Origin: Longilinea arvoryzae
Lineage (GTDB): Bacteria > Chloroflexota > Anaerolineae > Anaerolineales > Anaerolineaceae
Assembly (NCBI RefSeq): GCF_001050235.1
Contig: NZ_DF967972.1
Location: 2,617,901-2,681,900 of the forward strand
DNA length: 64,000 nucleotides
Reading direction: 5' to 3'
The notes below the pieces were generated by a model, which ran no database searches, was not told the DNA's origin, and saw only the letters and a program-made list of their open reading frames with translations. The position numbers and the translations under genes were made by a program. Positions 1 to 64,000 of the stretch are shown piece by piece; within the stretch, counting starts at the first letter, position 1, and every line of letters starts with the position of its first letter.

Positions 1-1001
1 CCGTGGTGGTGGTGGCCGCCGCAGACGAGCCCGCCGGCATGCAATATATCGCTCCCTATTCCGGCTGCTCGATCGGCGAAGAGTTCATGGAATCCGGTCG
101 GGACGCGCTGGTCATTTACGACGATCTATCCAAACATGCCTGGGCATATCGCCAGGTCTCTTTGCTGCTCCGGCGTCCACCAGGTCGTGAAGCTTATCCG
201 GGTGATTTGTTCTACCTGCATTCGCGTTTGCTGGAACGGGCAGCCCGCCTGGCCGTAAAATATGTCATTGTGCCGAAGGATTTCTCCGGTAAGACTGCAA
301 CCCTCAAGGAAAGCGTCAACGAGCAGGTTTTCGACGGACCACGCAGCGAGCATGAAGCTGAACAGGCCATCCAGTCACTGGATGGCGGTGCGGATGGTTA
401 TAAGGTCGCTAAATTGGCCGGTTCGGGTGGCTCGCTGACGGCTCTGCCCATCATCGAGACCCTGCTGGGGGATGTTTCTGCATATGTTCCGACCAACGTG
501 ATTTCGATCACGGACGGCCAGATTTACCTGGAAAACAACCTGTTCAACGCGGGCATTCGCCCGGCCATCAATGTGGGTATTTCGGTTTCGCGCGTGGGTG
601 GTTCCGCCCAGACGAAAGCCATGAAACAGGTCGCCGGGCGTATGCGCCTGGATATGGCCTCCTATCGCGAACTGGCTGCCTTTGCGCAGTTTGGGTCTGA
701 CCTGGATAAAGCCAGCAAGGCGCAGCTAAATCGCGGGCAGCGTCTGCAAGAAGTTCTCAAGCAGCCGCAATATGTGCCAATGTCCCTTGAGAATGAAGTC
801 ATGATCCTGTTCGCCGGCATCAATGGCTTTACGGATACGGTTCCTGTTGAACGCATCAAGGAATGGCAAACGGCCATGCTGCGCTACATGGAGACATCCT
901 ATCCTGAAGTCGGCAAAGAGATTGCCGAGCGGAAACAGATCACCAAAGAGATCGAACCCCGCCTGCGCGAAGCTTTGCAGACCTTCAACGCGACCTTCTG
1001 A
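1..1001 (+). CDS. atpA: F1 ATP synthase subunit alpha (C-terminal part)
   Basis: This is the 3' two thirds of atpA; the gene begins before the window and the first complete codon is at position 3. The product is the non-catalytic nucleotide-binding alpha subunit of the cytoplasmic F1 head. Seen directly: the YIAPYSGC segment, the YDDLSKHA segment and the VSRVGGSAQ motif that carries the alpha arginine finger completing the catalytic site on beta. About 332 residues remain of a family length near 500. It is followed after 23 bases by atpG, in the usual atpAGDC order, so it is the upstream part of one operon. The family call is certain; only the N-terminus is missing. Confidence 0.97.
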
Positions 1002-1024
1002 AATCTTCTGGAAAAGGAACCTGA

Positions 1025-1927
1025 ATGCCATCTGCAAAAGAGATGCGGCTCCGGATCCGGAGCGTAAGAAGCTTATCTCATGTCACCAAAGCACTGGAAA
1101 CCGTCAGCGCCAGCAAAGTGCGCAAAGCGGTGCAGGCTGAGAACGCAACCCGGCCATATACGGAAAAAGCCTGGAAAGTGCTGGTGCATTTGGCCCGCCA
1201 ACCCGGACATACCTCCCTGCATCCGCTCCTGGTGCAGCGCGCGGAAGTGAAAAAAGCGCTGGTAATCTTGATTACCAGCGATCGCGGCCTGGCTGGTTCT
1301 TATAATGTTAACGTTATGCGGCAGGCTCAAAAGGCCTTTGGCAATTTTGGAGCGCCGGTTGAATACATCGCCGTGGGACGCAAGGGCCGCGATATGTTGA
1401 TGCGGCGCGGCCGGCCGGTGATGGCTGAATTCAGTGATATTCAAAATGCACCAACCTATGCGGAATTGTCCGCCGTGGGCCATCTGGCGATCGATGAATA
1501 TCTTAAGGGTGAGGTCGACCAGGTGTATGTGGTCTATACTGAATTCATCAATATGATGAAACAGGAACCAGTCGTTGAAAAGCTGCTGCCTTTGGATATC
1601 GAAATCACCAGCCACACGCACGGGCGTTCGACAACGCATCCTTCCGCGGCCGTTTTTTCCTATGAACCGGATGAAGTCACCTTATTAAGCGAAATCATAC
1701 CCAGATTTACGGCCCTGCAAGTGTATCAGGCTGTCTTGTCTTCACAAGCCAGCGAGCATGCCGCACGCATGGTGGCGATGCGGAATGCAACCGATAGTGC
1801 ACGCGACATTGTCGCTGTACTTGAAATGGAATACAACAAAGCCCGTCAACAGGCGATCACCAATGAAATGTTGGATATCGCCGGTGGGGCGAACGCGCTG
1901 GCTGAGACCCTTGCGGGAAAAGCCTGA
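1025..1927 (+). CDS. atpG: F1 ATP synthase subunit gamma
   Basis: Gamma is the rotating central stalk of F1 that couples proton or sodium flow to ATP synthesis. The 300-residue product starts with the typical MRLRIRSVRSLSHVTKAL-like N-terminal helix and ends with the conserved long C-terminal helix (MRNATDSARDIV, then ARQQAITNEMLDI), the two parts that form the coiled-coil shaft. The length is normal (about 285-300). The ATG at 1025 follows a GAAAAGGA Shine-Dalgarno. It lies 23 bases after atpA and 33 bases before the chosen atpD start, so it is co-transcribed with both. Confidence 0.97.
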   Translation: MPSAKEMRLRIRSVRSLSHVTKALETVSASKVRKAVQAENATRPYTEKAWKVLVHLARQPGHTSLHPLLVQRAEVKKALVILITSDRGLAGSYNVNVMRQAQKAFGNFGAPVEYIAVGRKGRDMLMRRGRPVMAEFSDIQNAPTYAELSAVGHLAIDEYLKGEVDQVYVVYTEFINMMKQEPVVEKLLPLDIEITSHTHGRSTTHPSAAVFSYEPDEVTLLSEIIPRFTALQVYQAVLSSQASEHAARMVAMRNATDSARDIVAVLEMEYNKARQQAITNEMLDIAGGANALAETLAGKA

Positions 1928-3361
<1,434 letters not shown>

Positions 3362-3373
3362 GGAGGGCCCTTC

Positions 3374-3802
3374 ATGCCCATTCGCACAGAGATTGTTTCT
3401 CAAGATCGCATAGTCTACCAGGGCGACGCCGATATGGTCGTCTTACCGGGTATCGATGGCGTGATGGGGATTCTTCCCAACCATTCCCCGGTATTGACAG
3501 CCTTACAATACGGTATCATTACGGTACGCCTGAAGGGTGAAGAATATTACTTTACCGTTGCCGGCGGATTTGTAGAAGTCCAACCTGATCAGGTAACCGT
3601 CTTGGCGGACGCCGCAGAGAATGTGGCCGAGATCGATGTCGCCCGGGCGGAAGCCGCCAAAACGCGCGCTGAAGAAATGCTCAAGGAAGGAATTCCATCC
3701 GATCAGGATCGTTATCTGATGATTCAGGCAGCTTTGCGACGGTCCACGTTGCGAATCGACGCCGTAAGACGCTACCAACAAGGACGAAGGTCAAGAGGGT
3801 AA
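3374..3802 (+). CDS. atpC: F1 ATP synthase subunit epsilon
   Basis: Epsilon is the small regulatory subunit on the central stalk. The 142-residue product shows the N-terminal beta-sandwich pattern (IRTEIVSQDRIVYQGDADMV, GIDGVMGILPNHSPVLTAL) and a helical C-terminal arm rich in Ala, Glu and Arg. The length and the LPNHSP-type motif are standard. The start has an excellent AAGGAGG ribosome binding site. It closes the atpAGDC set; the mreB-like gene starts 30 bases further on the same strand and may be read through from it. Confidence 0.95.
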   Translation: MPIRTEIVSQDRIVYQGDADMVVLPGIDGVMGILPNHSPVLTALQYGIITVRLKGEEYYFTVAGGFVEVQPDQVTVLADAAENVAEIDVARAEAAKTRAEEMLKEGIPSDQDRYLMIQAALRRSTLRIDAVRRYQQGRRSRG

Positions 3803-3832
3803 TAGAGAACAAAGTGGAAGGATCATTATAGA

Positions 3833-4837
3833 ATGCCTGTCTTTTCAAGAGAACTCGGAATAGATCTGGGAACCTTTAATACCATCATGGCTGAAGGGAA
3901 CCAGGTTGTTCTTGAATTGCCAACTGTGGTTGCCCTGGTTGTGGCAGAACAGAAAATCGTCGAAATCGGACAGGCTGCAAAAGACATGATGGGCCGGGTG
4001 GGTGAATCCATCGAGATCATCCGTCCGCTTCAAAACGGCGTGATCGCTGATTTTGAAATCACGGAAAAATTACTCGGCCAGATCATTCAGCGCAATCGCT
4101 CTTTCTTCTTCGGCCCGCGGGTGATGCTCACTATCCCTTACGGCACCACCAGCGTCGAAAGCCGCGCGGTGCATGAGGCCGGCATCGGCGCCGGTGCGCG
4201 CGAAGTGTACCTGGTACGGCAGCCGCTGGCAGCTGCGTTGGGAGTCGATTTACCGATCGGAACGCCCTCCGGTAATATGATCATCAGCCTGGGCGGCGGG
4301 ACCAACCAGGCCGCAGTTTTGGCAATGAACGACATCGTAACGGCTGAAACCTCGCGCACGGGCGGCTTGAAAATGGACGAAGCCATCATTTCGTATGTCC
4401 GCAAGAAGTACGGAATGATCATCGGCCAGCCGACCGCCGAACAGCTCAAGATTCGGATCGGCGCCGCCGTTGCCCAGGACTCGCAAATGGCGCTCGAGGT
4501 TCAGGGACAGGACCAGGTATCCGGTCTGCCCAAACCGGTCAATCTGACAACGGATGAAATCGTGGACGCACTCCAGGATCCGCTGAACGAATTAGTCGGC
4601 ATGGTGCGGCGGGTGCTGGAGAAGACGCCTCCCGAATTAATTTCGGACATCATCGATCGCGGCGTTGCGATTTGTGGCGGCGGCGCGTTGATGCGGGGCA
4701 TCGATCGTTACCTGACCAAGGCGCTGGGTATTCCGGCCTATCTGGTGGATAATCCCTTGACCTGTACGGCGGAAGGCGCCGCCAAGGCGCTCGCCAACCG
4801 CGAGGCGCTGCGACGCAGCCTGGTGAGCGTGTATTAA
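3833..4837 (+). CDS. mreB: MreB-like actin-fold protein with altered nucleotide pocket
   Basis: The 334-residue product aligns along its length with the cell-shape actin MreB: an IDLGTFNT phosphate-1 loop (canonical DLGTANT), GGLKMDEAI, YVRKKYGMIIG, the phrase LTTDEIVDALQDPL, and the adenosine-side motif CGGGALMRGID followed by DNPLTC. Two positions that are acidic in catalytic MreB and Hsp70 proteins are changed: the EPMAAA motif reads QPLAAA (Glu to Gln) and the DIGGGTTE motif reads SLGGGTNQ (Asp to Ser, Glu to Gln). The fold and family are clear; polymer formation or ATP hydrolysis may be impaired or altered. It sits 30 bases after atpC and ends at a bidirectional terminator. Whether another, canonical mreB exists elsewhere cannot be seen here. 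Confidence 0.88.
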   Translation: MPVFSRELGIDLGTFNTIMAEGNQVVLELPTVVALVVAEQKIVEIGQAAKDMMGRVGESIEIIRPLQNGVIADFEITEKLLGQIIQRNRSFFFGPRVMLTIPYGTTSVESRAVHEAGIGAGAREVYLVRQPLAAALGVDLPIGTPSGNMIISLGGGTNQAAVLAMNDIVTAETSRTGGLKMDEAIISYVRKKYGMIIGQPTAEQLKIRIGAAVAQDSQMALEVQGQDQVSGLPKPVNLTTDEIVDALQDPLNELVGMVRRVLEKTPPELISDIIDRGVAICGGGALMRGIDRYLTKALGIPAYLVDNPLTCTAEGAAKALANREALRRSLVSVY

Positions 4838-4849
4838 AGGAATTACATA

Positions 4850-4890
4850 AAGAATCACAGCGGCCCTTTTTCAAGAGCCGCTGTATTCTT
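4850..4890. terminator. Bidirectional intrinsic terminator between mreB and rex
   Basis: The arms AAGAAT + ACAGCGGC (4850-4864, with one bulged C) and GCCGCTGT + ATTCTT (4877-4890) form a long stem flanked by A-rich and T-rich ends on the two sides. It lies between the convergent ends of the mreB-like gene and rex and can serve both. Confidence 0.8.
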
Positions 4891-4897
4891 TTATCGA

Positions 4898-5518
4898 TCA
4901 ATCCAGGTAATACGTCATGTGCTGGAGTTTCAGGATGGGGTCGATATAATCGACGTGGACATCAACTGGCAAATTGAGCGTGATGGGCGCGTAAGACAGA
5001 ATGGCCTTCACGCCAGCCTTGACCAGCTTTTCGGCCACTTCCTGGGCCGCCGAGGCCGGAACCGTCAGCATCGCCACGCGAATGCCGGCCTGGCTTACCT
5101 TTTCGACCAGGTCTGTGGTGTCTTGAATGGTGAAAGAACCGACCTGTCTGCCGATAATCTGGGGGTCGTTGTCGAAAACCATGGCCACGCGGAACCCGTG
5201 ATTGGCAAATCCCTGGTATCGCGCCAGGGCGTGGCCCAGGTCACCCATGCCGACCAGTACGATATCCCACACACTGGTGACATTCAGGATGGATTGCAAC
5301 TTGTTGATCAGAAATGGCACCGAATAGCCAGTGCCCTGTTTGCCAAATTCACCAAATTGCGACAGATCTTTCCGAATCTGGGCGGCAGAGATCCCCAGGC
5401 GTTCGCCGAGTTCTTTCGAATTGGTGGTGAGCTTTTTTTCCTGCTGCAATCGTTGCAGCGCCTGGAGATAACGCGGCAACCGGCCAATAACGATATCAGG
5501 TATTTTTTCGGTTTCCAT
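4898..5518 (-). CDS. rex: Redox-sensing transcriptional repressor Rex
   Basis: Rex is a cytoplasmic repressor that reads the NADH/NAD+ ratio and controls fermentative and respiratory genes. The 206-residue product has the N-terminal winged helix (IPDIVIGRLPRYLQAL, then ERLGISAAQIRKDLSQFGEFGKQGTGY) and a Rossmann domain with the GMGDLGHAL dinucleotide loop and a VFDNDP acidic end that fits NAD(H) rather than NADP(H). The C-terminus carries the usual domain-swap helix. Length is typical (about 205-215). Expected targets in such a genome include the ferredoxin- and NADH-linked genes seen elsewhere in the window, but this is inference. Confidence 0.95.
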   Translation of the reverse strand: METEKIPDIVIGRLPRYLQALQRLQQEKKLTTNSKELGERLGISAAQIRKDLSQFGEFGKQGTGYSVPFLINKLQSILNVTSVWDIVLVGMGDLGHALARYQGFANHGFRVAMVFDNDPQIIGRQVGSFTIQDTTDLVEKVSQAGIRVAMLTVPASAAQEVAEKLVKAGVKAILSYAPITLNLPVDVHVDYIDPILKLQHMTYYLD

Positions 5519-5631
5519 TCGTGTCCCTGCGAAATTTACACTGGAAAGGTCGTGAGCAGCCTCTGGTATTCATGACCCCAAACCGCTCACCGGCGTTGCT
5601 GTTGATTGAAGTATAAGGCTTTTTAATCGAG

Positions 5632-5650
5632 TTGTGAAGTTTTTTGCAAA
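5632..5650. promoter_or_regulatory. Weak Rex-operator-like site upstream of rex
   Basis: The sequence TTGTGAAGTTTTTTGCAAA has a good left half (TTGTGAA) and a poor right half compared with the TTGTGAA-N6-TTCACAA type of Rex box. It lies 114 bases upstream of the rex start, in an AT-rich stretch, so autoregulation is possible but the match is weak. Confidence 0.2.
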
Positions 5651-5659
5651 TAATCGTGG

Positions 5660-7930
5660 TTATTTGACCGAAATTGTCAATGTAAGATCCTTTTCAGCGT
5701 CGAACTCCAGAATGAGAAATGGAAATGGCAAGTAATGGCCGGCGGGATAGGCCCGATCTGGGTCTTCGGATTGTCTCAGGAGTGGCAATGCATCGGTAAC
5801 ACCTGCGTGATCGATGATCGCCGCGCCCTGGACCTTCAGTTCGGCGTTGAAGTCCGAGGAAAGCGGCCAGCGAACGACGGTGTCGCCGGCATCCAGATCT
5901 CCGGCGCCCGGCAGCCAGGACAGAAAGATCGGCAGGCGGTGTGGGGTCGGGTCATTCTCCAGCCTGATTTCCAGAGTTCCGTCACTAAGTGAGAAAATGC
6001 GGGTGATTCCACGCCGGTCATCCCGGAGGGTGATTCGATTGTCTTCCGGCGTTGCTGTATAAACCGCCCAATCCGAGCCCGGATCCGCAAAGGCGCCGAT
6101 GACTTCGCTTGAATTCGCCAACGTATCCGAATTGCCCGTTTCAGCAGACAGACCGGCGGTTTCGAATGTCGGACCCATCCACTGGACCGCCTGCGCCCCG
6201 CGGCGTACGGCAGCGAAGGCCAACCGGCCACCTTCGGGATCGAGGACGCTGAAGAAATCCAGATCCGATAGTACGCATTCAGGGTAACCGTCCCAATCCA
6301 AATCCAGATTACACCCGGCCTGGGCGGAGGGCTGTTGGTTCCACCGGCTGGCTTCGATCAGAAAGCCGACCTGGCCAAGCGCGGATGCGTTGAGCTGAGC
6401 CAGGTGCGAATTGACCGCCGGCTGGGTTAACGCGGATACCATCCCGCGGGCGGCATTGGCGAACGGATCGGAGGGCAGCCGGGAAAGGCTCTGGAATATC
6501 AGCCGCGTAAGTTCAGTCGACTCGATCGGATTGGCGGCCGGCATTCCATACGGCGTCAAAACCGCGACCGGGGTGGTGCTTCCGCTGCACAGGGAGTCCT
6601 CCGGACACGTAAAAACTTCGTATAGACCTTGTTTCTCGAGTGTTGGGAACACCACCAGGTCCGAGGTGGAGAGCGGGTGAATCCACGGATGGCCGGCGAT
6701 ATATTGCATGGCCTGATCGGCAACGGTCAGATCGCCCCACGCGCTTTCGGGCAGGCTGCCACCCAGAACGGCCAGGTCAGCCGGGTCCTGACTGAGGGCG
6801 ATATCCAACAGCTTCCGCAGCGCGGCCCGGGTCAGTCCATCCCGCCCAATCGTTTCGCTGGATTGGGATCCCATCGAAAACCGGGCAGGCACAAAACGGA
6901 CGCCATCGAAAAACGCGATGTGGCCCGCATCCTGTAGCGCTGCGTAAACCAGGTCCGGCTGGCGAATGCCACCGTTTTGAGTGTATCCGTAGGAGGCCTT
7001 TCCTACCGGCAACGCGAATCCAGCGGCGATCTTCCGATAGAATGCCGCATTTTCCGTCGAGAAAGCAGGCGACGCATAACCGTTATCCGGCAGACTCAAG
7101 AGGCCGGAATTCGCCATCTGGCGTACTAAATCCAGTCCTCCCACCTGGGTCAAGCCGCGTAGGCTTTGGGGTTGGGCCAGGTCGAGCAGGGTGATTGGGA
7201 CGCGGTGAGTTTGAGCCGCCTTCAATAGATAAACAAGACCATGCCGTTGGCCGTACGGACCGGTATGGGCGCCGTCCCAGCGCCGCAAAAGCTGGGCCGG
7301 GGTGCGAGCCGGAAGCGTATTCCAGAATTCCAAAAGCACGGGTGCGCGCGCCGGAACGGCGCCTTCCAATTGAAACGGGCCGAGTGTGTCGAGGACTTCC
7401 TCGGTATCCGGCGAACTAATCCAGGCCCAGGCGCTGATTTGACGGCTGCCCGAGAAGAGTTGCGACGGTATGGAAAGAACGGCGCAGTCAAGAAAGGAAT
7501 CCCGGACCACGCGCGGCAAAAAAACCCGGGCCAGGAATAACCCATCACGAACGATCATACGCGGGTCCTGGTTGGCGGATGCAGTCAGGATTACATCCCA
7601 GCCAAAGGCGTTACCTGAATCAAAGGGCAATTCTTTACCGCGGCCGGGAAGGAAATCCAACGCAATGTGAAGATCGTAGCCCAACGGATCTTCATTCCCC
7701 AGCAGATCCAGGCGAATTTGAAGATCGGTTTTACTCAGGCGCAGATAAGCGGCGATCAGATCCTGCGCGGGCGAGGGCGAGTCAACGGGATCGAGCAGGC
7801 GCAGGTCGGCGGGTTGCCATACTTGCGTTGGGGTAAGAGTGCTTTCCGGCCCCGGCGCAGCGCCAGCACAGGCGGACATCAACGCGCACAGGGTCAGGAG
7901 CAGGGCAGACAGCCTGGGAAGATTGGACAT
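5660..7930 (-). CDS. Large secreted lipoprotein, function unknown
   Basis: The 756-residue product starts with a short lipoprotein signal (hydrophobic LLLTLCALMSAC, Cys at about residue 21) and continues with a long exported region, so it should sit lipid-anchored outside the membrane. A region near residues 220-330 (DGAHTGPYGQRHG, TLLDL, then NGGIRQPDLVYAALQDAG) is reminiscent of TIM-barrel carbohydrate-active or deacetylase-like proteins, and the C-terminal part contains a DLDWDGYPECVLSD segment followed by a beta-rich region, which resembles the C-terminal domain of some GH57-type proteins. That similarity is weak and no catalytic pair can be named. A TATAAT box ends seven bases before the ATG, which suggests a leaderless transcript. 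Confidence 0.7.
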   Translation of the reverse strand: MSNLPRLSALLLTLCALMSACAGAAPGPESTLTPTQVWQPADLRLLDPVDSPSPAQDLIAAYLRLSKTDLQIRLDLLGNEDPLGYDLHIALDFLPGRGKELPFDSGNAFGWDVILTASANQDPRMIVRDGLFLARVFLPRVVRDSFLDCAVLSIPSQLFSGSRQISAWAWISSPDTEEVLDTLGPFQLEGAVPARAPVLLEFWNTLPARTPAQLLRRWDGAHTGPYGQRHGLVYLLKAAQTHRVPITLLDLAQPQSLRGLTQVGGLDLVRQMANSGLLSLPDNGYASPAFSTENAAFYRKIAAGFALPVGKASYGYTQNGGIRQPDLVYAALQDAGHIAFFDGVRFVPARFSMGSQSSETIGRDGLTRAALRKLLDIALSQDPADLAVLGGSLPESAWGDLTVADQAMQYIAGHPWIHPLSTSDLVVFPTLEKQGLYEVFTCPEDSLCSGSTTPVAVLTPYGMPAANPIESTELTRLIFQSLSRLPSDPFANAARGMVSALTQPAVNSHLAQLNASALGQVGFLIEASRWNQQPSAQAGCNLDLDWDGYPECVLSDLDFFSVLDPEGGRLAFAAVRRGAQAVQWMGPTFETAGLSAETGNSDTLANSSEVIGAFADPGSDWAVYTATPEDNRITLRDDRRGITRIFSLSDGTLEIRLENDPTPHRLPIFLSWLPGAGDLDAGDTVVRWPLSSDFNAELKVQGAAIIDHAGVTDALPLLRQSEDPDRAYPAGHYLPFPFLILEFDAEKDLTLTISVK

Positions 7931-7936
7931 AGTTGA

Positions 7937-7942
7937 ATTATA
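7937..7942 (-). promoter_or_regulatory. -10 box for a leaderless lipoprotein mRNA
   Basis: Read on the minus strand, TATAAT is followed by TCAACT and then the ATG of the lipoprotein gene at 7930. Transcription starting about seven bases after the box would begin at the ATG itself. No Shine-Dalgarno fits between them and no good -35 is visible. Confidence 0.45.
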
Positions 7943-7959
7943 CCCAGACCGGAATCAAA

Positions 7960-7981
7960 GACGGGCGCAACCGCGCCCGTC
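7960..7981 (-). terminator. Intrinsic terminator after the yugP-like gene
   Basis: GACGGGCGC (7960-7968) and GCGCCCGTC (7973-7981) form a perfect nine-base stem with an AACC loop, 23 bases past the stop of the peptidase gene. The T tract is weak on the minus side (CTTTGATT) and stronger on the plus side (GATGTTTTTT). Confidence 0.6.
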
Positions 7982-8004
7982 GATGTTTTTTGATTTAGGA
8001 TGAG

Positions 8005-8700
8005 TCAGTCGCGACGCCGACCGAGCAACAGGAAGAGATAATACAGAACCGTGGAAATGGCTTGAATCGCGGCAGCCACGTATGTGAGCGCAGCGGCATC
8101 CAGCACACGATTAATTCCTTCCATTTCGGTATTGTAAACCACGCCGCTGGTGCTCAACCAGCTCTTGGCCCGGCTGGTGGCGTTCAATTCCACCGGCAGC
8201 GTAACCAGGGCAAACAGGGCGGTCAGGCCAAACAGGATCAAGCCGGCCCAGGCCAGCGAATTGGACGAGAAGAAATACCCCACCATGAAGATGATCGGGC
8301 CCAGCCAGCTGCCGATTTGCACGCTGGGGACCATGGCGGTGCGAAATTTCAACGCGCTGTAACCTTCGGCGTGCTGGACGGCATGTCCGGATTCGTGCGC
8401 GGCAACGCCGGCCGCGGCCAGACTGTTGGCCTGATAGACTTCCGGGCTCAAGCGCAGGGTGCGCGTCGTCGGATCGTAGTAGTCGCTGAGGAATCCACCG
8501 ACCTGTTCCACCTTGACGTTGTTCAATCCGTGGTTATCCAGCATCCGGCGGGCGACTTCAGCTCCGGTCAGTCCGGTATAGCTGCGCACCTTGGAATAAT
8601 GCTCAAACGCGGATTTTACCTTGTATTGCGCCCACATGCCCAGCAGCAAGGCCGGCAAACTGAAGAGCAGGTAAATTCCGTATCCACCGAAAAACATCAT
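8005..8700 (-). CDS. YugP-type membrane zinc metallopeptidase
   Basis: The 231-residue product begins with a membrane segment (IYLLFSLPALLLGMWAQ), then a soluble part with a zinc HExxH motif in AAHESGHAVQHA near residue 100-112, and ends with two or three further membrane helices. This is the layout and length of the neutral zinc metallopeptidase 2 (YugP) family, a membrane peptidase whose substrates are not well known. The start has an AGAAAGGA ribosome binding site. It is followed by a hairpin terminator, so it is transcribed alone or with genes upstream on the minus strand. Confidence 0.88.
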   Translation of the reverse strand: MMFFGGYGIYLLFSLPALLLGMWAQYKVKSAFEHYSKVRSYTGLTGAEVARRMLDNHGLNNVKVEQVGGFLSDYYDPTTRTLRLSPEVYQANSLAAAGVAAHESGHAVQHAEGYSALKFRTAMVPSVQIGSWLGPIIFMVGYFFSSNSLAWAGLILFGLTALFALVTLPVELNATSRAKSWLSTSGVVYNTEMEGINRVLDAAALTYVAAAIQAISTVLYYLFLLLGRRRD

Positions 8701-8820
8701 AAATCCTTTCTCCCGATTCCAGACGCAGGTTTCCCTGAATTTTCATCCGAATAACTATGATCTATCTTACCGGAAAATTGTTTAGAAATTGTAAGAGTAA
8801 GATAAGAATCAGATTAAGAA

Positions 8821-8844
8821 TAAACCCGCCGGTCGGCGGGTTTA
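8821..8844 (-). terminator. Intrinsic terminator of tRNA-Arg
   Basis: TAAACCCGCC and GGCGGGTTTA form a perfect ten-base stem around a GGTC loop, beginning two bases after the tRNA 3' end on the minus strand, and followed there by TTCTTAATCTGATT. Confidence 0.85.
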
Positions 8845-8845
8845 G

Positions 8846-8917
8846 TGTCCCTAGACGGACTCGAACCGTCACTCCCAGCTCCGGAGGCTGGTGCTCTATC
8901 CATTGCGCTATAGGGAC
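8846..8917 (-). tRNA. tRNA-Arg (anticodon CCG)
   Basis: The minus strand reads GTCCCTA at the 5' acceptor arm, an anticodon loop CTCCGGA (anticodon CCG, reading CGG codons), a T arm GACGG-TTCGAGT-CCGTC and TAGGGAC plus discriminator A. All acceptor, anticodon and T stem pairs form. The D stem GCGC/GAGC has one G-A mismatch. The CCA end is not encoded, so it must be added after transcription. A perfect hairpin terminator follows at once. Confidence 0.95.
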
Positions 8918-8974
8918 GATCAGAACAGGGTTCATTTTACCAGCATTCGCCCCCGTGAACAAGGCTTTGTGCTT

Positions 8975-9958
8975 TCAAGCCAGGCCGGTCAGACCGATCG
9001 AAAGCTGCTGCAGTTCGCCCCGTAAATCGGCGATGATTTCACCGTTGCCGTGTTCGTCACCCATGCGGGTAAGCTGGTTCTTTTTATGGGAAAGTTCAGC
9101 ACAAACCTGGTAGAAACGATTGATTTTCCTGCGCCGGGATGTGAACAGGCCACCGGTCCGCCGCCAGAAGGAGCAGGCCGAATGGTATTGTTCGCCGGTG
9201 ATAATGCCGAGCTGTACTTCCTCGTTCAATTGATGCTGGAGGAGCTGATTTTCGCGCCAGATCATGTAAACGATAAAGCCCAGCAGGAACAGCCAGCCGA
9301 TCCAATCGGCCATCGAGGTGACCGCCAGACCGACCATGCCGGTAAGAAACTGAGCCATGGTGTTGTGCAGGGCATGCGTGAAGATCGAGGCTGCCAGGCC
9401 CAGCAGCGGCAGCAGGATCCGCAGTGACGGATTGCGATTCAAGCGCGCGGCGGCCAGGCCGATGCCGATAAAGGAGGTGTAAAAAGGATGTTGCCACCCA
9501 ACCAACACCACCCGGATGAAGGCCAGTTGAAACAACCCCGCAAAGCCCCCTTCCAGATAACCCAGGTTGTAGATGTAATAGGCGTTTTCGGTGGCGGCAA
9601 AACCCAGCGCTGTCACCGCGGCGTAGACGATGCCGTCCAGGATCGAATCGAATTCCCTGTGCGCCAACCAAAAGACCAGCAACACGGCCAGGCCTTTGAA
9701 GGATTCCTCGATGACCGGAGCGACCAGCGATGTCGTGCTGACCTCCGTGGCGGCTTCGGAATGGGTCACCATATACACACCCATACCGATGCCGGTATTG
9801 AGGATGTATGCTGCGCCTGCGGCGACCACCGCGCCCCATAGAAATACGGCCCCGAGCAGCAAGCGCGGCTCCTTTTCGTACCGGTCCAACCAGTAGACGA
9901 ACGTGGCAAATAAGAACATCGGCAGGAAACCAAACAAGAGGGACAAAATAAGCGGCAT
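8975..9958 (-). CDS. PrsW-family intramembrane metalloprotease
   Basis: The 327-residue product is a multi-pass membrane protein with the conserved PrsW motifs in order: APVIEESFKG (EExxK), ALGFAATENAYY (the E-N helix), HPFYTSFIGIGLA and FTHALHNT. These glutamates and histidines form the presumed zinc site in the membrane; the family cleaves anti-sigma factors or other membrane proteins. The C-terminal hundred residues are a charged cytoplasmic tail. An in-frame GTG at 9976 would overlap the upstream gene's stop, but GTGGAGAATTT places its GGAG correctly for the ATG at 9958, which is chosen. It follows the AIR-synthase-like gene closely and is probably co-transcribed. Confidence 0.9.
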   Translation of the reverse strand: MPLILSLLFGFLPMFLFATFVYWLDRYEKEPRLLLGAVFLWGAVVAAGAAYILNTGIGMGVYMVTHSEAATEVSTTSLVAPVIEESFKGLAVLLVFWLAHREFDSILDGIVYAAVTALGFAATENAYYIYNLGYLEGGFAGLFQLAFIRVVLVGWQHPFYTSFIGIGLAAARLNRNPSLRILLPLLGLAASIFTHALHNTMAQFLTGMVGLAVTSMADWIGWLFLLGFIVYMIWRENQLLQHQLNEEVQLGIITGEQYHSACSFWRRTGGLFTSRRRKINRFYQVCAELSHKKNQLTRMGDEHGNGEIIADLRGELQQLSIGLTGLA

Positions 9959-9975
9959 AAATTCTCCACTGAGCA

Positions 9976-10989
9976 CTAATCGAAAACTTTCCCGATTTCA
10001 TCCCGGTCCGGATAAGGCCACAATATGCGGCGTGTCCCTGTGAGGGTGAAAACTTTTCCATCACCGGCGACGATTTCACCGATGCGGCTGGCGGCGATAT
10101 CATTTTCGCGCAGCGTGTTCAGGATGGGCTCGGCGTCTGAGGGCTGGACGGCCAGTAAAAGCGCGCCGGAGGCAATGGTGGCAAACGGATCCAACCCAAA
10201 GATCAGGCAAATACGCGCGGCGAGGGATGGAATGGTCACGGCGCTGGGATCGAAGAGGATATCCTGCCCGCAGGCCTGCGCCATCTCCCATAATGCCGCC
10301 GATAGTCCGCCTTCGGTCGGGTCGTGCATGGCGGTAACTTTTCCGGCCTGCAAAGCAATCTGGGCATCCCTGAAAACGCCGATGCCAGGATGGTATAAGA
10401 AATCGGCCGCCTGACGAATTTCGAGAGAAGTAAGGTGTTGGGCGAGCCGGTCTGGAAATTCACGCGCCAGCAGTGATGTGGCTTCGATGGGGATCCCTTT
10501 GGTCAGCAGCAGGGCGTCACCCGGCCGGGCACCGCGCGGCGTGACCAGGCGGTCCTTGAGCACTTCGCCGATCAGTGTGATGACCAATAGCGGACGGTCA
10601 ATTCCGTGAGTGACTTCGGTGTGTCCACCCAGAACCGTGATCTGGTGTTGATTGCAGGCCGAAAAAACCTGATCGCTGATCGAGCGAACGAGCGCTTCAT
10701 CTGATTTCCCTTCCGGCAGCAGCAGCGTAAGCAGCATAAATCGTGGCGTCGCCCCGGTGGTGGCGATATCATTGCTGGCAACCTGAACGGCATACCAGCC
10801 AATTTGATCGGTGGCAAAGGTGATCGGGTCGGCCTTGAAGACCCAATAACGGTCGCCCATGTCGACAACGGCGCAATCGAGGCCGATACCCGGTCCCAGC
10901 AGGACACGCCGATCGAATTGAGGAGCGTTGGCCAGAATGCTGTTGAGGAAGGCCGGCGGTAATTTCCCGATTGGAAAAGGATGGTCCAA
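9976..10989 (-). CDS. AIR synthase-related (PurM/HypE superfamily) protein
   Basis: The 337-residue product has the two-domain layout of the PurM/ThiL/SelD/HypE superfamily: an N-terminal nucleotide-binding half with DCAVVD and SNDIATTGATP, a GGHTEVT motif, and a C-terminal half with the phosphate-binding HDPTEGGLSAAL stretch. It lacks the C-terminal cysteine tail of HypE and has no hydrogenase genes nearby, so it is not called hypE. The reaction is unknown, presumably an ATP-dependent one. The start is a TTG at 10989 with GGAG seven bases upstream; an ATG at 10994 is in another frame. The following PrsW gene starts 18 bases downstream. Confidence 0.8.
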   Translation of the reverse strand: MDHPFPIGKLPPAFLNSILANAPQFDRRVLLGPGIGLDCAVVDMGDRYWVFKADPITFATDQIGWYAVQVASNDIATTGATPRFMLLTLLLPEGKSDEALVRSISDQVFSACNQHQITVLGGHTEVTHGIDRPLLVITLIGEVLKDRLVTPRGARPGDALLLTKGIPIEATSLLAREFPDRLAQHLTSLEIRQAADFLYHPGIGVFRDAQIALQAGKVTAMHDPTEGGLSAALWEMAQACGQDILFDPSAVTIPSLAARICLIFGLDPFATIASGALLLAVQPSDAEPILNTLRENDIAASRIGEIVAGDGKVFTLTGTRRILWPYPDRDEIGKVFD

Positions 10990-11041
10990 TGCATGACTCC
11001 AGATTTTTCTGGCTACATTGTACCGTCCTTTTGGGTTGGCG

Positions 11042-11761
11042 TCAGGGATTGGCCAGAAATCCGTTCAACCAGGTTTGGAGGTGTTGATAGTGCGAACCCT
11101 GCCAGTAAATTTGGCCGCAATCGGGACACTGCCAGAACCGATCATAATAGACCCGGGTTTGGGGAAGCAGGTTGGGAAGAACGGCTGCTTTTTCGACAGT
11201 ATGCAACACTCCATTGCACTTCGGACAGCGACTGAACGGCAGAATTTCGCCTGCCATCCCATACCGGCGGATAACCTCCACCAATTGCTGGCGCGGATCC
11301 TGGGCACGTATCCAATACCCAAAGTGAACCTGGTTGCGTTTGAGCAGCCCGCGATCGCGGGTGAGGAGAATCCGGTTTTCAGTTGCTGAAATTTCGGCCA
11401 GCGTTGGATCGTCCGCGTCATACCGATAATCGACGTCGAAACCCAGCAGACGAAGATAAGAAGTCAATTTGCCTAGATGCCCGTCCAGAACGAAGCGGAT
11501 CACCTCGGGTCGAATGCGTGGGTCGCCCGGCTGGTAAGGAAAGACTTCCACAGTGCAATCTTCCAGGGCGATTTGGTTTACCTCGTCCGGGTTGCCATTC
11601 ACCCGGATTTCAGCGATCTCAGGATGGGGAACCCCCAGAGATTCGATCAAATGCTTGTAGGTCTGGCTGCCCTGAAAGGCAACCCGAATGGTTGGTTCCG
11701 GATGGTCTTTGGGAAGAAAATCGTTAAGCGCGCCAATCAGGCGGATTTTGAGCTCTTTCAT
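11042..11761 (-). CDS. Mut7-C RNase domain protein with ubiquitin-like N-terminus
   Basis: The 239-residue product joins an N-terminal ubiquitin-like beta-grasp domain (MKELKIRLIGALNDFLP to about residue 85) to a Mut7-C PIN-like RNase domain: FVLDGHLGKLTSYLRLLGFDVDY, then LLTRDRGLLKR, and a C-terminal zinc ribbon with CPKC and CPDC pairs. This domain order is a standard Mut7-C architecture. Acidic residues in FVLDG and TRDRG fit the PIN-type nuclease site. The cellular RNA target is not known. It ends 53 bases before the AIR-synthase-like gene. Confidence 0.88.
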   Translation of the reverse strand: MKELKIRLIGALNDFLPKDHPEPTIRVAFQGSQTYKHLIESLGVPHPEIAEIRVNGNPDEVNQIALEDCTVEVFPYQPGDPRIRPEVIRFVLDGHLGKLTSYLRLLGFDVDYRYDADDPTLAEISATENRILLTRDRGLLKRNQVHFGYWIRAQDPRQQLVEVIRRYGMAGEILPFSRCPKCNGVLHTVEKAAVLPNLLPQTRVYYDRFWQCPDCGQIYWQGSHYQHLQTWLNGFLANP

Positions 11762-11851
11762 CGGCTACATCTCGAAAAGGCAACACACGTTTTTTTCTCA
11801 TAAGCCAACTATACCAGAACCAGCCTCGACCCGTCAAAAATGGTGCCGACT

Positions 11852-14329
11852 TCAGGAAACAATATTCCGGCCGTTGTTCTTCGAACGGTAAAGGGCCTGG
11901 TCCGCCCGATTCAGCATATCATCCAAGTCCATGCTATTCGGGTCGATCTCCGCGACCCCAAAACTGGCCGTAACCGAGACCCTGATTTCGTTCGATACGA
12001 TGGCGGTTTTTTCCAACGTCAAGCGCAGGCATTCGGCCACCCGTTCGGCCTGGTGATAATCCTGCCCCGGTAACAAAATGACGAATTCATCTCCGCCAAA
12101 CCTAGCGAGGATGTCCCTTGATTTCAACTGGCCCAGAAAATGCTGACTGACCACCTTGAGAATCTGATCCCCGGAAAGGTGGCCATAGGTATCGTTGACT
12201 TGTTTGTAATTATCGATGTCGATCATCACCGCTGAAACGGTTTGTTTTTGCTCGGCGGCCTGAGCAATCAATTTCGCCGCGAGTCCGAAGAAGTAGCGCC
12301 GGTTGTAAGTCCCGGTCAATGGATCGTGGACGGCATTCGACTGGGCTTCGGTCAATAAACGAGAAATTTGGATGGCTGAAGCTGCTTGGTTGGCAAAGGC
12401 CTGGGCGAAACGGGCTGTCTCTTCGTCAAAAGCATCCGGTTTACGACTGTCAACGGTCATGACGCCGATGACTTTGTCGCGCAGGATCAAGGGGACGCCC
12501 ATCCAGCCCCGGACGTGATCGGCATCGCCCCAGCGTTCGAAGCGGGGATCCTCCCATGCATCGCGTAGAATGAGCGGCGTTTTTTGGTTGAAAACGATAG
12601 AAAACAGCACATCTTCAGCGGTAAATTGCTTGCCAAGGATCTTTTTAGGCTGATTGAACCCCCGTCCGGCAACAGCCCGCAGGCAGGTTCCCTCTTCTTC
12701 GAAAAGGAACAGGCAGACGCTGTCGTATTCAACGACGCCGCCCAGATAATCCATGACCAGTTCCAACAGTTGGGATAGTTCCAGTTCGGCTGTCAAAGCC
12801 GCGGTCGCTTTTTGGAGCATTTCTGCCCGGGCGCGCATTCGCTGCTCGGTCTTGAATAGCTGGGCGTTTTGGAAAGACATGCTGACCTGGCTGCAAATGG
12901 CGGATAGAATGCCGCTCCAATTTTCACTGAACCGCCCGCTTTCACGACTCTCGATGGTAAAGAGAGCGATGGGTTTGCCCCGAATGAAAATCGGTGCGCC
13001 TGCCCAGGAATGGACATGGTTGCCAAAAGCATGGGGAAGTTGGTCCGAACCCGGTCCAACATTGGAAACAATCATTGGCCGGCCGTTTTCCAGCATCGTC
13101 CGCATGGAATTCGATCGTTGGATCTTGACTCGTTTGGGCAGAATCCGATCGGTATGCTCACCCAACATCAACCCGTATCCGCGAGTGCGACTTAATACCA
13201 GTTCATCCCCTTCGACGAACCAAAAGGTGGCCGTATCATGCGGGAGGATATGCGACAATTCCTGAAGTAACAAATCTGGAATTTTTTCAGGATCCATGAT
13301 CGATGCCAATGCCGAACTGGTAACCGTCAATCCTTCCACCATCAGACGCTGGAGGTGTTCTTCATGATAGACCCGGTTCAACTCCGCCTCGATGGTTTTG
13401 TGTTGTTGGATCTCCTGCAATACGCCCTGGATGAAATGGGGATGCCCGAGGGAATCGAAGCGCAGACTGGCGTCATGTCTGAACCAGATCGGTACGCCCG
13501 TTTTTGTAATAAGGCGGCATTCGACGGAAAAACCGGATTTGGCTTGAATGGCGGTGTTCATACTCAACTGCACGCGCAGGCGGTCATCCGGATAGATTTG
13601 TTGGAGCCAGAGATCGGGATTGGTTTTATAGACTTCTTGCGGCCACCCAAGAAAATCTTCGACCTGGGGACTCACCCAGGTGATTTGCGGATGGCGGCCC
13701 TCGGAAATTTCAGCGGTGTAGACGATGGCCGGGATTTGTTCGAAGAGCGTACGCAGGCGAAATTCGGAGGAGATGATTTCTCCCGCTCTCCTTGAACGAT
13801 CAATGACCGCGCTGATCAAATCGGATGCGTCCCGGAGTTCTTCCAATTCCTTGCGTGACCATTTCTTTTTCTTCTGGCAGGGGTCAAGGATCAACCAACC
13901 CCAGGTGCCGTCGTTATCGATGGGGATTGCGATTAACGACGAGGTTTTTCGCTGGCTCTCCATCCATTTCGCTGAAAGGTCTCTTGTAGATGGAATTGAA
14001 TGCTTTTCCAGGAACGTGGTGAGTTCCATGGATCCGATCGGAAGGTCCTTCCCGATGGCAGAGTCTTTAAAACAGGGCACCTGATAGGAGTGCCATTCGC
14101 CGACCAGCCGGGTCGTTCCTTCCACTTTCTGGAAAAGACAGACTCGATCAATTCTGGACGTGATGGCCAATGCTTCGAGCGTGTTTTCGATATTTTCATC
14201 CCAATTCGTCGATCGCAGCAAATTCGCGGCGGCAAGCATAACCACGCGGTGAATCGGTATACCCAGAATGATCTCATCGGTCGGGTGAGAAGCGGGTTTG
14301 GAGAATGAAAAGGAAGTGAATTCAGCCAT
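11852..14329 (-). CDS. GAF-PAS-GAF-GAF-GGDEF diguanylate cyclase
   Basis: The 825-residue soluble sensor makes cyclic di-GMP. Visible order: a GAF-like domain (about 20-185), a PAS domain (about 190-315, with FEQIPAIVYTAE and VSPQVEDFLGW), a second GAF (about 335-490), a third GAF (about 505-650, with WMGVPLILRDKVIGV) and a C-terminal GGDEF domain (about 660-820). The active loop is RFGGDEFVILL near residue 745, so synthesis should be intact. The position of the inhibitory RxxD site reads KSRD, so product feedback is probably weak or absent. No membrane segment is present; signals are likely cytoplasmic. Two HD-GYP proteins in the window can degrade its product. Confidence 0.9.
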   Translation of the reverse strand: MAEFTSFSFSKPASHPTDEIILGIPIHRVVMLAAANLLRSTNWDENIENTLEALAITSRIDRVCLFQKVEGTTRLVGEWHSYQVPCFKDSAIGKDLPIGSMELTTFLEKHSIPSTRDLSAKWMESQRKTSSLIAIPIDNDGTWGWLILDPCQKKKKWSRKELEELRDASDLISAVIDRSRRAGEIISSEFRLRTLFEQIPAIVYTAEISEGRHPQITWVSPQVEDFLGWPQEVYKTNPDLWLQQIYPDDRLRVQLSMNTAIQAKSGFSVECRLITKTGVPIWFRHDASLRFDSLGHPHFIQGVLQEIQQHKTIEAELNRVYHEEHLQRLMVEGLTVTSSALASIMDPEKIPDLLLQELSHILPHDTATFWFVEGDELVLSRTRGYGLMLGEHTDRILPKRVKIQRSNSMRTMLENGRPMIVSNVGPGSDQLPHAFGNHVHSWAGAPIFIRGKPIALFTIESRESGRFSENWSGILSAICSQVSMSFQNAQLFKTEQRMRARAEMLQKATAALTAELELSQLLELVMDYLGGVVEYDSVCLFLFEEEGTCLRAVAGRGFNQPKKILGKQFTAEDVLFSIVFNQKTPLILRDAWEDPRFERWGDADHVRGWMGVPLILRDKVIGVMTVDSRKPDAFDEETARFAQAFANQAASAIQISRLLTEAQSNAVHDPLTGTYNRRYFFGLAAKLIAQAAEQKQTVSAVMIDIDNYKQVNDTYGHLSGDQILKVVSQHFLGQLKSRDILARFGGDEFVILLPGQDYHQAERVAECLRLTLEKTAIVSNEIRVSVTASFGVAEIDPNSMDLDDMLNRADQALYRSKNNGRNIVS

Positions 14330-14633
14330 GCGTCAAAAAGAACGAAGGGTTTGTCTGTGTTGGACGGGAGGTAAAACCCCGGGCTGGCTTCTGTCGGCGG
14401 CGCAGGATATCAGATAGGGGTTGAGCTTACAGGAAAAACCAGAAAATTTTGCGGCAACGATAGATATTTATAAAGATAATTATAAACCGCAAATACGAAT
14501 GTGGCTTGCCCCCGTTCTCCACCCATCGGTTGTAAGAATTGTTGTCTCGATAACCATTTTGTAAGAAGATTATAACAAGTTCCGATTGGTGTTTTTCTTG
14601 CGATATGTTTTCAATAATGCAAGGAAGGCGTAA
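14330..14633. other. Intergenic region upstream of the GGDEF gene
   Basis: About 300 bases between the MFS gene stop and the GGDEF gene start, both on the minus strand. It is more AT-rich than the flanking genes. No coding frame, tRNA or clear hairpin was seen; it presumably carries the GGDEF gene promoter, but no convincing -35/-10 pair was found. Confidence 0.5.
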
Positions 14634-15887
14634 TCAATATTTCTCCAGGGTGGGTTTACCTACTGCGAACAACACAAAACCGACCATTCGAATGAGCGCC
14701 GCCACCATCAGAGCCGGGCCAATTCCGATTAATTCGGATAACGTGGTGCCGATGATGGGCGAGACGATCTGGGCCAGGTACTGAAACATATTGCCGACCG
14801 AAACGAAAATCGCGCTTTTCTCTGGCGGGACGGTTTTCATTAATTCGTCGAAAAATACCAGGTCCAGACCGGCCTGAAAGATTCCGGACAGACCGGCAAA
14901 AAGAGTGATCACGGTCGGTTGGTGGGTAATGGCAACCATAAAGGGATACAGCGAAAGGCCAAAAGTAGCCCACAAGAGTACATTGCGGGTTCCATGCCTT
15001 CGGGATTGATGCGACCAAAACAGGTATCCGACAATCAGAATGGCGGTTGCCGTTGTATTGATCACGGCAATCCAGCTATCCGGGAGTTGAACTTCGCGGA
15101 CGAAATACAACGGAAATAGCGGCGTCGCCAGGGCAATCCCGGAGGAATAGAAAAACCGTTTCAGAACAAAGGACACAAAAGGCTTTTCAGTCTTGATGGG
15201 ATCGATATAAGCTCGCAGGTTCTCGCGCAGTGATTTTACTTTGACCGCCGGCTGTGGGATGGAGTCGGGTATTTGAATGCGGCGCGAAAAGATGTAACTG
15301 ATGAATCCGCCGATCGAAAGCGCAATGAATACTTGCTGGTAGTTGATCGGGAAGACGATCCGATCCAGGCGCTGGCCGATGAAAAAGACCGCGACGGCGG
15401 TCGTAAACCCCAGGACTGTCCAACGCCGGGTCATTAAATCGAAACGGCCTTTGGACCCCGCCACGGCGTTCATGACCACCGAAAAGCAGATGGAGAGCAT
15501 GTTTTGGGGAATCGTAGCCAGCGCCCAGATGAGCAAAACGATCGGAACAACCAGCTTTTCCGGCAGCAACATGGATGCAAAGCCGGTCAAGGCGTAACAC
15601 ATCACCACACCCAGGCGGGTGGCGCTAAACCAGGGCACAATGTTGCGCTGTTTTTGCAGGAAGCTTCCCAGGGGCAGGGACAGGATCAGGCCGGTCAAAG
15701 CCGGCATCGAAGTCAACAGGCCGATTTGAAAACTGCTGGCCGACATGCGCGCCAGGAAGACCGGTAGAAACGCCGATGCCGCCCCGGCCAGCCCAACTCC
15801 GATGCCGTCGATTTGTACGTATCGATAGTTTTTTCTCTGAACCGGATCGAGCTCAACTGAGCCGGCGATGCGCTGATAAATATTCAC
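14634..15887 (-). CDS. Major facilitator superfamily transporter
   Basis: The 417-residue product has about twelve hydrophobic helices and the MFS loop between helices 2 and 3 (GSFLQKQR) with a central cytoplasmic linker around residue 200-230. Helices such as GLAGAASAFLPVFLARM and FQIGLLTSMPALTGLILSLPLG are typical. The substrate cannot be told from sequence. Translation seems to begin with GTG at 15887; the ATG two bases upstream is out of frame and stops at once. It follows the second WD40 gene by 63 bases, where a TATAAT box (15920-15925) could give it its own promoter, so it need not belong to that cluster. Confidence 0.8.
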   Translation of the reverse strand: MNIYQRIAGSVELDPVQRKNYRYVQIDGIGVGLAGAASAFLPVFLARMSASSFQIGLLTSMPALTGLILSLPLGSFLQKQRNIVPWFSATRLGVVMCYALTGFASMLLPEKLVVPIVLLIWALATIPQNMLSICFSVVMNAVAGSKGRFDLMTRRWTVLGFTTAVAVFFIGQRLDRIVFPINYQQVFIALSIGGFISYIFSRRIQIPDSIPQPAVKVKSLRENLRAYIDPIKTEKPFVSFVLKRFFYSSGIALATPLFPLYFVREVQLPDSWIAVINTTATAILIVGYLFWSHQSRRHGTRNVLLWATFGLSLYPFMVAITHQPTVITLFAGLSGIFQAGLDLVFFDELMKTVPPEKSAIFVSVGNMFQYLAQIVSPIIGTTLSELIGIGPALMVAALIRMVGFVLFAVGKPTLEKY

Positions 15888-15950
15888 ATGCAGAATCCGA
15901 AAAATGTAGGTTGAAAATGATTATACTACCCGGCCAGAGTCTCACCTGGC

Positions 15951-18194
15951 CTACAGTTCGATATCAAATTCGTCGAGTCGAATGCTGTGGATTTCTTCCA
16001 ACTGGATGTCGAAGCGGTTCTTCCAGCGAATGAGTTCCATCAAGAATGCCAGCCAGGCCTTGACGCCTGAAGAATGGTTTTTCTCCGCGTCCATGGACTG
16101 GATCTCTCCCAGAATCGGGTTATTCATCTGGTCGATGGGCTGGCGTAACCAGCGAAGGAGGCGGGCGTCCCAGAGGATCAGGCGGCCTTCCTGGCTGGCG
16201 CTCAGAATATACGCTCCGGCGAACCAGTGCAGTCCGGTGATGGTCTTTTCGTGTACCTGCATACTCTGCAGAATTTCGCCGGTCGAGGTGTTCCATACTG
16301 TGATGGCGCCGTCCTTGTCCCCGCCGAGGATGAAATCGGCCTGGGGCGAAAGGCATAGGGCGGTGACCGTCAGATCCGGCGTGTGGATTTGGGATAGAAG
16401 GCGGCCGCTGGAATAATTCCACACCCGCAGGGTGTGATCCCGGCTGTAACCCGCCAGCAGCGGCGCATCCGCGGCGAGGGCGAGTTGCAGGGTGGTTTCC
16501 GGACTGGCGGGCAGGTTTTGGAGCATTTCACCCTGCGGCCAGCGCCAGGTTTGAACCTGCTGACCCGAAAGAAGCAAGACATCCCCGGCCGCGTCGGTGG
16601 CTGCGGCGAACAGTTCACCCATGTTGGGCTGCAAGCGCGAATATTCCGGGCCGAGCGGGAAACGCCAGGCGCGCAGGGTGCCATCGAAAGAAGCGCTGAA
16701 CAACGTGCGGCCGTCTGGATGGATCGAAATCGAACGGATCCAACCGGTATGACCGGCGAGCGTTTTGACGAGGTGGCCGTCCTGGATGCGGTAGATGCGA
16801 ATGCCTTGATCGGAAAACGCGGCCGCCAGGAATTCTCCATCCGGACTGAGCGCCAGAGCGCGCGCACCTGGAACCGGGCTGGAGATGACGTCGCCGCGCC
16901 GTTCGCCGGAGGGCAGATCCCATAAATAAAGACGTTGGTCGGATCCGCCGGTCGCCAGCATCCGCCCGTCGCTGCGCATGGCCACAGCAGAAATGTCCAA
17001 CGCGGGGGTTTTCAGCACTTTGGCGACGCAGATTTCAGGCGTTTCGCGCAAGGCCCGATTGGCAAGCGAAACCAGGTCCAGAAATTCGAGCTCTTCCGAT
17101 TGGGTTTCCGGTTTCCAACCGGCGGACTGCAAAATACCGATCAATTGGGCTGCCCACAACGGCGGCGCGTGGGTGATCATGCGCCAGGCGGCCCGCCAGT
17201 CCTGCTTGCTTTCGAACTGGCGAAGAACGGAACGCCAATCTGCATCACTCATGTCTTTGAGCCAGCGCCGGCGGTGGGCGTCGCCCAGGCTCTGCAGCCA
17301 TTCGGTATGCCCGCTCAGACGGGAATGACTGAGAATTCGCTGGCGCAATCCCGGACCGGCACTTTCGTAGGCTGCGTTGAGCCGCTGGTGGGTAAAATCC
17401 AATACCTCATAGGCGTCCCATTGCTCAGTCAGGAACAGGAACAGAGCCCGACGTTCGGGATGGGTGGGCTGAAAGCCGTGTTGGACCGCCAGCCGGCCTG
17501 CCTCGCCATCGTCCTCGTTGAGGAAGAGCTCGCACAGCGCATTTTGAGTCGGCACGGATCCTTTTTGAGCCCGGTCGGTGAGCCAGAAGCGCACGTCGTT
17601 CTTTTCGTGCTGCGTATAGCCATGATAATGATCGATCAATATCGCCAACTTTTCATCCGTGGCTGTTAACAGCGCATCAGCAATTTCGGTCCAATGTTCC
17701 AGGCCCAGTTTGGTCGCCCGGGCGGCCAGTTGCTCCTGCAAAACGGGTGGAACCTGAGTCAGATAAACATGCAGCAATTTCTCCAGGTGTGGATCATCGC
17801 CAAGGTATTCGGGCAGCGGCAGAAATTGAAAAGCAAAACAGCGATTCTGCCAGACGAGCGGTGAGGGGATTTTTTCATCCCGGATCCATTCGACCGCCTG
17901 AGCGGACCCATCCTCCAACGCCAGGCGATACAGGCTTTCGCGGGCTGCCGAATTTCCCTGCGTCGCAAGCGTGTGCAGAGCTTGCGCGGCCTGGCGGGCG
18001 GCTTCCGGCGCGGGGCAGGCGCGCGCGCTGTTTTCGAGCAGTCCAATCGCAGCTTCCGAAGCGTCTTCGAACAGGGCCTGAACCGCGCCAGCCTGTAACA
18101 GAAAGGCCTGCAGGTCGGCCGGCAACTGGATATCCGGTTGAGCGCTGCTCAGGAGGTTTTTGATCTGCTCGTAATGGTCCTGAAAGGTGGGCAT
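15951..18194 (-). CDS. WD40 repeat protein of the AAA/Hsp70/DUF1257 cluster
   Basis: The 747-residue cytoplasmic protein has a helical N-terminal region (1-240), a middle module (about 240-390) beginning GEAGRLAVQHGF then ERRALFLFLTEQWDAYEVLDF, a WD40 propeller (about 405-690, with repeats such as MLATGGSDQRLYLWD, TLFSASFDGTLRAW and FILGGDKDGAITVWN) and a short C-terminal tail with RFDIQ..EI and EFDIEL. The middle module and the tail recur in the HEAT/WD40 protein encoded at 21016-23730, so the two are divergent partners or paralogues. No catalytic motif is visible; a scaffold role is inferred. It starts 3 bases after the radical-SAM gene stop, so it is the last gene of the packed run. Confidence 0.88.
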   Translation of the reverse strand: MPTFQDHYEQIKNLLSSAQPDIQLPADLQAFLLQAGAVQALFEDASEAAIGLLENSARACPAPEAARQAAQALHTLATQGNSAARESLYRLALEDGSAQAVEWIRDEKIPSPLVWQNRCFAFQFLPLPEYLGDDPHLEKLLHVYLTQVPPVLQEQLAARATKLGLEHWTEIADALLTATDEKLAILIDHYHGYTQHEKNDVRFWLTDRAQKGSVPTQNALCELFLNEDDGEAGRLAVQHGFQPTHPERRALFLFLTEQWDAYEVLDFTHQRLNAAYESAGPGLRQRILSHSRLSGHTEWLQSLGDAHRRRWLKDMSDADWRSVLRQFESKQDWRAAWRMITHAPPLWAAQLIGILQSAGWKPETQSEELEFLDLVSLANRALRETPEICVAKVLKTPALDISAVAMRSDGRMLATGGSDQRLYLWDLPSGERRGDVISSPVPGARALALSPDGEFLAAAFSDQGIRIYRIQDGHLVKTLAGHTGWIRSISIHPDGRTLFSASFDGTLRAWRFPLGPEYSRLQPNMGELFAAATDAAGDVLLLSGQQVQTWRWPQGEMLQNLPASPETTLQLALAADAPLLAGYSRDHTLRVWNYSSGRLLSQIHTPDLTVTALCLSPQADFILGGDKDGAITVWNTSTGEILQSMQVHEKTITGLHWFAGAYILSASQEGRLILWDARLLRWLRQPIDQMNNPILGEIQSMDAEKNHSSGVKAWLAFLMELIRWKNRFDIQLEEIHSIRLDEFDIEL

Positions 18195-18197
18195 AAA

Positions 18198-18764
18198 TTA
18201 TTCGCGCAGGGGTTCGATTCCGCTGAAGCGGATCTCGCCGGTCGGATCGATGATGACCTCGGCCGGAGGAACCTGATCAAGGTCGGATTGGTTATAACGG
18301 GCGCTGAGGAAGTGAACGGTCTTGTTGCTGGAACCGCGCAGCCCGCTGGCAATGCGCAAATCGGATCGATACCGGCCGGCCAGAAGGACATCGATGCAAT
18401 CCAGGAGTTCCTCGATTTGGGGGATGCGCGCCGCTTCCTCCCAGGTAAAACCGGTGAAAACCAGCGTGCTGAGCCCGGTTTCACTCTTCACCCTTTTCAA
18501 CAATTCCAGCAGCGCCGGCGCCTGCTGGAGCGGCTCGCCGCCGCTGATGGTGATGCCTTCGATCTGGCCTGCCCCGGCAAGGATGCGCTCGAAAAGATCG
18601 CTGATCCCCACCACCTGACCGCTCTGTGAAGCATGCGTTCGCGGATTGAAGCAACCCGGGCAGTTCAACGTGCAGCCCTGCACCCAGATCACACTGCGCA
18701 GGCCGGGTCCGTTGGATCGGCTAAGCGGCTCGAAATGGTGCAGGCGCAGGATCGGATCGGGCAT
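18198..18764 (-). CDS. Radical-SAM / 4Fe-4S single-cluster activase-like protein
   Basis: The 188-residue product is a small radical SAM enzyme of the NrdG/activase size class. It has a CTLNCPGC cluster motif (CxxxCxxC, residues about 31-38) that binds the SAM-ligated 4Fe-4S, and an ISGGEPLQQ motif for SAM binding. Similar proteins activate glycyl-radical enzymes, but no glycyl-radical partner is encoded nearby; instead it is fixed between DUF2997 and a WD40 protein. Its target may therefore be one of the small cluster proteins or an unknown client. The DUF2997 gene ends 5 bases upstream. The family call is firm, the role is not. Confidence 0.88.
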   Translation of the reverse strand: MPDPILRLHHFEPLSRSNGPGLRSVIWVQGCTLNCPGCFNPRTHASQSGQVVGISDLFERILAGAGQIEGITISGGEPLQQAPALLELLKRVKSETGLSTLVFTGFTWEEAARIPQIEELLDCIDVLLAGRYRSDLRIASGLRGSSNKTVHFLSARYNQSDLDQVPPAEVIIDPTGEIRFSGIEPLRE

Positions 18765-18769
18765 CGGGT

Positions 18770-18982
18770 TTAATGCATACCCTTTTCCCGGAGCCGGGTT
18801 TCCTCAGGCAGTTGGATGCCTTCGATGGCTTCCGGGGTCATTTCGCGCACTTCCACTTCGCCGCCCAGGGCATTCTCAAGCGCGCGGGTGATATCCAGGC
18901 AGGCTTTCCCCTGGACGCCGCGTACATGGACCTGGACTTTGCCATCTTTTCCAATGGTGACTTCGATTTCCTGAACATCCAT
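18770..18982 (-). CDS. DUF2997 family small protein
   Basis: The 70-residue product has the DUF2997 signature: a two-stranded start (EIEVTIGKDGKVQVHVRGV), then GKACLDITRALENALGG, with one conserved cysteine in GKAC. In other genomes this family is found beside DUF1257 and Ycf46-type AAA proteins, as here. The single cysteine after the GVQGK segment could be a cluster or substrate ligand, but no function is established. It starts 8 bases after the DUF1257 stop and ends 5 bases before the radical-SAM gene, so the three are translated from one message. Confidence 0.88.
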   Translation of the reverse strand: MDVQEIEVTIGKDGKVQVHVRGVQGKACLDITRALENALGGEVEVREMTPEAIEGIQLPEETRLREKGMH

Positions 18983-18990
18983 AGCTCACC

Positions 18991-19371
18991 TCAACCGGCC
19001 ATGCGCCGCAGCACCAGACGGATTTGACCCTTTTCCTGGACCTCTTCGATCAGATCGAAACCCTGTTCTTCCAGCCTGGCGCGGGTCGCATGATAGGCAT
19101 AGCGTTGGGTCACCTGATTGACGAAATCGGCGCGTTTTACACCGCGCACGCCCCACCAATCGGCAACGATCTCGTAGGTTTCGCCGTTGCGCCGAAAGCC
19201 AATCGGATAACTGAAGCGCAGCGGAATTTTGATCTCGACCGGTGTTTTGGCGACGCTGAAACCGTTCAGGCTCACGTCCCCTTCTTCGACCGGATATCCT
19301 AGGTCCGCCAGCGCCTTGAGCAGGAATTCCTTTTCGACGATCCTGGTTTTAATTCGGGAGATATGCGACAT
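18991..19371 (-). CDS. DUF1257 (Ycf35-like) protein
   Basis: The 126-residue product matches the DUF1257 / Ycf35 family: MSHISRIKTRIVEKEFLLKAL at the start, a central VADWWGVRG segment, NQVTQRYAYH and a C-terminal beta hairpin. The family is known from plastid genomes of some algae and from cyanobacteria and has no settled function. Here it lies between Hsp70 and DUF2997 with gaps of 22 and 8 bases. A start ATG with GGAGAG upstream supports the chosen N-terminus. Given its neighbours it is probably a component or client of the AAA/Hsp70 machine. Confidence 0.9.
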   Translation of the reverse strand: MSHISRIKTRIVEKEFLLKALADLGYPVEEGDVSLNGFSVAKTPVEIKIPLRFSYPIGFRRNGETYEIVADWWGVRGVKRADFVNQVTQRYAYHATRARLEEQGFDLIEEVQEKGQIRLVLRRMAG

Positions 19372-19393
19372 TTCACTCTCCTACGAAAATTCT

Positions 19394-20983
19394 CTAGGTT
19401 AATTTTACAACCGGTGTCTTATCCAGAATCAGCCGGTTGTTTTGCAGATCCCGCGCTACGAGCGTCAGGCGCTTATTGGCATCCACATAAAATTCGACCT
19501 CGAAGCGCGGCTCGCCGGCCTTGCCGGGTGGTTCGGCCGCCAGGAATGTGGGACTGTTTTCGTTCATCCAGAATAACGAACGCTCCTGCTGCTCGTTTGC
19601 GCTGAGCTGCACGAGCCGGGCTGCACCGCCCGGGTCGAACACCAGCTCGACGGAAGGAGTCTCGCTGGCGCGCTGCTGTCCCATCTCGTAAATGGCGATG
19701 CCCAACTGGCGCTGTCCGTCGTACGACGCCTTGATATTCAGTCGGGCGACCGGGTCCGGGGTGGGATAGGAAGTTCCCCGGTGCACCAGGACGCGGTAAT
19801 CATAACTTCCCTTTTCGGGGTTGACGTAACGAATCGCGTAATCATGCTGGATGTGATCGTAGAAATCCACCCCAGCCACGAAGGCGGCCGCGCCGCGCGC
19901 CACGGCGTCCAGCGGACGGTTGGAAAAGACCTTTTCCTTGCCGAAGAACTGGCGCAGGGTGCGCTGTACGGCGGGAATCTGCGAACTGCCGCCGACCATG
20001 AGGACTGCTTGAATGTCCTCCTCGGAGTAACCGCGCTCACGGGCATGGTTGATGGCGGTTCGCACGGTCTGGTTGATATCCGCAAAAAGATCGTTCTGGT
20101 CGAGCAGGTCTTCGAACTCGCCGCGCGTGAACGCAGCCTGCAAAGCGCCGCCCCCGGCCAGCGGTATGGGTGGTATGGCGGCGGAATCCTGAAAAGAAAG
20201 CTGGACTTTCAGGCGTTCGCACTCCACCAGCAGCGCAGTGGAAACCGGGCGGATATCATCGTCGCTGTCGAGATGCTGGTTGCGGCGCAGGATTTCCTGA
20301 AACAGCCACTGGTCCAGGCGCGAACCTCCCAGCGTTTTGCCGGCTTTCCCCAGCACGCGGCAGCGTTTGCCGGTCAAAGCGGATTCCTGGCTTTCCATCA
20401 GGATCACGGAAGCGTGCAGGGTGCCGCCGCCGAAATCGAAAATCAGATAGACGTTGCCGGGTTGAATATGCGCGCCGTAACCCAGGGCGGCCGCGGAAGG
20501 CTCGTCGATCAGCCGAAAGCGCAGGATGCCTGCCGATTCGGCCACGCCGGTCAACCAGTTTTCATAATGCTCGTAGGCTTCGACCGGCACGCTGAGGGCG
20601 ACCTCTTCATTTTTCAGCTCGATTTCCTGCGAGGCGATGGCCAGGACACTCGTCAAAAAATCACGCCCGGCGGTGAAGGGCGTGACCTCCCGGTCATCGA
20701 TGCGGATCTTGATGGGGCTGCGGTTATTGATGTACTGTTTCATCCAGCGGAAAGTGCGCGGGGAGTTGTTGAGCCCCTTTTCGATCACCTGATTGCCAAT
20801 CCAGCGGCGCTGATCGGCGGCGTAATGGATCAATGACGGTACGACCGTGACCTCTTCGTCGCCCTGCTGGCTGCGGAGGCCATAATCCGGGATGTGCAGC
20901 GGAATGCCCTCACGGCGTTCGGGGTCCCAAACGGCCAGGACGGTATTGGATGTGCCGAAGTCGATTGCCAGTCGTCCACTCAT
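19394..20983 (-). CDS. Hsp70 family protein without the C-terminal lid
   Basis: The 529-residue product has an intact Hsp70 ATPase domain: IDFGTSNTV (phosphate 1), IDEPSAAALGYG, IFDFGGGTLHAS (phosphate 2) and VLMVGGSSQIPAVQ (adenosine loop). A beta-type substrate domain follows from about residue 400 to the end (LVHRGTSYPTPDPV, then FYVDANKRLTLVARD). DnaK is about 640 residues, and the missing part is the alpha-helical lid. The acidic catalytic residues lost in the MreB-like protein of this window are kept here. Its place between HEAT/WD40 and DUF1257 genes suggests a dedicated chaperone rather than the housekeeping DnaK. Confidence 0.92.
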   Translation of the reverse strand: MSGRLAIDFGTSNTVLAVWDPERREGIPLHIPDYGLRSQQGDEEVTVVPSLIHYAADQRRWIGNQVIEKGLNNSPRTFRWMKQYINNRSPIKIRIDDREVTPFTAGRDFLTSVLAIASQEIELKNEEVALSVPVEAYEHYENWLTGVAESAGILRFRLIDEPSAAALGYGAHIQPGNVYLIFDFGGGTLHASVILMESQESALTGKRCRVLGKAGKTLGGSRLDQWLFQEILRRNQHLDSDDDIRPVSTALLVECERLKVQLSFQDSAAIPPIPLAGGGALQAAFTRGEFEDLLDQNDLFADINQTVRTAINHARERGYSEEDIQAVLMVGGSSQIPAVQRTLRQFFGKEKVFSNRPLDAVARGAAAFVAGVDFYDHIQHDYAIRYVNPEKGSYDYRVLVHRGTSYPTPDPVARLNIKASYDGQRQLGIAIYEMGQQRASETPSVELVFDPGGAARLVQLSANEQQERSLFWMNENSPTFLAAEPPGKAGEPRFEVEFYVDANKRLTLVARDLQNNRLILDKTPVVKLT

Positions 20984-21015
20984 GAACAGCGCTTCTCCAG
21001 GATGCGATTCTCGCG

Positions 21016-23730
21016 CTATCCATTGTACCCGGATTTTGCTTCGCTTTCGTCGACGAGGATATCGAATTCTCCGGGTTGGATGCGGTTGATCTCGCTGATC
21101 TGGATGTCGAAGCGGTAGCGGTGCTGCAGCAGCGCTTCCAGAATGCGCAGGGTATTGCGCACCGGTTCGGGAAGCGATTTGACCTGTACCAGACTTTCGA
21201 TTGCGGCCAGTTGTTCGGGCTGGTAACCAGCCAACGGCAGCTCCAAAATGGACGGCAGCGCCTGGGTGCGCAAATCCCAGAGGGTGAAGGCGTTGTCGCT
21301 GGAACCGGTCGCCATGAATTCACCTTTGGGCGAGATTTCCAGGCTGGTCAAATTCGGGAGCGGGGCCAGAATACGGGCCTGCTCCTTCCCAGACGGCCAT
21401 TCGATGAAATGAATCTCACCCTCCGCGCCGGTTGTGATGACCTGCCGGTAGCGCGGCAGAAAACAGATGCCGGTTACCGCGCCCGTATGAACGGTCAGGC
21501 TCGATTTCGGGCGGTGTTGGGTGGAATCGATTTCGGAATACCGGACCACCTGGCCGTTCATCTGCCCGGCGAGCAATTCCCTGCCTTCCGGTGCAAAGGC
21601 TGTACAGCGGGCCATGCCCGGGGAAATACGTGCGCCTCTTGTGTAAACAGGCGCCAGACCTGTGAGGGGCGTCAGGGTCGCCAAATCGATCAATTGAAAT
21701 CGGTCTGAAACCAGGGCGGCAAAACGTCCGTCCGCGGAGATGGCGGCGCAGCGCGGCCATTCCGCGACGTCCACGCTGGCGCGCTGGCAGCCCGCAGCAA
21801 TATCCCAGAGGACGAGCTTTTGGTCTCGTCCGGTCGTCAGCAGGTTGCCATCTGCCAATGGCAGAAGCGCGGTGACCGACGCGGCATGTGAACCGATACG
21901 GTGGTAATTCTGACCGTCGAAAGTCAGGATGTCGCACTGCGAGGTCCCGTTGGTGCGTTCCGCGCAGGCCAACTGGCCGTTCGAGAGGTACGCGACCTGA
22001 CCCACCGAGTGGGCAAAACCGGCCAGGACCTGGGAAACCTGCGCGGTTTGAAAATTCCAGAGGACAACCTTGCGGCTGCCGGTGGCCAACGCCATCAACG
22101 GCTGATCGGGCGCGAAGGCCATATCGTTGACCCGGCCGTGGATTTTCAAAGTGGCCAGGGGAACAGCAGCGGGTAGCTGAACCGCCAATTCGAGCGGGGA
22201 TGGGATCAGCGGTTGGCCGGCGAGATCCTTCAATTGCAGGTACAACCTCTGCTCGTCGGGTTGCGCCGGGGACCATCCATTGGCAGACAGGATTTGTAGA
22301 ATTTCGATAGACCGCGCCAGGGGTAGTTCTTGGGCGAGCTGCCATATCCGGTCCCAGTTTTGGCTCCGGGTCAACATCTGGATGACCAAACCGGCTTCGG
22401 CCGAATCCATGCGGGCGGCGCGTTCGCGATCGCTGGAGCCCGTGAGAATGCTGAGAAAATCAATCCGCCCGGCGTTCTGGACGGTGTGGCGCAGGCGCTG
22501 GCGCAAATTCGCGTCGGCGGTTTCGTACAGGGCGCGCAGGATACGCTGATCGAAATCCAGCGTCTCATAGGCCTGCCATTGGGCGGTCAGAAACAAAAAC
22601 AAAGCGCGTTGTTCGCTGGCGGAAGGCAGGTAACCCGCATCCTGGGCGGCCTGCCCGGCCTCGGTATTGCCGGTGGCGATGAAGGATTGGCAAAGGGCTG
22701 CGCGGGATTCCGGGCTTTGCAGGTTGCGCAGCGCTTTCCGGGCATTCGATCGAATGACCTCATCCGCATCCTGGCAGGCCGAAAGCAGCCCTTCGATCTG
22801 ACCCGGCGGGCACTTCTGGGCGATATCCAGGCGCCCAAGTTTGAGCGCGCACAACAGGCGCAGGGGCTGGGGCTGGCGCGGCAATAAATTGCACCCGGTC
22901 AGGATGGCCTCCAGGTTTGCATCGCGCGTCCGGCTCCAGGACAGGCAGAATTCGGTCAGCGCCGCGCCCGAAAGCGCGCGCCGCAATAAGTAATCTGCCT
23001 GGACAGCAATCTGCTCGTCCGGATCGCGGCTGGCCGCAATGAGGGGGGCAACGATTTCGGCTGCGCTGGTATCGATCCGGTCCGGCTGGTTGAGTTTGAG
23101 CGCAGTCAGGACGCGCACATCGATCGGATCGTGAGCCAGATATCCGGCCGTAAGAATGGTCTTTTCAAGGAACTGAGCCCGTGTGCGCGCCCAATGCGTG
23201 CACAGAATATCCAGCGCGTCTTCTTTCTGAAGCTGGCCGATCACCTGGCGGGCGGCGGATGCGATTTGCGGATCGGCGTCCTCGCAGGCCTGGATCAGCG
23301 GCAGGACCAGGTCCGGAGTCGCGTCGGCCAACTGTTCGAGACGGCCGAGTCTGAGCAGGCTGAAAGCACGCGCTTCGGGCGGAGCCGAGGCCGGCTGCTT
23401 GAGCTCGAGCAGCACTTCCAACAGCGTTCCTGAGCGGGAACGTCCTTCTTCGACCCATAATGAGTCGATGCTGGACGCCCGGTTGATTTTCACCAACGCC
23501 GCGCGAATGGATCGGCGAATACTGGAGGAGCGCGCAGAATCCAGCCCGCGCGCCAGAAGGGACGCCGCGCCCGAATCGCCGGTTTGCAACGCGCGTTCCA
23601 ATCGAAGGAACGCCAGCCGGTTAAGCAGCGGCGCCGGCGAAGCCATCAGCCCGGCCAGACGCTGCTGTCCAGGCGTGGGAAGGGCCCGGACCGGTTCGGC
23701 GCTCAGCCGGCGTTTCTTTCGCACGGCCAT
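21016..23730 (-). CDS. HEAT-repeat / WD40 protein
   Basis: The 904-residue product has a helical HEAT-like region (about 1-365, with repeated units such as LVLPLIQACEDADPQIASAA), a middle module (about 365-505, with AGQAAQDAGYLP then EQRALFLFLTAQWQAYETLDF), a WD40 propeller (about 530-850, e.g. NLLTTGRDQKLVLWD and FMATGSSDNAFTLWDL) and a tail near 880-895 with RFDIQ..EI and EFDI. Module and tail are shared with the second WD40 protein of the cluster. No enzyme motif is seen; it looks like a large adaptor. The ATG lies 3 bases after the AAA stop (TGAGCATG), which implies coupled translation with the ATPase. Confidence 0.88.
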   Translation of the reverse strand: MAVRKKRRLSAEPVRALPTPGQQRLAGLMASPAPLLNRLAFLRLERALQTGDSGAASLLARGLDSARSSSIRRSIRAALVKINRASSIDSLWVEEGRSRSGTLLEVLLELKQPASAPPEARAFSLLRLGRLEQLADATPDLVLPLIQACEDADPQIASAARQVIGQLQKEDALDILCTHWARTRAQFLEKTILTAGYLAHDPIDVRVLTALKLNQPDRIDTSAAEIVAPLIAASRDPDEQIAVQADYLLRRALSGAALTEFCLSWSRTRDANLEAILTGCNLLPRQPQPLRLLCALKLGRLDIAQKCPPGQIEGLLSACQDADEVIRSNARKALRNLQSPESRAALCQSFIATGNTEAGQAAQDAGYLPSASEQRALFLFLTAQWQAYETLDFDQRILRALYETADANLRQRLRHTVQNAGRIDFLSILTGSSDRERAARMDSAEAGLVIQMLTRSQNWDRIWQLAQELPLARSIEILQILSANGWSPAQPDEQRLYLQLKDLAGQPLIPSPLELAVQLPAAVPLATLKIHGRVNDMAFAPDQPLMALATGSRKVVLWNFQTAQVSQVLAGFAHSVGQVAYLSNGQLACAERTNGTSQCDILTFDGQNYHRIGSHAASVTALLPLADGNLLTTGRDQKLVLWDIAAGCQRASVDVAEWPRCAAISADGRFAALVSDRFQLIDLATLTPLTGLAPVYTRGARISPGMARCTAFAPEGRELLAGQMNGQVVRYSEIDSTQHRPKSSLTVHTGAVTGICFLPRYRQVITTGAEGEIHFIEWPSGKEQARILAPLPNLTSLEISPKGEFMATGSSDNAFTLWDLRTQALPSILELPLAGYQPEQLAAIESLVQVKSLPEPVRNTLRILEALLQHRYRFDIQISEINRIQPGEFDILVDESEAKSGYNG

Positions 23731-23732
23731 GC

Positions 23733-25274
23733 TCAGGACCGCGGGCGCAGGTCGAGCTGGATGCGAACGAAGCGGTTTTCGGCTTCGGTGGTCTCGCGGA
23801 AGGAGGCGGATTGGGCGCGGCCTTCGCGCAGCCAGTTGCGCAGCATCTCGATGGTCTCGCGCTGCGAGATCGAGAGGGGAACCTGGTGTTTGAAGGCATC
23901 CAAAATATCCCGCGTGGTGAACTCACGCTGGCCGTCGTTGAAGCCGACATACATGGCGTCGATGATGGCCTGTTCGATTTCCGCGCCCACATAGCCTTCG
24001 CAGGCTGCCGAGAGCGCATCCAGGTCGAAGTCGGCCGTCAGGCGGTTGCGTTTGCGCAGGTGAACGGAGAGGATCTCCCGACGCTCATCCTGAGTGGGCA
24101 AGTCGAGAAAGAAAATTTCATCGAAACGGCCCTTGCGCAGCAGCTCCGGCGGCAGGCTGGCGATATCGTTGGCGGTGGCGACCACGAAACAGGGGGCTGT
24201 TTTTTCCTGCATCCAGGTCAGGATGGAGCCGAAAACGCGGGTCGAAGTGCCGGAATCCAGCCCACCGTGCGAAAGTCCCTTTTCCATCTCATCGATCCAC
24301 ACCACGCACGGGGCGACGGTTTCGGCCAGGTGCAGCGCGCGGCGGGTGCGTTCTTCGGATTCGCCGACCAGACTGCCGAACAGCGCGCCGATATCCAGGC
24401 GCAGCAGCGGCAATCGCCACAGCCCGCCGATCATCTTGGCGGTCAGGCTCTTGCCGGTGCCGGGGATGCCGATCAGGGCGATGCCCTTGGGCGAAGGCAG
24501 GCCGTACCGGCGGGCATCCTGTGTGAAGGCGCGCTCGCGCAGGCGCAGCCAGTCTTTCAATACGCCCAGGCCGCCGACATCGTCCGGTGTTTCGGAAACG
24601 GCGTAGAACTCCAGGGCTTCGCTTTCGCGGATGATCTGTTTCTTTTCCTCTGTCACCAGGTCGATGTCCCGGTCATCCAGAATGCCGTCTGTGACGATGG
24701 CCTTGGCAAAAACGCGCTGCGCCTGAGCCGAGGTCAGTCCGATGGCCGCCTGGACGAGTTTTTCACGCCCCAGCGGGGTGAGGTTGACCTTGACGCCGGG
24801 CGTGGTGGTCAGATTGGCCAGCACGCCTTCCAGGTCGGCGGCGGTTGGCAGGGGAAAATCGACCAGCACGGCGTCATCCTTGAGTTCGTCGGGAATGTGG
24901 GTGCCGCCGGTGGTGACCAGAATGGATTTCTTGGTAAATTTCAGGCGCTGGGTGATGCTGCGCAACTTGCGCTTGATCTGCGGGTTCGTCCAGGCGTCGT
25001 GAAAATCCTTTAAGATGAAGAGAGCGCTCGTATTGGGGTCGGCTTTGTCGATCTGTTCGAGCGCCGTCAGCGGGTCGCGGGCAATGGGAGCAGCCCCGCT
25101 GGCGGTCGTCAGCCATTGAAAACCATCCGCAGCGTCCCAGGAAAGGCAGCGCCGGCCGGTGCGATCGCAGACGGCTTTGATGGTCTGCAGGGCGCGCTCC
25201 TCTTCGAAAGTAACCAAAACCAGCAGCGTAAAACGCGCGCGCAGGTAGACATCCAATTGCTCTTCAAATTTCAT
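23733..25274 (-). CDS. Ycf46-type AAA ATPase
   Basis: The 513-residue product has a Ycf46-like N-terminal half ([18 protein letters not shown], with [12 protein letters not shown] and ILVTTGG) and a C-terminal classical AAA module: Walker [13 protein letters not shown] near residue 270, Walker [13 protein letters not shown] near 321, sensor FVVATANDI and arginine-finger region [13 protein letters not shown] near 380. This is the order and size of Ycf46. The frame is open further upstream, but a GAGGGGAAG ribosome binding site points to the ATG at 25274, overlapping the end of sdaAA by 11 bases. It is the first gene of the AAA-HEAT/WD40-Hsp70-DUF1257-DUF2997-radical SAM-WD40 run and the likely motor of that system. 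Confidence 0.92.
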
Positions 25275-26166
25275 GTTCTTCTTCCCCTCGGGTCTTTTTC
25301 CAGATGGCCTGAGCCAGCGCCCGCCCGGTGGGTGTGGCGGCCAGCCCACCCTGCGCCGTCTCGCGGAAGCGTTCATCCATGCGCCCACCGACGCGTTCCA
25401 TGGCATCGATGACTTCGTCCGCCGGAATGGGGCTTTCGATGCCGGCCATGGCCAGATCGGCCGCCGTGAAGCACTGCGCAACCGCACCGGCGTTGCGCAA
25501 AATGCACGGCACTTCCACCAATCCGGCCACCGGATCGCAAATCAAACCGAGCTGGTTGGTCAGGGCCAGAGCAACCGCATGAGCTGATTGTACCGGAGAA
25601 CCGCCCAGCAGTTCAACCGCCGCGCCGGCTGCCATTGCCGAAGCGGAGCCGGTTTCAGCCTGGCAGCCGCCCGCCGCGCCGGAAACATGGGCCCGGTTGA
25701 CGATCACCATGCCGATTCCGCCGGCCGTGAACAAAGCCTGCACCAACTGTTCATCTGATAGGCGGTGCGCTTCCTGCAGCGTAAAGAGAACCGCGGGCAG
25801 GACGCCCGCCGAACCGGCCGTGGGCGTGGCCACGATGCAGCCCATGCCGGCGTTGACCTCGCCGACCGCCATGGCGCGAGCGATGGCCCGGCTCAACCAT
25901 GAACCGGTCAACGGGCTGGGGGTATTTTTTAGGCTGCCCCACAATTTATACGCGTTTCCCTTGCTCAAACCGCTCAAGGTTTGCACCGGGGAGGACAATC
26001 CTTTTTCGACGCTGGCGCGCATGGTTTGCAACCGGTGGCGCATGTCGGCCAGAACGGCTTCGCGCGAGCGGCCGCTGCTGTCGACCTCGGCCTGAAGGAC
26101 GATTTCGTGCAGCGGCAAATGCCGGCTGTCGGAGGTCTCAATTAATGTCTGAAGGGACGTGAACAT
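25264..26166 (-). CDS. sdaAA: L-serine dehydratase, iron-sulfur type, alpha subunit
   Basis: With the beta subunit this enzyme deaminates L-serine to pyruvate and ammonia using an oxygen-labile 4Fe-4S cluster. The 300-residue product has the conserved VNAGMGCIVATPTAGSAG stretch, AAGGCQAETGSASAMAAG, and LICDPVAGLVEVPC, which supply the cluster cysteines. The split alpha/beta form is the one found in Firmicutes and many anaerobes. It starts 5 bases after sdaAB and overlaps the AAA gene by 11 bases, so the serine genes may share a promoter with the downstream cluster; this is a positional link, not evidence of shared function. Confidence 0.95.
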   Translation of the reverse strand: MFTSLQTLIETSDSRHLPLHEIVLQAEVDSSGRSREAVLADMRHRLQTMRASVEKGLSSPVQTLSGLSKGNAYKLWGSLKNTPSPLTGSWLSRAIARAMAVGEVNAGMGCIVATPTAGSAGVLPAVLFTLQEAHRLSDEQLVQALFTAGGIGMVIVNRAHVSGAAGGCQAETGSASAMAAGAAVELLGGSPVQSAHAVALALTNQLGLICDPVAGLVEVPCILRNAGAVAQCFTAADLAMAGIESPIPADEVIDAMERVGGRMDERFRETAQGGLAATPTGRALAQAIWKKTRGEEEHEI

Positions 26167-26171
26167 GAGTT

Positions 26172-26855
26172 TTATTCCTTCAAGCGCGCGATCTTGCGCA
26201 CGGCGTGTACCCAGTCGAGTTTCTGAAAGTAGTCCACCAGGGCATCCGGGACCGCCTGATCGGTTTCGACGATCATGATGGCCTGCCCGCCGCGTTGGTC
26301 GCGGGCCACGTTGAAGAATGCGACGTTGATGTGATCTTCGAGCAGTTTTCCGGTCACCGCGTTGATGGTGCCCGGGCGGTCTTCGCTGACGATCAGCAGG
26401 GTCTCGAATTCTGCCGTCAGGTTGACCGGGAAACCGTCCAGGCGGGTGATGGCGATCATGCCGCCGCCGATGGACGCGCCGGTGATTTCCATGCGTTGGT
26501 TTGAGGATGTGAGGGTAAAACGCACCGTGTTCGGATGCTGGTTTTCTCCCAGGTCGGCATCCTGGAAGGTGAATTTCAACCCGGCTTCACGCGCCAGATT
26601 GAAGCTGTCCGGAATGCGTTCGTCGGACGGCTCCAGGCCCAGCAGACCGGCCACCAGGGCGCGGTCTGTGCCGTGACCGCGGCCGGTTTCTGCAAACGAC
26701 CCGTGCAGTTCGATGAGCACCTCGGCCGGCTTTTCGCCGAAGATCGAGCGCGCCACCTGGCCCAAGCGAACCGCGCCGGCGGTGTGTGAACTGGACGGAC
26801 CGACCATGATCGGTCCGATGATATCGAATATAGATAATGAGCGAATACTTTCCAT
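26172..26855 (-). CDS. sdaAB: L-serine dehydratase, iron-sulfur type, beta subunit
   Basis: The 227-residue product has the beta-subunit start FDIIGPIMVGPSSSHTAGAVRLG and a C-terminal ACT-like domain (LLIVSEDRPGTINAVTGKLLEDHINVAFFNVARD) that in this family binds serine and regulates or stabilises the enzyme. The SSSHTAG motif is the family hallmark. It is the first gene of the minus-strand run and a TATAAT box lies about 40 bases upstream at 26895-26900. The divergent gene is the aldehyde:ferredoxin oxidoreductase. Confidence 0.95.
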   Translation of the reverse strand: MESIRSLSIFDIIGPIMVGPSSSHTAGAVRLGQVARSIFGEKPAEVLIELHGSFAETGRGHGTDRALVAGLLGLEPSDERIPDSFNLAREAGLKFTFQDADLGENQHPNTVRFTLTSSNQRMEITGASIGGGMIAITRLDGFPVNLTAEFETLLIVSEDRPGTINAVTGKLLEDHINVAFFNVARDQRGGQAIMIVETDQAVPDALVDYFQKLDWVHAVRKIARLKE

Positions 26856-27088
26856 GAGAACAACCAGTTGATAAAATGCCGTTCAAAGGCTTCGATTATA
26901 GCACCCCTTGAACTGGCGATCGAAAATCCGGCCGGCGGGGCCGACGTCATCCTGACTGGTGACATTTGTCGATGCGAAGAGTGATAAAACCCAAGTCGGC
27001 AGGTTGCCCGGCGGCTTTTATAATGATAGCAGCAGATCACTGTCTTGAGGCCCATTCTCATCCATTCACCTGTCCAAGGAGAGCACGA
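26856..27088. promoter_or_regulatory. Divergent promoter region between sdaAB and the aldehyde oxidoreductase
   Basis: The 233-base gap carries a TATAAT box on the minus strand (26895-26900) for sdaAB and another on the plus strand (27019-27024) for the oxidoreductase. Neither has a convincing -35 at 17 bases, so regulated promoters needing an activator are possible. Confidence 0.4.
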
Positions 27089-29251
27089 ATGACTCAACTT
27101 TCACCCGAGGTGGTGTTGAAAGCGCATAAGGTTCTGGCTGACTTTGCCTATGAATGCCGGCCAGTCGAGCATGGATACGCCAATCGGACGCTTTACATCA
27201 ACCTGGATAATTCGTTTGTTCAAAGCAAACCCGTCGCGCAAAAGATGAAGGATCTCTTCACCGGCGGGCGCGGTTTTGCGATGTGGTTGTTGTGGAACGC
27301 AGTAGCGGATGGAACTGCCTGGGACGATCCCAGCAATGAATTGATCATCACCGGCGGCCCGATCGGCGGCATCACGGCTTATCCCGGCTCGGGCAAGGCC
27401 ACGGTGGTCACCATCTCTCCGCTGACCCACGCGATCATCGACAGCAACGGCGGCGGCTATTTCGGGCCGTACCTGAAATTCGCCGGTTGGGACGCGCTCG
27501 AGATTCAGGGCAAAGCCGATAAAGATGTCATTATCTTTATCGACGGCGACAACGGCCGGGTGACGGTCGAAGAAGCCCCGCTCGAACCCGTGGATACCCA
27601 CCTGGTGAACCGGATGATCACCGAAATCTACGGCAAGAACGACCGCGAACGGCGCGGCATCTCGGTCGTTTCCGCCGGCCAGGCCGCCGAACACATTCCC
27701 ATGTGCGGGCTGAATATCAGCTACTGGGACGCACGCCGCCAGGAAGTGCGCATCAAGCAGGCCGCGCGCGGCGGCGCCGGAAGTGTGCTGCGCGACAAGA
27801 AAATCAAGGCCATCGTCGTGCGTTTCACCGATATGGGCGGGGACGCCAATGGCTGCGCCAAGCCCGAACTGGTCCGCAAAGCCGGCGCGCGCATCAATTC
27901 CGAACTCACCCGTTTCGATGCCTCGCAGAACGATATGCGCGGCACGGGGACGCCCTACCTGGTCGAAATCATGAACCGCTTCGACCTGCTGCCCTGCAAG
28001 AACTTCCGTTTTGGCGCCGATCCGGACGCGTTGAAGGTGGCCGGTGAGGTGTGGAAGGCCATGTACGACCGCCGCGGTCCGGATGGCTGTTGGTACGGCT
28101 GCACCATGGCCTGCGCGCACGGCGTACCGGGTGTCAAGCTGCGCACCGGGCCGTATCAGGGTGAGTGCGTCTTCGTGGACGGTCCGGAATACGAGACCCT
28201 GGGCGCGCTGTCCTCCAACCTGTCCATTTTCGATCCGCAAAATTTGCTGGAACTCAACTTCTACTGCGATACCTACGGCATCGATACCATCTCGGTCGGT
28301 GATTCGATCGCCTTTGCAATGGAATGTTACGAAATCGGCATTCTGAACCCGGAGATGACGGGCGGGATGGAATTGACCTGGGGTAACGCGGACGTGGCGC
28401 TCGAACTGCTGCACCAGATGGCGCGCGGTGAAGGCTTCGGCTTGATCGTGGGCCAGGGCGTCCGCTTTATGAAGAAGTACTTCGTCGAGAAATACGGCGC
28501 CGATCCCGCCCTGATGCAGGACATCGGCATGGAAATCAAGGGCATGGAAATTTCCGAGTACATGTCCAAGGAATCGCTGGCCCAGCAGGGCGGTTACGCG
28601 CTGGCTTCGAAGGGCGCGCAGCACGACGAGGCCTGGCTGACCTTCATGGAACTGGTGCACAAGCAGATCCCCACCTTCGAAACCAAGGCCGAGGCGCTGC
28701 ATTATTTCCCGATGTGGCGCACCTGGTTCAGCCTGCACGGGTTGTGCAAGCTGCCCTGGAACGATATCACCCCCGAAAGCAACAAGACCGCCAGGGAACC
28801 CGGAAAGGTGCCCGAGCACGTCGAAAACTACACCTGGCTGTACGAGGGGGTGACCGGCAAACCGACCAATATCGATGAGATCATCCTGGCTTCGGAACGG
28901 GTTTACAACCTGCAGCGCCTGTTCAACCTGCGCCTGGGGTACGGCACGCGCCAGTGGGATTATCCGCCCTATCGTTTGATGGGCCCCGCGACGGTGGCGG
29001 AGTACGAATCGCGCGCCGAACGCTACGACGGCCAGTTGAAGGAGGTCGTCGGTTACGATCCAACCGGCAGGACCACCGAAGAGAAAATGGCCGCCCTGCG
29101 CGAATATAAGGAAAAACAGTATGACCTGCTGATCGACGCGGTTTACCAGCGCCGGGGGTGGTCGAAGAACGGCATTCCCACGCTCGATACCGTCCGCCGC
29201 CTGGGCATCGATTTCCCGGACGTGGTGGCGCTGATCGCCAAAAATTACTGA
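27089..29251 (+). CDS. Tungsten-type aldehyde:ferredoxin oxidoreductase
   Basis: The enzyme oxidises aldehydes to carboxylates, or the reverse, and passes electrons to ferredoxin in the cytoplasm. The 720-residue product shows the AOR N-terminal domain (GGRGFAMWLLWN, ITGGPIGGITAYPGSGKATV) and the cluster motif CWYGCTMAC (CxxxCxxxC) near residue 340, with the distal fourth ligand in HGLCKLPW. These bind the 4Fe-4S beside the bis-tungstopterin. It is longer than the classic 600-residue AOR. The frame is open upstream to 26966, but the AAGGAGAG site at 27076-27083 supports the ATG at 27089. The substrate cannot be told. Confidence 0.92.
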   Translation: MTQLSPEVVLKAHKVLADFAYECRPVEHGYANRTLYINLDNSFVQSKPVAQKMKDLFTGGRGFAMWLLWNAVADGTAWDDPSNELIITGGPIGGITAYPGSGKATVVTISPLTHAIIDSNGGGYFGPYLKFAGWDALEIQGKADKDVIIFIDGDNGRVTVEEAPLEPVDTHLVNRMITEIYGKNDRERRGISVVSAGQAAEHIPMCGLNISYWDARRQEVRIKQAARGGAGSVLRDKKIKAIVVRFTDMGGDANGCAKPELVRKAGARINSELTRFDASQNDMRGTGTPYLVEIMNRFDLLPCKNFRFGADPDALKVAGEVWKAMYDRRGPDGCWYGCTMACAHGVPGVKLRTGPYQGECVFVDGPEYETLGALSSNLSIFDPQNLLELNFYCDTYGIDTISVGDSIAFAMECYEIGILNPEMTGGMELTWGNADVALELLHQMARGEGFGLIVGQGVRFMKKYFVEKYGADPALMQDIGMEIKGMEISEYMSKESLAQQGGYALASKGAQHDEAWLTFMELVHKQIPTFETKAEALHYFPMWRTWFSLHGLCKLPWNDITPESNKTAREPGKVPEHVENYTWLYEGVTGKPTNIDEIILASERVYNLQRLFNLRLGYGTRQWDYPPYRLMGPATVAEYESRAERYDGQLKEVVGYDPTGRTTEEKMAALREYKEKQYDLLIDAVYQRRGWSKNGIPTLDTVRRLGIDFPDVVALIAKNY

Positions 29252-29272
29252 TTGACTCGAGACCAGTGATAT

Positions 29273-29305
29273 AACAGCCTTTCCGAATTTGGAAAGGCTG
29301 TTTTT
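29273..29305 (+). terminator. Intrinsic terminator of the aldehyde oxidoreductase gene
   Basis: AACAGCCTTTCC (29273-29284) and GGAAAGGCTGTT (29291-29302) form a perfect twelve-base stem with a GAATTT loop and a run of five T, 21 bases after the stop. Confidence 0.92.
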
Positions 29306-29308
29306 GAT

Positions 29309-29503
29309 CTATTCGGCTTCTTCAGTTTTCTTCTTGGAGCCGATTTCCACGATTTGAATCTGGACCTGATAGCGTTTGCCGTCGATTTCGGCCTTGGTAT
29401 TGCCGAAGAAGCCCTTGGAACCGGTCTTGAAATCCTTGGGTGGGACGGTCAGCATGGCCACCAGTTGGCCTTCCTGGGTTTTCAATTCTGCGACTAGGAA
29501 CAT
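29309..29503 (-). CDS. Small conserved-looking protein of unknown function
   Basis: A 64-residue product beginning MFLVAELKTQEGQLVAML, with a central FKTGSKGFFGN segment and a lysine/glutamate-rich tail. The pattern of alternating hydrophobic residues suggests a small beta-sheet fold with a charged C-terminus. A strong AGGAGG ribosome binding site seven bases before the ATG at 29503 shows that it is translated. No family was recognised. It is convergent to the oxidoreductase gene and has no partner on its own strand. Confidence 0.7.
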   Translation of the reverse strand: MFLVAELKTQEGQLVAMLTVPPKDFKTGSKGFFGNTKAEIDGKRYQVQIQIVEIGSKKKTEEAE

Positions 29504-29554
29504 GATATCCTCCTGGGAAAAGTTTGCGGTTGGTTTTTGTTGGGAAGAGTCTCT

Positions 29555-29647
29555 GACCACGAAATACATGAAGCACACGAATAGAAGAGAAGAAAAGGGT
29601 AAAGTCAGACGGTTCTTCGTTACGTGTCTTTCGTGTTCTTCGTAGTC
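29555..29647. repeat. Imperfect inverted repeat, ACGAA type, copy 1
   Basis: The left arm (29555-29594, starting GACCACGAAATACATGAAG) and the inverted right arm (29611-29647, which reads GACTACGAAGAACACGAAAG on the minus strand) agree at about three quarters of positions. Such ACGAAG-rich hairpins are a common kind of intergenic repeat in large bacterial genomes. Confidence 0.45.
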
Positions 29648-29711
29648 CTCGGGATTTTCGTTTTGATTCTATCAGAGATTGAGCCAGATTTGTTTGGGTT
29701 GAAGAGGGGTG

Positions 29712-29810
29712 GTATACGAAACGCACGAAAGGAAAAGAAGAAAGGTTTTTTCAGCGTTTTCTTTTTTGTGTCTTTCATCCTTTTCGAGGTCCTTTGAATT
29801 CTTCTCTTCA
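29712..29810. repeat. Imperfect inverted repeat, ACGAA type, copy 2
   Basis: A second hairpin-like copy of the same style: left arm around GTATACGAAACGCACGAAAG, right arm reading CCTCGAAAAGGATGAAAGAC on the minus strand. Similarity to copy 1 is limited to the CGAA/ACGAAAG words, so the two may be diverged members of one family. Confidence 0.4.
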
Positions 29811-29832
29811 TTCGATCGGAGATTCATTGCGT

Positions 29833-29861
29833 TTGACGGATGGGAGTGGATTCGGTATAAT
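29833..29861 (+). promoter_or_regulatory. Consensus sigma-70 promoter of glmS
   Basis: TTGACG (29833-29838) and TATAAT (29856-29861) with an exact 17-base spacer. Transcription would start near 29868, about 50 bases before the predicted ribozyme cleavage site. Confidence 0.85.
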
Positions 29862-29918
29862 CGTGACAATTCCATAAAAGGAGGTGTCTGTACAACTCAG
29901 AGATCCTTGGGAAAGGAC

Positions 29919-30160
29919 AGCGCAAGGCCTTGACTCACAGGGGACAAGAGACGAGGTGACGAGGACGAAGGTTCCCTGCCGCGGGGCAGGGTTAACCGGC
30001 CAGAACAGGTCTGACGCCTGGCGACCGGGAAAATCGAAAGATCAGCGGAAGCCTTCGGGATACCAATTTTTCCATACACGACCGTATCCGTAACTTTCCC
30101 TTAATCGAATAGCTCAATCGAATCATTCTTGATTTCATGGATTCGCAGGGACTCCTCTAC
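29919..30160 (+). ncRNA. glmS ribozyme with a large internal insertion
   Basis: The glmS ribozyme cuts its own mRNA when glucosamine-6-phosphate binds, shutting down glmS. Seen here in order: A-GCGC cleavage context at 29919/29920; a P1 stem CCTTGACTC (29928-29936) with GAGACGAGG (29948-29956), one mismatch; then the conserved GACGAGG (29958-29964); GAAGG (29967-29971) pairing with CCTTC (30052-30056); the core words AATCGAAA (30032-30039) and AGCGGAAGCC; P3 GGATAC (30058-30063) with GTATCC (30084-30089) and CCGTAACTTT after it. In typical glmS ribozymes the GGTT and ATCGAA words are adjacent; here about 58 bases intervene. The 3' boundary (P4 region) is approximate. Confidence 0.8.
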
Positions 30161-30233
30161 GGGTCTACGGTTGTCTGTCTGCACCGATCCATCATCGCGC
30201 GCTGCATGACGCCATCTATTCATGGAGGAAAGC

Positions 30234-32075
30234 ATGTGTGGTATTGTCGGCTATATCGGTGGGCAAAACGCGACCCCCATTATCCTGAACGGACTGCGCC
30301 GCCTGGAGTACCGCGGCTATGATTCCGCCGGCCTGGCGGTGTTGCAAAACGGAAAAATCGAAATCCGGCGCGACGCCGGGAAGCTGGACCATCTGGTGAC
30401 CCTGGTGACTAACCAGCCCGTGGAAGGCAATCTTGGCATCGGGCACACCCGCTGGGCCACCCACGGCGAGCCCAACGCGCGCAACGCGCATCCGCACCTG
30501 GGTTCGACGGGCGAGGTGGTGCTGGTGCACAACGGCATCGTTGAGAATTTCCTGGAGCTGCGCGAAGAACTGGAAGCCGAGGGCGAGAAATTCAACTCGG
30601 ATACCGATTCGGAGATCATCGTTCACCTCATCGAGCACGCCGTGGCGGCCGGGCACAGCCTGGAGAACGCGACCCGCCTGGCCCTGAAGCAGATCAAGGG
30701 CGCGCACGGGATCGTGGTGTTCTCCTCGCGCGAACCGGACAAGATCGTCGCGGCGCGCATCGGCAACGCCGGCGGCGTGGTAATCGGTTTGGGCGAAGAC
30801 GAAAATTATGTCGCTTCGGATATCCCGGCCATCGTCGAGCACACCCGGCGCATGATGTTCCTCGAATCGCGCCAGATGGCCGTGATCACCCGCGCGGACG
30901 TCAAGATCGAAACCCTGGAAGGCAAGCCCGTCCAGCCCGAGATTCATACCATCTCCTGGGATCCGATCGCGGCCGAAAAGGGTGAGTACCGGCACTTCAT
31001 GCAGAAGGAAATCCACGAGCAGGTGCGTTCGCTGACCGACACACTGGCCGGGCGGGTCAATTTCGACGAGGGCAAGGTGCGCTTGCCGCATCTGAACCTG
31101 ACTCCTGAAAAGGCGCTCCGCATCAAACAGGTCATTCTGACGGCCTGTGGAACGGCCAGTTACGCCGCGCAGGTGGGCGAGGTGCTGATCGAACGCATCG
31201 CGCGCATCCCGGCCAAGACCGTGATCGCCTCGGAGCTGCGTTACAACGATCCGATCATCGATGAAAACACGGTCGTGCTGGCCATCTCGCAGTCTGGCGA
31301 AACAGCCGACACGCTAGCGGCCATGGACGAATGCCGAAAGCGCGGCGCAACCCTGTGGTCGATCGTCAACGCCATCGGCTCGCAGGCCATGCGCGTGGCG
31401 GACGGCTACATCTCCATGCAGGCGGGGCCGGAAATCGGGGTGGCCTCCACCAAGGCTTTCACCGCCCCGTTGGTCGATCTGTACATACTGGCCGTGCTCC
31501 TGGCCGATCTGCGCGGCGTGATCACGCCCGAACAACGCCGCAAACTGGTCTCGGACCTGCGCCTGGTGCCCGACCTGGTCGGGCGCTGCCTAGACCGGGA
31601 GGCCGGGGTGATCCAGGTGGCGCGCGAGATGAAGTACATCCACAACATGCTCTACCTGGGACGCGGCATCAACATGCCGATTGCCTTCGAAGGCGCCCTG
31701 AAGCTCAAGGAAATTTCGTATATCCATGCGGAAGGTTACGCAGCCGGCGAGATGAAGCACGGTCCGATCGCCCTGGTGGATCGGGATATGCCCGTGCTGG
31801 CGATTGCCCCGCGCGACCCGTGGTATGAAAAGATGATCAGCCAGATCGAACAGGCCCGGGCGCGCGGCGGGGGCGTGATCGTGGTGGCCACCGACGGCGA
31901 CGAACGCGTGGCGGCGCTGGCCGATCACGTCTTCTGGATACCGGAGACACCCTGGATGCTCTCGCCGGTGGTGACCGTCATCCCCTTGCAGTTGTTCGCT
32001 TATCACATCGCATCGTTGAAGGGGTTGGACGTGGATCAGCCCAGAAATTTGGCGAAGAGTGTGACGGTGGAGTAA
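30234..32075 (+). CDS. glmS: Glutamine--fructose-6-phosphate aminotransferase (isomerizing)
   Basis: GlmS makes glucosamine-6-phosphate from fructose-6-phosphate and glutamine, the first step to UDP-GlcNAc and peptidoglycan. The 613-residue product has an N-terminal Ntn glutaminase domain that starts MCGIVGYIG (the nucleophile is Cys2 after Met removal), HTRWATHG and HNGIVENF, followed by two SIS sugar-isomerase domains (TACGTASYAA, ISQSGETADTL, then HAEGYAAGEMKHGP) and a C-terminal KSVTVE. An in-frame ATG at 30222 overlaps the GGAGGA ribosome binding site; only the ATG at 30234 leaves Cys2 correctly placed. A strong promoter and a glmS ribozyme precede it. Confidence 0.97.
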   Translation: MCGIVGYIGGQNATPIILNGLRRLEYRGYDSAGLAVLQNGKIEIRRDAGKLDHLVTLVTNQPVEGNLGIGHTRWATHGEPNARNAHPHLGSTGEVVLVHNGIVENFLELREELEAEGEKFNSDTDSEIIVHLIEHAVAAGHSLENATRLALKQIKGAHGIVVFSSREPDKIVAARIGNAGGVVIGLGEDENYVASDIPAIVEHTRRMMFLESRQMAVITRADVKIETLEGKPVQPEIHTISWDPIAAEKGEYRHFMQKEIHEQVRSLTDTLAGRVNFDEGKVRLPHLNLTPEKALRIKQVILTACGTASYAAQVGEVLIERIARIPAKTVIASELRYNDPIIDENTVVLAISQSGETADTLAAMDECRKRGATLWSIVNAIGSQAMRVADGYISMQAGPEIGVASTKAFTAPLVDLYILAVLLADLRGVITPEQRRKLVSDLRLVPDLVGRCLDREAGVIQVAREMKYIHNMLYLGRGINMPIAFEGALKLKEISYIHAEGYAAGEMKHGPIALVDRDMPVLAIAPRDPWYEKMISQIEQARARGGGVIVVATDGDERVAALADHVFWIPETPWMLSPVVTVIPLQLFAYHIASLKGLDVDQPRNLAKSVTVE

Positions 32076-32087
32076 AGGAAGAAAGAA

Positions 32088-32105
32088 AACCACAGAGCCA
32101 CAGAG
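32088..32105 (+). repeat. Left part of a CCACAGAG repeat split by the IS110 element
   Basis: AACCACAGAGCC at 32088-32099 is the exact inverse of GGCTCTGTGGTT at 33330-33341, and two tandem CCACAGAG units (32090-32097, 32098-32105) end here at the element boundary. Confidence 0.7.
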
Positions 32106-32133
32106 CAACTGTGTAGAATGTCAAGAAAGAAAA

Positions 32134-33665
<1,532 letters not shown>

Positions 33666-34763
33666 ATGAAAAAACTGTTTCATCGAATCCTGTCCATTGG
33701 AGCCATCCTCGGGATTGTACTCAATGTTTCAGCGCAGCCAGTGGCGGCTCAAGAAATATCATACCCACAGACAACGTATGATTGCTCGATCCAGAATCAA
33801 ATATCGATTGCCGAATGTCAGGCGTTGGTGGATTTTTATACCAGTACCGGTGGAAATAACTGGATGTACAAAACAGGTTGGTTGCAGAACACAACGCCTT
33901 GCAGTTGGTATGGTGTTACTTGTGGTGCGCCTGAAAATCCAGCGTCTTTAAAATATGTCAGTCAGATCATACTTCAACAAAATGGCCTGACAGGTTCATT
34001 TCCACTGGAACTTGTAAATTTGACGCAACTTAAAAAGATAAATTTTTCTTTCAACAGAGATATGGGTGGGGTCATTCCTGAGCAGATCGGGAATATGACA
34101 TCCCTCGAATACCTGGATCTTTCTTTTATCGGTCTGGAGGGTGCGATTCCACCTCAAATGGCAAATATGGTGTCACTTAGGCAACTGGATTTATCAACAG
34201 ACTATTTATCGGGTGAAATTCCTCCACAATTTGGCAATTTTCCGGTGCTGGAAGAACTCTACCTTGCCAATAATTCATTGACAGGCGCCATTCCTGAGGA
34301 ACTTGGAAATATTTCCACATTAAGAATTCTCTATTTGTCGAACAATCAATTGAGTGGTTCAATCCCTGCTGGATTGTCAAGGTTGAGTTCATTAATTGAC
34401 CTCAGTCTATCGCAAAACAAATTAAGCGGCAGTATTCCTCCAGAATTGGGTGATTTATCAGCGCTTCAAAACCTTTTTATAGCAGCCAATCAGTTGACCG
34501 GAAGTCTCCCACCTGAAATTGGAAATTTAATTTCACTTTCGGGGCTTGGCATAGCATCGAACCCATTAGTTGGCCCAATCCCTTCAAGTTTTACGAACCT
34601 TAATCATTTAGAAGTATTCTATTTTTCGGAGACAAATCTTTGTGAACCGGACGATACTGCATTTCAAACCTGGAAGAATACGGTTTCAACCTGGTTTGGT
34701 ACACAGGTGTGCAATTATAGTAATAAATTATATATACCCGGAGTAATGAAATATGAAAGGTAA
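33666..34763 (+). CDS. Secreted leucine-rich-repeat protein of plant-like type
   Basis: The 365-residue product has a Sec signal peptide (MKKLFHRILSIGAILGIVL to about VAAQ, residue 29), a cap with ALVDFYTSTGGNNWMYK and PCSWYGVTC that matches the LRRNT_2-style N-cap, and about ten 24-residue repeats of the L..L..L.L..N.LSGSIPPELG pattern typical of plant-type LRRs. It ends with NKLYIPGVMKYER, similar to the short LPxV-type tails of Chloroflexota surface proteins. Codon use is AT-rich compared with all neighbours and it lies beside an IS element, so recent acquisition is likely. Role unknown, probably binding or adhesion outside the cell. Confidence 0.88.
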   Translation: MKKLFHRILSIGAILGIVLNVSAQPVAAQEISYPQTTYDCSIQNQISIAECQALVDFYTSTGGNNWMYKTGWLQNTTPCSWYGVTCGAPENPASLKYVSQIILQQNGLTGSFPLELVNLTQLKKINFSFNRDMGGVIPEQIGNMTSLEYLDLSFIGLEGAIPPQMANMVSLRQLDLSTDYLSGEIPPQFGNFPVLEELYLANNSLTGAIPEELGNISTLRILYLSNNQLSGSIPAGLSRLSSLIDLSLSQNKLSGSIPPELGDLSALQNLFIAANQLTGSLPPEIGNLISLSGLGIASNPLVGPIPSSFTNLNHLEVFYFSETNLCEPDDTAFQTWKNTVSTWFGTQVCNYSNKLYIPGVMKYER

Positions 34764-34808
34764 TAATTCTCAATCTTTTTTTACCGGCGAGATCAACCTC
34801 TTTTGCCA

Positions 34809-35456
34809 TTAATGCAAATGGCTCCCATCGCAAAACGGCTTTGCTGACGATTTTCCGCACCGGCACAGCGAACCGCTCTCGCCGCGTTCGACCTGCGAAC
34901 CGTCCGCGCTGCGTAGCGTGAAGGGACCCTCGATCAGGTAGGAATCGTTCGGGTAGAAGCGCACCTTCAAACCCTGGCCTGAGGAAGCCGTGGAAAGCGG
35001 CACCAGGAAGATCTCGGGGTCGCACAGCTTGCCTTCCTCGCTGAACTGGATGGCGGTGTGCGATTCGTCGCACAGCGGTTTGCATTTCGACGCGCCGCAG
35101 CGGCATAAGGCGATGCGGGTATCCTTCAGGTAGGTCGAACCGTCCGGGGCGATCAATTCGATATCCCCCGACAGGTACAACGGCCCGTCGGCGGCCAGGA
35201 CGATCTCGTTGTGATCCGGGACCGATTCGGGTTCACCCCCGTCCAGGCGGGTAAAGTGCAGCGCGCCGGTCGGGCAGCGCAGGACGACCTCGGCGATTTC
35301 CTGCGCGCTGGCCGCGTCGGGTTTGACCCAGGGGCGGCGCGAGGTGTCGAAAACCCGCGCCAGGCGGGCCGTGCATTCGCCGACGTGGGTGCAGCGCTGC
35401 GGGCTGAAATGAACGACGATCTCTTTTCCGGTGTAATCTTTAATTCGGTCTTCCAT
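34809..35456 (-). CDS. Fer4_19 plus double CDGSH iron-sulfur protein
   Basis: The 215-residue product carries three probable metal sites. An N-terminal divergent 4Fe-4S mono-cluster domain (RCTHVGECTARL near residue 21, then RCPTGAL near 80) is followed by two CDGSH-type 2Fe-2S motifs: CRCGASKCKPLCDESH (about 137-152) and CRCGKSSAKPFCDGSH (about 195-210). In the first the usual Gly of CDGSH is Glu. Redox transfer or cluster donation is the likely role. The frame is open upstream, but AAGGAA before the ATG at 35456 marks the start. It follows the HD-GYP gene by 17 bases. Confidence 0.88.
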   Translation of the reverse strand: MEDRIKDYTGKEIVVHFSPQRCTHVGECTARLARVFDTSRRPWVKPDAASAQEIAEVVLRCPTGALHFTRLDGGEPESVPDHNEIVLAADGPLYLSGDIELIAPDGSTYLKDTRIALCRCGASKCKPLCDESHTAIQFSEEGKLCDPEIFLVPLSTASSGQGLKVRFYPNDSYLIEGPFTLRSADGSQVERGESGSLCRCGKSSAKPFCDGSHLH

Positions 35457-35473
35457 GCAGGTTCCTTGGGGTG

Positions 35474-37252
35474 TTATTCGAGCATGCGGGCGAATGTGCT
35501 GACCACTTCCGGGTCGAAATAACTGCCGGCGTTCTCCTGAATGTGCTTCAGGGCTTCTTCCTTGGGCCAGCGCGGCGAATACGGGCGGTCGGAGATCAGC
35601 GCGTCCCACACGTCCACCACGGCAAAGATGCGCGCCGCCAGCGGGATGTGTTCGCCCTTCAGTCCGCGCGGGTAACCCGTGCCGTCCCAACGTTCGTGGT
35701 GGCAGTAGGGGATATCCAGGGCCGGGTGCAGGAAACGGATTGGCTTGAGCAGGTGGTAGGCGTAGACCGGGTGCATCTTCATCAATTCGGCTTCTTCCGG
35801 CGAAAGCGGCGCCGGTTTCAGCAGGATGCTGTCGGGAATGCCCATTTTGCCGATGTCGTGCAGCAGCGAGCCGCGGTAGACATGGACGAGATCCTCTTCG
35901 CTCATTCCCATCATGCGTGCCAGGTGCAGCGCCATCTCGGTCACGCGCTGGGTATGGCCTTCGGTTTCCTTGTCGCGCAAGTCCAGCGCACGCGACCAGC
36001 CCTCGATGGTGGAATCGTAGGCCGCGGTCAGCTCCTGGTTGCTGGACTGCAAATCGTCGATCAACGTGGCCACGTCCACCGCGATGGCGGCCTGGGTGGC
36101 CAGCGCTTCGAGAAAATCGAGCATTTCCTGGCTCATGGGATCCGAATCGCGCTGGAAGACCTCCAGAACACCCTTCATCTGATCTTTCGAGACCAGGGGT
36201 ACGGCGTGATAGATCGAAAAACCTTCGGCGACGGCCAGGTTGTAACGCGGCGAGGTCGGAGTGTTTTGGAGGTCGGGGATGGTCAATGTGAAGCGCGAAG
36301 GGAATGGATTGTTGACCTTGAAATCGTTGACGGATAGAACCGTCTGGCGGATTTGATCGGATGAAAAGCCCTTGCCAGCCCGAAAGTGAAGCAGTCCGGT
36401 TTGTTTGATGGGCATGAGCACACTGGTCGCGGCAATCCCCTTCAGTTTGAGGACTTCGTCGACCAGGATGTTGAGCGTGGCGGTGAGGTCGAGGCTGGAT
36501 GTGATGGCCAGGTCGATCGAACGCAGCGTGGAAAGCTGCTGTACGCGCTGCTGGGATTGGCCGAAGAGAATCATGCGGTGGATGGCGCTGGCGGTGATAT
36601 CCGCCAGGGCATTCAACAGGTTGAATTCGGAGGCCTCGATATCCGCATTCTTGATCATGACCAGGACGCCGAGTTTGTGGTTGGGGGTGAACAACGGCGC
36701 AATCGCCACAGCTTTAAGTTCGCCCAGGATTTTGGGCCGAAATAGGATTGGATCGTCGGCGGCGTGATTGTTCAGATAGGATTTGCCCGATTCCAGGACG
36801 GCGCCTGAAACGGATTGGAGGGGAACATGCAGGCCCGTATAATCGCCTGCCCCGCCCCTGGAAATTGCCACCTTGAAATTGCCCTGGTCTTCATCGCTTA
36901 ACATGACGCAGGCTGTATTGGCACTGGTGAAGTGAATGATTTCATCCAGAATGGCGGGCAGCAGTTCTTCCAGCGACAGAGCCAGCCGGGTGGCCGTTGA
37001 AAGCCTGGCGATGGCCTCCATTTCACGTTCATGCTGCTGGTGGATGGAAAATTCACGCCTCAATAGCGCAAATAATAATCCGGCCGTAACGATGACAAAC
37101 ATCCAGCCTTTAACCGTGGACAGGCGAATGATCTGCTGCGGGTCCGAAACCAGCATTCCAACCAACTGATCCGAAAAGAGAATCCAGAGGATGGAGATCA
37201 GCAGGTAGAGGAGGCTAATTCGAATGGCTGGATTTCGCCACCAATTTTTCAC
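35474..37252 (-). CDS. Membrane GAF-GAF-HD-GYP c-di-GMP phosphodiesterase
   Basis: The 592-residue product has two N-terminal membrane helices (ISLLYLLISILWILFS and MFVIVTAGLLFALL), two GAF-like domains (about 75-225 and 235-385) and a C-terminal HD-GYP domain with LLHDIGKMGIPD near residue 460, HHERWDGTGYPRG near 520 and VDVWDAL. The HD, HH and GYP elements are complete, so it should hydrolyse c-di-GMP. It begins with GTG at 37252, overlapping the stop of the DMT transporter gene (GTGA), which shows coupled translation. The HD-GYP domain closely resembles that of the 872-residue protein at 54639-57257. Confidence 0.92.
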   Translation of the reverse strand: MKNWWRNPAIRISLLYLLISILWILFSDQLVGMLVSDPQQIIRLSTVKGWMFVIVTAGLLFALLRREFSIHQQHEREMEAIARLSTATRLALSLEELLPAILDEIIHFTSANTACVMLSDEDQGNFKVAISRGGAGDYTGLHVPLQSVSGAVLESGKSYLNNHAADDPILFRPKILGELKAVAIAPLFTPNHKLGVLVMIKNADIEASEFNLLNALADITASAIHRMILFGQSQQRVQQLSTLRSIDLAITSSLDLTATLNILVDEVLKLKGIAATSVLMPIKQTGLLHFRAGKGFSSDQIRQTVLSVNDFKVNNPFPSRFTLTIPDLQNTPTSPRYNLAVAEGFSIYHAVPLVSKDQMKGVLEVFQRDSDPMSQEMLDFLEALATQAAIAVDVATLIDDLQSSNQELTAAYDSTIEGWSRALDLRDKETEGHTQRVTEMALHLARMMGMSEEDLVHVYRGSLLHDIGKMGIPDSILLKPAPLSPEEAELMKMHPVYAYHLLKPIRFLHPALDIPYCHHERWDGTGYPRGLKGEHIPLAARIFAVVDVWDALISDRPYSPRWPKEEALKHIQENAGSYFDPEVVSTFARMLE

Positions 37253-38184
37253 GGTAATCCTTGATCAATCCGATGGGGTGAATCGCTGACCCTGGGCTGG
37301 TCCGCGGGAACCGGTTTTAAAATTTGAGCGATGACGATCGCGGCGAATATCAAACCATAACCGATCAATTGAACGGAAGTGGTGTTTTCCTGCAGGAAAA
37401 TATAGCCGAAAAGCGCGGCGAAAACGGACTCCATGCTCAGGATCAGCGCGGCGTCACTGGCAGGAGAATGCCTTTGACCGATTGCCTGAAGGGTATAACC
37501 AATCCCTCCGGAAATGATCCCGGCGTACAATAAAGCCCAACCCGCCTGCCACACGTTCGAGATCTGGAAAGGTTCGAAGAGAAAGCCAGACAGTAGATTC
37601 ACTATACCACAGATTGCAAATTGGCCGATGGAAAATGAGAGCACATTCATTTTACGAACCATGATGCCGATGAGGATGACATGCAGCGCCCAGAAAACGG
37701 CGCCGGCCAGTTCGTAAAGGTCGCCGCTCGAAAATCGCAACGCGCCGCCGGTATTGATGAACAGCATGCCGATCACGGCGATCCCGGCGGCCAGGAAGGT
37801 ATGCCAGCCGACGCGTTCCTGCCAGAAAACCCATAAGAAGAAAGGCACCAGAATGACATACAGGCCAGTGATGAAGCCGCCGTTTCCGGCCGAGGTGTAG
37901 CGCAGGCCAAGCTGCTGCAGGTTGGAGGCTATGGCGAGGAAAGCACCGGCCAGAATGACTCCGGGCAAGTTGGATTTCGAGATTTCCACCCGAAAATGAG
38001 CAAAAGGCAACAGAAAGGCCGCCGCCAGAAGAAAGCGGATGCCGTTGATCATCATTGGGCCCAGGAACTGAACGGCGATGCGTTGAGCGGCAAAGCCGCC
38101 ACCCCAGATGGCCGCCGTCAACAACAAAATGCCATCTGCCTGGTAACGGTTGAGTTGTAATTTCTGTTTTTCGAACACGATCAT
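37249..38184 (-). CDS. EamA-type (DMT superfamily) exporter
   Basis: The product of about 311 residues has ten hydrophobic helices in two EamA repeats; the first begins GILLLTAAIWGGGFAAQRIAV and the second GDLYELAGAVFWALHVILIGIMV. This is the drug/metabolite transporter layout. The substrate is unknown. The ATG at 38184 touches the AGGG that could serve as ribosome binding site; a GTG at 38178, six bases further on, may be the true start. It lies between a cysteine-rich HTH regulator (21 bases upstream) and the HD-GYP gene, overlapped by 4 bases. Confidence 0.85.
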   Translation of the reverse strand: MIVFEKQKLQLNRYQADGILLLTAAIWGGGFAAQRIAVQFLGPMMINGIRFLLAAAFLLPFAHFRVEISKSNLPGVILAGAFLAIASNLQQLGLRYTSAGNGGFITGLYVILVPFFLWVFWQERVGWHTFLAAGIAVIGMLFINTGGALRFSSGDLYELAGAVFWALHVILIGIMVRKMNVLSFSIGQFAICGIVNLLSGFLFEPFQISNVWQAGWALLYAGIISGGIGYTLQAIGQRHSPASDAALILSMESVFAALFGYIFLQENTTSVQLIGYGLIFAAIVIAQILKPVPADQPRVSDSPHRIDQGLP

Positions 38185-38205
38185 CCCTGTAATGAAACCG
38201 ATAAA

Positions 38206-38829
38206 TTATGAATGGGTAAACTGGCAACCAAAAATGCACACAGCCGGCAGGCCTTTGCCGGATTGGTAACAATCCTGAACTGCCACGCGCGCGCCGAGCA
38301 ATTCCTGCAGCATCAACCGGTCGATCTGGCATAGTTCGGGATGTTCTGAAAGAAGGACGGCATACGGGCAGTTGCCCAGGCGAACCTCGGGGCCGCCGCG
38401 GCGCGCCTCCCAGCGCGCCTGATAGGCATGTCGGTTGAGAAAGTCCACCGCCTGGTTCAGGCGCTGGGCCGGGGCGCCTGTGGTGATCGCCCCACCAATG
38501 CGCATCCTCGCGATTTTTGCGAGCGCTGCGCTGCGTTCCTCCGCTGCCTGAGCCGGGTCGATCAGGATGGACAATAAATCCGAAGAGAGTTCGGAAAGGT
38601 CGGACGGTTTCACTTTGGCGCTCAACCGGTAGCGTTTGGCGGGCCGCCCCGGGTGAGCCCGATCCGCGGCCGGTGGAATGGCCTCGATGGCCTGATCGGC
38701 GAGCAGCGAGTCGAGATGATAGCGGATGTTGGCAACCGTGGTATGCATCTGCTGGCTGAGTTCCGCCACGGACGCCGAACGCATATGGGCGATGGTTTCC
38801 AGAATCCGGTCGCGAGTCGACTCGTTCAT
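38206..38829 (-). CDS. Winged-helix regulator with a C-terminal cysteine cluster (SufR/ArsR-like)
   Basis: The 207-residue product starts with an ArsR/DeoR-type winged helix (RDRILETIAHMRSASVAELSQQM, TTVANIRYHLDSLL, HPGRPAKRYRLS) and ends with five cysteines spaced C-x12-C-x19-C-x10-C-x3-C. The first pair (NCPYAVLLSEHPELC) resembles the C-x12-C of SufR-type Fe-S regulators, so a metal or cluster ligand set is likely. It is divergent from nuoB, and a perfect palindrome AATTATCATAATT lies between the two starts. Likely targets are itself, the exporter downstream and perhaps the nuo genes. Confidence 0.82.
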   Translation of the reverse strand: MNESTRDRILETIAHMRSASVAELSQQMHTTVANIRYHLDSLLADQAIEAIPPAADRAHPGRPAKRYRLSAKVKPSDLSELSSDLLSILIDPAQAAEERSAALAKIARMRIGGAITTGAPAQRLNQAVDFLNRHAYQARWEARRGGPEVRLGNCPYAVLLSEHPELCQIDRLMLQELLGARVAVQDCYQSGKGLPAVCIFGCQFTHS

Positions 38830-38867
38830 GAGCTGATTTTACCCGAAAAATGAATTAAGATAAGAAA

Positions 38868-38880
38868 AATTATCATAATT
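38868..38880. promoter_or_regulatory. Palindromic candidate operator upstream of nuoB
   Basis: AATTAT-C-ATAATT is a perfect 13-base palindrome five bases before the -35 of the nuoB promoter and 39 bases from the start of the divergent regulator gene, a natural place for that regulator to bind. Confidence 0.4.
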
Positions 38881-38885
38881 GCAGC

Positions 38886-38913
38886 TTGACACCTGGTAGC
38901 CCGCGAGTACAAT
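38886..38913 (+). promoter_or_regulatory. Promoter of the nuo operon
   Basis: TTGACA (38886-38891) and TACAAT (38908-38913) with a 16-base spacer; the start codon of nuoB is 60 bases further on. Confidence 0.75.
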
Positions 38914-38972
38914 AAGGGTTAATTTGATCTAATTTGATCGATTGCCTATCCACTTCCCCCAGAAGGTGCCCA

Positions 38973-39662
38973 ATGAGTAACGAGGAATTATCCAAACCAG
39001 AGGTTCACATCCCTGCGGAGATGCAGAATCAAGTCGCTCTGACCACCCTGGACCGCATCTACGATTGGAGTCGGTCGAATTCGGTATGGCCAATGATGTT
39101 CGGGTTGGCCTGCTGCGCAATCGAGATGATCGCCATGGCCGCCAGCCGGTATGATTCGGCGCGTTTCGGCATGGAGGTCATGCGTCCCAGTCCACGCCAG
39201 AGTGATGTATTGCTGGTTTCCGGCACGGTGACCAAAAAGATGATTCCGCAGATCGTGCGTTTGTATAACCAGATGGCAGAGCCGCGCTACGTGATCGCGA
39301 TGGGGGCGTGCGCTTCCAGCGGTGGACCGTTCAAAGAGGGCTACAGCGTCGTCGCCGGCGTGGATAAATTCATCCCGGTGGATGTTTATATCCCGGGCTG
39401 CCCGCCGACCCCGAACGCACTTCTCAACGGTTTGATCACCTTGAAAAAGAAGATCGAACGCGAATCGATGAAGGAAGTATCCTGGTATAAAAAGGGATCC
39501 GGTGATGGGATCCCTGTGCCGGTATTGGGACCGGATCTGATCGACCTGCGCAAGACCGACCTCATCCGCGAAAAGTCCCGCCCCGCGACCGAACGAGAGA
39601 CTACCCAATCCGCCGGTGAAGAACCGACTGGCGATCCAAACACCGCTGCCCAGGAGGCGTGA
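38973..39662 (+). CDS. nuoB: NADH-quinone oxidoreductase subunit B
   Basis: NuoB carries the N2 4Fe-4S cluster, the last one before quinone in complex I. The 229-residue product has the cluster ligands in GLACCAIEM (two adjacent Cys), [11 protein letters not shown] and PGCPPTP, and the [17 protein letters not shown] motif. It lacks hydrogenase-type features. The C-terminal 50 residues are a hydrophilic extension rich in Thr, Glu and Pro. The frame is open from 38934, but AGAAGGTG fits the ATG at 38973. nuoCD begins 1 base past the stop. Confidence 0.94.
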
Positions 39663-39663
39663 A

Positions 39664-41400
39664 ATGAGTGAAGAAACCATGCTGAACCCGATCGAAAACC
39701 TGGCAGCCCGTTTCCCCGAGGATTGGATCAAACCCGACCCGCGAACCGGTTATTCAGGTTATATCGTGAGCAAAGAACATCTGTTGGAATTCGCACGCAC
39801 CATGCGGGATGAATATGGCTTCGATTACCTGTCGATGGTCACGGCTGCCGATTACCTCGAAGAAGGCTTTCTGGAAATCATCTATTATGCCTACAAGATC
39901 GTCGGCGGGCCCGCGTTGGTCTATAAAGTTCAGGTTCCGCGCGATAATGCGATTGTCCCATCCTTGGTTGGACTGTACCCGGGCGTCGATTTTCAAGAGC
40001 GGGAAGTCTGGGATTTGTTCGGCGTGCGTTTCGAGGGGCATCCGGACCTGCGCCGAATTTTGACGTGGGAAGGTTTCGCAGGCCATCCGCTTCGCAAGGA
40101 TTGGAAAGAACCCTTCTACGAAGAAGATGTCAAGCCGTTCAAAAGCCGCTGGCCGGATGGCAAGCCCGTTTTCAGCGATAAGGAAAATCCCTTCGATAAT
40201 AACGTACAGTATCCGGTTGGATTCGATCCGGATCATTGGACTCCGGACGAGGACACCCTGATGTACGCCGGTCTGCTTCGAAAATCCAATGAAGAGTTCA
40301 AAACCGACCAACTGGTGGTCAATATGGGGCCTGCCCACCCTTCGACTCATGGCGTGTTCCGCATGGTGGTTTCGCTGGATGGAGAGTCGATCGTCGACTT
40401 AAAACCGGTGATGGGGTATATGCACCGTAATCACGAAAAGATCGGCGAACGGAACACCTTCCTTCAAAACATGCCGTATACCGACCGCCTGGATTATGTC
40501 ACCTCGATGATGAATAATTTCGGATATGCCCTGGCTGTCGAAAAACTGATGGGCATTCAGGTGACCGAACGCGCGGAATACATCCGGGTGTTGATGGCCG
40601 AGCTTACCCGTATCATGAACCACTTCTTCGCAACCGGATTTCTACTCAACGACCTGGGCGCATATTTCACCCCTTCGCTTTATGCGATCGAAGAGCGTGA
40701 ATTGATCCTGGACATCTTCGAAGAGGTATCCGGTTCGCGCATGATGTGCAACTATTTCCGCTTCGGCGGCGTGGTTCGGGATGTGTCAGACCATGTGTTA
40801 AAGAAGGTGCATGACCTGGTATACGACCGTCTGCCGCGTAAATTGGAAGGGCTGGATGCCTATCTGACCAATAATGAAATCCTGCGTTCACGCTGCGAAG
40901 GCGTGGGCGTGCTGACCGCCGAGCAAGCCATCTCCCTTTCGGCTGCGGGGCCTATTCTACGCGCATCCGGAGTACCGTATGACGTGCGCCGTGCCGATCC
41001 TTACAGTATCTACGACCGCCTGGAATTCGATGTGGTTACCGGAATGCATGGTGATATCTACGACCGCTACCTGGTGCGGCTCGAAGAAATCCGCCAAAGC
41101 ATCCGCATCATCAAACAGGTGCTGCGGGATATTCCCGAGGGGCCTATCCTGCCGGGAAAACCAGCCTATCAGGTTCGGGTTCCGGCCGGCGAAGCCTATG
41201 GACGCATCGAGGGCACGAAGGGCGAGTTGGGTTTCTACGTCGTCTCGAATGGCAAACCCAATCCGGCCCGGTATCATGTCCGGGCGCCAACTTTCATCAA
41301 CCTGACCTCCCTGGCGCCGATGTGCCGGGGCGAGAAAGTGGCCGATTCAGTCGTAATTCTGGGCTCGATCGATATCACCCTGGGTGAAGTGGACCGCTAG
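39664..41400 (+). CDS. nuoCD: NADH-quinone oxidoreductase fused subunits C and D
   Basis: One 578-residue chain joins NuoC (about 1-165, with [32 protein letters not shown]) to NuoD (about 205-578, with [24 protein letters not shown] and the quinone-site region). The fusion, as in Escherichia coli, makes the peripheral arm near the quinone chamber. No CxxC nickel ligands of group 4 hydrogenases occur at the NuoD ends, so this is complex I and not a hydrogenase. An AGGAGG site precedes the ATG at 39664. nuoI follows after 19 bases. Confidence 0.95.
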
Positions 41401-41419
41401 AAAAGGCACGGAGGAAAGC

Positions 41420-42022
41420 ATGAAAAACTTCAGCAATCGTTTTGGGGTCATTCGCGGTCTTGGCATCACCCTGGGCCACTTCATTAACACGTACATCGTG
41501 GATATCAGGGAAGGGAAGAAGCGCTACGAGACTGCCGAGGGCATTCAGGAACGCACCCAGGCCAACACTCAAGGCATTTTCACGGTACAATATCCGGAGG
41601 AAAGAATACCCCTGCCGGAAGAATTCCGGGTACTGCCGTTCCTGGTCTATGACGAGGGGGAAAATGGCGCGAAGAACTTGCGCTGCACAGCCTGCGGCAT
41701 TTGCGCCAAGGTTTGCCCGCCGCAGTGCATCTGGATCGCCCGTGCGACGGATCCCGCCACCGGTAAACCCAGCCCACATCCGGCTGAATTTTCCATCGAC
41801 GTGGATATCTGTATGAACTGCGGTTTTTGCGCTGAATATTGTCCTTTCGACGCCATCAAGATGGATCATGATTTCGAGCTTGCGGGTTACGAACGGGGCG
41901 CGGCTCATCTTTTCAATAAGGAACACCTGATGAAACCCGCGTCTTATTATGAAAGCATCCGACCGGCAAACGCGGCTCGCGAAGCCGCCGCCCGGGCGGA
42001 AAAGGCAAAACCCAGACCCTGA
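41420..42022 (+). CDS. nuoI: NADH-quinone oxidoreductase subunit I
   Basis: NuoI is the two-cluster ferredoxin-like subunit that passes electrons to NuoB. The 200-residue product has two 4Fe-4S motifs: CTACGICAKVCPPQC (near 93-107) and CMNCGFCAEYCPFDA (near 133-147). The N-terminal helix (GLGITLGHFINTYI) is the amphipathic membrane-edge part. The GAGGAAAG site fits the ATG at 41420. The genes for NuoA, H, J-N and E-G are not next to it, so the rest of the complex must be encoded elsewhere. The downstream neighbour is a small CxxC protein. Confidence 0.93.
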   Translation: MKNFSNRFGVIRGLGITLGHFINTYIVDIREGKKRYETAEGIQERTQANTQGIFTVQYPEERIPLPEEFRVLPFLVYDEGENGAKNLRCTACGICAKVCPPQCIWIARATDPATGKPSPHPAEFSIDVDICMNCGFCAEYCPFDAIKMDHDFELAGYERGAAHLFNKEHLMKPASYYESIRPANAAREAAARAEKAKPRP

Positions 42023-42036
42023 CTCAGGACATTGCT

Positions 42037-42357
42037 ATGTACAACTCCGATACCGAACTGATGTTTCCAATGCGCGTGGCGCCCAGCCTGAAGACCACGC
42101 GCGGCGAATTGTGGTCGCAACTGGTGGAGGACGTCAGCCGTGAGGGCGCTGACCTGCGGGACCAATCCGCCTTTGTGCTGCTGATGGTTAAATTAGGCGG
42201 CTGTGTGGCCTGTAACTCCGATTCGTTTCGGGCCATGCGCGGCTGCACGCAGTGCGCCCGGCAGACCATCCGCCGGTATCGGGGGAGTGACCAGGATTTG
42301 TTGGCGCTTTTTCAGCAATATCGCGCCGATGTGGAGAACCATCTGAACAAAGGTTAA
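42037..42357 (+). CDS. Small protein with paired CxxC motifs, unknown function
   Basis: A 106-residue product with the cysteine pattern [20 protein letters not shown], that is two CxxC pairs 13 residues apart, enough for a zinc or iron-sulfur site. The rest is helical and charged, with no signal peptide. It begins 14 bases after nuoI and ends 47 bases before mrp, so it is co-transcribed with complex I genes and a possible cluster carrier. I do not recognise its family. A role in complex I assembly is only a guess from position. Confidence 0.7.
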
Positions 42358-42404
42358 CGATTGTTTCATCTTCGGGTAGAATTAGAGGTAGAAAGGACTG
42401 CATC

Positions 42405-43478
42405 ATGCCTGTCACAACCGAAGTTGTCATGGCGGCTTTGAGTAAAGTCGAGGAGCCTGAACTTCATAAAGATCTAGTTACCCTGAACATGGTTCAGGAT
42501 TTGAAAATTGAAGGTGGAAAGGTTAGTTTCGAAATAGTACTGACAACCCCTGCCTGCCCACTGCGGACCCGGATCGAAAAGGAAGCCCGACAGGCGGTTC
42601 TCGAGATCGCCGGCGTGAGCGACGTCGAAATTCGGATGAACGCGGATGTGCGTTCGGATGGCAAGCCGCGCGGCCTGATGAACCTGCCGGTGAAGAACGC
42701 TGTCGCGGTTGCCTCGGGTAAGGGAGGAGTCGGGAAAACCACCGTAGCCGTCAACCTGGCCGTCGCGCTGGCTCAATCCGGCGCCAAAGTTGGCCTGCTG
42801 GACGCGGATATCTACGGGCCGAACGTGCCGACCATGATGGGAGTGGACCATTTGCCTCCCTTCAACGACGGAAAGCTGATACCGGCTGAGACTTATGGCG
42901 TCAAGATGATGTCGATCGGTTTTATGGTGCCGCCCGGCAAACCGCTCATCTGGCGCGGACCGATGCTTCACTCGGCCATTCGCCAGTTCCTCAGCGATGT
43001 GGCCTGGGGTGAGTTGGACTATCTGATCATCGACATGCCGCCAGGTACGGGCGACGCACAATTAAGTCTGGCTCAAAGCCTGCCCCTGAGCGGCGGCGTG
43101 ATTGTCACCCTGCCGCAAATGGTCTCAGTCGAAGATGCAGCCCGCGGGCTGGCCATGTTCAATGAACTGAACGTGCCTGTTCTGGGCGTGATTGAGAATA
43201 TGAGCTATCTGGAATTGCCGGATGGCACGCGGGTGGAGGTTTTTGGAAAAGGCGGCGGCGAGCTGCTTTCAAAAAAGGAAAACGTGCCTTTCCTGGGCAC
43301 CATTCCCATGGACCCGGGTGTGCGCGCGGGCGGTGATGAAGGCAAACCAATCCTCGTTTCTCAGCCCCAGTCCGCTCCGGCAAAAGCGTTGCGATCTCTG
43401 GCGGAACAACTCGCGGCGCGCCTGTCGGTCAACGCCTTCGAGAACCAGCCAGATGTTTCGATCAATATCATAGGTTAA
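42405..43478 (+). CDS. mrp: Mrp/NBP35-family iron-sulfur cluster carrier ATPase
   Basis: The 357-residue product has an N-terminal MIP18 (DUF59) domain (about 1-85, [16 protein letters not shown]) and a P-loop domain with the deviant Walker [11 protein letters not shown] near residue 104-113, [14 protein letters not shown] and [15 protein letters not shown]. These proteins carry and donate 4Fe-4S clusters. The CxxC pair usually found after the ENMSY motif is replaced by [12 protein letters not shown], a variant also seen in actinobacterial members, so cluster binding may use other residues. Good AAAGGA site before the ATG. It follows nuo genes and precedes ricT by 5 bases. Confidence 0.93.
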
Positions 43479-43483
43479 ATCAT

Positions 43484-44410
43484 ATGGAAGCTTCTGCACA
43501 GCCTTTTATCGTCGGCGTGCGTTTTTCGAAAGTCGGAAAAATCTACCATTTCGATGCCAGCCAGTTGCAAGATCTCAAGCTGGGGGATGTTGTTGTGGTC
43601 GAAACCAGCCGCGGCTGGCAATTGGGCGAGGTGGCGCACTTGGTTTCGGATCCAACCCCTCCACCGGACGGGGTTTGGAAGCAGGTGGATCGCAGGGCGA
43701 CCCCGCGCGATTTGCTCCTGCGGCAAACCTGGCAGCAGCGTGAAGTCGAGGTGATGGTCTCCTGCCGGGCGCGCGCCGCCGAATTGCGCCTGGACGGCGT
43801 CAAGATCGTCGCCTCCGAATACAGCTTCGATGGGACGCGGCTATCCATTCTCTTCAGCACTGAAAGCGAAGAGAAGGTGGATCTCAAATCGCTGCGCCAG
43901 GATATGCAGCGCCTGTATAACCATACGCAGGTGGAACTGCGCCAGATCGGCCCGCGGGATGTGGCCAAGATTATCGGCGGCATGGGCGCCTGCGGGCTCG
44001 AATCCCGGTGTTGTTCCAAATTTCTGACAGATTTCAGCTCGATTTCGATCCGCATGGCGAAGGAGCAGGGTATCTCGCTAACGCCGTCCGAAATCACGGG
44101 GATGTGCGGCCGTTTACGCTGCTGTTTGATCTATGAGTATGAGCAGTATGTAACCGCGCGCCAGGAACTGCCCAAGAAGAATAAACGGGTGGTGACGCCG
44201 CAGGGCGAAGGCAAGGTGATCGATGTCTATCCGCTGCGCGAAGCCGTGCTGGTCGAGCTTCCCGAAGTCGGTTACCGCGAGTTCACCAAAGCTGAAATCC
44301 AACCCGCGGAGGAACTGGAGAATTTCCAGAAGAAGGCTCAAAATCCATGCAGCGGACCGGGTGGGGAAGGCTGCGCGTGCGGCAAGGATGGAGCTCCCAA
44401 GGCAGAATGA
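43484..44410 (+). CDS. ricT: PSP1-domain protein RicT (YaaT-like)
   Basis: RicT is a subunit of a cytoplasmic complex that binds 4Fe-4S clusters and assists mRNA processing in Bacillus-type cells. The 308-residue product contains the full PSP1 signature: GGMGACGLESRCCSKFL, ISLTPSEITGMCGRLRCCLIYE, then a C-terminal cysteine-rich end (NPCSGPGGEGCACG). The four or five conserved cysteines in the core are the cluster ligands in the family. Partners RicA and RicF are not visible here. It starts 5 bases after mrp and its stop overlaps the next gene by ATGA. Confidence 0.92.
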   Translation: MEASAQPFIVGVRFSKVGKIYHFDASQLQDLKLGDVVVVETSRGWQLGEVAHLVSDPTPPPDGVWKQVDRRATPRDLLLRQTWQQREVEVMVSCRARAAELRLDGVKIVASEYSFDGTRLSILFSTESEEKVDLKSLRQDMQRLYNHTQVELRQIGPRDVAKIIGGMGACGLESRCCSKFLTDFSSISIRMAKEQGISLTPSEITGMCGRLRCCLIYEYEQYVTARQELPKKNKRVVTPQGEGKVIDVYPLREAVLVELPEVGYREFTKAEIQPAEELENFQKKAQNPCSGPGGEGCACGKDGAPKAE

Positions 44411-45132
44411 GTGATTTTTTAGAAGGCTGGGAAGGCTCGCAATTGATCCTGGTGGTCCTGGCGCACCCGGATGACCCGGAGTTCTTCTTAGGCGCGACCA
44501 TTGCCCGGTGGACCCATCTCGGCCACCGGGTAAGTTATTGCCTGCTGACGCGCGGCGATAAAGGCGCCAGTGATCCGCGCGTCGATCCCGTCGAACTCGG
44601 GCAGCGCCGAGAGAAAGAAGAACGCGCCGCTGCGGCCGTGCTGGGCGTAACGGATGTGCGATTTCTAGAATTCGGGGACGGCTGTTTGAGCCCGACCCTT
44701 GAGGCGCGGGAAGCGGTAACGCGGGTGATTCGCGATGTGCGGCCGGACATTCTGGTGACGTGCGATCCGTTGAATTATTTTCCGAGCGATCACAACATCA
44801 ACCATCCGGATCACCGCACCGCCGGGCAGATCGTTGTGGATGCGGCGTTCCCGGGGGCAGGCAGCCCGATGTACTACCCAGAAATGATCCAGGAGGGCTT
44901 GAAGCCGCATTCGGTAAAGGAAGTGTGGCTGTCATTGACCGCTCAACCGAATACCGTGATCGATGTGACCGAACACTGGTCGACTCGCATCCGCGCTCTT
45001 CACGAACATGTCAGCCAGATTCCGGATTATCAGAAACTGGATGAACGCCAGCGCAACCGGCGGACGCCGGACAGCACCGCGGAACATCCCCGCTATGAAG
45101 AGAAGTTCAAAAGGATCCAATTTTTGCCATGA
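44407..45132 (+). CDS. PIG-L family N-deacetylase
   Basis: The 241-residue product is a zinc-dependent LmbE/PIG-L amidase: the AHPDDPEFF motif (near residue 19) supplies His, Asp and Asp, and NHPDHRTAG (near 138) the third zinc ligand. In the family these remove acetyl groups from GlcNAc-like substrates. The frame is open upstream, but the ATG at 44407 overlaps the ricT stop (ATGA) and fits the family start. The next gene overlaps by ATGA too, so ricT, this gene and the M20 gene form a coupled set. The substrate is unknown. Confidence 0.9.
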   Translation: MSDFLEGWEGSQLILVVLAHPDDPEFFLGATIARWTHLGHRVSYCLLTRGDKGASDPRVDPVELGQRREKEERAAAAVLGVTDVRFLEFGDGCLSPTLEAREAVTRVIRDVRPDILVTCDPLNYFPSDHNINHPDHRTAGQIVVDAAFPGAGSPMYYPEMIQEGLKPHSVKEVWLSLTAQPNTVIDVTEHWSTRIRALHEHVSQIPDYQKLDERQRNRRTPDSTAEHPRYEEKFKRIQFLP

Positions 45133-46337
45133 ACCCACAGCCCAATTCTTTTCTGGCCGAAGCCAACGAATTATTTTCGTATAGCCGTGAAATTCGACGC
45201 GATTTGCACCGAAATCCTGAAATAGGGTTCCAGGAAGTGCGCACCGCCGGAATTGTCGCCAGGGAATTGGGCGGTTTGGGTCTCGAGGTATCCACCGGAA
45301 TTGGTGGAACCGGCGTGGTTGCACTGCTGGAAGGCGAAAAACCAGGGCCCGTGGTATTGCTGCGGTTCGATATGGACGCGCTGCCCATCCAGGAAGAGAC
45401 CGGCGCGGAATATGCCTCCATAAATCCAGGGGTAATGCACGCGTGTGGTCACGACGGCCATGTGGCGGTCGGTTTGACTGTGGCGCGCATATTGCATGCC
45501 CACCAGGATGAATTATCCGGAACGGTCAAGTTCGTTTTTCAACCTGCCGAGGAAGCCCTGGGCGGGGCAAAGCGAATCATCGAAGCGGGTGTTCTGCGCA
45601 ATCCCACGCCGGATTATTGCCTGGGCCTGCATTTGTGGAACACGAAACCGTTGGGCTGGTTGGGACTGACCAGCGGAGCCGTCATGGCCGGCGCGGATCT
45701 GTTTACCATCAAAATCAATGGCAAGGGTGGGCACGCCGCCATGCCCGAAATAACCCGCGATCCGATCGTTACCGCGGCCATGCTGGTCAACGCGCTGCAG
45801 AGCATCGTTTCCCGCAATGTTTCGCCCATGCAGTCCGCGGTTTTGAGCGTCACCCGGATCAATGGCGGCGAAACGTACAACGTCATTCCATCCCAGGTGG
45901 TCCTGGCCGGTACCGTACGGACCTATAATCCAACCACCCGCGATCTGATCCTCAAGCGGATGCAGAAGCAGGTGGATCTGGTATGCCAGGCGATGGAATG
46001 CAGCGGCGAATTGGAAATCAACCACCTGACGCCGGCAGTGGTGAACGATCCATGGGTCACCGAGCATCTTCAGGCCCTGGCGCAAAACGTCCTGCCTTCC
46101 GCTCAGATCGACACGGATTATCACACCACGATTTCCGAGGATATGGCTTACCTGATGCAGGACCACCGGAGTTGCTTCTTCTTTATCGGGTCCGCCAACC
46201 CGGTCAAGGGCCTGATCTACGGCCATCACCATCCGCGCTTCGATTTCGATGAGGCGGCGCTGCCCAATGCGGCGGCATTGATGGCTGCAGCCGCTTATAA
46301 TTTTCTACAGGAAAATTTGCCGGATCAAGGGAATTGA
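45129..46337 (+). CDS. M20 family amidohydrolase (hippurate hydrolase / IAA-amino-acid hydrolase type)
   Basis: The 402-residue product has the M20D hallmarks: RRDLHRNPEIGFQE, LRFDMDALPIQEETG, MHACGHDGHVAVGL, QPAEEALGGAKRIIEAG with the catalytic glutamate pair, and a lid domain (GGHAAMPEITRDPI). It ends with SANPVKGLIYGHHHPRFDFDE. Such enzymes cleave N-acyl amino acids or similar amides using two metal ions. The substrate is not determinable. It overlaps the PIG-L gene by four bases and its own TGA overlaps an upstream TTG candidate of the next gene. Confidence 0.93.
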   Translation: MNPQPNSFLAEANELFSYSREIRRDLHRNPEIGFQEVRTAGIVARELGGLGLEVSTGIGGTGVVALLEGEKPGPVVLLRFDMDALPIQEETGAEYASINPGVMHACGHDGHVAVGLTVARILHAHQDELSGTVKFVFQPAEEALGGAKRIIEAGVLRNPTPDYCLGLHLWNTKPLGWLGLTSGAVMAGADLFTIKINGKGGHAAMPEITRDPIVTAAMLVNALQSIVSRNVSPMQSAVLSVTRINGGETYNVIPSQVVLAGTVRTYNPTTRDLILKRMQKQVDLVCQAMECSGELEINHLTPAVVNDPWVTEHLQALAQNVLPSAQIDTDYHTTISEDMAYLMQDHRSCFFFIGSANPVKGLIYGHHHPRFDFDEAALPNAAALMAAAAYNFLQENLPDQGN

Positions 46338-46339
46338 TT

Positions 46340-47206
46340 TTGGATTTCCCCGACCTTGCACAGTCACCGCGCCGGGTTGTGAGCCTGGTGCCGTCGATGA
46401 CCGAAAGCCTGTTCGAGCTGGGATTCGGGTCATCGGTGATCGGAGTGACTGATTATTGCAATTCCCCGGCAGAAAAGACGTCCGGGCTGCCCAGAGTGGG
46501 CGGTCCTAAAAACGTCGACCTGGGTTGTGTACTTTCCCTGAGTCCCGATCTGATCATCGCCAACCAAGAGGAAAATTCGCGCGCGATCGTGGAATCCATG
46601 ATTGCGTCCGGCCTTCCGGTCTGGGTCACCTTTCCGAAGACTGTGCGCGAAAGCCTGGACGATCTTTGGACGCTTGCGCGAGCCTTTCGCAGTAAAAGCG
46701 CCGCATTGCAGCTCCGCCTGCTTGAAGACAGTTTGAAGTTGACCGAGCTTGGAATGGCGGAAACGCCCACGAAGCGGTATTTTTGTCCCATCTGGCAAGA
46801 TATCGAACCCGATGGGACGATGTGGTGGATGACCTTCAATCGGGAGACCTACTCGAATGATCTGCTTCGCATTCTGGGCGGGGAGAATGTGTTTTCTGAC
46901 CGGACGCGGCGTTACCCGTTGGCAGCCAACCTGGGATTCGCAGCCGCCGAAGAGACCGGTGAACGGGATGTGCGTTATCCGATCGTAACAGCCGCCGATA
47001 TTCAGGCAGCCGGTCCGGAAATTATCCTGCTCCCCAGCGAACCGTATGACTTTCAGCCGGCCGATCTACAAAGGATGATGGCGCTATTTCCAGACGCGCC
47101 CGCGGTAAAAGACCGACACATCCATCGGCTGGACGGCAGTCTGGTCACCTGGCATGGCACTCACCTGGGACAATCGCTGTCCACATTGCCGCAATTCTTT
47201 TCCTGA
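46340..47206 (+). CDS. BtuF-like helical-backbone metal-receptor protein without signal peptide
   Basis: The 288-residue product shows the periplasmic-binding (helical backbone) fold: RRVVSLVPSMTESLFELGFGSSVIGVTDYC, the GGPKNVDLGCVLSLSPDLIIA motif, and a C-terminal lobe with GTHLGQSL. It resembles BtuF and the 'cobalamin-binding protein' group. It has no export signal, so either it acts in the cytoplasm or the start is wrong. TTG codons at 46334 and 46340 are in frame; AAGGGA at 46327-46332 fits the second better. No ABC permease genes lie next to it. It ends the coupled gene set begun at mrp. Confidence 0.8.
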   Translation: MDFPDLAQSPRRVVSLVPSMTESLFELGFGSSVIGVTDYCNSPAEKTSGLPRVGGPKNVDLGCVLSLSPDLIIANQEENSRAIVESMIASGLPVWVTFPKTVRESLDDLWTLARAFRSKSAALQLRLLEDSLKLTELGMAETPTKRYFCPIWQDIEPDGTMWWMTFNRETYSNDLLRILGGENVFSDRTRRYPLAANLGFAAAEETGERDVRYPIVTAADIQAAGPEIILLPSEPYDFQPADLQRMMALFPDAPAVKDRHIHRLDGSLVTWHGTHLGQSLSTLPQFFS

Positions 47207-47271
47207 GTAAAACCAATATCATATGATGAATTGTATGAATAAGCACATGGATTCAGGGTGATTATCCGCGC

Positions 47272-47300
47272 TTGACATTGAATTTGGGTTGCGTTACAAT
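47272..47300 (+). promoter_or_regulatory. Promoter of the GntR regulator and korAB
   Basis: TTGACA (47272-47277) and TACAAT (47295-47300), 17-base spacer. The regulator start codon lies 40 bases after the -10. Confidence 0.8.
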
Positions 47301-47308
47301 GTTTTCGT

Positions 47309-47326
47309 ATTAATAATCAGATTAAT
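47309..47326. promoter_or_regulatory. Candidate operator of the GntR regulator
   Basis: ATTAAT-AATCAG-ATTAAT is a symmetric pair of six-base words spaced by six bases, directly after the -10 box of the regulator's own promoter, as expected for autorepression. GntR/FadR operators are often short AT-rich palindromes. Confidence 0.35.
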
Positions 47327-47339
47327 TGGCTGGTGGTTT

Positions 47340-48050
47340 ATGGTGCACGATCGAGTCTCCCTGGACAAAATTTCGGATTTCATGAAATATTTGGCCTCAT
47401 GCGAAAATTCCGAGGGGAATCGTATTCCCCCCTTGACGGATTTAAGCCAGGAATTGGGGATCAGCGTCGCCAGTTTGCGGGAGCAATTGGAGGTCGCCCG
47501 AACTTTCGGGTTGGTGGAAGTCCGGCCTAAAACCGGAATACGGAAATTACCCTACACCTTTACACCTGCGGTCGCAAACAGCCTGGCCTACGCCGTACGC
47601 ACCGATCAGAATTTCTTCCGCTCTTTTTCTGATTTCCGAAATCACATCGAGACTGCATACTGGTACCAGGCCGTCGCGTTGTTGACGCCGGAAGATGTGG
47701 AAAAATTGCAAGGCCTTGTGAAATCGGCCTTTGCAAAGCTGCATGGATTACGCGCTCAAATTCCGCATTCAGAACACCGTGAACTCCATTTGATGATCTT
47801 TCGCCGCCTGAACAATCCTTTTGTCATGGGCATTCTCGAAGCCTATTGGGAAATTTACGAGGCGGTTGGGTTGGATGTTTATACGGATCTGGTTTACCTC
47901 GAACGTGTCTGGTCTTATCACCAGCGGATGGTAGACTCGATCAGCTCGGGCAACTTTGCAGCGGGATATCAGGCCTTAACGGAGCATACGGATCTCATCT
48001 TCCAGCGCTCGCGGCCTTCCTCCATTCAAAACAGACAGAAATTCGAATAA
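47340..48050 (+). CDS. GntR-family regulator with FCD-like effector domain
   Basis: The 236-residue product has an N-terminal winged helix (RIPPLTDLSQELGISVASLREQLEVARTFGLVEVRPKTG) and an all-helical C-terminal domain like FCD (FADR C-terminal), with Asp/His ligands around RNHIETAYW, SEHRELHLMIF and ERVWSYHQRM that usually bind a metal and an organic acid. The frame is open to 47289, but the ATG at 47340 gives the family N-terminus. It is the first gene of a transcript with korA, which starts 39 bases downstream, so it presumably controls the 2-oxoacid oxidoreductase in response to a carboxylate. Confidence 0.88.
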   Translation: MVHDRVSLDKISDFMKYLASCENSEGNRIPPLTDLSQELGISVASLREQLEVARTFGLVEVRPKTGIRKLPYTFTPAVANSLAYAVRTDQNFFRSFSDFRNHIETAYWYQAVALLTPEDVEKLQGLVKSAFAKLHGLRAQIPHSEHRELHLMIFRRLNNPFVMGILEAYWEIYEAVGLDVYTDLVYLERVWSYHQRMVDSISSGNFAAGYQALTEHTDLIFQRSRPSSIQNRQKFE

Positions 48051-48089
48051 CAACCGAGTAATACACATATTTACTCCTGAGGAGCCACA

Positions 48090-49943
48090 ATGTCAGAAGA
48101 ATCACCTTCCCTTGGGATCGGGGCTGTTTCAAACCGCAAATCGATTGTGAATGACTTTTGCATCACCATCAGCACAATCAACGGTTCGGGCAGCGCCACG
48201 GCGAATAACTTGCTTTTACGCGCGTTGTTCCGTATGGGGATCCCTGTCTCTGGCAAGAATATCTTTCCCTCCAACATTCAAGGATTGCCGACCTGGTATT
48301 CGATTCGCCTGAGCAAAGATGGCTATCTGGCACGGGTGGAAAAAGACGATGTCGTGATTGCCATGAACCCGGCCTCCTTCACCCGGGAATTGGAATATCT
48401 TGTTCCGGGCGGGGTTTTGTTTTACGCCGATGATATCAAAGCGGAAATTACCCGCACAGATATCTTTACCTATGCCATGCCGGTCAAGAAGCTCATCAAG
48501 GACGCCGATGTCGCGCCAAACCTGCGTGATTACATTGCCAACATGGTCTACGTCGGCGTGGTCGGGCAAATGCTCGGCATCGAAATGGATGAGCTTTACA
48601 ACGCGTTGGATTTTCACTTCAAGGGCAAAAAGAAAGCCATCGATTCGAATTTCGTCGTCATCAAGGCGGCCGCGGATTGGGCTGCCGCCAACCTGGAAAA
48701 GAAGGACGCCTATCGGGTTGAACGCATGAGCGGGAAGACCGAAAATTGCATCATGGCCGATGGAAATACCTCCGCGGCGCTTGGCGCCCTCTTCGGCGGA
48801 CTGCAATTCTCTGGCTGGTACCCGATTACACCCGCCACCAGCCTGGCCGAGTCGCTTAACGAGTATTTGCCCACGCTGCGCAAGGATCCCAAAACCGGTA
48901 AATATACCTGCATGATCGTGCAGGCTGAAGATGAATTGGCCGCCATTGGCATGGTCATCGGCGCCGGCTGGGCCGGATTACGCTCCATGACCTCCACCTC
49001 CGGCCCTGGCCTGAGTCTGATGTCCGAATACCTGGGATTGGCCTATTATGCCGAAGTGCCCTGCGTGGTCTGGGATGTACAGCGCGTCGGTCCCAGCACG
49101 GGACTGCCCACCCGCACACAGCAAGGCGACCTGACCCAGGTTTATTTCAACGGACACGGCGATACCCAGTTCGTGATGTTGATCCCGTCTTCCGTGAATG
49201 AATGCTTCGAATTTGGCTGGCGCGCGTTGGACATCGCCGAGCGCCTTCAGACCCCAGTCATCGTCATGAGTGACCTGGACCTGGGTATGAACCAATGGAT
49301 GACCAGGAAGTTCGAATATCCCGATCGACCCATGGATCGCGGCAAAATCCTCTGGGAAGAGGATATCGAAGCGTTGGTAAAAGAAAACAAGCCCTGGGGC
49401 CGCTATCTCGACATCGACGGCGACGGAATTCCCTACCGGACTGTGGCTGGCAATAAGAATCCCAGGAGTTCGTATTTCACTCGCGGCACAGGCCACGATG
49501 AGTATGGGAAATACAGCGAAGAACCCGAAGTCTGGGAACGGGTGTTGGATCGGATCGCGCTGAAGATCAAGAATTCGCCGCAATACCTCCCCGAACCGGA
49601 AATCGATCGCCAGGATGGGAGCGAGATCGGCATCATCGTGATTGGTTCAGCGGAACCGGCCGTCGTCGAAGCGCGCGATCAGATGAAAGCCAAGGGAACC
49701 AAATCCGATTACATGCGCATTCGCAGCATCCCGTTCAACGAGGACGTCGAAAAATTCCTGAAAGATCACAAACGGATTTACGTGGTCGAATTGAACCGCG
49801 ACGGCCAGACTCGCCAGTTGTTGATGATCAATTACCCGCAATATGCCAATAAACTGGTGAAAGTAGCCCATACCGATGGTTTGCCCTTGACTGCGAAGTG
49901 GGTGCGCGAAACGATCGAAGCGCACGAGGAGAAGGTGGCATGA
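48090..49943 (+). CDS. korA: 2-oxoacid:ferredoxin oxidoreductase, gamma-alpha fused subunit
   Basis: The 617-residue product joins a gamma-type domain (about 1-200, TINGSGSATANNLLLRALFRMGIPVSGKNIFPSN) to an alpha pyrimidine-binding domain (GLQFSGWYPITPATSLAESL, TSTSGPGLSLMSEYLGLAYYAEVP). The fused form is typical of the 2-oxoglutarate/2-oxoacid KorAB family; PFOR enzymes differ. With KorB it oxidises a 2-oxoacid to acyl-CoA and CO2 and reduces ferredoxin. Good GAGGAG site before the ATG. The substrate could be 2-oxoglutarate or a branched 2-oxoacid. korB overlaps by four bases (ATGA). Confidence 0.93.
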   Translation: MSEESPSLGIGAVSNRKSIVNDFCITISTINGSGSATANNLLLRALFRMGIPVSGKNIFPSNIQGLPTWYSIRLSKDGYLARVEKDDVVIAMNPASFTRELEYLVPGGVLFYADDIKAEITRTDIFTYAMPVKKLIKDADVAPNLRDYIANMVYVGVVGQMLGIEMDELYNALDFHFKGKKKAIDSNFVVIKAAADWAAANLEKKDAYRVERMSGKTENCIMADGNTSAALGALFGGLQFSGWYPITPATSLAESLNEYLPTLRKDPKTGKYTCMIVQAEDELAAIGMVIGAGWAGLRSMTSTSGPGLSLMSEYLGLAYYAEVPCVVWDVQRVGPSTGLPTRTQQGDLTQVYFNGHGDTQFVMLIPSSVNECFEFGWRALDIAERLQTPVIVMSDLDLGMNQWMTRKFEYPDRPMDRGKILWEEDIEALVKENKPWGRYLDIDGDGIPYRTVAGNKNPRSSYFTRGTGHDEYGKYSEEPEVWERVLDRIALKIKNSPQYLPEPEIDRQDGSEIGIIVIGSAEPAVVEARDQMKAKGTKSDYMRIRSIPFNEDVEKFLKDHKRIYVVELNRDGQTRQLLMINYPQYANKLVKVAHTDGLPLTAKWVRETIEAHEEKVA

Positions 49944-50989
49944 TGGACACAACTGCTGCTCGTCCGCAAGCAAACATAAACCTGGTCGGGTTGACCCGCG
50001 CGGATTACCGCGGCGCCCCCTCGACCTTATGCCAGGGGTGCGGTCATAATGGTATTGCCAGCCAGATCGTCGCGGCCTTGTACGAGATGAATCTGGTTCC
50101 GGAAAACGTGGTGAAGTTCAGCGGCATTGGCTGCTCGAGCAAAAGCCCGACTTATTTCCTGAGCCGCTCCTTTGGCTTCAACGGCCTACACGGCCGCATG
50201 CCCTCGCTGGCTTTGGGCGCCATGGCCGGCGATGTCAGCCTGAAGGGAATTGGCGTCAGTGGCGACGGTGACAGCGCCAGCATCGGCATGGGACAGTTCA
50301 AGCACATCATTCGGCGCAATGTCCCGATGGTGTTTATCATCGAGAACAATGGCGTGTACGGTTTGACGAAGGGCCAGTTCTCGGCCACCGCCGAGAAGGG
50401 CCTGTCGCTGAAGAAACAGGGTACGAACCAGTTCCTGCCCGTGGATATCTGCTCGGAAGCGTTGGTCGCGAACGCGACCTTCGTGGCCCGCTCGTTCGCC
50501 GGCGATCCACGCCAGTTGAAGGAATTGCTCAAGGCGGCCATCAGCCATAACGGCATCGCCGTGCTGGATGTGATCAGCCCTTGCGTGACATTTGGCAACC
50601 AGGATAATTCGATTCATTCCTACGGGTTCGGCAAAGATCACGAAATGCCCTTGCATGAACTTTCCTTTGTTCCGGCCCGGGATGAAATCACAATCGAGGA
50701 CTACGAGGAAGGCACGCAGCGCGAGGTCACGCTGCATGATGGTTCGACGATCGTGCTGCGGAAACTGGACAAAGATTTTGATCCAACCGACCGCATGCAG
50801 GCTGTCACGGTATTGGAAGATGCGCGCCGAAAGAATGAGTTGATTACCGGCCTGATCTACATCAATCCAGAAGAACCCAATTTCTTCGAAGGATTTGGAT
50901 TGGTGGATGAACCGCTCAACCGGCTGACGGAAGACCGCTTACGCCCCGGCAAAGAGGCGCTCGAAGAGTTGAACGCGATGTTCATGTAA
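49940..50989 (+). CDS. korB: 2-oxoacid:ferredoxin oxidoreductase, beta subunit
   Basis: The 349-residue product binds thiamine diphosphate and a 4Fe-4S cluster: CQGCGHNGI supplies two cysteines, GIGCSSKSP a third, and GDGDSASIGMGQFKHI(x)n IENNGVYGLTKGQ is the TPP-magnesium motif. The fourth cysteine is likely in VISPCVTFGN. This is a complete KorB-type subunit. It begins with ATGATG at 49940, overlapping the korA stop. A strong terminator lies 3 bases past its stop, closing the GntR-korA-korB operon. Confidence 0.94.
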   Translation: MMDTTAARPQANINLVGLTRADYRGAPSTLCQGCGHNGIASQIVAALYEMNLVPENVVKFSGIGCSSKSPTYFLSRSFGFNGLHGRMPSLALGAMAGDVSLKGIGVSGDGDSASIGMGQFKHIIRRNVPMVFIIENNGVYGLTKGQFSATAEKGLSLKKQGTNQFLPVDICSEALVANATFVARSFAGDPRQLKELLKAAISHNGIAVLDVISPCVTFGNQDNSIHSYGFGKDHEMPLHELSFVPARDEITIEDYEEGTQREVTLHDGSTIVLRKLDKDFDPTDRMQAVTVLEDARRKNELITGLIYINPEEPNFFEGFGLVDEPLNRLTEDRLRPGKEALEELNAMFM

Positions 50990-50991
50990 AT

Positions 50992-51025
50992 AAAAATCCG
51001 GATCGAGAAACCGATCCGGATTTTT
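50992..51025. terminator. Intrinsic terminator after korB
   Basis: AAAAATCCGGATCG (50992-51005) and CGATCCGGATTTTT (51012-51025) form a perfect fourteen-base stem with an AGAAAC loop and a run of T after it. A-rich and T-rich ends on both sides let it also serve the convergent sulfurtransferase gene. Confidence 0.95.
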
Positions 51026-51031
51026 TTATAA

Positions 51032-51886
51032 TCACGCGCCGGTTTCGATCGGTCGCTCAGGGTCGCGAATCCATTCGCTCCACGAACCCGGGTATAACTT
51101 TCCGCCGGAGAGACCGGCGATTTCCAACGCCAGCAGGTTGTGACCCGCGGTCACGCCTGAACCGCAATAGGCAATAATATTCTGGGGCCGGATATCTCCG
51201 AGCAGTTTTCCGAAATCTTCCCGCAGTTGCGCGGGGGATTTGAAGGTCTGGTCTGGATTGAGATTCTGGGTGTAGGGCCGATTCAGGGCGCCCGGGATAT
51301 GGCCTGCTACCGGATCGATGGCCTCGATTTCACCCCGGAACCGTTCTCCGGCGCGCGCGTCGATCAGGCGCACTTTCGAATCGCGGTAAAGGTGGATCAA
51401 ATCTTCGACCGAGACCCAGAAGCGGGGATTCAATTGTCCGGAAAAAGGAATGATTGGGCGGGCAGGCGGCAGGACGGTCTCCAGTGGGCGATGCTCACTC
51501 AGCCATTTTGGGTAACCGCCATCCAGGACCGCGACGCGGGAATGTCCGTAAGCGCGCAGCAACCACCATACCCGCACGGCTGCCAGGCTTCCTCCGGCGG
51601 AGTCATAGGCCACCACCTGGGTGGCCGGGGTGATCCCCCATTGCGAGACCGTTGATTGCCATCGATCGGGCAGGGGCAAGGGGTGCCGGCCGGAGGCAGG
51701 GGTGATCGGGCTGGCCAGATCGCGGTCCAGGTCGGCGAAAATGGCTCCTGGAATGTGCGCCTTTTGATATTCAGCGCCGCCCCATCCGGGGTGAGCCAGA
51801 TCGAAGCGACTATCGATCACACACCAATCGGGATCCTGAAGGTGGTCGGCCAGGGTTTCAGTCGAAACAATGGTGGCGTATTTCAT
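51032..51886 (-). CDS. sseA: 3-mercaptopyruvate-type sulfurtransferase (tandem rhodanese)
   Basis: The 284-residue product has two rhodanese domains: an inactive N-terminal one (DPDWCVIDSRFDL) and a catalytic C-terminal one with the loop YCGSGVTAGHNLLAL. The CGSGVT loop is the mercaptopyruvate type, as against CRKGV in thiosulfate enzymes. It transfers sulfur to cyanide or thiol acceptors in the cytoplasm. The size is normal (about 280). GAGGTGA precedes the ATG. The downstream end of the transporter gene is only 9 bases upstream, so they are co-transcribed. Confidence 0.92.
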   Translation of the reverse strand: MKYATIVSTETLADHLQDPDWCVIDSRFDLAHPGWGGAEYQKAHIPGAIFADLDRDLASPITPASGRHPLPLPDRWQSTVSQWGITPATQVVAYDSAGGSLAAVRVWWLLRAYGHSRVAVLDGGYPKWLSEHRPLETVLPPARPIIPFSGQLNPRFWVSVEDLIHLYRDSKVRLIDARAGERFRGEIEAIDPVAGHIPGALNRPYTQNLNPDQTFKSPAQLREDFGKLLGDIRPQNIIAYCGSGVTAGHNLLALEIAGLSGGKLYPGSWSEWIRDPERPIETGA

Positions 51887-51895
51887 GGGGTCACC

Positions 51896-53374
51896 TCAAT
51901 CAGCGGTTTGATATTCGGGTGAACGGGCCTGGCGCTTTTGCAGCATGCGCCGAATCCGAATTTGACGATCACGCGTCAATGGATAAGAGCGCGCGATCAA
52001 TACAGCAAAGAGCAGCAAGACCGCAATTACCGGTCCGGTCATGAAACGAATGACATTCACGGTCAGATCGGGCTGCATGAATTGAATGGCGTCCCTGGGA
52101 GGTGTTTGGTAGCCGAACCATCCCAACACCTGAAGTGAAAAGAAGGTGGCAATCGCACTGCTCATTTTTCGCAAGAAGTTGATGGCGCCGTAGTACATGC
52201 CTTCGCGCCGGGTGTGGGTGCGCAGTTCATCCCAATCGATGACATCCGGGAAGAGCGCTTCAGGCATCACATGCGCGGTCGATACGCTCAAGCCGGCCAG
52301 AAACGAAAAGAGGATCATCAAATGGGTTTGATACGGTTGGACTATCAAGATGAGCATTTCGACAAAGATCCAAAAAACCATCCCGATGATATAGGCCGAA
52401 CGTTTGCTCAGTTTATGGGCCAGCCAGTTCCATAATGGGAGCGCCAGGGTCGCCGTAACCAGCATGATTCCCAGAACGGCCGATTCCATCGAGAGATCGA
52501 TCCCAAACAAATTCATCCGGGCCAACAGGTTGCCGCGTCCGATCCAGTACAACAGGAAATATGGCAGCATCAGGCCGACGACGTCGAAAGCGACCCAGTT
52601 GAGAACGTAGATTCCCGAGGCATACCGAAATGGAGCATTGGTCCACAGTATCTTCAAGGTTTGCTTCAGGGTTTGACTTTCAGGCGCGAGGACGGGAGGC
52701 GCTTCGCGTTCCCGAACGACCGCGAAAATAACCAGGAAGGGGAAGATGGCCAGCAGCCCGAAGATGGCGGCGACGATCAGGTAGCCTTGTTGCGAAGAAT
52801 GCCCGCCTTTGATGGCCGCATCGACGATGGAAGGAGCGGCCACGGCGGTAATGAGCGAAGCGAGCAGGTTGAAGAACATCCGGAAGGTCGTCAGCGAGGT
52901 GCGTTCATCGTAGTCGGCGGCGATTTCCGGGGTCAGCGATAAATAGGGCACGGTGACCAGGGTCTGGATCGTGTCGCTGACCATGTACGCCAGGGTTACG
53001 TGAAGCGTCAGGAGGAGCTGCGACTTCCACGGCGGAGCCCACCACATCAGGACAAAGGCAAGCGCAAAGGGCACGGCAAACAGGAGCAGGAATGGGCGCC
53101 TGCGCCCCCAACGCGTGCGGACGTTATCGCTCAGGGCGCCCACCAGGGGATCGTTGATGGCATCCCAGATGATCGCAACCAACATGGCAATGGACGCCAG
53201 GCGAGGATCGATGCCGACGACATCCGTCAGAAAAATCGCATAGAAGATTTGACGGAGTGTGTTGAAACTGGCCTTTCCCCAGTCGCCGGTTCCGTAAATG
53301 AGTTTTTTCCAGCGCGGAAGATGGCCTGCCAGTTCACGGGATTTGGGTGCGAGCGCGGGTAAATTGAGTTTCAT
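51896..53374 (-). CDS. GPH-family (MelB-like) sugar:cation symporter
   Basis: The 492-residue product has twelve membrane helices and the GPH/MelB pattern: LIYGTGDWGKASFNTLRQ in helix 1, AIIWDAINDPLVGALSDNVRTRWGRRRPF in helix 2 and loop 2-3, and HVMPEALFPDVIDWDELRT near helix 10. This is the glycoside-pentoside-hexuronide:cation symporter family. The sugar carried is unknown. GGAG six bases before the ATG. It precedes the sulfurtransferase gene by 9 bases; a GNAT-like gene ends 15 bases upstream of its start. Confidence 0.9.
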   Translation of the reverse strand: MKLNLPALAPKSRELAGHLPRWKKLIYGTGDWGKASFNTLRQIFYAIFLTDVVGIDPRLASIAMLVAIIWDAINDPLVGALSDNVRTRWGRRRPFLLLFAVPFALAFVLMWWAPPWKSQLLLTLHVTLAYMVSDTIQTLVTVPYLSLTPEIAADYDERTSLTTFRMFFNLLASLITAVAAPSIVDAAIKGGHSSQQGYLIVAAIFGLLAIFPFLVIFAVVREREAPPVLAPESQTLKQTLKILWTNAPFRYASGIYVLNWVAFDVVGLMLPYFLLYWIGRGNLLARMNLFGIDLSMESAVLGIMLVTATLALPLWNWLAHKLSKRSAYIIGMVFWIFVEMLILIVQPYQTHLMILFSFLAGLSVSTAHVMPEALFPDVIDWDELRTHTRREGMYYGAINFLRKMSSAIATFFSLQVLGWFGYQTPPRDAIQFMQPDLTVNVIRFMTGPVIAVLLLFAVLIARSYPLTRDRQIRIRRMLQKRQARSPEYQTAD

Positions 53375-53389
53375 TGTATCTCCGATGGG

Positions 53390-54514
53390 TCAGGCTTCGA
53401 TCGGTTTTCGGAAGGTACGGTGAACCTTATTCCAGGTCACACCCATCGTGTCCATGTCGGATTTACTGCGGTAATTGCGCTCATCCACCTGGATGATCTC
53501 CGCTTTTTCGGCTCCACGCTCGAGAAGAGTCTTTTCGATTTCGACATACAGCAGGGCGTTGTTTCCCAGCCCCTGGTATTTTTGGAGCAGCCCAACGCCG
53601 TTGACATCGATGACTTTGGTGCGTTTCTTCTCGCGCAGGATATCGATCCAGCCCAGGGGATAAATCGAACCCCGGGTTTTCTGCAGCGCCTTACAAATAT
53701 TGGGGTAGGCGATGATAAAGCCGGCAATTGCGTCCCCTTTCATCACCGCTTTGAGCAAATGCGGATCGGCGATGGCGATGATATCCTTCACGATCATCTG
53801 GAATTCGACATGCGTGGACGGAAAGTAAGCCGGATTATCTTTGAAAGCATCATGGTGTACCGATTCGATGGCCGGGATCATGCTCTCGATTTCTCTGGCG
53901 CTGCTGAATGTCTTGATCCAGAAATTGCCGCGCTGTTTGACCCTTTCTGCAATTTCATGGACGCTGTCGGGCAGGCGCTGCTCACCGGCGAGGATTCCGG
54001 ACAGGTAATCATTCTCTTTCGAAAAGCCGGCCGAGGTGATCAGACGTTCGTAATAGGGCAGGTTGTATGTGATGCCCATGGCCGGCATGAGATCGAACCC
54101 ATCCACCAGTTGACCCGAGCAATTCGAACGCAGAAAACCGCGCGGCCCATAGATCGAATCACAACCCTGATTGCGCGCCCAATCTTCAGCAGCGTGGAAC
54201 AGACGATCGGCTACTTCTGGATCGTCTATGGATTCGAAATAATAGAAGAAAGCCGTGTTTTCCTTGTGATAATCACAATAAGGACGGTGATGCAGAACCG
54301 CCAGACGGCCAATCACCTGGCCTTCGCTTTCAGCGATCAGAAATTGCGCATCGGAATGTTGGTAAAATGGGTGTTTCGCGCGTTCGAAAAGCAGCGCCAT
54401 TTCGGGCAAGATCGGCGGAACCCACTGCGGCGTTTGATAATAAAGTGAAAATGGAAACATAACAAAGCGGCGACGGTCGCGACAGATATCTGTATCGATG
54501 GGTCGGATGAGCAT
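53390..54514 (-). CDS. GNAT-like protein of unknown substrate
   Basis: The 374-residue product has an N-terminal acyltransferase-like half (FPFSLYYQTPQWVPPILPEM, FLIAESEGQVIGRLAVLHH) and a second GNAT-like half (GDAIAGFIIAYPNICKAL, KYQGLGNNALLYVEIEKTL, QVDERNYRSKSDMDTMG). Similar proteins are annotated only as GNAT or hypothetical. No signal or membrane segment. The catalytic group cannot be named. It is the first gene before the GPH transporter on the minus strand, with a 15-base gap. Confidence 0.75.
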   Translation of the reverse strand: MLIRPIDTDICRDRRRFVMFPFSLYYQTPQWVPPILPEMALLFERAKHPFYQHSDAQFLIAESEGQVIGRLAVLHHRPYCDYHKENTAFFYYFESIDDPEVADRLFHAAEDWARNQGCDSIYGPRGFLRSNCSGQLVDGFDLMPAMGITYNLPYYERLITSAGFSKENDYLSGILAGEQRLPDSVHEIAERVKQRGNFWIKTFSSAREIESMIPAIESVHHDAFKDNPAYFPSTHVEFQMIVKDIIAIADPHLLKAVMKGDAIAGFIIAYPNICKALQKTRGSIYPLGWIDILREKKRTKVIDVNGVGLLQKYQGLGNNALLYVEIEKTLLERGAEKAEIIQVDERNYRSKSDMDTMGVTWNKVHRTFRKPIEA

Positions 54515-54638
54515 ATGAAATTAATGGATCCTTCCTCGATGAAGGTGGGGGAAAACGATAAGTCGGTCAGGAAAAACCCGGCAACCGACCTTCATTATAT
54601 CGTGAATTTATCGGCCCAAGTAATCGCAGAAAGGCCAC

Positions 54639-57257
54639 CTATTGGAGGCAGATCGTCCTGTTTTGCTCTTCGAGCAATCGTAAAAATACATCCACGACCT
54701 TGGGGTCGAAGTGTTTACCGGATTGGTCCTGGATATATTGAATGACCTCGGCTTCAGGCCAGCCGCTGCGGTAATGCCGGTTGGAACGCAGCCCATCCCA
54801 CACGTCCACCACGGCGAATAAACGCGCCGAGAGGGGAATTTCTTCACCTTTCAGGCCGCGCGGATAGCCGGTCCCATCCCACTTCTCATGGTGGTAGTAG
54901 GGGATATCCAGGGAATCCTGCAAATAGGGGATGTGGGCGAGGATACGCTGCGCGTACATCGGATGGCGGCGCATGACTTCCCATTCCTCGTCATTCAATG
55001 GGCCGGGTTTGAAGAGGATGGAATCAGGGATACCGATCTTACCGATATCGTGCAGCAGGGTGCCGTACCGGAAATGCAACAGTTCGGGTCCGGTGATGCC
55101 GTAACTCTCGGCCAATTTCATCGTCATATCCATAACCCGTTGGGTATGGCCCTCGGTCTCGTAATCACGCAGTTCCAACGCTTTGGACCAACCCTCCAGG
55201 GTCGTTTCGTAGGCGTTATACAACTCGTCCCTGGATTTGCGTAAATCGGTGAGGAGCTGGGCGTTGTGGATGGCGACGCCGGCCTGGTCGGCAAAGGCCT
55301 GTAAACGGTCGGCGTGGGTCTGGTTATAAAAATTGGGAATATCGACTTCGAGGTTGAGGAAGCCGATGACGTCGCCATGAACGCGGATTGGGGAACCCGC
55401 GTAACTCCGGACCCAGCGGATCTCCGGCGAGGCGGTTCGAAAATTGGAATGCAGGGTGTCCGGGATGACCAACGGGCGGCCTGAATCGTACATTCGTTTA
55501 AGATTCAGAAATTCATCCAGGGCGAAGTTCTGTTTATGAGGGCGATCCTGGCTGGTGTGGCGCTGATAACCAAAGCTGGCAACCACGCGCGCCTGCAGTT
55601 TTGGTGTTTCGTCCAACAACATGATGGTGGCGGCCTGGAAGGGAACGACCTTGCTGGCGTTGCTGAAGATGTGATCGATGACCTCATCGACTTCGAGGGT
55701 GTTGTTCAACGCCGAAACCGAATCGCGCAGCGCCTCGGCCAGGATGCGCTGTTCCAGTTCGGCCTGTTCGGTTCGCTTGCGCTCGGTGATGTCGCGGACG
55801 ATCGATTGAATGGCGACTCCATCCATATAGGGCAGAGCGGAGGTGGATGCTTCCAACTCGATTTCATGCCCGTCTTTCGCTTTGGCTGAGAATTCATATC
55901 GCAGGCTGTTGGCCTGCCCATTGGTCACCTGCTTTTGAATATCCCGGACCAGCGGGCGAGATGCCGGACTGACGAATTGGATGAAACCAAGGGAGGTGAT
56001 TTCTTTGTCGTCGCGGCCCAGGCCAAACATCTCGTTGAATTTCTGGTTGGTGATCACGAAGTGGCCGCGGTGTTCCACGTAAATGGCATCGCTGGATTGT
56101 TCGATCAGCATGCGGTATTTCTGTTCGCTTTCCTGAACTGCAGCCTGCCGGGTCTGTAGAGACGTGTACATCCTTTCGAAGTTGGCGGCCAGGTCGCGAA
56201 TTTCGGTATAGGGGGCGGTCTTCGAAATGAGTGCCGGCAATTGGCTGCTGCCCTCTTCCGTGAGCTGACGCGTGGATTGGCTCAGTTCTACCAAAGGGGT
56301 GATGATACGCTGGATTCCCTTTTGATTCAGATTGTATACCAGCGTCGCCCAGAGGGCCAGAATGACCGTCAAAGCGCCCAGGACGATCCACAGGTAGGAG
56401 GTAAAGGCGGAACTCAACGGGAACTCGGCTGAGACCATCCATTTGGCATTTTTCAAAGGAGTCTGGGTCTCGATGGCCAGATTATCGGTATTTACAATCT
56501 GGCGCGAAGCCGGCCAGAGGCCGGGTTCTTTCCAGGCGCGAAAATAGGAAAGAGAAGCCCGTTGCGCTGCCTGCTCTGACAGCGAATCGGTAACGATGGT
56601 GCCTTCGCCGTCCGAGATGAAGAACAACTGCCCGTCGCGGGCTGTCGATTGCAAGGTGAGGATGGATTGTTGCAGGCCGGATAGGTTGAGTTCGCCGATA
56701 ATCGTGTTGCCGTCGGCCAGGGACTTCGAGAGAAATACCGTCAGGAGGCCGGTCTGTGCAGAAACAAACGGCTGAGAGATTTGCACGTCCCGGGAGAATG
56801 AGGTCCCCTGGCCAATCCCCTGCTCGAGTAATTCGGTTGTGGCTTGAACTCCCGTATTCGAAGCGCTTTTCAGGATGGTTCCCTGTCGGTCGACCAGGTA
56901 AACCGTATCGAAAAAGGATTGCGTGGACAGATATTCGGAAAGAGATTCGTCCCGGGTCTTGTCGATGATGACCGCCCAGGCGTTCAACGATTGGCCGGCA
57001 TTTTGCAGAAAATCATCCGTCCGGGCTGCGATGGTCTGGGCTACCTGGATCTGTTCGTGTTCGATCCGGCTGGCATAAAGATATCCACACAGGCCGATCA
57101 GGGCGATGACCAGGAGCAGCGCCGGAATAAACAGTCGCAGTGTGAACAGGCGCGTCATGGCCTGCAGGAGCGAACCCGGCTTCCCGCCTGCTTCAAACAG
57201 TTGGCTGGATGGCCTGATCGAGGCGTCGGAATTGGATTTTTGTCTATGCCATTTCAT
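54639..57257 (-). CDS. dCACHE-HAMP-PAS-GAF-HD-GYP phosphodiesterase
   Basis: The 872-residue membrane sensor has an N-terminal helix (LFIPALLLVIALIGLCGYLYA), a large extracellular CACHE-like sensor region (about 60-285), a second helix (SYLWIVLGALTVILALWATLVY), a HAMP-like linker, a PAS domain (about 375-500, QSSDAIYVEHRGHFVITN), a GAF domain (about 515-670) and an HD-GYP domain with LLHDIGKIGIPDSILF near 732 and HHEKWDGTGYPRG near 793. All catalytic groups are present, so it should degrade c-di-GMP in response to an external ligand. It is separate from neighbours by 124 and 184 bases. Confidence 0.92.
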   Translation of the reverse strand: MKWHRQKSNSDASIRPSSQLFEAGGKPGSLLQAMTRLFTLRLFIPALLLVIALIGLCGYLYASRIEHEQIQVAQTIAARTDDFLQNAGQSLNAWAVIIDKTRDESLSEYLSTQSFFDTVYLVDRQGTILKSASNTGVQATTELLEQGIGQGTSFSRDVQISQPFVSAQTGLLTVFLSKSLADGNTIIGELNLSGLQQSILTLQSTARDGQLFFISDGEGTIVTDSLSEQAAQRASLSYFRAWKEPGLWPASRQIVNTDNLAIETQTPLKNAKWMVSAEFPLSSAFTSYLWIVLGALTVILALWATLVYNLNQKGIQRIITPLVELSQSTRQLTEEGSSQLPALISKTAPYTEIRDLAANFERMYTSLQTRQAAVQESEQKYRMLIEQSSDAIYVEHRGHFVITNQKFNEMFGLGRDDKEITSLGFIQFVSPASRPLVRDIQKQVTNGQANSLRYEFSAKAKDGHEIELEASTSALPYMDGVAIQSIVRDITERKRTEQAELEQRILAEALRDSVSALNNTLEVDEVIDHIFSNASKVVPFQAATIMLLDETPKLQARVVASFGYQRHTSQDRPHKQNFALDEFLNLKRMYDSGRPLVIPDTLHSNFRTASPEIRWVRSYAGSPIRVHGDVIGFLNLEVDIPNFYNQTHADRLQAFADQAGVAIHNAQLLTDLRKSRDELYNAYETTLEGWSKALELRDYETEGHTQRVMDMTMKLAESYGITGPELLHFRYGTLLHDIGKIGIPDSILFKPGPLNDEEWEVMRRHPMYAQRILAHIPYLQDSLDIPYYHHEKWDGTGYPRGLKGEEIPLSARLFAVVDVWDGLRSNRHYRSGWPEAEVIQYIQDQSGKHFDPKVVDVFLRLLEEQNRTICLQ

Positions 57258-57386
57258 GCCGGAGTGAATTGCAAGATCAATGCCACGCGGGCAGGTTTTC
57301 GAATCGATATCCCACCCCTAAATTATTCGAGTCTATTAAGAATTTGGGGGTAAGAAGTAACAAGAAGTGAAGATCGAATAAAAAAT

Positions 57387-57417
57387 ATCCCAACCCGACT
57401 TTTCAAAGGATTGGGAT
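57387..57417 (-). terminator. Intrinsic terminator of pyruvate kinase
   Basis: On the minus strand ATCCCAATCC and GGGTTGGGAT form a ten-base stem (one T-G pair), followed by ATTTTTTATTC, 24 bases after the pyk stop. Confidence 0.85.
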
Positions 57418-57441
57418 GTATTCATGTTCGGAAGATATCGG

Positions 57442-58896
57442 TCAATCTCCCAGGGTGTGGAGGAGTGCCAGGTTGGGCGATATTCTGGTCCCCAGTGGAT
57501 ATCCGGTGATGATGACCACCTGTTGCCCGGGTTGGAGGTTGGTGGAGGAAACCAGTACTTCCTCCACGCGAGCCAACATGCTGTCCACGGTCGGTGTGAA
57601 AGGCACCAGGAAGGCCATCACTCCCCAGTAAAGGCCCATCCGGTTGTAACTGCGTTCCTGCGGCGTCAGCGCGTAAATGGGGACGTCCGGTCGGGACTTG
57701 GAAATCATCAGGGCGGTGCGACCCGATTCGGTAAAGACAGTGATGCTGGCCACGTTGGCGTCGTGAGCCAGGGCTCGCGCAGCGCTGGTCATCGATGTCG
57801 TATCGTCCTGGGTGTCCAATTCCTCCGGGAAACCTGAAGGATGCCCCCAGGCTGAAAAACTCTTTTCAGCTTCGCAGATGATCGAATGCATCATCGCGAC
57901 GCTTTCCACCGGATAACTGCCGCTGGCGGTTTCACCTGACAACATGACCGCGTCGGTGCCGTCCAGAACGGCGTTGGCCACATCCGAGGCCTCGGCGCGG
58001 GTTGGCCGGGGGCTGTGAATCATCGAATCGAGCATCTGGGTGGCGGTGATGACGATCTTGGCGTGGCGGTTGGCCAGGTCGATGAGCTTCTTCTGGATGA
58101 TCGGCACAGACTGGGGCGACATTTCAACGCCGAGGTCGCCGCGTGCCACCATCACGCCGTCGGCGGCGTGAATGATCTCGTGCATATTATCGATGGCTTC
58201 CGGCAGTTCCATTTTGGCGATGATCGGCGTGTCTGTGCGCGATGGAGCCATGCTCTTGATGGCGGCGCGAACGGTCTCGACATCAGCCGCGGAGCGCACG
58301 AAAGAAATGGCAACCGCATCGATGGCCTGTGAAAGCCCAAATTCGAGGTCTTCGCGGTCCTTTTCGGTGAAACCCGGGATTCCGAGGTTGGCGCCGGGCA
58401 GGTTCACGCCCTTATGACTCTTCAGCAATCCACCCAGGATAACGCGCGAATACACGGCGTCGCCTTCGACCCGGATGACTTCGAACTCAAGCTGACCATC
58501 ATCCAGCAGGATGTGGTTGCCGGGTTTGACGCTGCGCGCCAGGTTGGGTACGTGCAGGGGAATCAAAATTCCTTCTGCCTGAGGGGCGGTCGGTTTGCCG
58601 TTCTCATCGACGGGAGTCAGGATGACTTCCTGGCCCTGTTTGAGCGGGATTCCTTCCTCCGGCAGGTCGCCGACCCTTAATTTGGGACCCTGCAAATCCT
58701 GCAGGATGGTGACCGGTTTATGCAGTTCTTCCGAGAGCCGGCGGATGTTGGCGATTCGGGCAGCGTGCTCATCGTGCGTGCCGTGCGAAAAATTCAACCG
58801 CGCCACGTCAACGCCGGCAAGGATTAATTTGCGCAGCGTCTCCGTATCTTCGCAGCTTGGGCCGATCGTCGCGACGATCTTGGCGTAACGTGTCAT
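57442..58896 (-). CDS. pyk: Pyruvate kinase
   Basis: Pyruvate kinase converts phosphoenolpyruvate and ADP to pyruvate and ATP in glycolysis. The 484-residue product has the family motifs [32 protein letters not shown], the active-site stretch [11 protein letters not shown] and [11 protein letters not shown], and [10 protein letters not shown]. There is no C-terminal PEP-utiliser extension. An upstream in-frame ATG exists at 58911; GGAAGGTG before the ATG at 58896 and the [12 protein letters not shown] start support the shorter form. The ribosome binding site lies in a hairpin. Confidence 0.95.
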
Positions 58897-58901
58897 GGGG
58901 A

Positions 58902-58917
58902 CACCTTCCAAAAGGTG
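58902..58917 (-). promoter_or_regulatory. Hairpin that could mask the pyk ribosome binding site
   Basis: CACCTT (58902-58907) and AAGGTG (58912-58917) form a six-base stem with a four-base loop; on the mRNA the second arm, AAGGTG, is part of the Shine-Dalgarno of pyk. Confidence 0.35.
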
Positions 58918-58950
58918 AGAAGTATCAGGTACATCAACCTTATTCTACCC

Positions 58951-60261
58951 TCAAATATAATGCAGGGCGGCAGCCTGTTTCTTCAAATCTTCGCGGAAGT
59001 TGGGGTGGGCAATCGAAATCAAAGCCTGCGTACGTTCACGAACCGTGCGCCCATAGAGGTCCACCATGCCATATTCGGTGACCACGTGGTGGACGTGGTT
59101 GCGCGAGGTGATCACTCCGGCGCCCGGTTTCAGGGTAGGCACGATGCGGCTGAGGATGGTCCCATCGCGTAATGTGCAGGTGGACGGCAGCGCGATGATC
59201 GGCAGGCCGCCGCGAGACATCGACGCGCCGTAGATGAAATCCATCTGACCGCCGACGCCGCTGAAAAACTTTGTCCCAATGCTGTCAGAGCAAATCTGGC
59301 CGGTCAGGTCGACTTCGATGGCTGAATTGATGGCCACCATGCGGTCGTTCTGGGCAATGGTGAAGGGATTATTTACGTACTCGGTGCAGTGAAGCTCAAT
59401 GACCGGGTTATCATTCGCCCAATCCCACAGGCGCTGCGATCCGAGCATGAAGCCGGCCACGATCTTATCCTTGTGAATGGATTTACGCGCGCCGGTGACG
59501 ATACCGGCCTGGACCATTTCGATGATGCTGTCGGAAAACAGCTCGGAATGGATCCCCAGGTCCTTCTTATCCTTCAACATCTTCAGGACCGAGCTTGGAA
59601 GGCCTCCGATGCCAAGCTGCAGGGTCGCGCCGTCCGGAATCCGCTCAGCAATCAGGCTTGCGATCTTCTGGGTGATGCCACCGTCGTCGGCCGCTTCCTG
59701 CGGCAGTTCGCTCAACGGTTCATCCGCGGGAACGATGTAATCCAGGTCCCGCACGTGAATCAGGGTATCGCCCAGAATACGTGGCATGCGCTGGTTGACC
59801 TGGGCGATGATGATTTTGGCCGATTCGGCCACGGTTTTGGTTAGCCCGGTTTCGATGCCATAGGAGCAAAAGCCGTTTCGATCGGGGGGCGAGATGTGAA
59901 TAATGGCGACGTCCAGCGGGCGCACGTTATTCTTGAACAACAGTGGAAATTCAGAGAGCAGGACCGGTGTGAAGTCTGCAAAACCTTCCTGGATGGCTTT
60001 GCGAACGTTGGAGCTGATGAACATCGAATTGACCCGCAGGTGCCCTTCCATTTCGGGCGCGACGTATTCTGAACCCGCCACGGTCAGGCACTGACAAATT
60101 TCCACGCCCTCCAACTCGGGGGCGTAATCGACCAGTGCTTTCAACAGGCGATGCGGAACAGAACAATTGCCGGTCAAATAGACGCGATTGCCAGACTTAA
60201 TGGCGTGAATGGCTTCATCTGCAGTGACAACTTTGGAATCGTAGATGTCTTTCCAGTTCAT
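58951..60261 (-). CDS. Acetyl-CoA hydrolase / 4-hydroxybutyrate CoA-transferase family protein
   Basis: The 436-residue product is a class I-like CoA-transferase: TLQLGIGGLPSSVL, GIHSELFSDSIIEM with the glutamate that forms the acyl-CoA intermediate, and FFSGVGGQMDFIYGASMSRGG are typical of the 4-hydroxybutyrate/butyrate:acetate CoA-transferase group. It would move CoA between short acids, e.g. acetate and butyrate or 4-hydroxybutyrate. The frame is open to 60330, but the ATG at 60261 (MNWKDIYDS) after GAGGG fits the family. Upstream lies a terminator of the aminotransferase gene, so it has its own promoter or reads through. Confidence 0.9.
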   Translation of the reverse strand: MNWKDIYDSKVVTADEAIHAIKSGNRVYLTGNCSVPHRLLKALVDYAPELEGVEICQCLTVAGSEYVAPEMEGHLRVNSMFISSNVRKAIQEGFADFTPVLLSEFPLLFKNNVRPLDVAIIHISPPDRNGFCSYGIETGLTKTVAESAKIIIAQVNQRMPRILGDTLIHVRDLDYIVPADEPLSELPQEAADDGGITQKIASLIAERIPDGATLQLGIGGLPSSVLKMLKDKKDLGIHSELFSDSIIEMVQAGIVTGARKSIHKDKIVAGFMLGSQRLWDWANDNPVIELHCTEYVNNPFTIAQNDRMVAINSAIEVDLTGQICSDSIGTKFFSGVGGQMDFIYGASMSRGGLPIIALPSTCTLRDGTILSRIVPTLKPGAGVITSRNHVHHVVTEYGMVDLYGRTVRERTQALISIAHPNFREDLKKQAAALHYI

Positions 60262-60309
60262 CGGTGGTGTCCCTCTACAAAAAAGTATATAGGCGGTTAA
60301 CGAAAAAGC

Positions 60310-60339
60310 CTGCAGTTTTTGTTTGACCAAAAACTGCAG
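60310..60339 (-). terminator. Intrinsic terminator after rocD
   Basis: CTGCAGTTTTTG (60310-60321) and CAAAAACTGCAG (60328-60339) form a perfect twelve-base stem; on the minus strand GCTTTTTCG follows. It lies between the aminotransferase and CoA-transferase genes. Confidence 0.88.
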
Positions 60340-60356
60340 ACTTTTCGAAAGGCCGG

Positions 60357-61559
60357 TTAGGGCATCATCAAGACTTCGCGGATGGTGGGCAATGCCCAGT
60401 CAATGGTATCCTTATCGATGATCAGGGGCGGCGCAAAACGGATCACGCGTTCGTGAGTTTCCTTGGCAAGAATGCCCTTCTGCTGCAGTGCTTCGCAGAA
60501 ACGGCGCGCGCCGCCGGCTTCGGGTTTGAGGACAACGCCAATCAGCAGGCCTTTCCCACGGATCTTCTGAACGTGGGGGCTGGGGATCTCTTCAAGCTGT
60601 TCCATGAAGTATTCGCCCATTTTGGCGGCGTTTTCCGTCAGCTTCTCATCGCGAATCACTTTCAGGGCCGCGCGAGCAACCGCCGCTGCCAGTGGGCTGC
60701 CGCCGAAGGTGGAGCCATGCTCGCCGGGGTTGAACAGGCCGAGCAGGTCGCTCGAAGCCAGGACCGCCGAGACGGGGTAGAAGCCGCCCGAGAGCGCCTT
60801 GCCGATGACCATGATGTCTGGGTGAATTCCCTCATAATCACAGGCAAACAGTTTGCCGGTGCGACCGAGACCGGTCTGGATTTCATCGGCGATGAACAGC
60901 ACGTTGTTCTTCTTGCAGGCTTCGGCGACCCTGCGCAAATAGCCATCCGGCGGAACCACAACGCCGGCTTCGCCCTGAATGGGTTCCAGCATGACAGCGG
61001 CGGTGTTGGGGGTGATGGCTTTTTCGACGGCATCTGCATCGCCGTAGGGAACGACCTTGAAGCCCGGGGTGAAGGGGCCAAAGTCATCGCGGTAAGCCGG
61101 TTCTGTGGAGAAAGAAATAATGCTTACCGTGCGGCCGTGGAAATTGCCGGAGCCCACGATGATCTCGGCCTGATGACGGGGAATTCCCTTGACCTCATAA
61201 GCCCATTTGCGGGCCAGTTTCAAAGCGGTTTCGACAGCCTCGGCGCCGCTGTTCATGGGCAGCGACATCTCGAAGCCGGTCATTTCGGACAGTTCTTTGT
61301 AAAACAGGGGTAATTGATCATTGCGGAAGGCGCGCGAGGTCAGCGTAACCTTCTTAGCTTGTTCCAGCATGGCTGCCAGAATGGCCGGGTGAACATGGCC
61401 CTGGTTGATGGCTGAATAGGCGCTCAGGCAATCCAGATATTTCTTCCCATCGACATCGTAAACCCAGACACCTTCACCGCGCTCTATAACAACATCCAGC
61501 GGATGATAATTGTGGGCGCCGTACTTATCTTCGATTTCGATGTAGTCGCGGGTATTCAT
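60357..61559 (-). CDS. rocD: Ornithine aminotransferase
   Basis: This PLP enzyme converts ornithine and 2-oxoglutarate to glutamate semialdehyde and glutamate. The 400-residue product is the usual length and has [15 protein letters not shown]-like N-terminus ([19 protein letters not shown]), [20 protein letters not shown], the PLP lysine in [15 protein letters not shown] and [16 protein letters not shown]. The frame extends upstream to 61748, but GAGGA before the ATG at 61559 and the [14 protein letters not shown] start give the family N-terminus. It follows argF by 13 bases, so the two ornithine enzymes share a transcript. Confidence 0.94.
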
Positions 61560-61572
61560 AAATCCTCGATTC

Positions 61573-62490
61573 CTATGCGAGTAGTTTGACGAGAACAGCT
61601 TTTTGAGCGTGCATGCGGTTGTGCGCCTGCGGGAAGAGGCGGGAGTGCGGGCCATCGGCGACTTCGTCGGTGATTTCCTGTCCACGGTGCGCGGGCAGAC
61701 AGTGCAGGACGATGGCTTTTGGATCCGCTTCGGCGACCAGGGCGGCATTCACCTGATAGGGTGGGAAGACAAGCTCGCGTTTCTTGGCTTCGGCTTCCTG
61801 ACCCATGCTGGTCCAGGTATCGGTGTAGATGACATGGGCGCCCTTGACGGCGGCGTGCGGATCGCGAAGGAAGGTGAGTTTGGAGCCGCTGACGGCAGCA
61901 AACTTGCGGGCATCTTCGATTGCCTTGGGGGTGATGTCGTAATCTTCCGGGTTGGCGATGGTGAAGTTTGCCCCCAGTTTGGCGCAAATATGCATCAACG
62001 AGACGGCCACATTGTTGCCATCCCCGATATAGGTGACGTTGAGACCCTTCATTGAGCCGAAGTCTTCGATGATCGTAAGCGCATCCGCCATGGCCTGGCA
62101 GGGGTGATTGTAGTCGCTCAGCCCGTTAATGACCGGAACGCTGGACCACTGTGCAAGCTGAAGGACGTGGTCGTGGGCAAACACGCGGGCCATCAGGCCA
62201 TCCACATAACCCGAGAGGACGCGGGCGACATCGGCGATCGATTCGCGCTGGCCCAGGCCGATCTCAGCCGGGGATAAATAGAGCGCGTCGCCGCCTAACT
62301 GGCGCATGCCCATGTCGAAACTGACGCGGGTGCGCAAACTGGGTTTTTGGAAAATCATGCCCAGGACTTTGCCCTTTAAAAGGGGTTTATTGCCGCCAGA
62401 TTTCAATTCTTTCTTGAGAGCGACCGCCAGGTCAAGCATCTCCTGAAGTTCAACGGGCGAATAATCGGACACCGCAAGAAAGTCTTTCAT
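61573..62490 (-). CDS. argF: Ornithine carbamoyltransferase
   Basis: Catalyses carbamoyl phosphate + ornithine to citrulline, or the reverse in arginine breakdown. The 305-residue product shows the carbamoyl phosphate motif [13 protein letters not shown] (canonical STRTR), the [17 protein letters not shown] ornithine segment and the HCLPAHRG motif. Length is typical (300-320). Whether it serves arginine synthesis or an arginine deiminase route cannot be told, but its pairing with ornithine aminotransferase suggests ornithine turnover. The start ATG has GGAGTGATC upstream. Confidence 0.95.
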
Positions 62491-62594
62491 TCTTTGATCA
62501 CTCCTCTTTTCGAATTAACAATGGTTAGCAACCCGAGTAGTATAACATATAGGATTTTAATGGCTAGGGAATTTTATATGTACTCCCAGCGCGT

Positions 62595-62611
62595 ATTGTA
62601 ACCTTTACAAT
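62595..62611. promoter_or_regulatory. Palindromic candidate operator between argF and ctaA
   Basis: ATTGTAA-CCT-TTACAAT is a perfect 7-3-7 inverted repeat 19 bases before the -35 of the ctaA promoter and about 105 bases upstream of argF. A dimeric repressor or activator of either gene could bind here. Confidence 0.4.
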
Positions 62612-62630
62612 TATGACACAACCGCCGAAA

Positions 62631-62659
62631 TTGACGGCCGCGAACGGATCATGTAGAAT
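62631..62659 (+). promoter_or_regulatory. Promoter of ctaA
   Basis: TTGACG (62631-62636) and TAGAAT (62654-62659), exact 17-base spacer; the start codon at 62684 lies behind AGGAG. Confidence 0.7.
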
Positions 62660-62683
62660 TTGGGTAACTGATAGGAGAATAGC

Positions 62684-63667
62684 ATGCCGCCAAAATCCGC
62701 TCGGTTTGCCGTCTATTCCTGGTCCGTTTTGGCCTATAACCTGGCAGTGATCCTGTGGGGCGCCTTCGTCCGCGCCACCGGTTCGGGCGCCGGCTGCGGC
62801 TCGCATTGGCCGTCCTGCAACGGCCAGGTGATCCCTCGCGCGGCTCAACTGGAGACGATCATAGAATTCGTCCACCGGTTGAGTTCCGGCTTGACGCTAA
62901 TCCTGGTTCTTTTCCTGTTTATCTGGGCCTGGCGGGTATACGGCCGGGGATCGCTGGTGCGTAAGTCGAGTGCGGCCGCCTTCGGTTTTGTGCTCCTGGA
63001 AGCCGCGCTCGGCGCCGGCCTGGTGTTGTTCGGTTGGACGGCCGGGGACGATTCGGTTGGCCGGGCGGTCATGATCATGGTCCATCTGGTCAACACCTTC
63101 CTTCTGCTGGCCAATCTCTCGCTGACGGCATTATGGGCCTCCGGCAGAGTCCCTTCAGGCTTGAAATTCCAGGGCAGACCGGCCGGGTTGTTGCTCGCCA
63201 GCCTGTTGGGCGTCCTGATCCTGGGATCCAGCGGAGCCATCACCGCGCTGGGCGATACGCTTTTCCCGGCGACATCGATCGCGGAAGGGTTTCGAGCAGA
63301 TTTTTCCGGAACCGCTCATTTTCTGTTGCGCCTGCGCGTCTTTCATCCGTTCATTGCAGTTCTGGTTGGGACGATGTTGTATTTTGCCACAACGCCGTTT
63401 ATCCATGAAAATACGGAACCGGCCGCCCAAAGGGCGGCCTGGCTGGCGATCGGTTTGTTTATCCTGCAGCTCGGTCTGGGCGGCCTGAATGTGGTTTTAT
63501 TGGCGCCGGTATGGCTGCAGTTGGTGCACCTGCTGGTATCAAACCTGATCTGGATCGTCCTGGTCGCACTCACAGGCTTTGTCGTTGGCCGCACCGACCT
63601 TGCGACGAGCGTCGTTGACCATCCAATCCATGAAGGGATACCATCGAAGGCCCAGCAGGTTCACTAA
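62684..63667 (+). CDS. ctaA: COX15/CtaA heme A synthase-like protein
   Basis: CtaA converts heme O to heme A for cytochrome oxidase in the membrane. The 327-residue product has eight hydrophobic helices and the four family histidines in IEFVHRLSSG, IMVHLVNTFL, LRVFHPFIAVL and VWLQLVHLLVS. The first extracellular loop holds the GAGCGSHWPSCNGQVIP cysteine pair and RATGSGAGCG, as in known CtaA. The C-terminal 25 residues after the last helix are hydrophilic and overlap a gene on the other strand. No oxidase genes lie nearby. Confidence 0.88.
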   Translation: MPPKSARFAVYSWSVLAYNLAVILWGAFVRATGSGAGCGSHWPSCNGQVIPRAAQLETIIEFVHRLSSGLTLILVLFLFIWAWRVYGRGSLVRKSSAAAFGFVLLEAALGAGLVLFGWTAGDDSVGRAVMIMVHLVNTFLLLANLSLTALWASGRVPSGLKFQGRPAGLLLASLLGVLILGSSGAITALGDTLFPATSIAEGFRADFSGTAHFLLRLRVFHPFIAVLVGTMLYFATTPFIHENTEPAAQRAAWLAIGLFILQLGLGGLNVVLLAPVWLQLVHLLVSNLIWIVLVALTGFVVGRTDLATSVVDHPIHEGIPSKAQQVH

Positions 63668-64000
63668 AAAGAATGTCAGGCGGTTGATCAATCCGGGTAG
63701 GATGATATACCGGCCCGCATCGACGCCCTGCAGGACTTTCCTGGCGACCTGTTCGGGGCTCATCAAACCAGCGGTTTTCGTGACTTCCTTGGTGATGGGC
63801 GGTTTGATGGGTTCTTCGTAAGCAAACTGGGGGGTATCGGTATCGGGTGGGAACACGAGCGAGACGCTGATGCCGCAGTTTTTGATTTCGCTGCGCAGCG
63901 CATCGGTAAAACCGCGCACGGCAAATTTCGAGGCGCAGTAGGCCGTGTAGCCGTAAACGCCAACAAAACCCGCGCTTGAGGATATGTTTACGATATGTCC
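63539..64000 (-). CDS. Short-chain dehydrogenase, 3-ketodihydrosphingosine reductase-like (partial)
   Basis: The 3' part of an SDR gene; the frame stays open to the window edge. About 154 residues are visible: HIVNISSSAGFVGVYGYTAYCASKFAVRGFTDAL contains the catalytic Ser and the YxxxK pair, and VFPPDTDTPQF matches the KDSR-type C-terminal half better than the FabG type. The C-terminal part has a membrane-like stretch (RLTFFLVNLLGL). The substrate could be a long-chain ketone, but this is only family inference. Its last 43 codons overlap the end of ctaA on the other strand. Confidence 0.85.
   Translation of the reverse strand, partial: GHIVNISSSAGFVGVYGYTAYCASKFAVRGFTDALRSEIKNCGISVSLVFPPDTDTPQFAYEEPIKPPITKEVTKTAGLMSPEQVARKVLQGVDAGRYIILPGLINRLTFFLVNLLGLRWYPFMDWMVNDARRKVGAANDKACECDQDDPDQV

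What the first reader, a model, noticed from the sequence alone, without database searches (positions are those of the whole stretch)
15951..25274. Packed gene run combining Ycf46-type AAA, HEAT/WD40, Hsp70, DUF1257, DUF2997 and radical SAM proteins
Seven minus-strand genes with gaps of 2-32 bases encode an AAA ATPase, a HEAT/WD40 adaptor, a lidless Hsp70, DUF1257 (Ycf35), DUF2997, a small radical-SAM enzyme and a second WD40 adaptor. DUF1257, DUF2997 and Ycf46 are known to occur together in cyanobacteria and some plastids without a settled function. Adding a chaperone, two scaffolds and a radical-SAM enzyme suggests a machine that remodels or modifies a client protein, perhaps an iron-sulfur or radical-bearing one. 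The role is inference; the gene set and order are seen.
Basis: partly seen in the sequence, partly recalled or inferred. Interest (0 to 1): 0.85.

Follow-up and report, generated by a model that had tools for sequence, protein, structure and literature searches.

The report
Seven-gene AAA–Hsp70–radical-SAM chaperone cluster
A set of seven genes that recurs in order across one bacterial family, and in rearranged form in other phyla and on plasmids, appears to encode a previously undescribed protein-remodelling machine built from a p97-like ATPase, a lid-less Hsp70, adaptor proteins with a shared tail and a radical enzyme that is not the usual ribonucleotide-reductase activator; what it acts on is unknown.

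Summary
In detail: seven minus-strand genes, gaps 2-32 bases, family assignments right. The set is conserved, not accidental. The order AAA-(HEAT/WD40)-(GrpE)-Hsp70-DUF1257-DUF2997-rSAM-WD40 recurs in about 18 Anaerolineaceae loci. Rearranged versions occur in Desulfobacterota and Planctomycetota and, in part, on cyanobacterial, Bacillota and Actinomycetota plasmids. Two genomes hold the set split into two operons. New here: (1) the AAA protein aligns over its whole length with p97 D1-D2 but its first ATPase domain has no Walker A; (2) a GrpE gene sits before hsp70 in several loci; (3) both adaptors end in a shared bipartite tail (RFDIx[LI]...GEFDIx[LI]) seen in 33 of 37 adaptors and 0 of 481 other ORFs; (4) the rSAM is not NrdG: this genome has no NrdD, the tree separates it from NrdG (98/97), and it has a C-terminal extension. 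The AAA-DUF1257-DUF2997 core is modular and mobile (phages, IncC plasmids). Best reading: a p97/Hsp70-type remodelling machine whose adaptors dock by their tails; the rSAM's substrate is unknown.

The parts
23733..25274 (-). AAA ATPase, 513 aa; two-tier p97-like, first tier without Walker A, second tier with Walker A (GIPGTGKS), Walker B (WIDEMEK) and GRFDE
   Evidence: Pfam AAA + AAA_lid_3; model aligned over residues 1-486 to p97 D1-D2, Z 18.5, 441 residues, rmsd 8.1; 75% identical to a Pseudanabaena plasmid protein; phrog_8638 full length
21016..23730 (-). HEAT/WD40 adaptor, 904 aa, with the bipartite tail RFDIQISEINRIQPGEFDILV near its C-terminus
   Evidence: Pfam HEAT_2 and WD40; tail
19394..20983 (-). 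Hsp70, 529 aa: nucleotide-binding domain plus beta-sandwich substrate domain, no helical lid
   Evidence: Pfam HSP70 134.9 bits; profile aligned to DnaK/Hsc70 and to the end of SBD-beta; alignment
18991..19371 (-). DUF1257 protein (Ycf35 family), 126 aa, conserved N-terminal Met-Ser-His
   Evidence: Pfam 90.3 bits; AlphaFold2 pLDDT 91.6, beta-alpha-beta4-alpha-beta2; alignment
18770..18982 (-). DUF2997 protein, 70 aa, conserved G-x2-G-x2-C
   Evidence: Pfam 71.6 bits; motif in 51 of 53 relatives
18198..18764 (-). NrdG-like radical SAM enzyme with CxxxCxxC and a C-terminal extension; not NrdG
   Evidence: Pfam Fer4_12 116.9 bits; NrdG model 112.6 below cut-off 126.1; no NrdD in genome; tree
15951..18194 (-). 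second WD40 adaptor, 747 aa, ending exactly in the tail RFDIQLEEIHSIRLDEFDIEL
   Evidence: Pfam WD40; tail
26966..29251 (+). aldehyde ferredoxin oxidoreductase, divergent neighbour in many family members; possible regulon-mate, not a demonstrated part
   Evidence: Pfam AFOR_C/AFOR_N; synteny
25264..26855 (-). L-serine dehydratase alpha and beta genes just upstream and co-directional; local neighbours, also present in L224
   Evidence: Pfam SDH_alpha/SDH_beta

Best explanation
The seven genes encode one ATP-driven protein-remodelling machine. Shown: the genes form a conserved unit; the AAA protein is predicted to have the two-tier build of p97/Cdc48 with a degenerate first tier and no p97 N domain; the Hsp70 is intact in its ATPase domain, lacks the lid and in some loci has its own GrpE; both adaptors end in the same bipartite tail. 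Inferred: the repeat bodies (WD40, HEAT) of the adaptors bind clients, the tail docks them on a common partner (Hsp70, DUF1257 or the AAA ring), Hsp70 holds or delivers the client, and the AAA ring, with DUF1257 and DUF2997 in place of the p97 N-domain cofactors, pulls it apart or changes its assembly state. Also inferred, with less support: in the rSAM-bearing type, the rSAM modifies or activates a substrate that this machine exposes; in cyanobacteria a [4Fe-4S] ferredoxin encoded next to DUF1257-DUF2997 may take the iron-sulfur role.
For: Order conserved in about 18 Anaerolineaceae loci besides the window, median gap 8 bases over 95 gaps. Same parts rearranged in Desulfobacterota and Planctomycetota. 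Two genomes with only AAA-DUF1257-WD40 at the main locus carry the missing Hsp70-DUF2997-rSAM as a second operon. Hsp70 and a HEAT or WD40 protein go together: 22 of 26 loci with Hsp70 against 3 of 37 without, Fisher 4.8e-10 (relatedness not corrected). GrpE before hsp70 on the Pseudanabaena plasmid and in two Anaerolineaceae loci by Pfam, four by similarity. Tail in 33 of 37 full-length adaptors, 0 of 481 background ORFs. AAA model aligned with p97 D1-D2 over 441 residues.
Against: No client is known and no experiment was possible. The core AAA-DUF1257-DUF2997 exists without Hsp70, adaptors or rSAM in many loci and its members occur in phages, so the added parts are optional. The AAA model has modest confidence (pLDDT 74, pTM 0.46). 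The association counts are not corrected for shared ancestry. DUF1257 gave no clear structural relative.
Confidence: 0.55

Rival explanations
1. It is a defence or conflict system of mobile elements: the adaptors sense an invader, the chaperones set a threshold, and the rSAM or another part is the effector, as proposed for other chaperone-based conflict systems.
For: Patchy spread of DUF1257 (5 of 400 Chloroflexota, 20 of 246 and 29 of 297 in two other phyla); presence on plasmids and phages; neighbours on cyanobacterial plasmids include RloB, DndB and toxin-antitoxin genes; related rSAMs sit with AAA, PIN and large AAA-domain genes on plasmids; several tailed WD40 adaptors in a row on one plasmid; chaperone-threshold systems with HSP70/GrpE are described in PMC7159879.
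Against: No specific PADLOC match: AAA and rSAM score only as generic superfamily members. In Anaerolineaceae the locus keeps gene order and flanks (AOR, MFS) across genera, unlike a typical defence island. No nuclease, toxin or other killing domain in the set. DUF1257 and DUF2997 are widely retained in cyanobacteria, and ycf35/ycf46 in red algal plastids (PMC4284462, PMC5940233).
Confidence: 0.2
2. It is a stress-response system for iron-sulfur proteins, the non-photosynthetic counterpart of the cyanobacterial DUF2997-ycf35-fed7 and ycf46 genes; the rSAM replaces the ferredoxin as iron-sulfur partner.
For: Cyanobacterial operon DUF2997-ycf35-fed7; fed7 induced by iron starvation and required for tolerance to it (PMC4284462); slr0374 (ycf46) operon responds to iron deficiency and oxidative stress (PMC7496141); AOR and serine dehydratase, iron-sulfur enzymes by general knowledge of their families, flank the operon here.
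Against: Flanking by AOR is no stronger than flanking by an unrelated MFS gene. No ferredoxin was seen in the Chloroflexota loci. Orthology with Ycf46 was not tested directly.
Confidence: 0.17
3. The radical SAM gene is simply nrdG and belongs to anaerobic ribonucleotide reduction; the cluster has no rSAM function of its own.
For: Best curated model is NrdG (112.6 bits).
Against: Below the NrdG cut-off; no NrdD in this genome nor in 10 of the 13 other genomes with the rSAM at or near the locus; of the other three, two have NrdG2 beside NrdD; NrdG sequences split from the others with 98/97 support; C-terminal extension lacking in NrdG.
Confidence: 0.03
4. Neighbouring genes without a common function, kept together by low rearrangement.
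For: Flanking MFS and AOR genes are also kept in the family.
Against: Same parts together in several phyla in changed order, on plasmids, and as two complementary half-operons; shared adaptor tail.
Confidence: 0.02

Closest known systems
Cyanobacterial/plastid Ycf46, Ycf35 (DUF1257), DUF2997 and Fed7
   Same: DUF1257 and DUF2997 neighbours; AAA of the kind found beside them on cyanobacterial plasmids (75% identity)
   Different: There a [4Fe-4S] ferredoxin follows ycf35 and ycf46 is in another operon; no Hsp70, tailed adaptors or rSAM described (PMC4284462, PMC7496141)
p97/Cdc48 with its cofactors
   Same: Two stacked AAA tiers over the full length of the model
   Different: First tier lacks Walker A; no N domain; small DUF partners instead of ubiquitin-binding cofactors
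DnaK-GrpE with ClpB-type disaggregase
   Same: Hsp70, GrpE in some loci, and an AAA partner
   Different: Hsp70 has no lid; no DnaJ noticed in the loci; AAA of the p97 kind and not ClpB
NrdG and other glycyl-radical activases
   Same: Closest curated rSAM families; CxxxCxxC
   Different: No NrdD; separate branch; C-terminal extension; linked to AAA/DUF genes
Chaperone-threshold conflict systems (MoxR-vWA ternary and GTPase-HSP70 systems, PMC7159879)
   Same: Chaperone ATPases with repeat or propeller proteins in variable operons
   Different: No MoxR, vWA, tubulin or recognised effector here

Membership tests
DUF1257 (Ycf35) | match to PF06868 above cut-off | tested here: met
   90.3 bits, cut-off 22.2
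DUF2997 | match to PF11211 above cut-off | tested here: met
   71.6 bits, cut-off 24.1
Ycf46 | orthology to cyanobacterial or plastid Ycf46 | not tested
   No Ycf46 reference sequence could be fetched; only plasmid homologues near DUF1257/DUF2997
NrdG | TIGR02491 above cut-off 126.1 | tested here: not met
   112.6 bits
NrdG | NrdD in the same genome | tested here: not met
   No match over cut-off; best hit E 0.07 over 28 positions
NrdG | placement with NrdG in a tree | tested here: not met
   Six NrdG split from 25 others, 98/97
Radical SAM superfamily | CxxxCxxC cluster motif and family match | tested here: met
   CTLNCPGC; PF04055 33.0 bits, PF13353 116.9 bits
Hsp70/DnaK | complete nucleotide-binding domain | tested here: met
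Hsp70/DnaK | helical lid after SBD-beta | tested here: not met
   protein ends at the end of SBD-beta
p97/Cdc48 type II AAA | two AAA domains in one chain | tested here: met
   model aligned 1-486 with p97 210-766, model confidence modest
p97/Cdc48 type II AAA | Walker A in both tiers and N domain | tested here: not met
   no P-loop in residues 1-200, protein starts at the D1 position
Known anti-phage defence systems (PADLOC-DB 2.0.0) | specific model matches for the set | tested here: not met
   only partial matches to IetA (AAA) and pVip (rSAM) and a marginal one for the Hsp70
Remodelling activity | ATP-dependent unfolding or disassembly of a client | not testable with these tools
   needs biochemistry

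The most novel reading that the evidence does not exclude
A chaperone-guided radical modification machine: p97-like and Hsp70 ATPases expose a specific protein (a client brought by the tailed adaptors, the tail itself, or DUF2997 with its conserved Gly and Cys) to a dedicated NrdG-like radical SAM enzyme, which installs a radical or radical-derived change. No known radical SAM enzyme works with a p97/Hsp70 machine, to my knowledge. Against DUF2997 as the target: its motif is equally conserved in loci without the rSAM (36 of 38).
Probability: 0.18. Interest if true: 0.87.

Novelty: new variant of a known kind. Interest (0 to 1): 0.68.

Why it matters
DUF1257 and Ycf46 are carried in plastid genomes and cyanobacteria without a settled function. 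The clusters here give them company that suggests a mechanism (p97-like ring, Hsp70, GrpE, adaptors with a shared docking tail) and name hosts and plasmids where it can be tested. The shared tail is a directly testable handle, and the rSAM is an orphan enzyme without its expected partner, so its substrate would be new.

Tried and rejected
NrdG reading of the rSAM: rejected. Glycyl-radical client: the only Gly_radical protein found in the genome lies next to an activase-like rSAM of its own. DUF2997 as a dedicated rSAM substrate: not favoured, the motif is kept without rSAM. DUF1257 fold relatives: Foldseek nothing at E <= 0.001; VIA best Z 6.1 to KA1 domains, too low to use. Long 'fused' DUF1257 frames in L087 and L093: chance open frames upstream, not fusions. 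Other proteins in the genome with the tail: only the WD40 gene itself and one hit not in a plausible gene. PADLOC: nothing specific. Rfam between 14500 and 27600: nothing. Internal promoters or terminators: not above shuffles. First rSAM tree had a long NrdG2 branch and weak support; repeated without the long branches. The paper library lacks most subscription journals: absence of a published description is not proof of novelty.
Full report
The observation. The window lies in a 4.44 Mb Chloroflexota genome whose family includes Anaerolinea and Bellilinea (Anaerolineaceae). Upstream, the AAA start overlaps the serine dehydratase alpha gene by 11 bases. No internal terminator or promoter stands out from shuffles.

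Is it more than chance? DUF1257 is rare in Chloroflexota: 5 of 400 genomes. Yet its neighbours are constant. L016/L022 (Anaerolinea) and L025 hold all seven genes in the same order and L017/L023 (Bellilinea) six. A search of the family with the rSAM profile found matches in 54 of 147 genomes. Of 20 loci fetched, about 18 (one, L225, repeats the L025 locus) show Hsp70-DUF1257-DUF2997-rSAM with WD40 and, where the contig allows, mostly AAA and in part the HEAT/WD40 gene, in the same order; gaps have a median of 8 bases. L226 shows only the rSAM and L228 only Hsp70-DUF2997-rSAM.

Wider spread. In Desulfobacterota the same parts appear as HEAT-DUF2997-Hsp70-DUF1257-AAA-rSAM (L024, L026) or rSAM-HEAT-DUF1257-AAA-DUF2997-Hsp70 (L103), and in Planctomycetota as AAA-DUF1257-x-DUF2997-rSAM (L094) or Hsp70-DUF1257-DUF2997-rSAM-HEAT/WD40 (L085). 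Over 63 loci, AAA, DUF1257 and DUF2997 are the core; Hsp70 goes with a HEAT or WD40 protein (22 of 26 against 3 of 37; Fisher 4.8e-10, relatedness not corrected). In Desulfobacterota without rSAM, a HEAT-only protein takes the adaptor place. Two genomes whose main locus is AAA-DUF1257-WD40 hold Hsp70-DUF2997-rSAM as a second operon (L180, L177): split, but the set is complete. This is the strongest single argument that the parts work together.

Mobile versions. Pseudanabaena and Geminocystis plasmids carry an AAA 75% and 74% identical to the window protein; the former reads grpE-Hsp70-DUF1257-(two other genes)-DUF2997-AAA-WD40. A Paenibacillus plasmid has AAA-DUF1257-DUF2997-rSAM; Actinomycetota plasmids have AAA-x-DUF2997-HHH-rSAM. 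IncC plasmids have AAA, a weak DUF1257 match and a weak DUF2997. Phages carry the AAA (phrog_8638) and cyanophage P-SSM2 carries DUF2997-DUF1257.

The AAA protein. A model from seven relatives (pLDDT 74, pTM 0.46) aligns from residue 1 to 486 with p97 210-766, that is D1-D2 (Z 18.5, 441 residues, rmsd 8.1), and with Pex1/Pex6 (Z 17.7, rmsd 4.8). The second tier has Walker A and B; the first has no P-loop. So it reads as a two-tier AAA with a degenerate first tier and no p97 N domain.

Hsp70. The nucleotide-binding domain is complete and the chain ends at the end of the beta-sandwich substrate domain, without lid. A GrpE gene precedes hsp70 on the Pseudanabaena plasmid (Pfam 43.4 bits) and in L218 and L219 (Pfam 36.4 and 34.5), with similar genes in L214 and L221. 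This points to a working Hsp70 cycle.

The adaptors. Both WD40-bearing proteins end in the same bipartite tail, in this genome RFDIQLEEIHSIRLDEFDIEL and RFDIQISEINRIQPGEFDILV. A pattern for it occurs in 33 of 37 full-length adaptors and in none of 481 other ORFs of the same loci; in 22 of 23 tailed WD40 adaptors it ends within two residues of the C-terminus. This pattern was widened after the tails had been seen, so the count describes more than it tests; a stricter pattern, fixed before the 20 loci were fetched, gave 8 of 16 adaptors against 0 of 565 others. Four tailed WD40 proteins lie on the Pseudanabaena plasmid. A shared tail on different bodies is what one expects of a docking signal; the partner is inferred, not shown.

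The radical SAM enzyme. Its best curated model is NrdG, but under the cut-off. The genome has no NrdD and its only Gly_radical protein has an activase-like rSAM beside it. Of 14 genomes with the rSAM at or near the locus, 11 lack NrdD; several are incomplete metagenome assemblies, so single absences are weak. Of the other three, two have NrdG2 next to NrdD and in the third the NrdD lies near a contig end. In a tree, six NrdG split from 25 others with 98/97 support, and the latter carry a C-terminal extension that NrdG lacks. So it is an orphan enzyme whose substrate is not NrdD. It is not confined to this system: related rSAMs sit beside other AAA and PIN genes on plasmids.

DUF1257 and DUF2997. 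DUF1257 models well (pLDDT 91.6) but has no clear relative among solved structures. It begins Met-Ser-His in all 12 aligned sequences. DUF2997 has G-x2-G-x2-C in 51 of 53, with or without an rSAM nearby.

Mechanism. The best-supported reading is a p97/Hsp70-type remodelling machine with tail-docked adaptors (about 0.55 as a whole; that it is one functional unit, about 0.95; that it remodels protein, about 0.8; that the tail docks, about 0.6; that the rSAM acts on something the machine exposes, about 0.4; that the client is an iron-sulfur or radical enzyme, about 0.2). The cyanobacterial parallels, fed7 induced by iron starvation in an operon with ycf35 and DUF2997 (PMC4284462) and ycf46 in a stress operon with an effect on carbonic anhydrase activity (PMC7496141), fit a stress role but do not decide it. 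A defence role stays open at about 0.2.

Comparison and novelty. No paper in the searched library describes this combination; the nearest in spirit are the chaperone-threshold conflict systems of PMC7159879, in which I found no mention of this set. All parts belong to known families; the assembly and the tail are new to me. I therefore file it as a new variant of a known kind (AAA/Hsp70 protein-remodelling machines), with interest 0.68.

Noticed in passing
L138, L141, L145 (plasmids NC_008758.1, NZ_CP032284.1, NZ_AP024856.1): A recurring plasmid set: large AAA-domain protein, PIN-domain protein, hypothetical, AAA ATPase and NrdG-like rSAM with a C-terminal extension; a possible separate, undescribed system.
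   Followed up: partly
L144 (IncC plasmid NZ_CP089019.1) and hundreds of similar plasmids: IncC plasmids carry a distant AAA with a weak DUF1257 match and a weak DUF2997 match, a few genes upstream of type IV secretion genes.
   Followed up: partly
L135 (Treponema succinifaciens plasmid NC_015386.1), 7345-9500: An rSAM-AAA pair of this kind lies between VgrG and baseplate genes of a contractile injection system; a similar pair is in L178.
   Followed up: no
window 26966-29251 and loci L016, L017, L209, L210, L215, L217, L219-L222, L224, L225: An aldehyde ferredoxin oxidoreductase gene lies near the start of the operon, divergent from it, in at least 12 family members; an MFS gene follows the operon about as often, so the link is weak.
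   Followed up: partly
L106:4978-5754: A formylglycine-generating-enzyme-like (FGE-sulfatase) gene lies inside the Desulfobacterota version of the cluster.
   Followed up: no
L124-L132: A divergent AAA with DUF1257, DUF2997 and in some loci a DUF3150-family gene recurs in Desulfobacterota, perhaps on prophages or plasmids.
   Followed up: no
L148 (Prochlorococcus phage P-SSM2), 3802-4381: The cyanophage has overlapping DUF2997 and DUF1257 genes annotated only as hypothetical proteins, shortly before DNA polymerase.
   Followed up: no
L139 (Calothrix plasmid NC_019728.1), 2397-13096: Hsp70, a long TPR protein, an NrdG-like rSAM and an 848-residue AAA protein close together: an analogous set with TPR in place of WD40/HEAT.
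   Followed up: no
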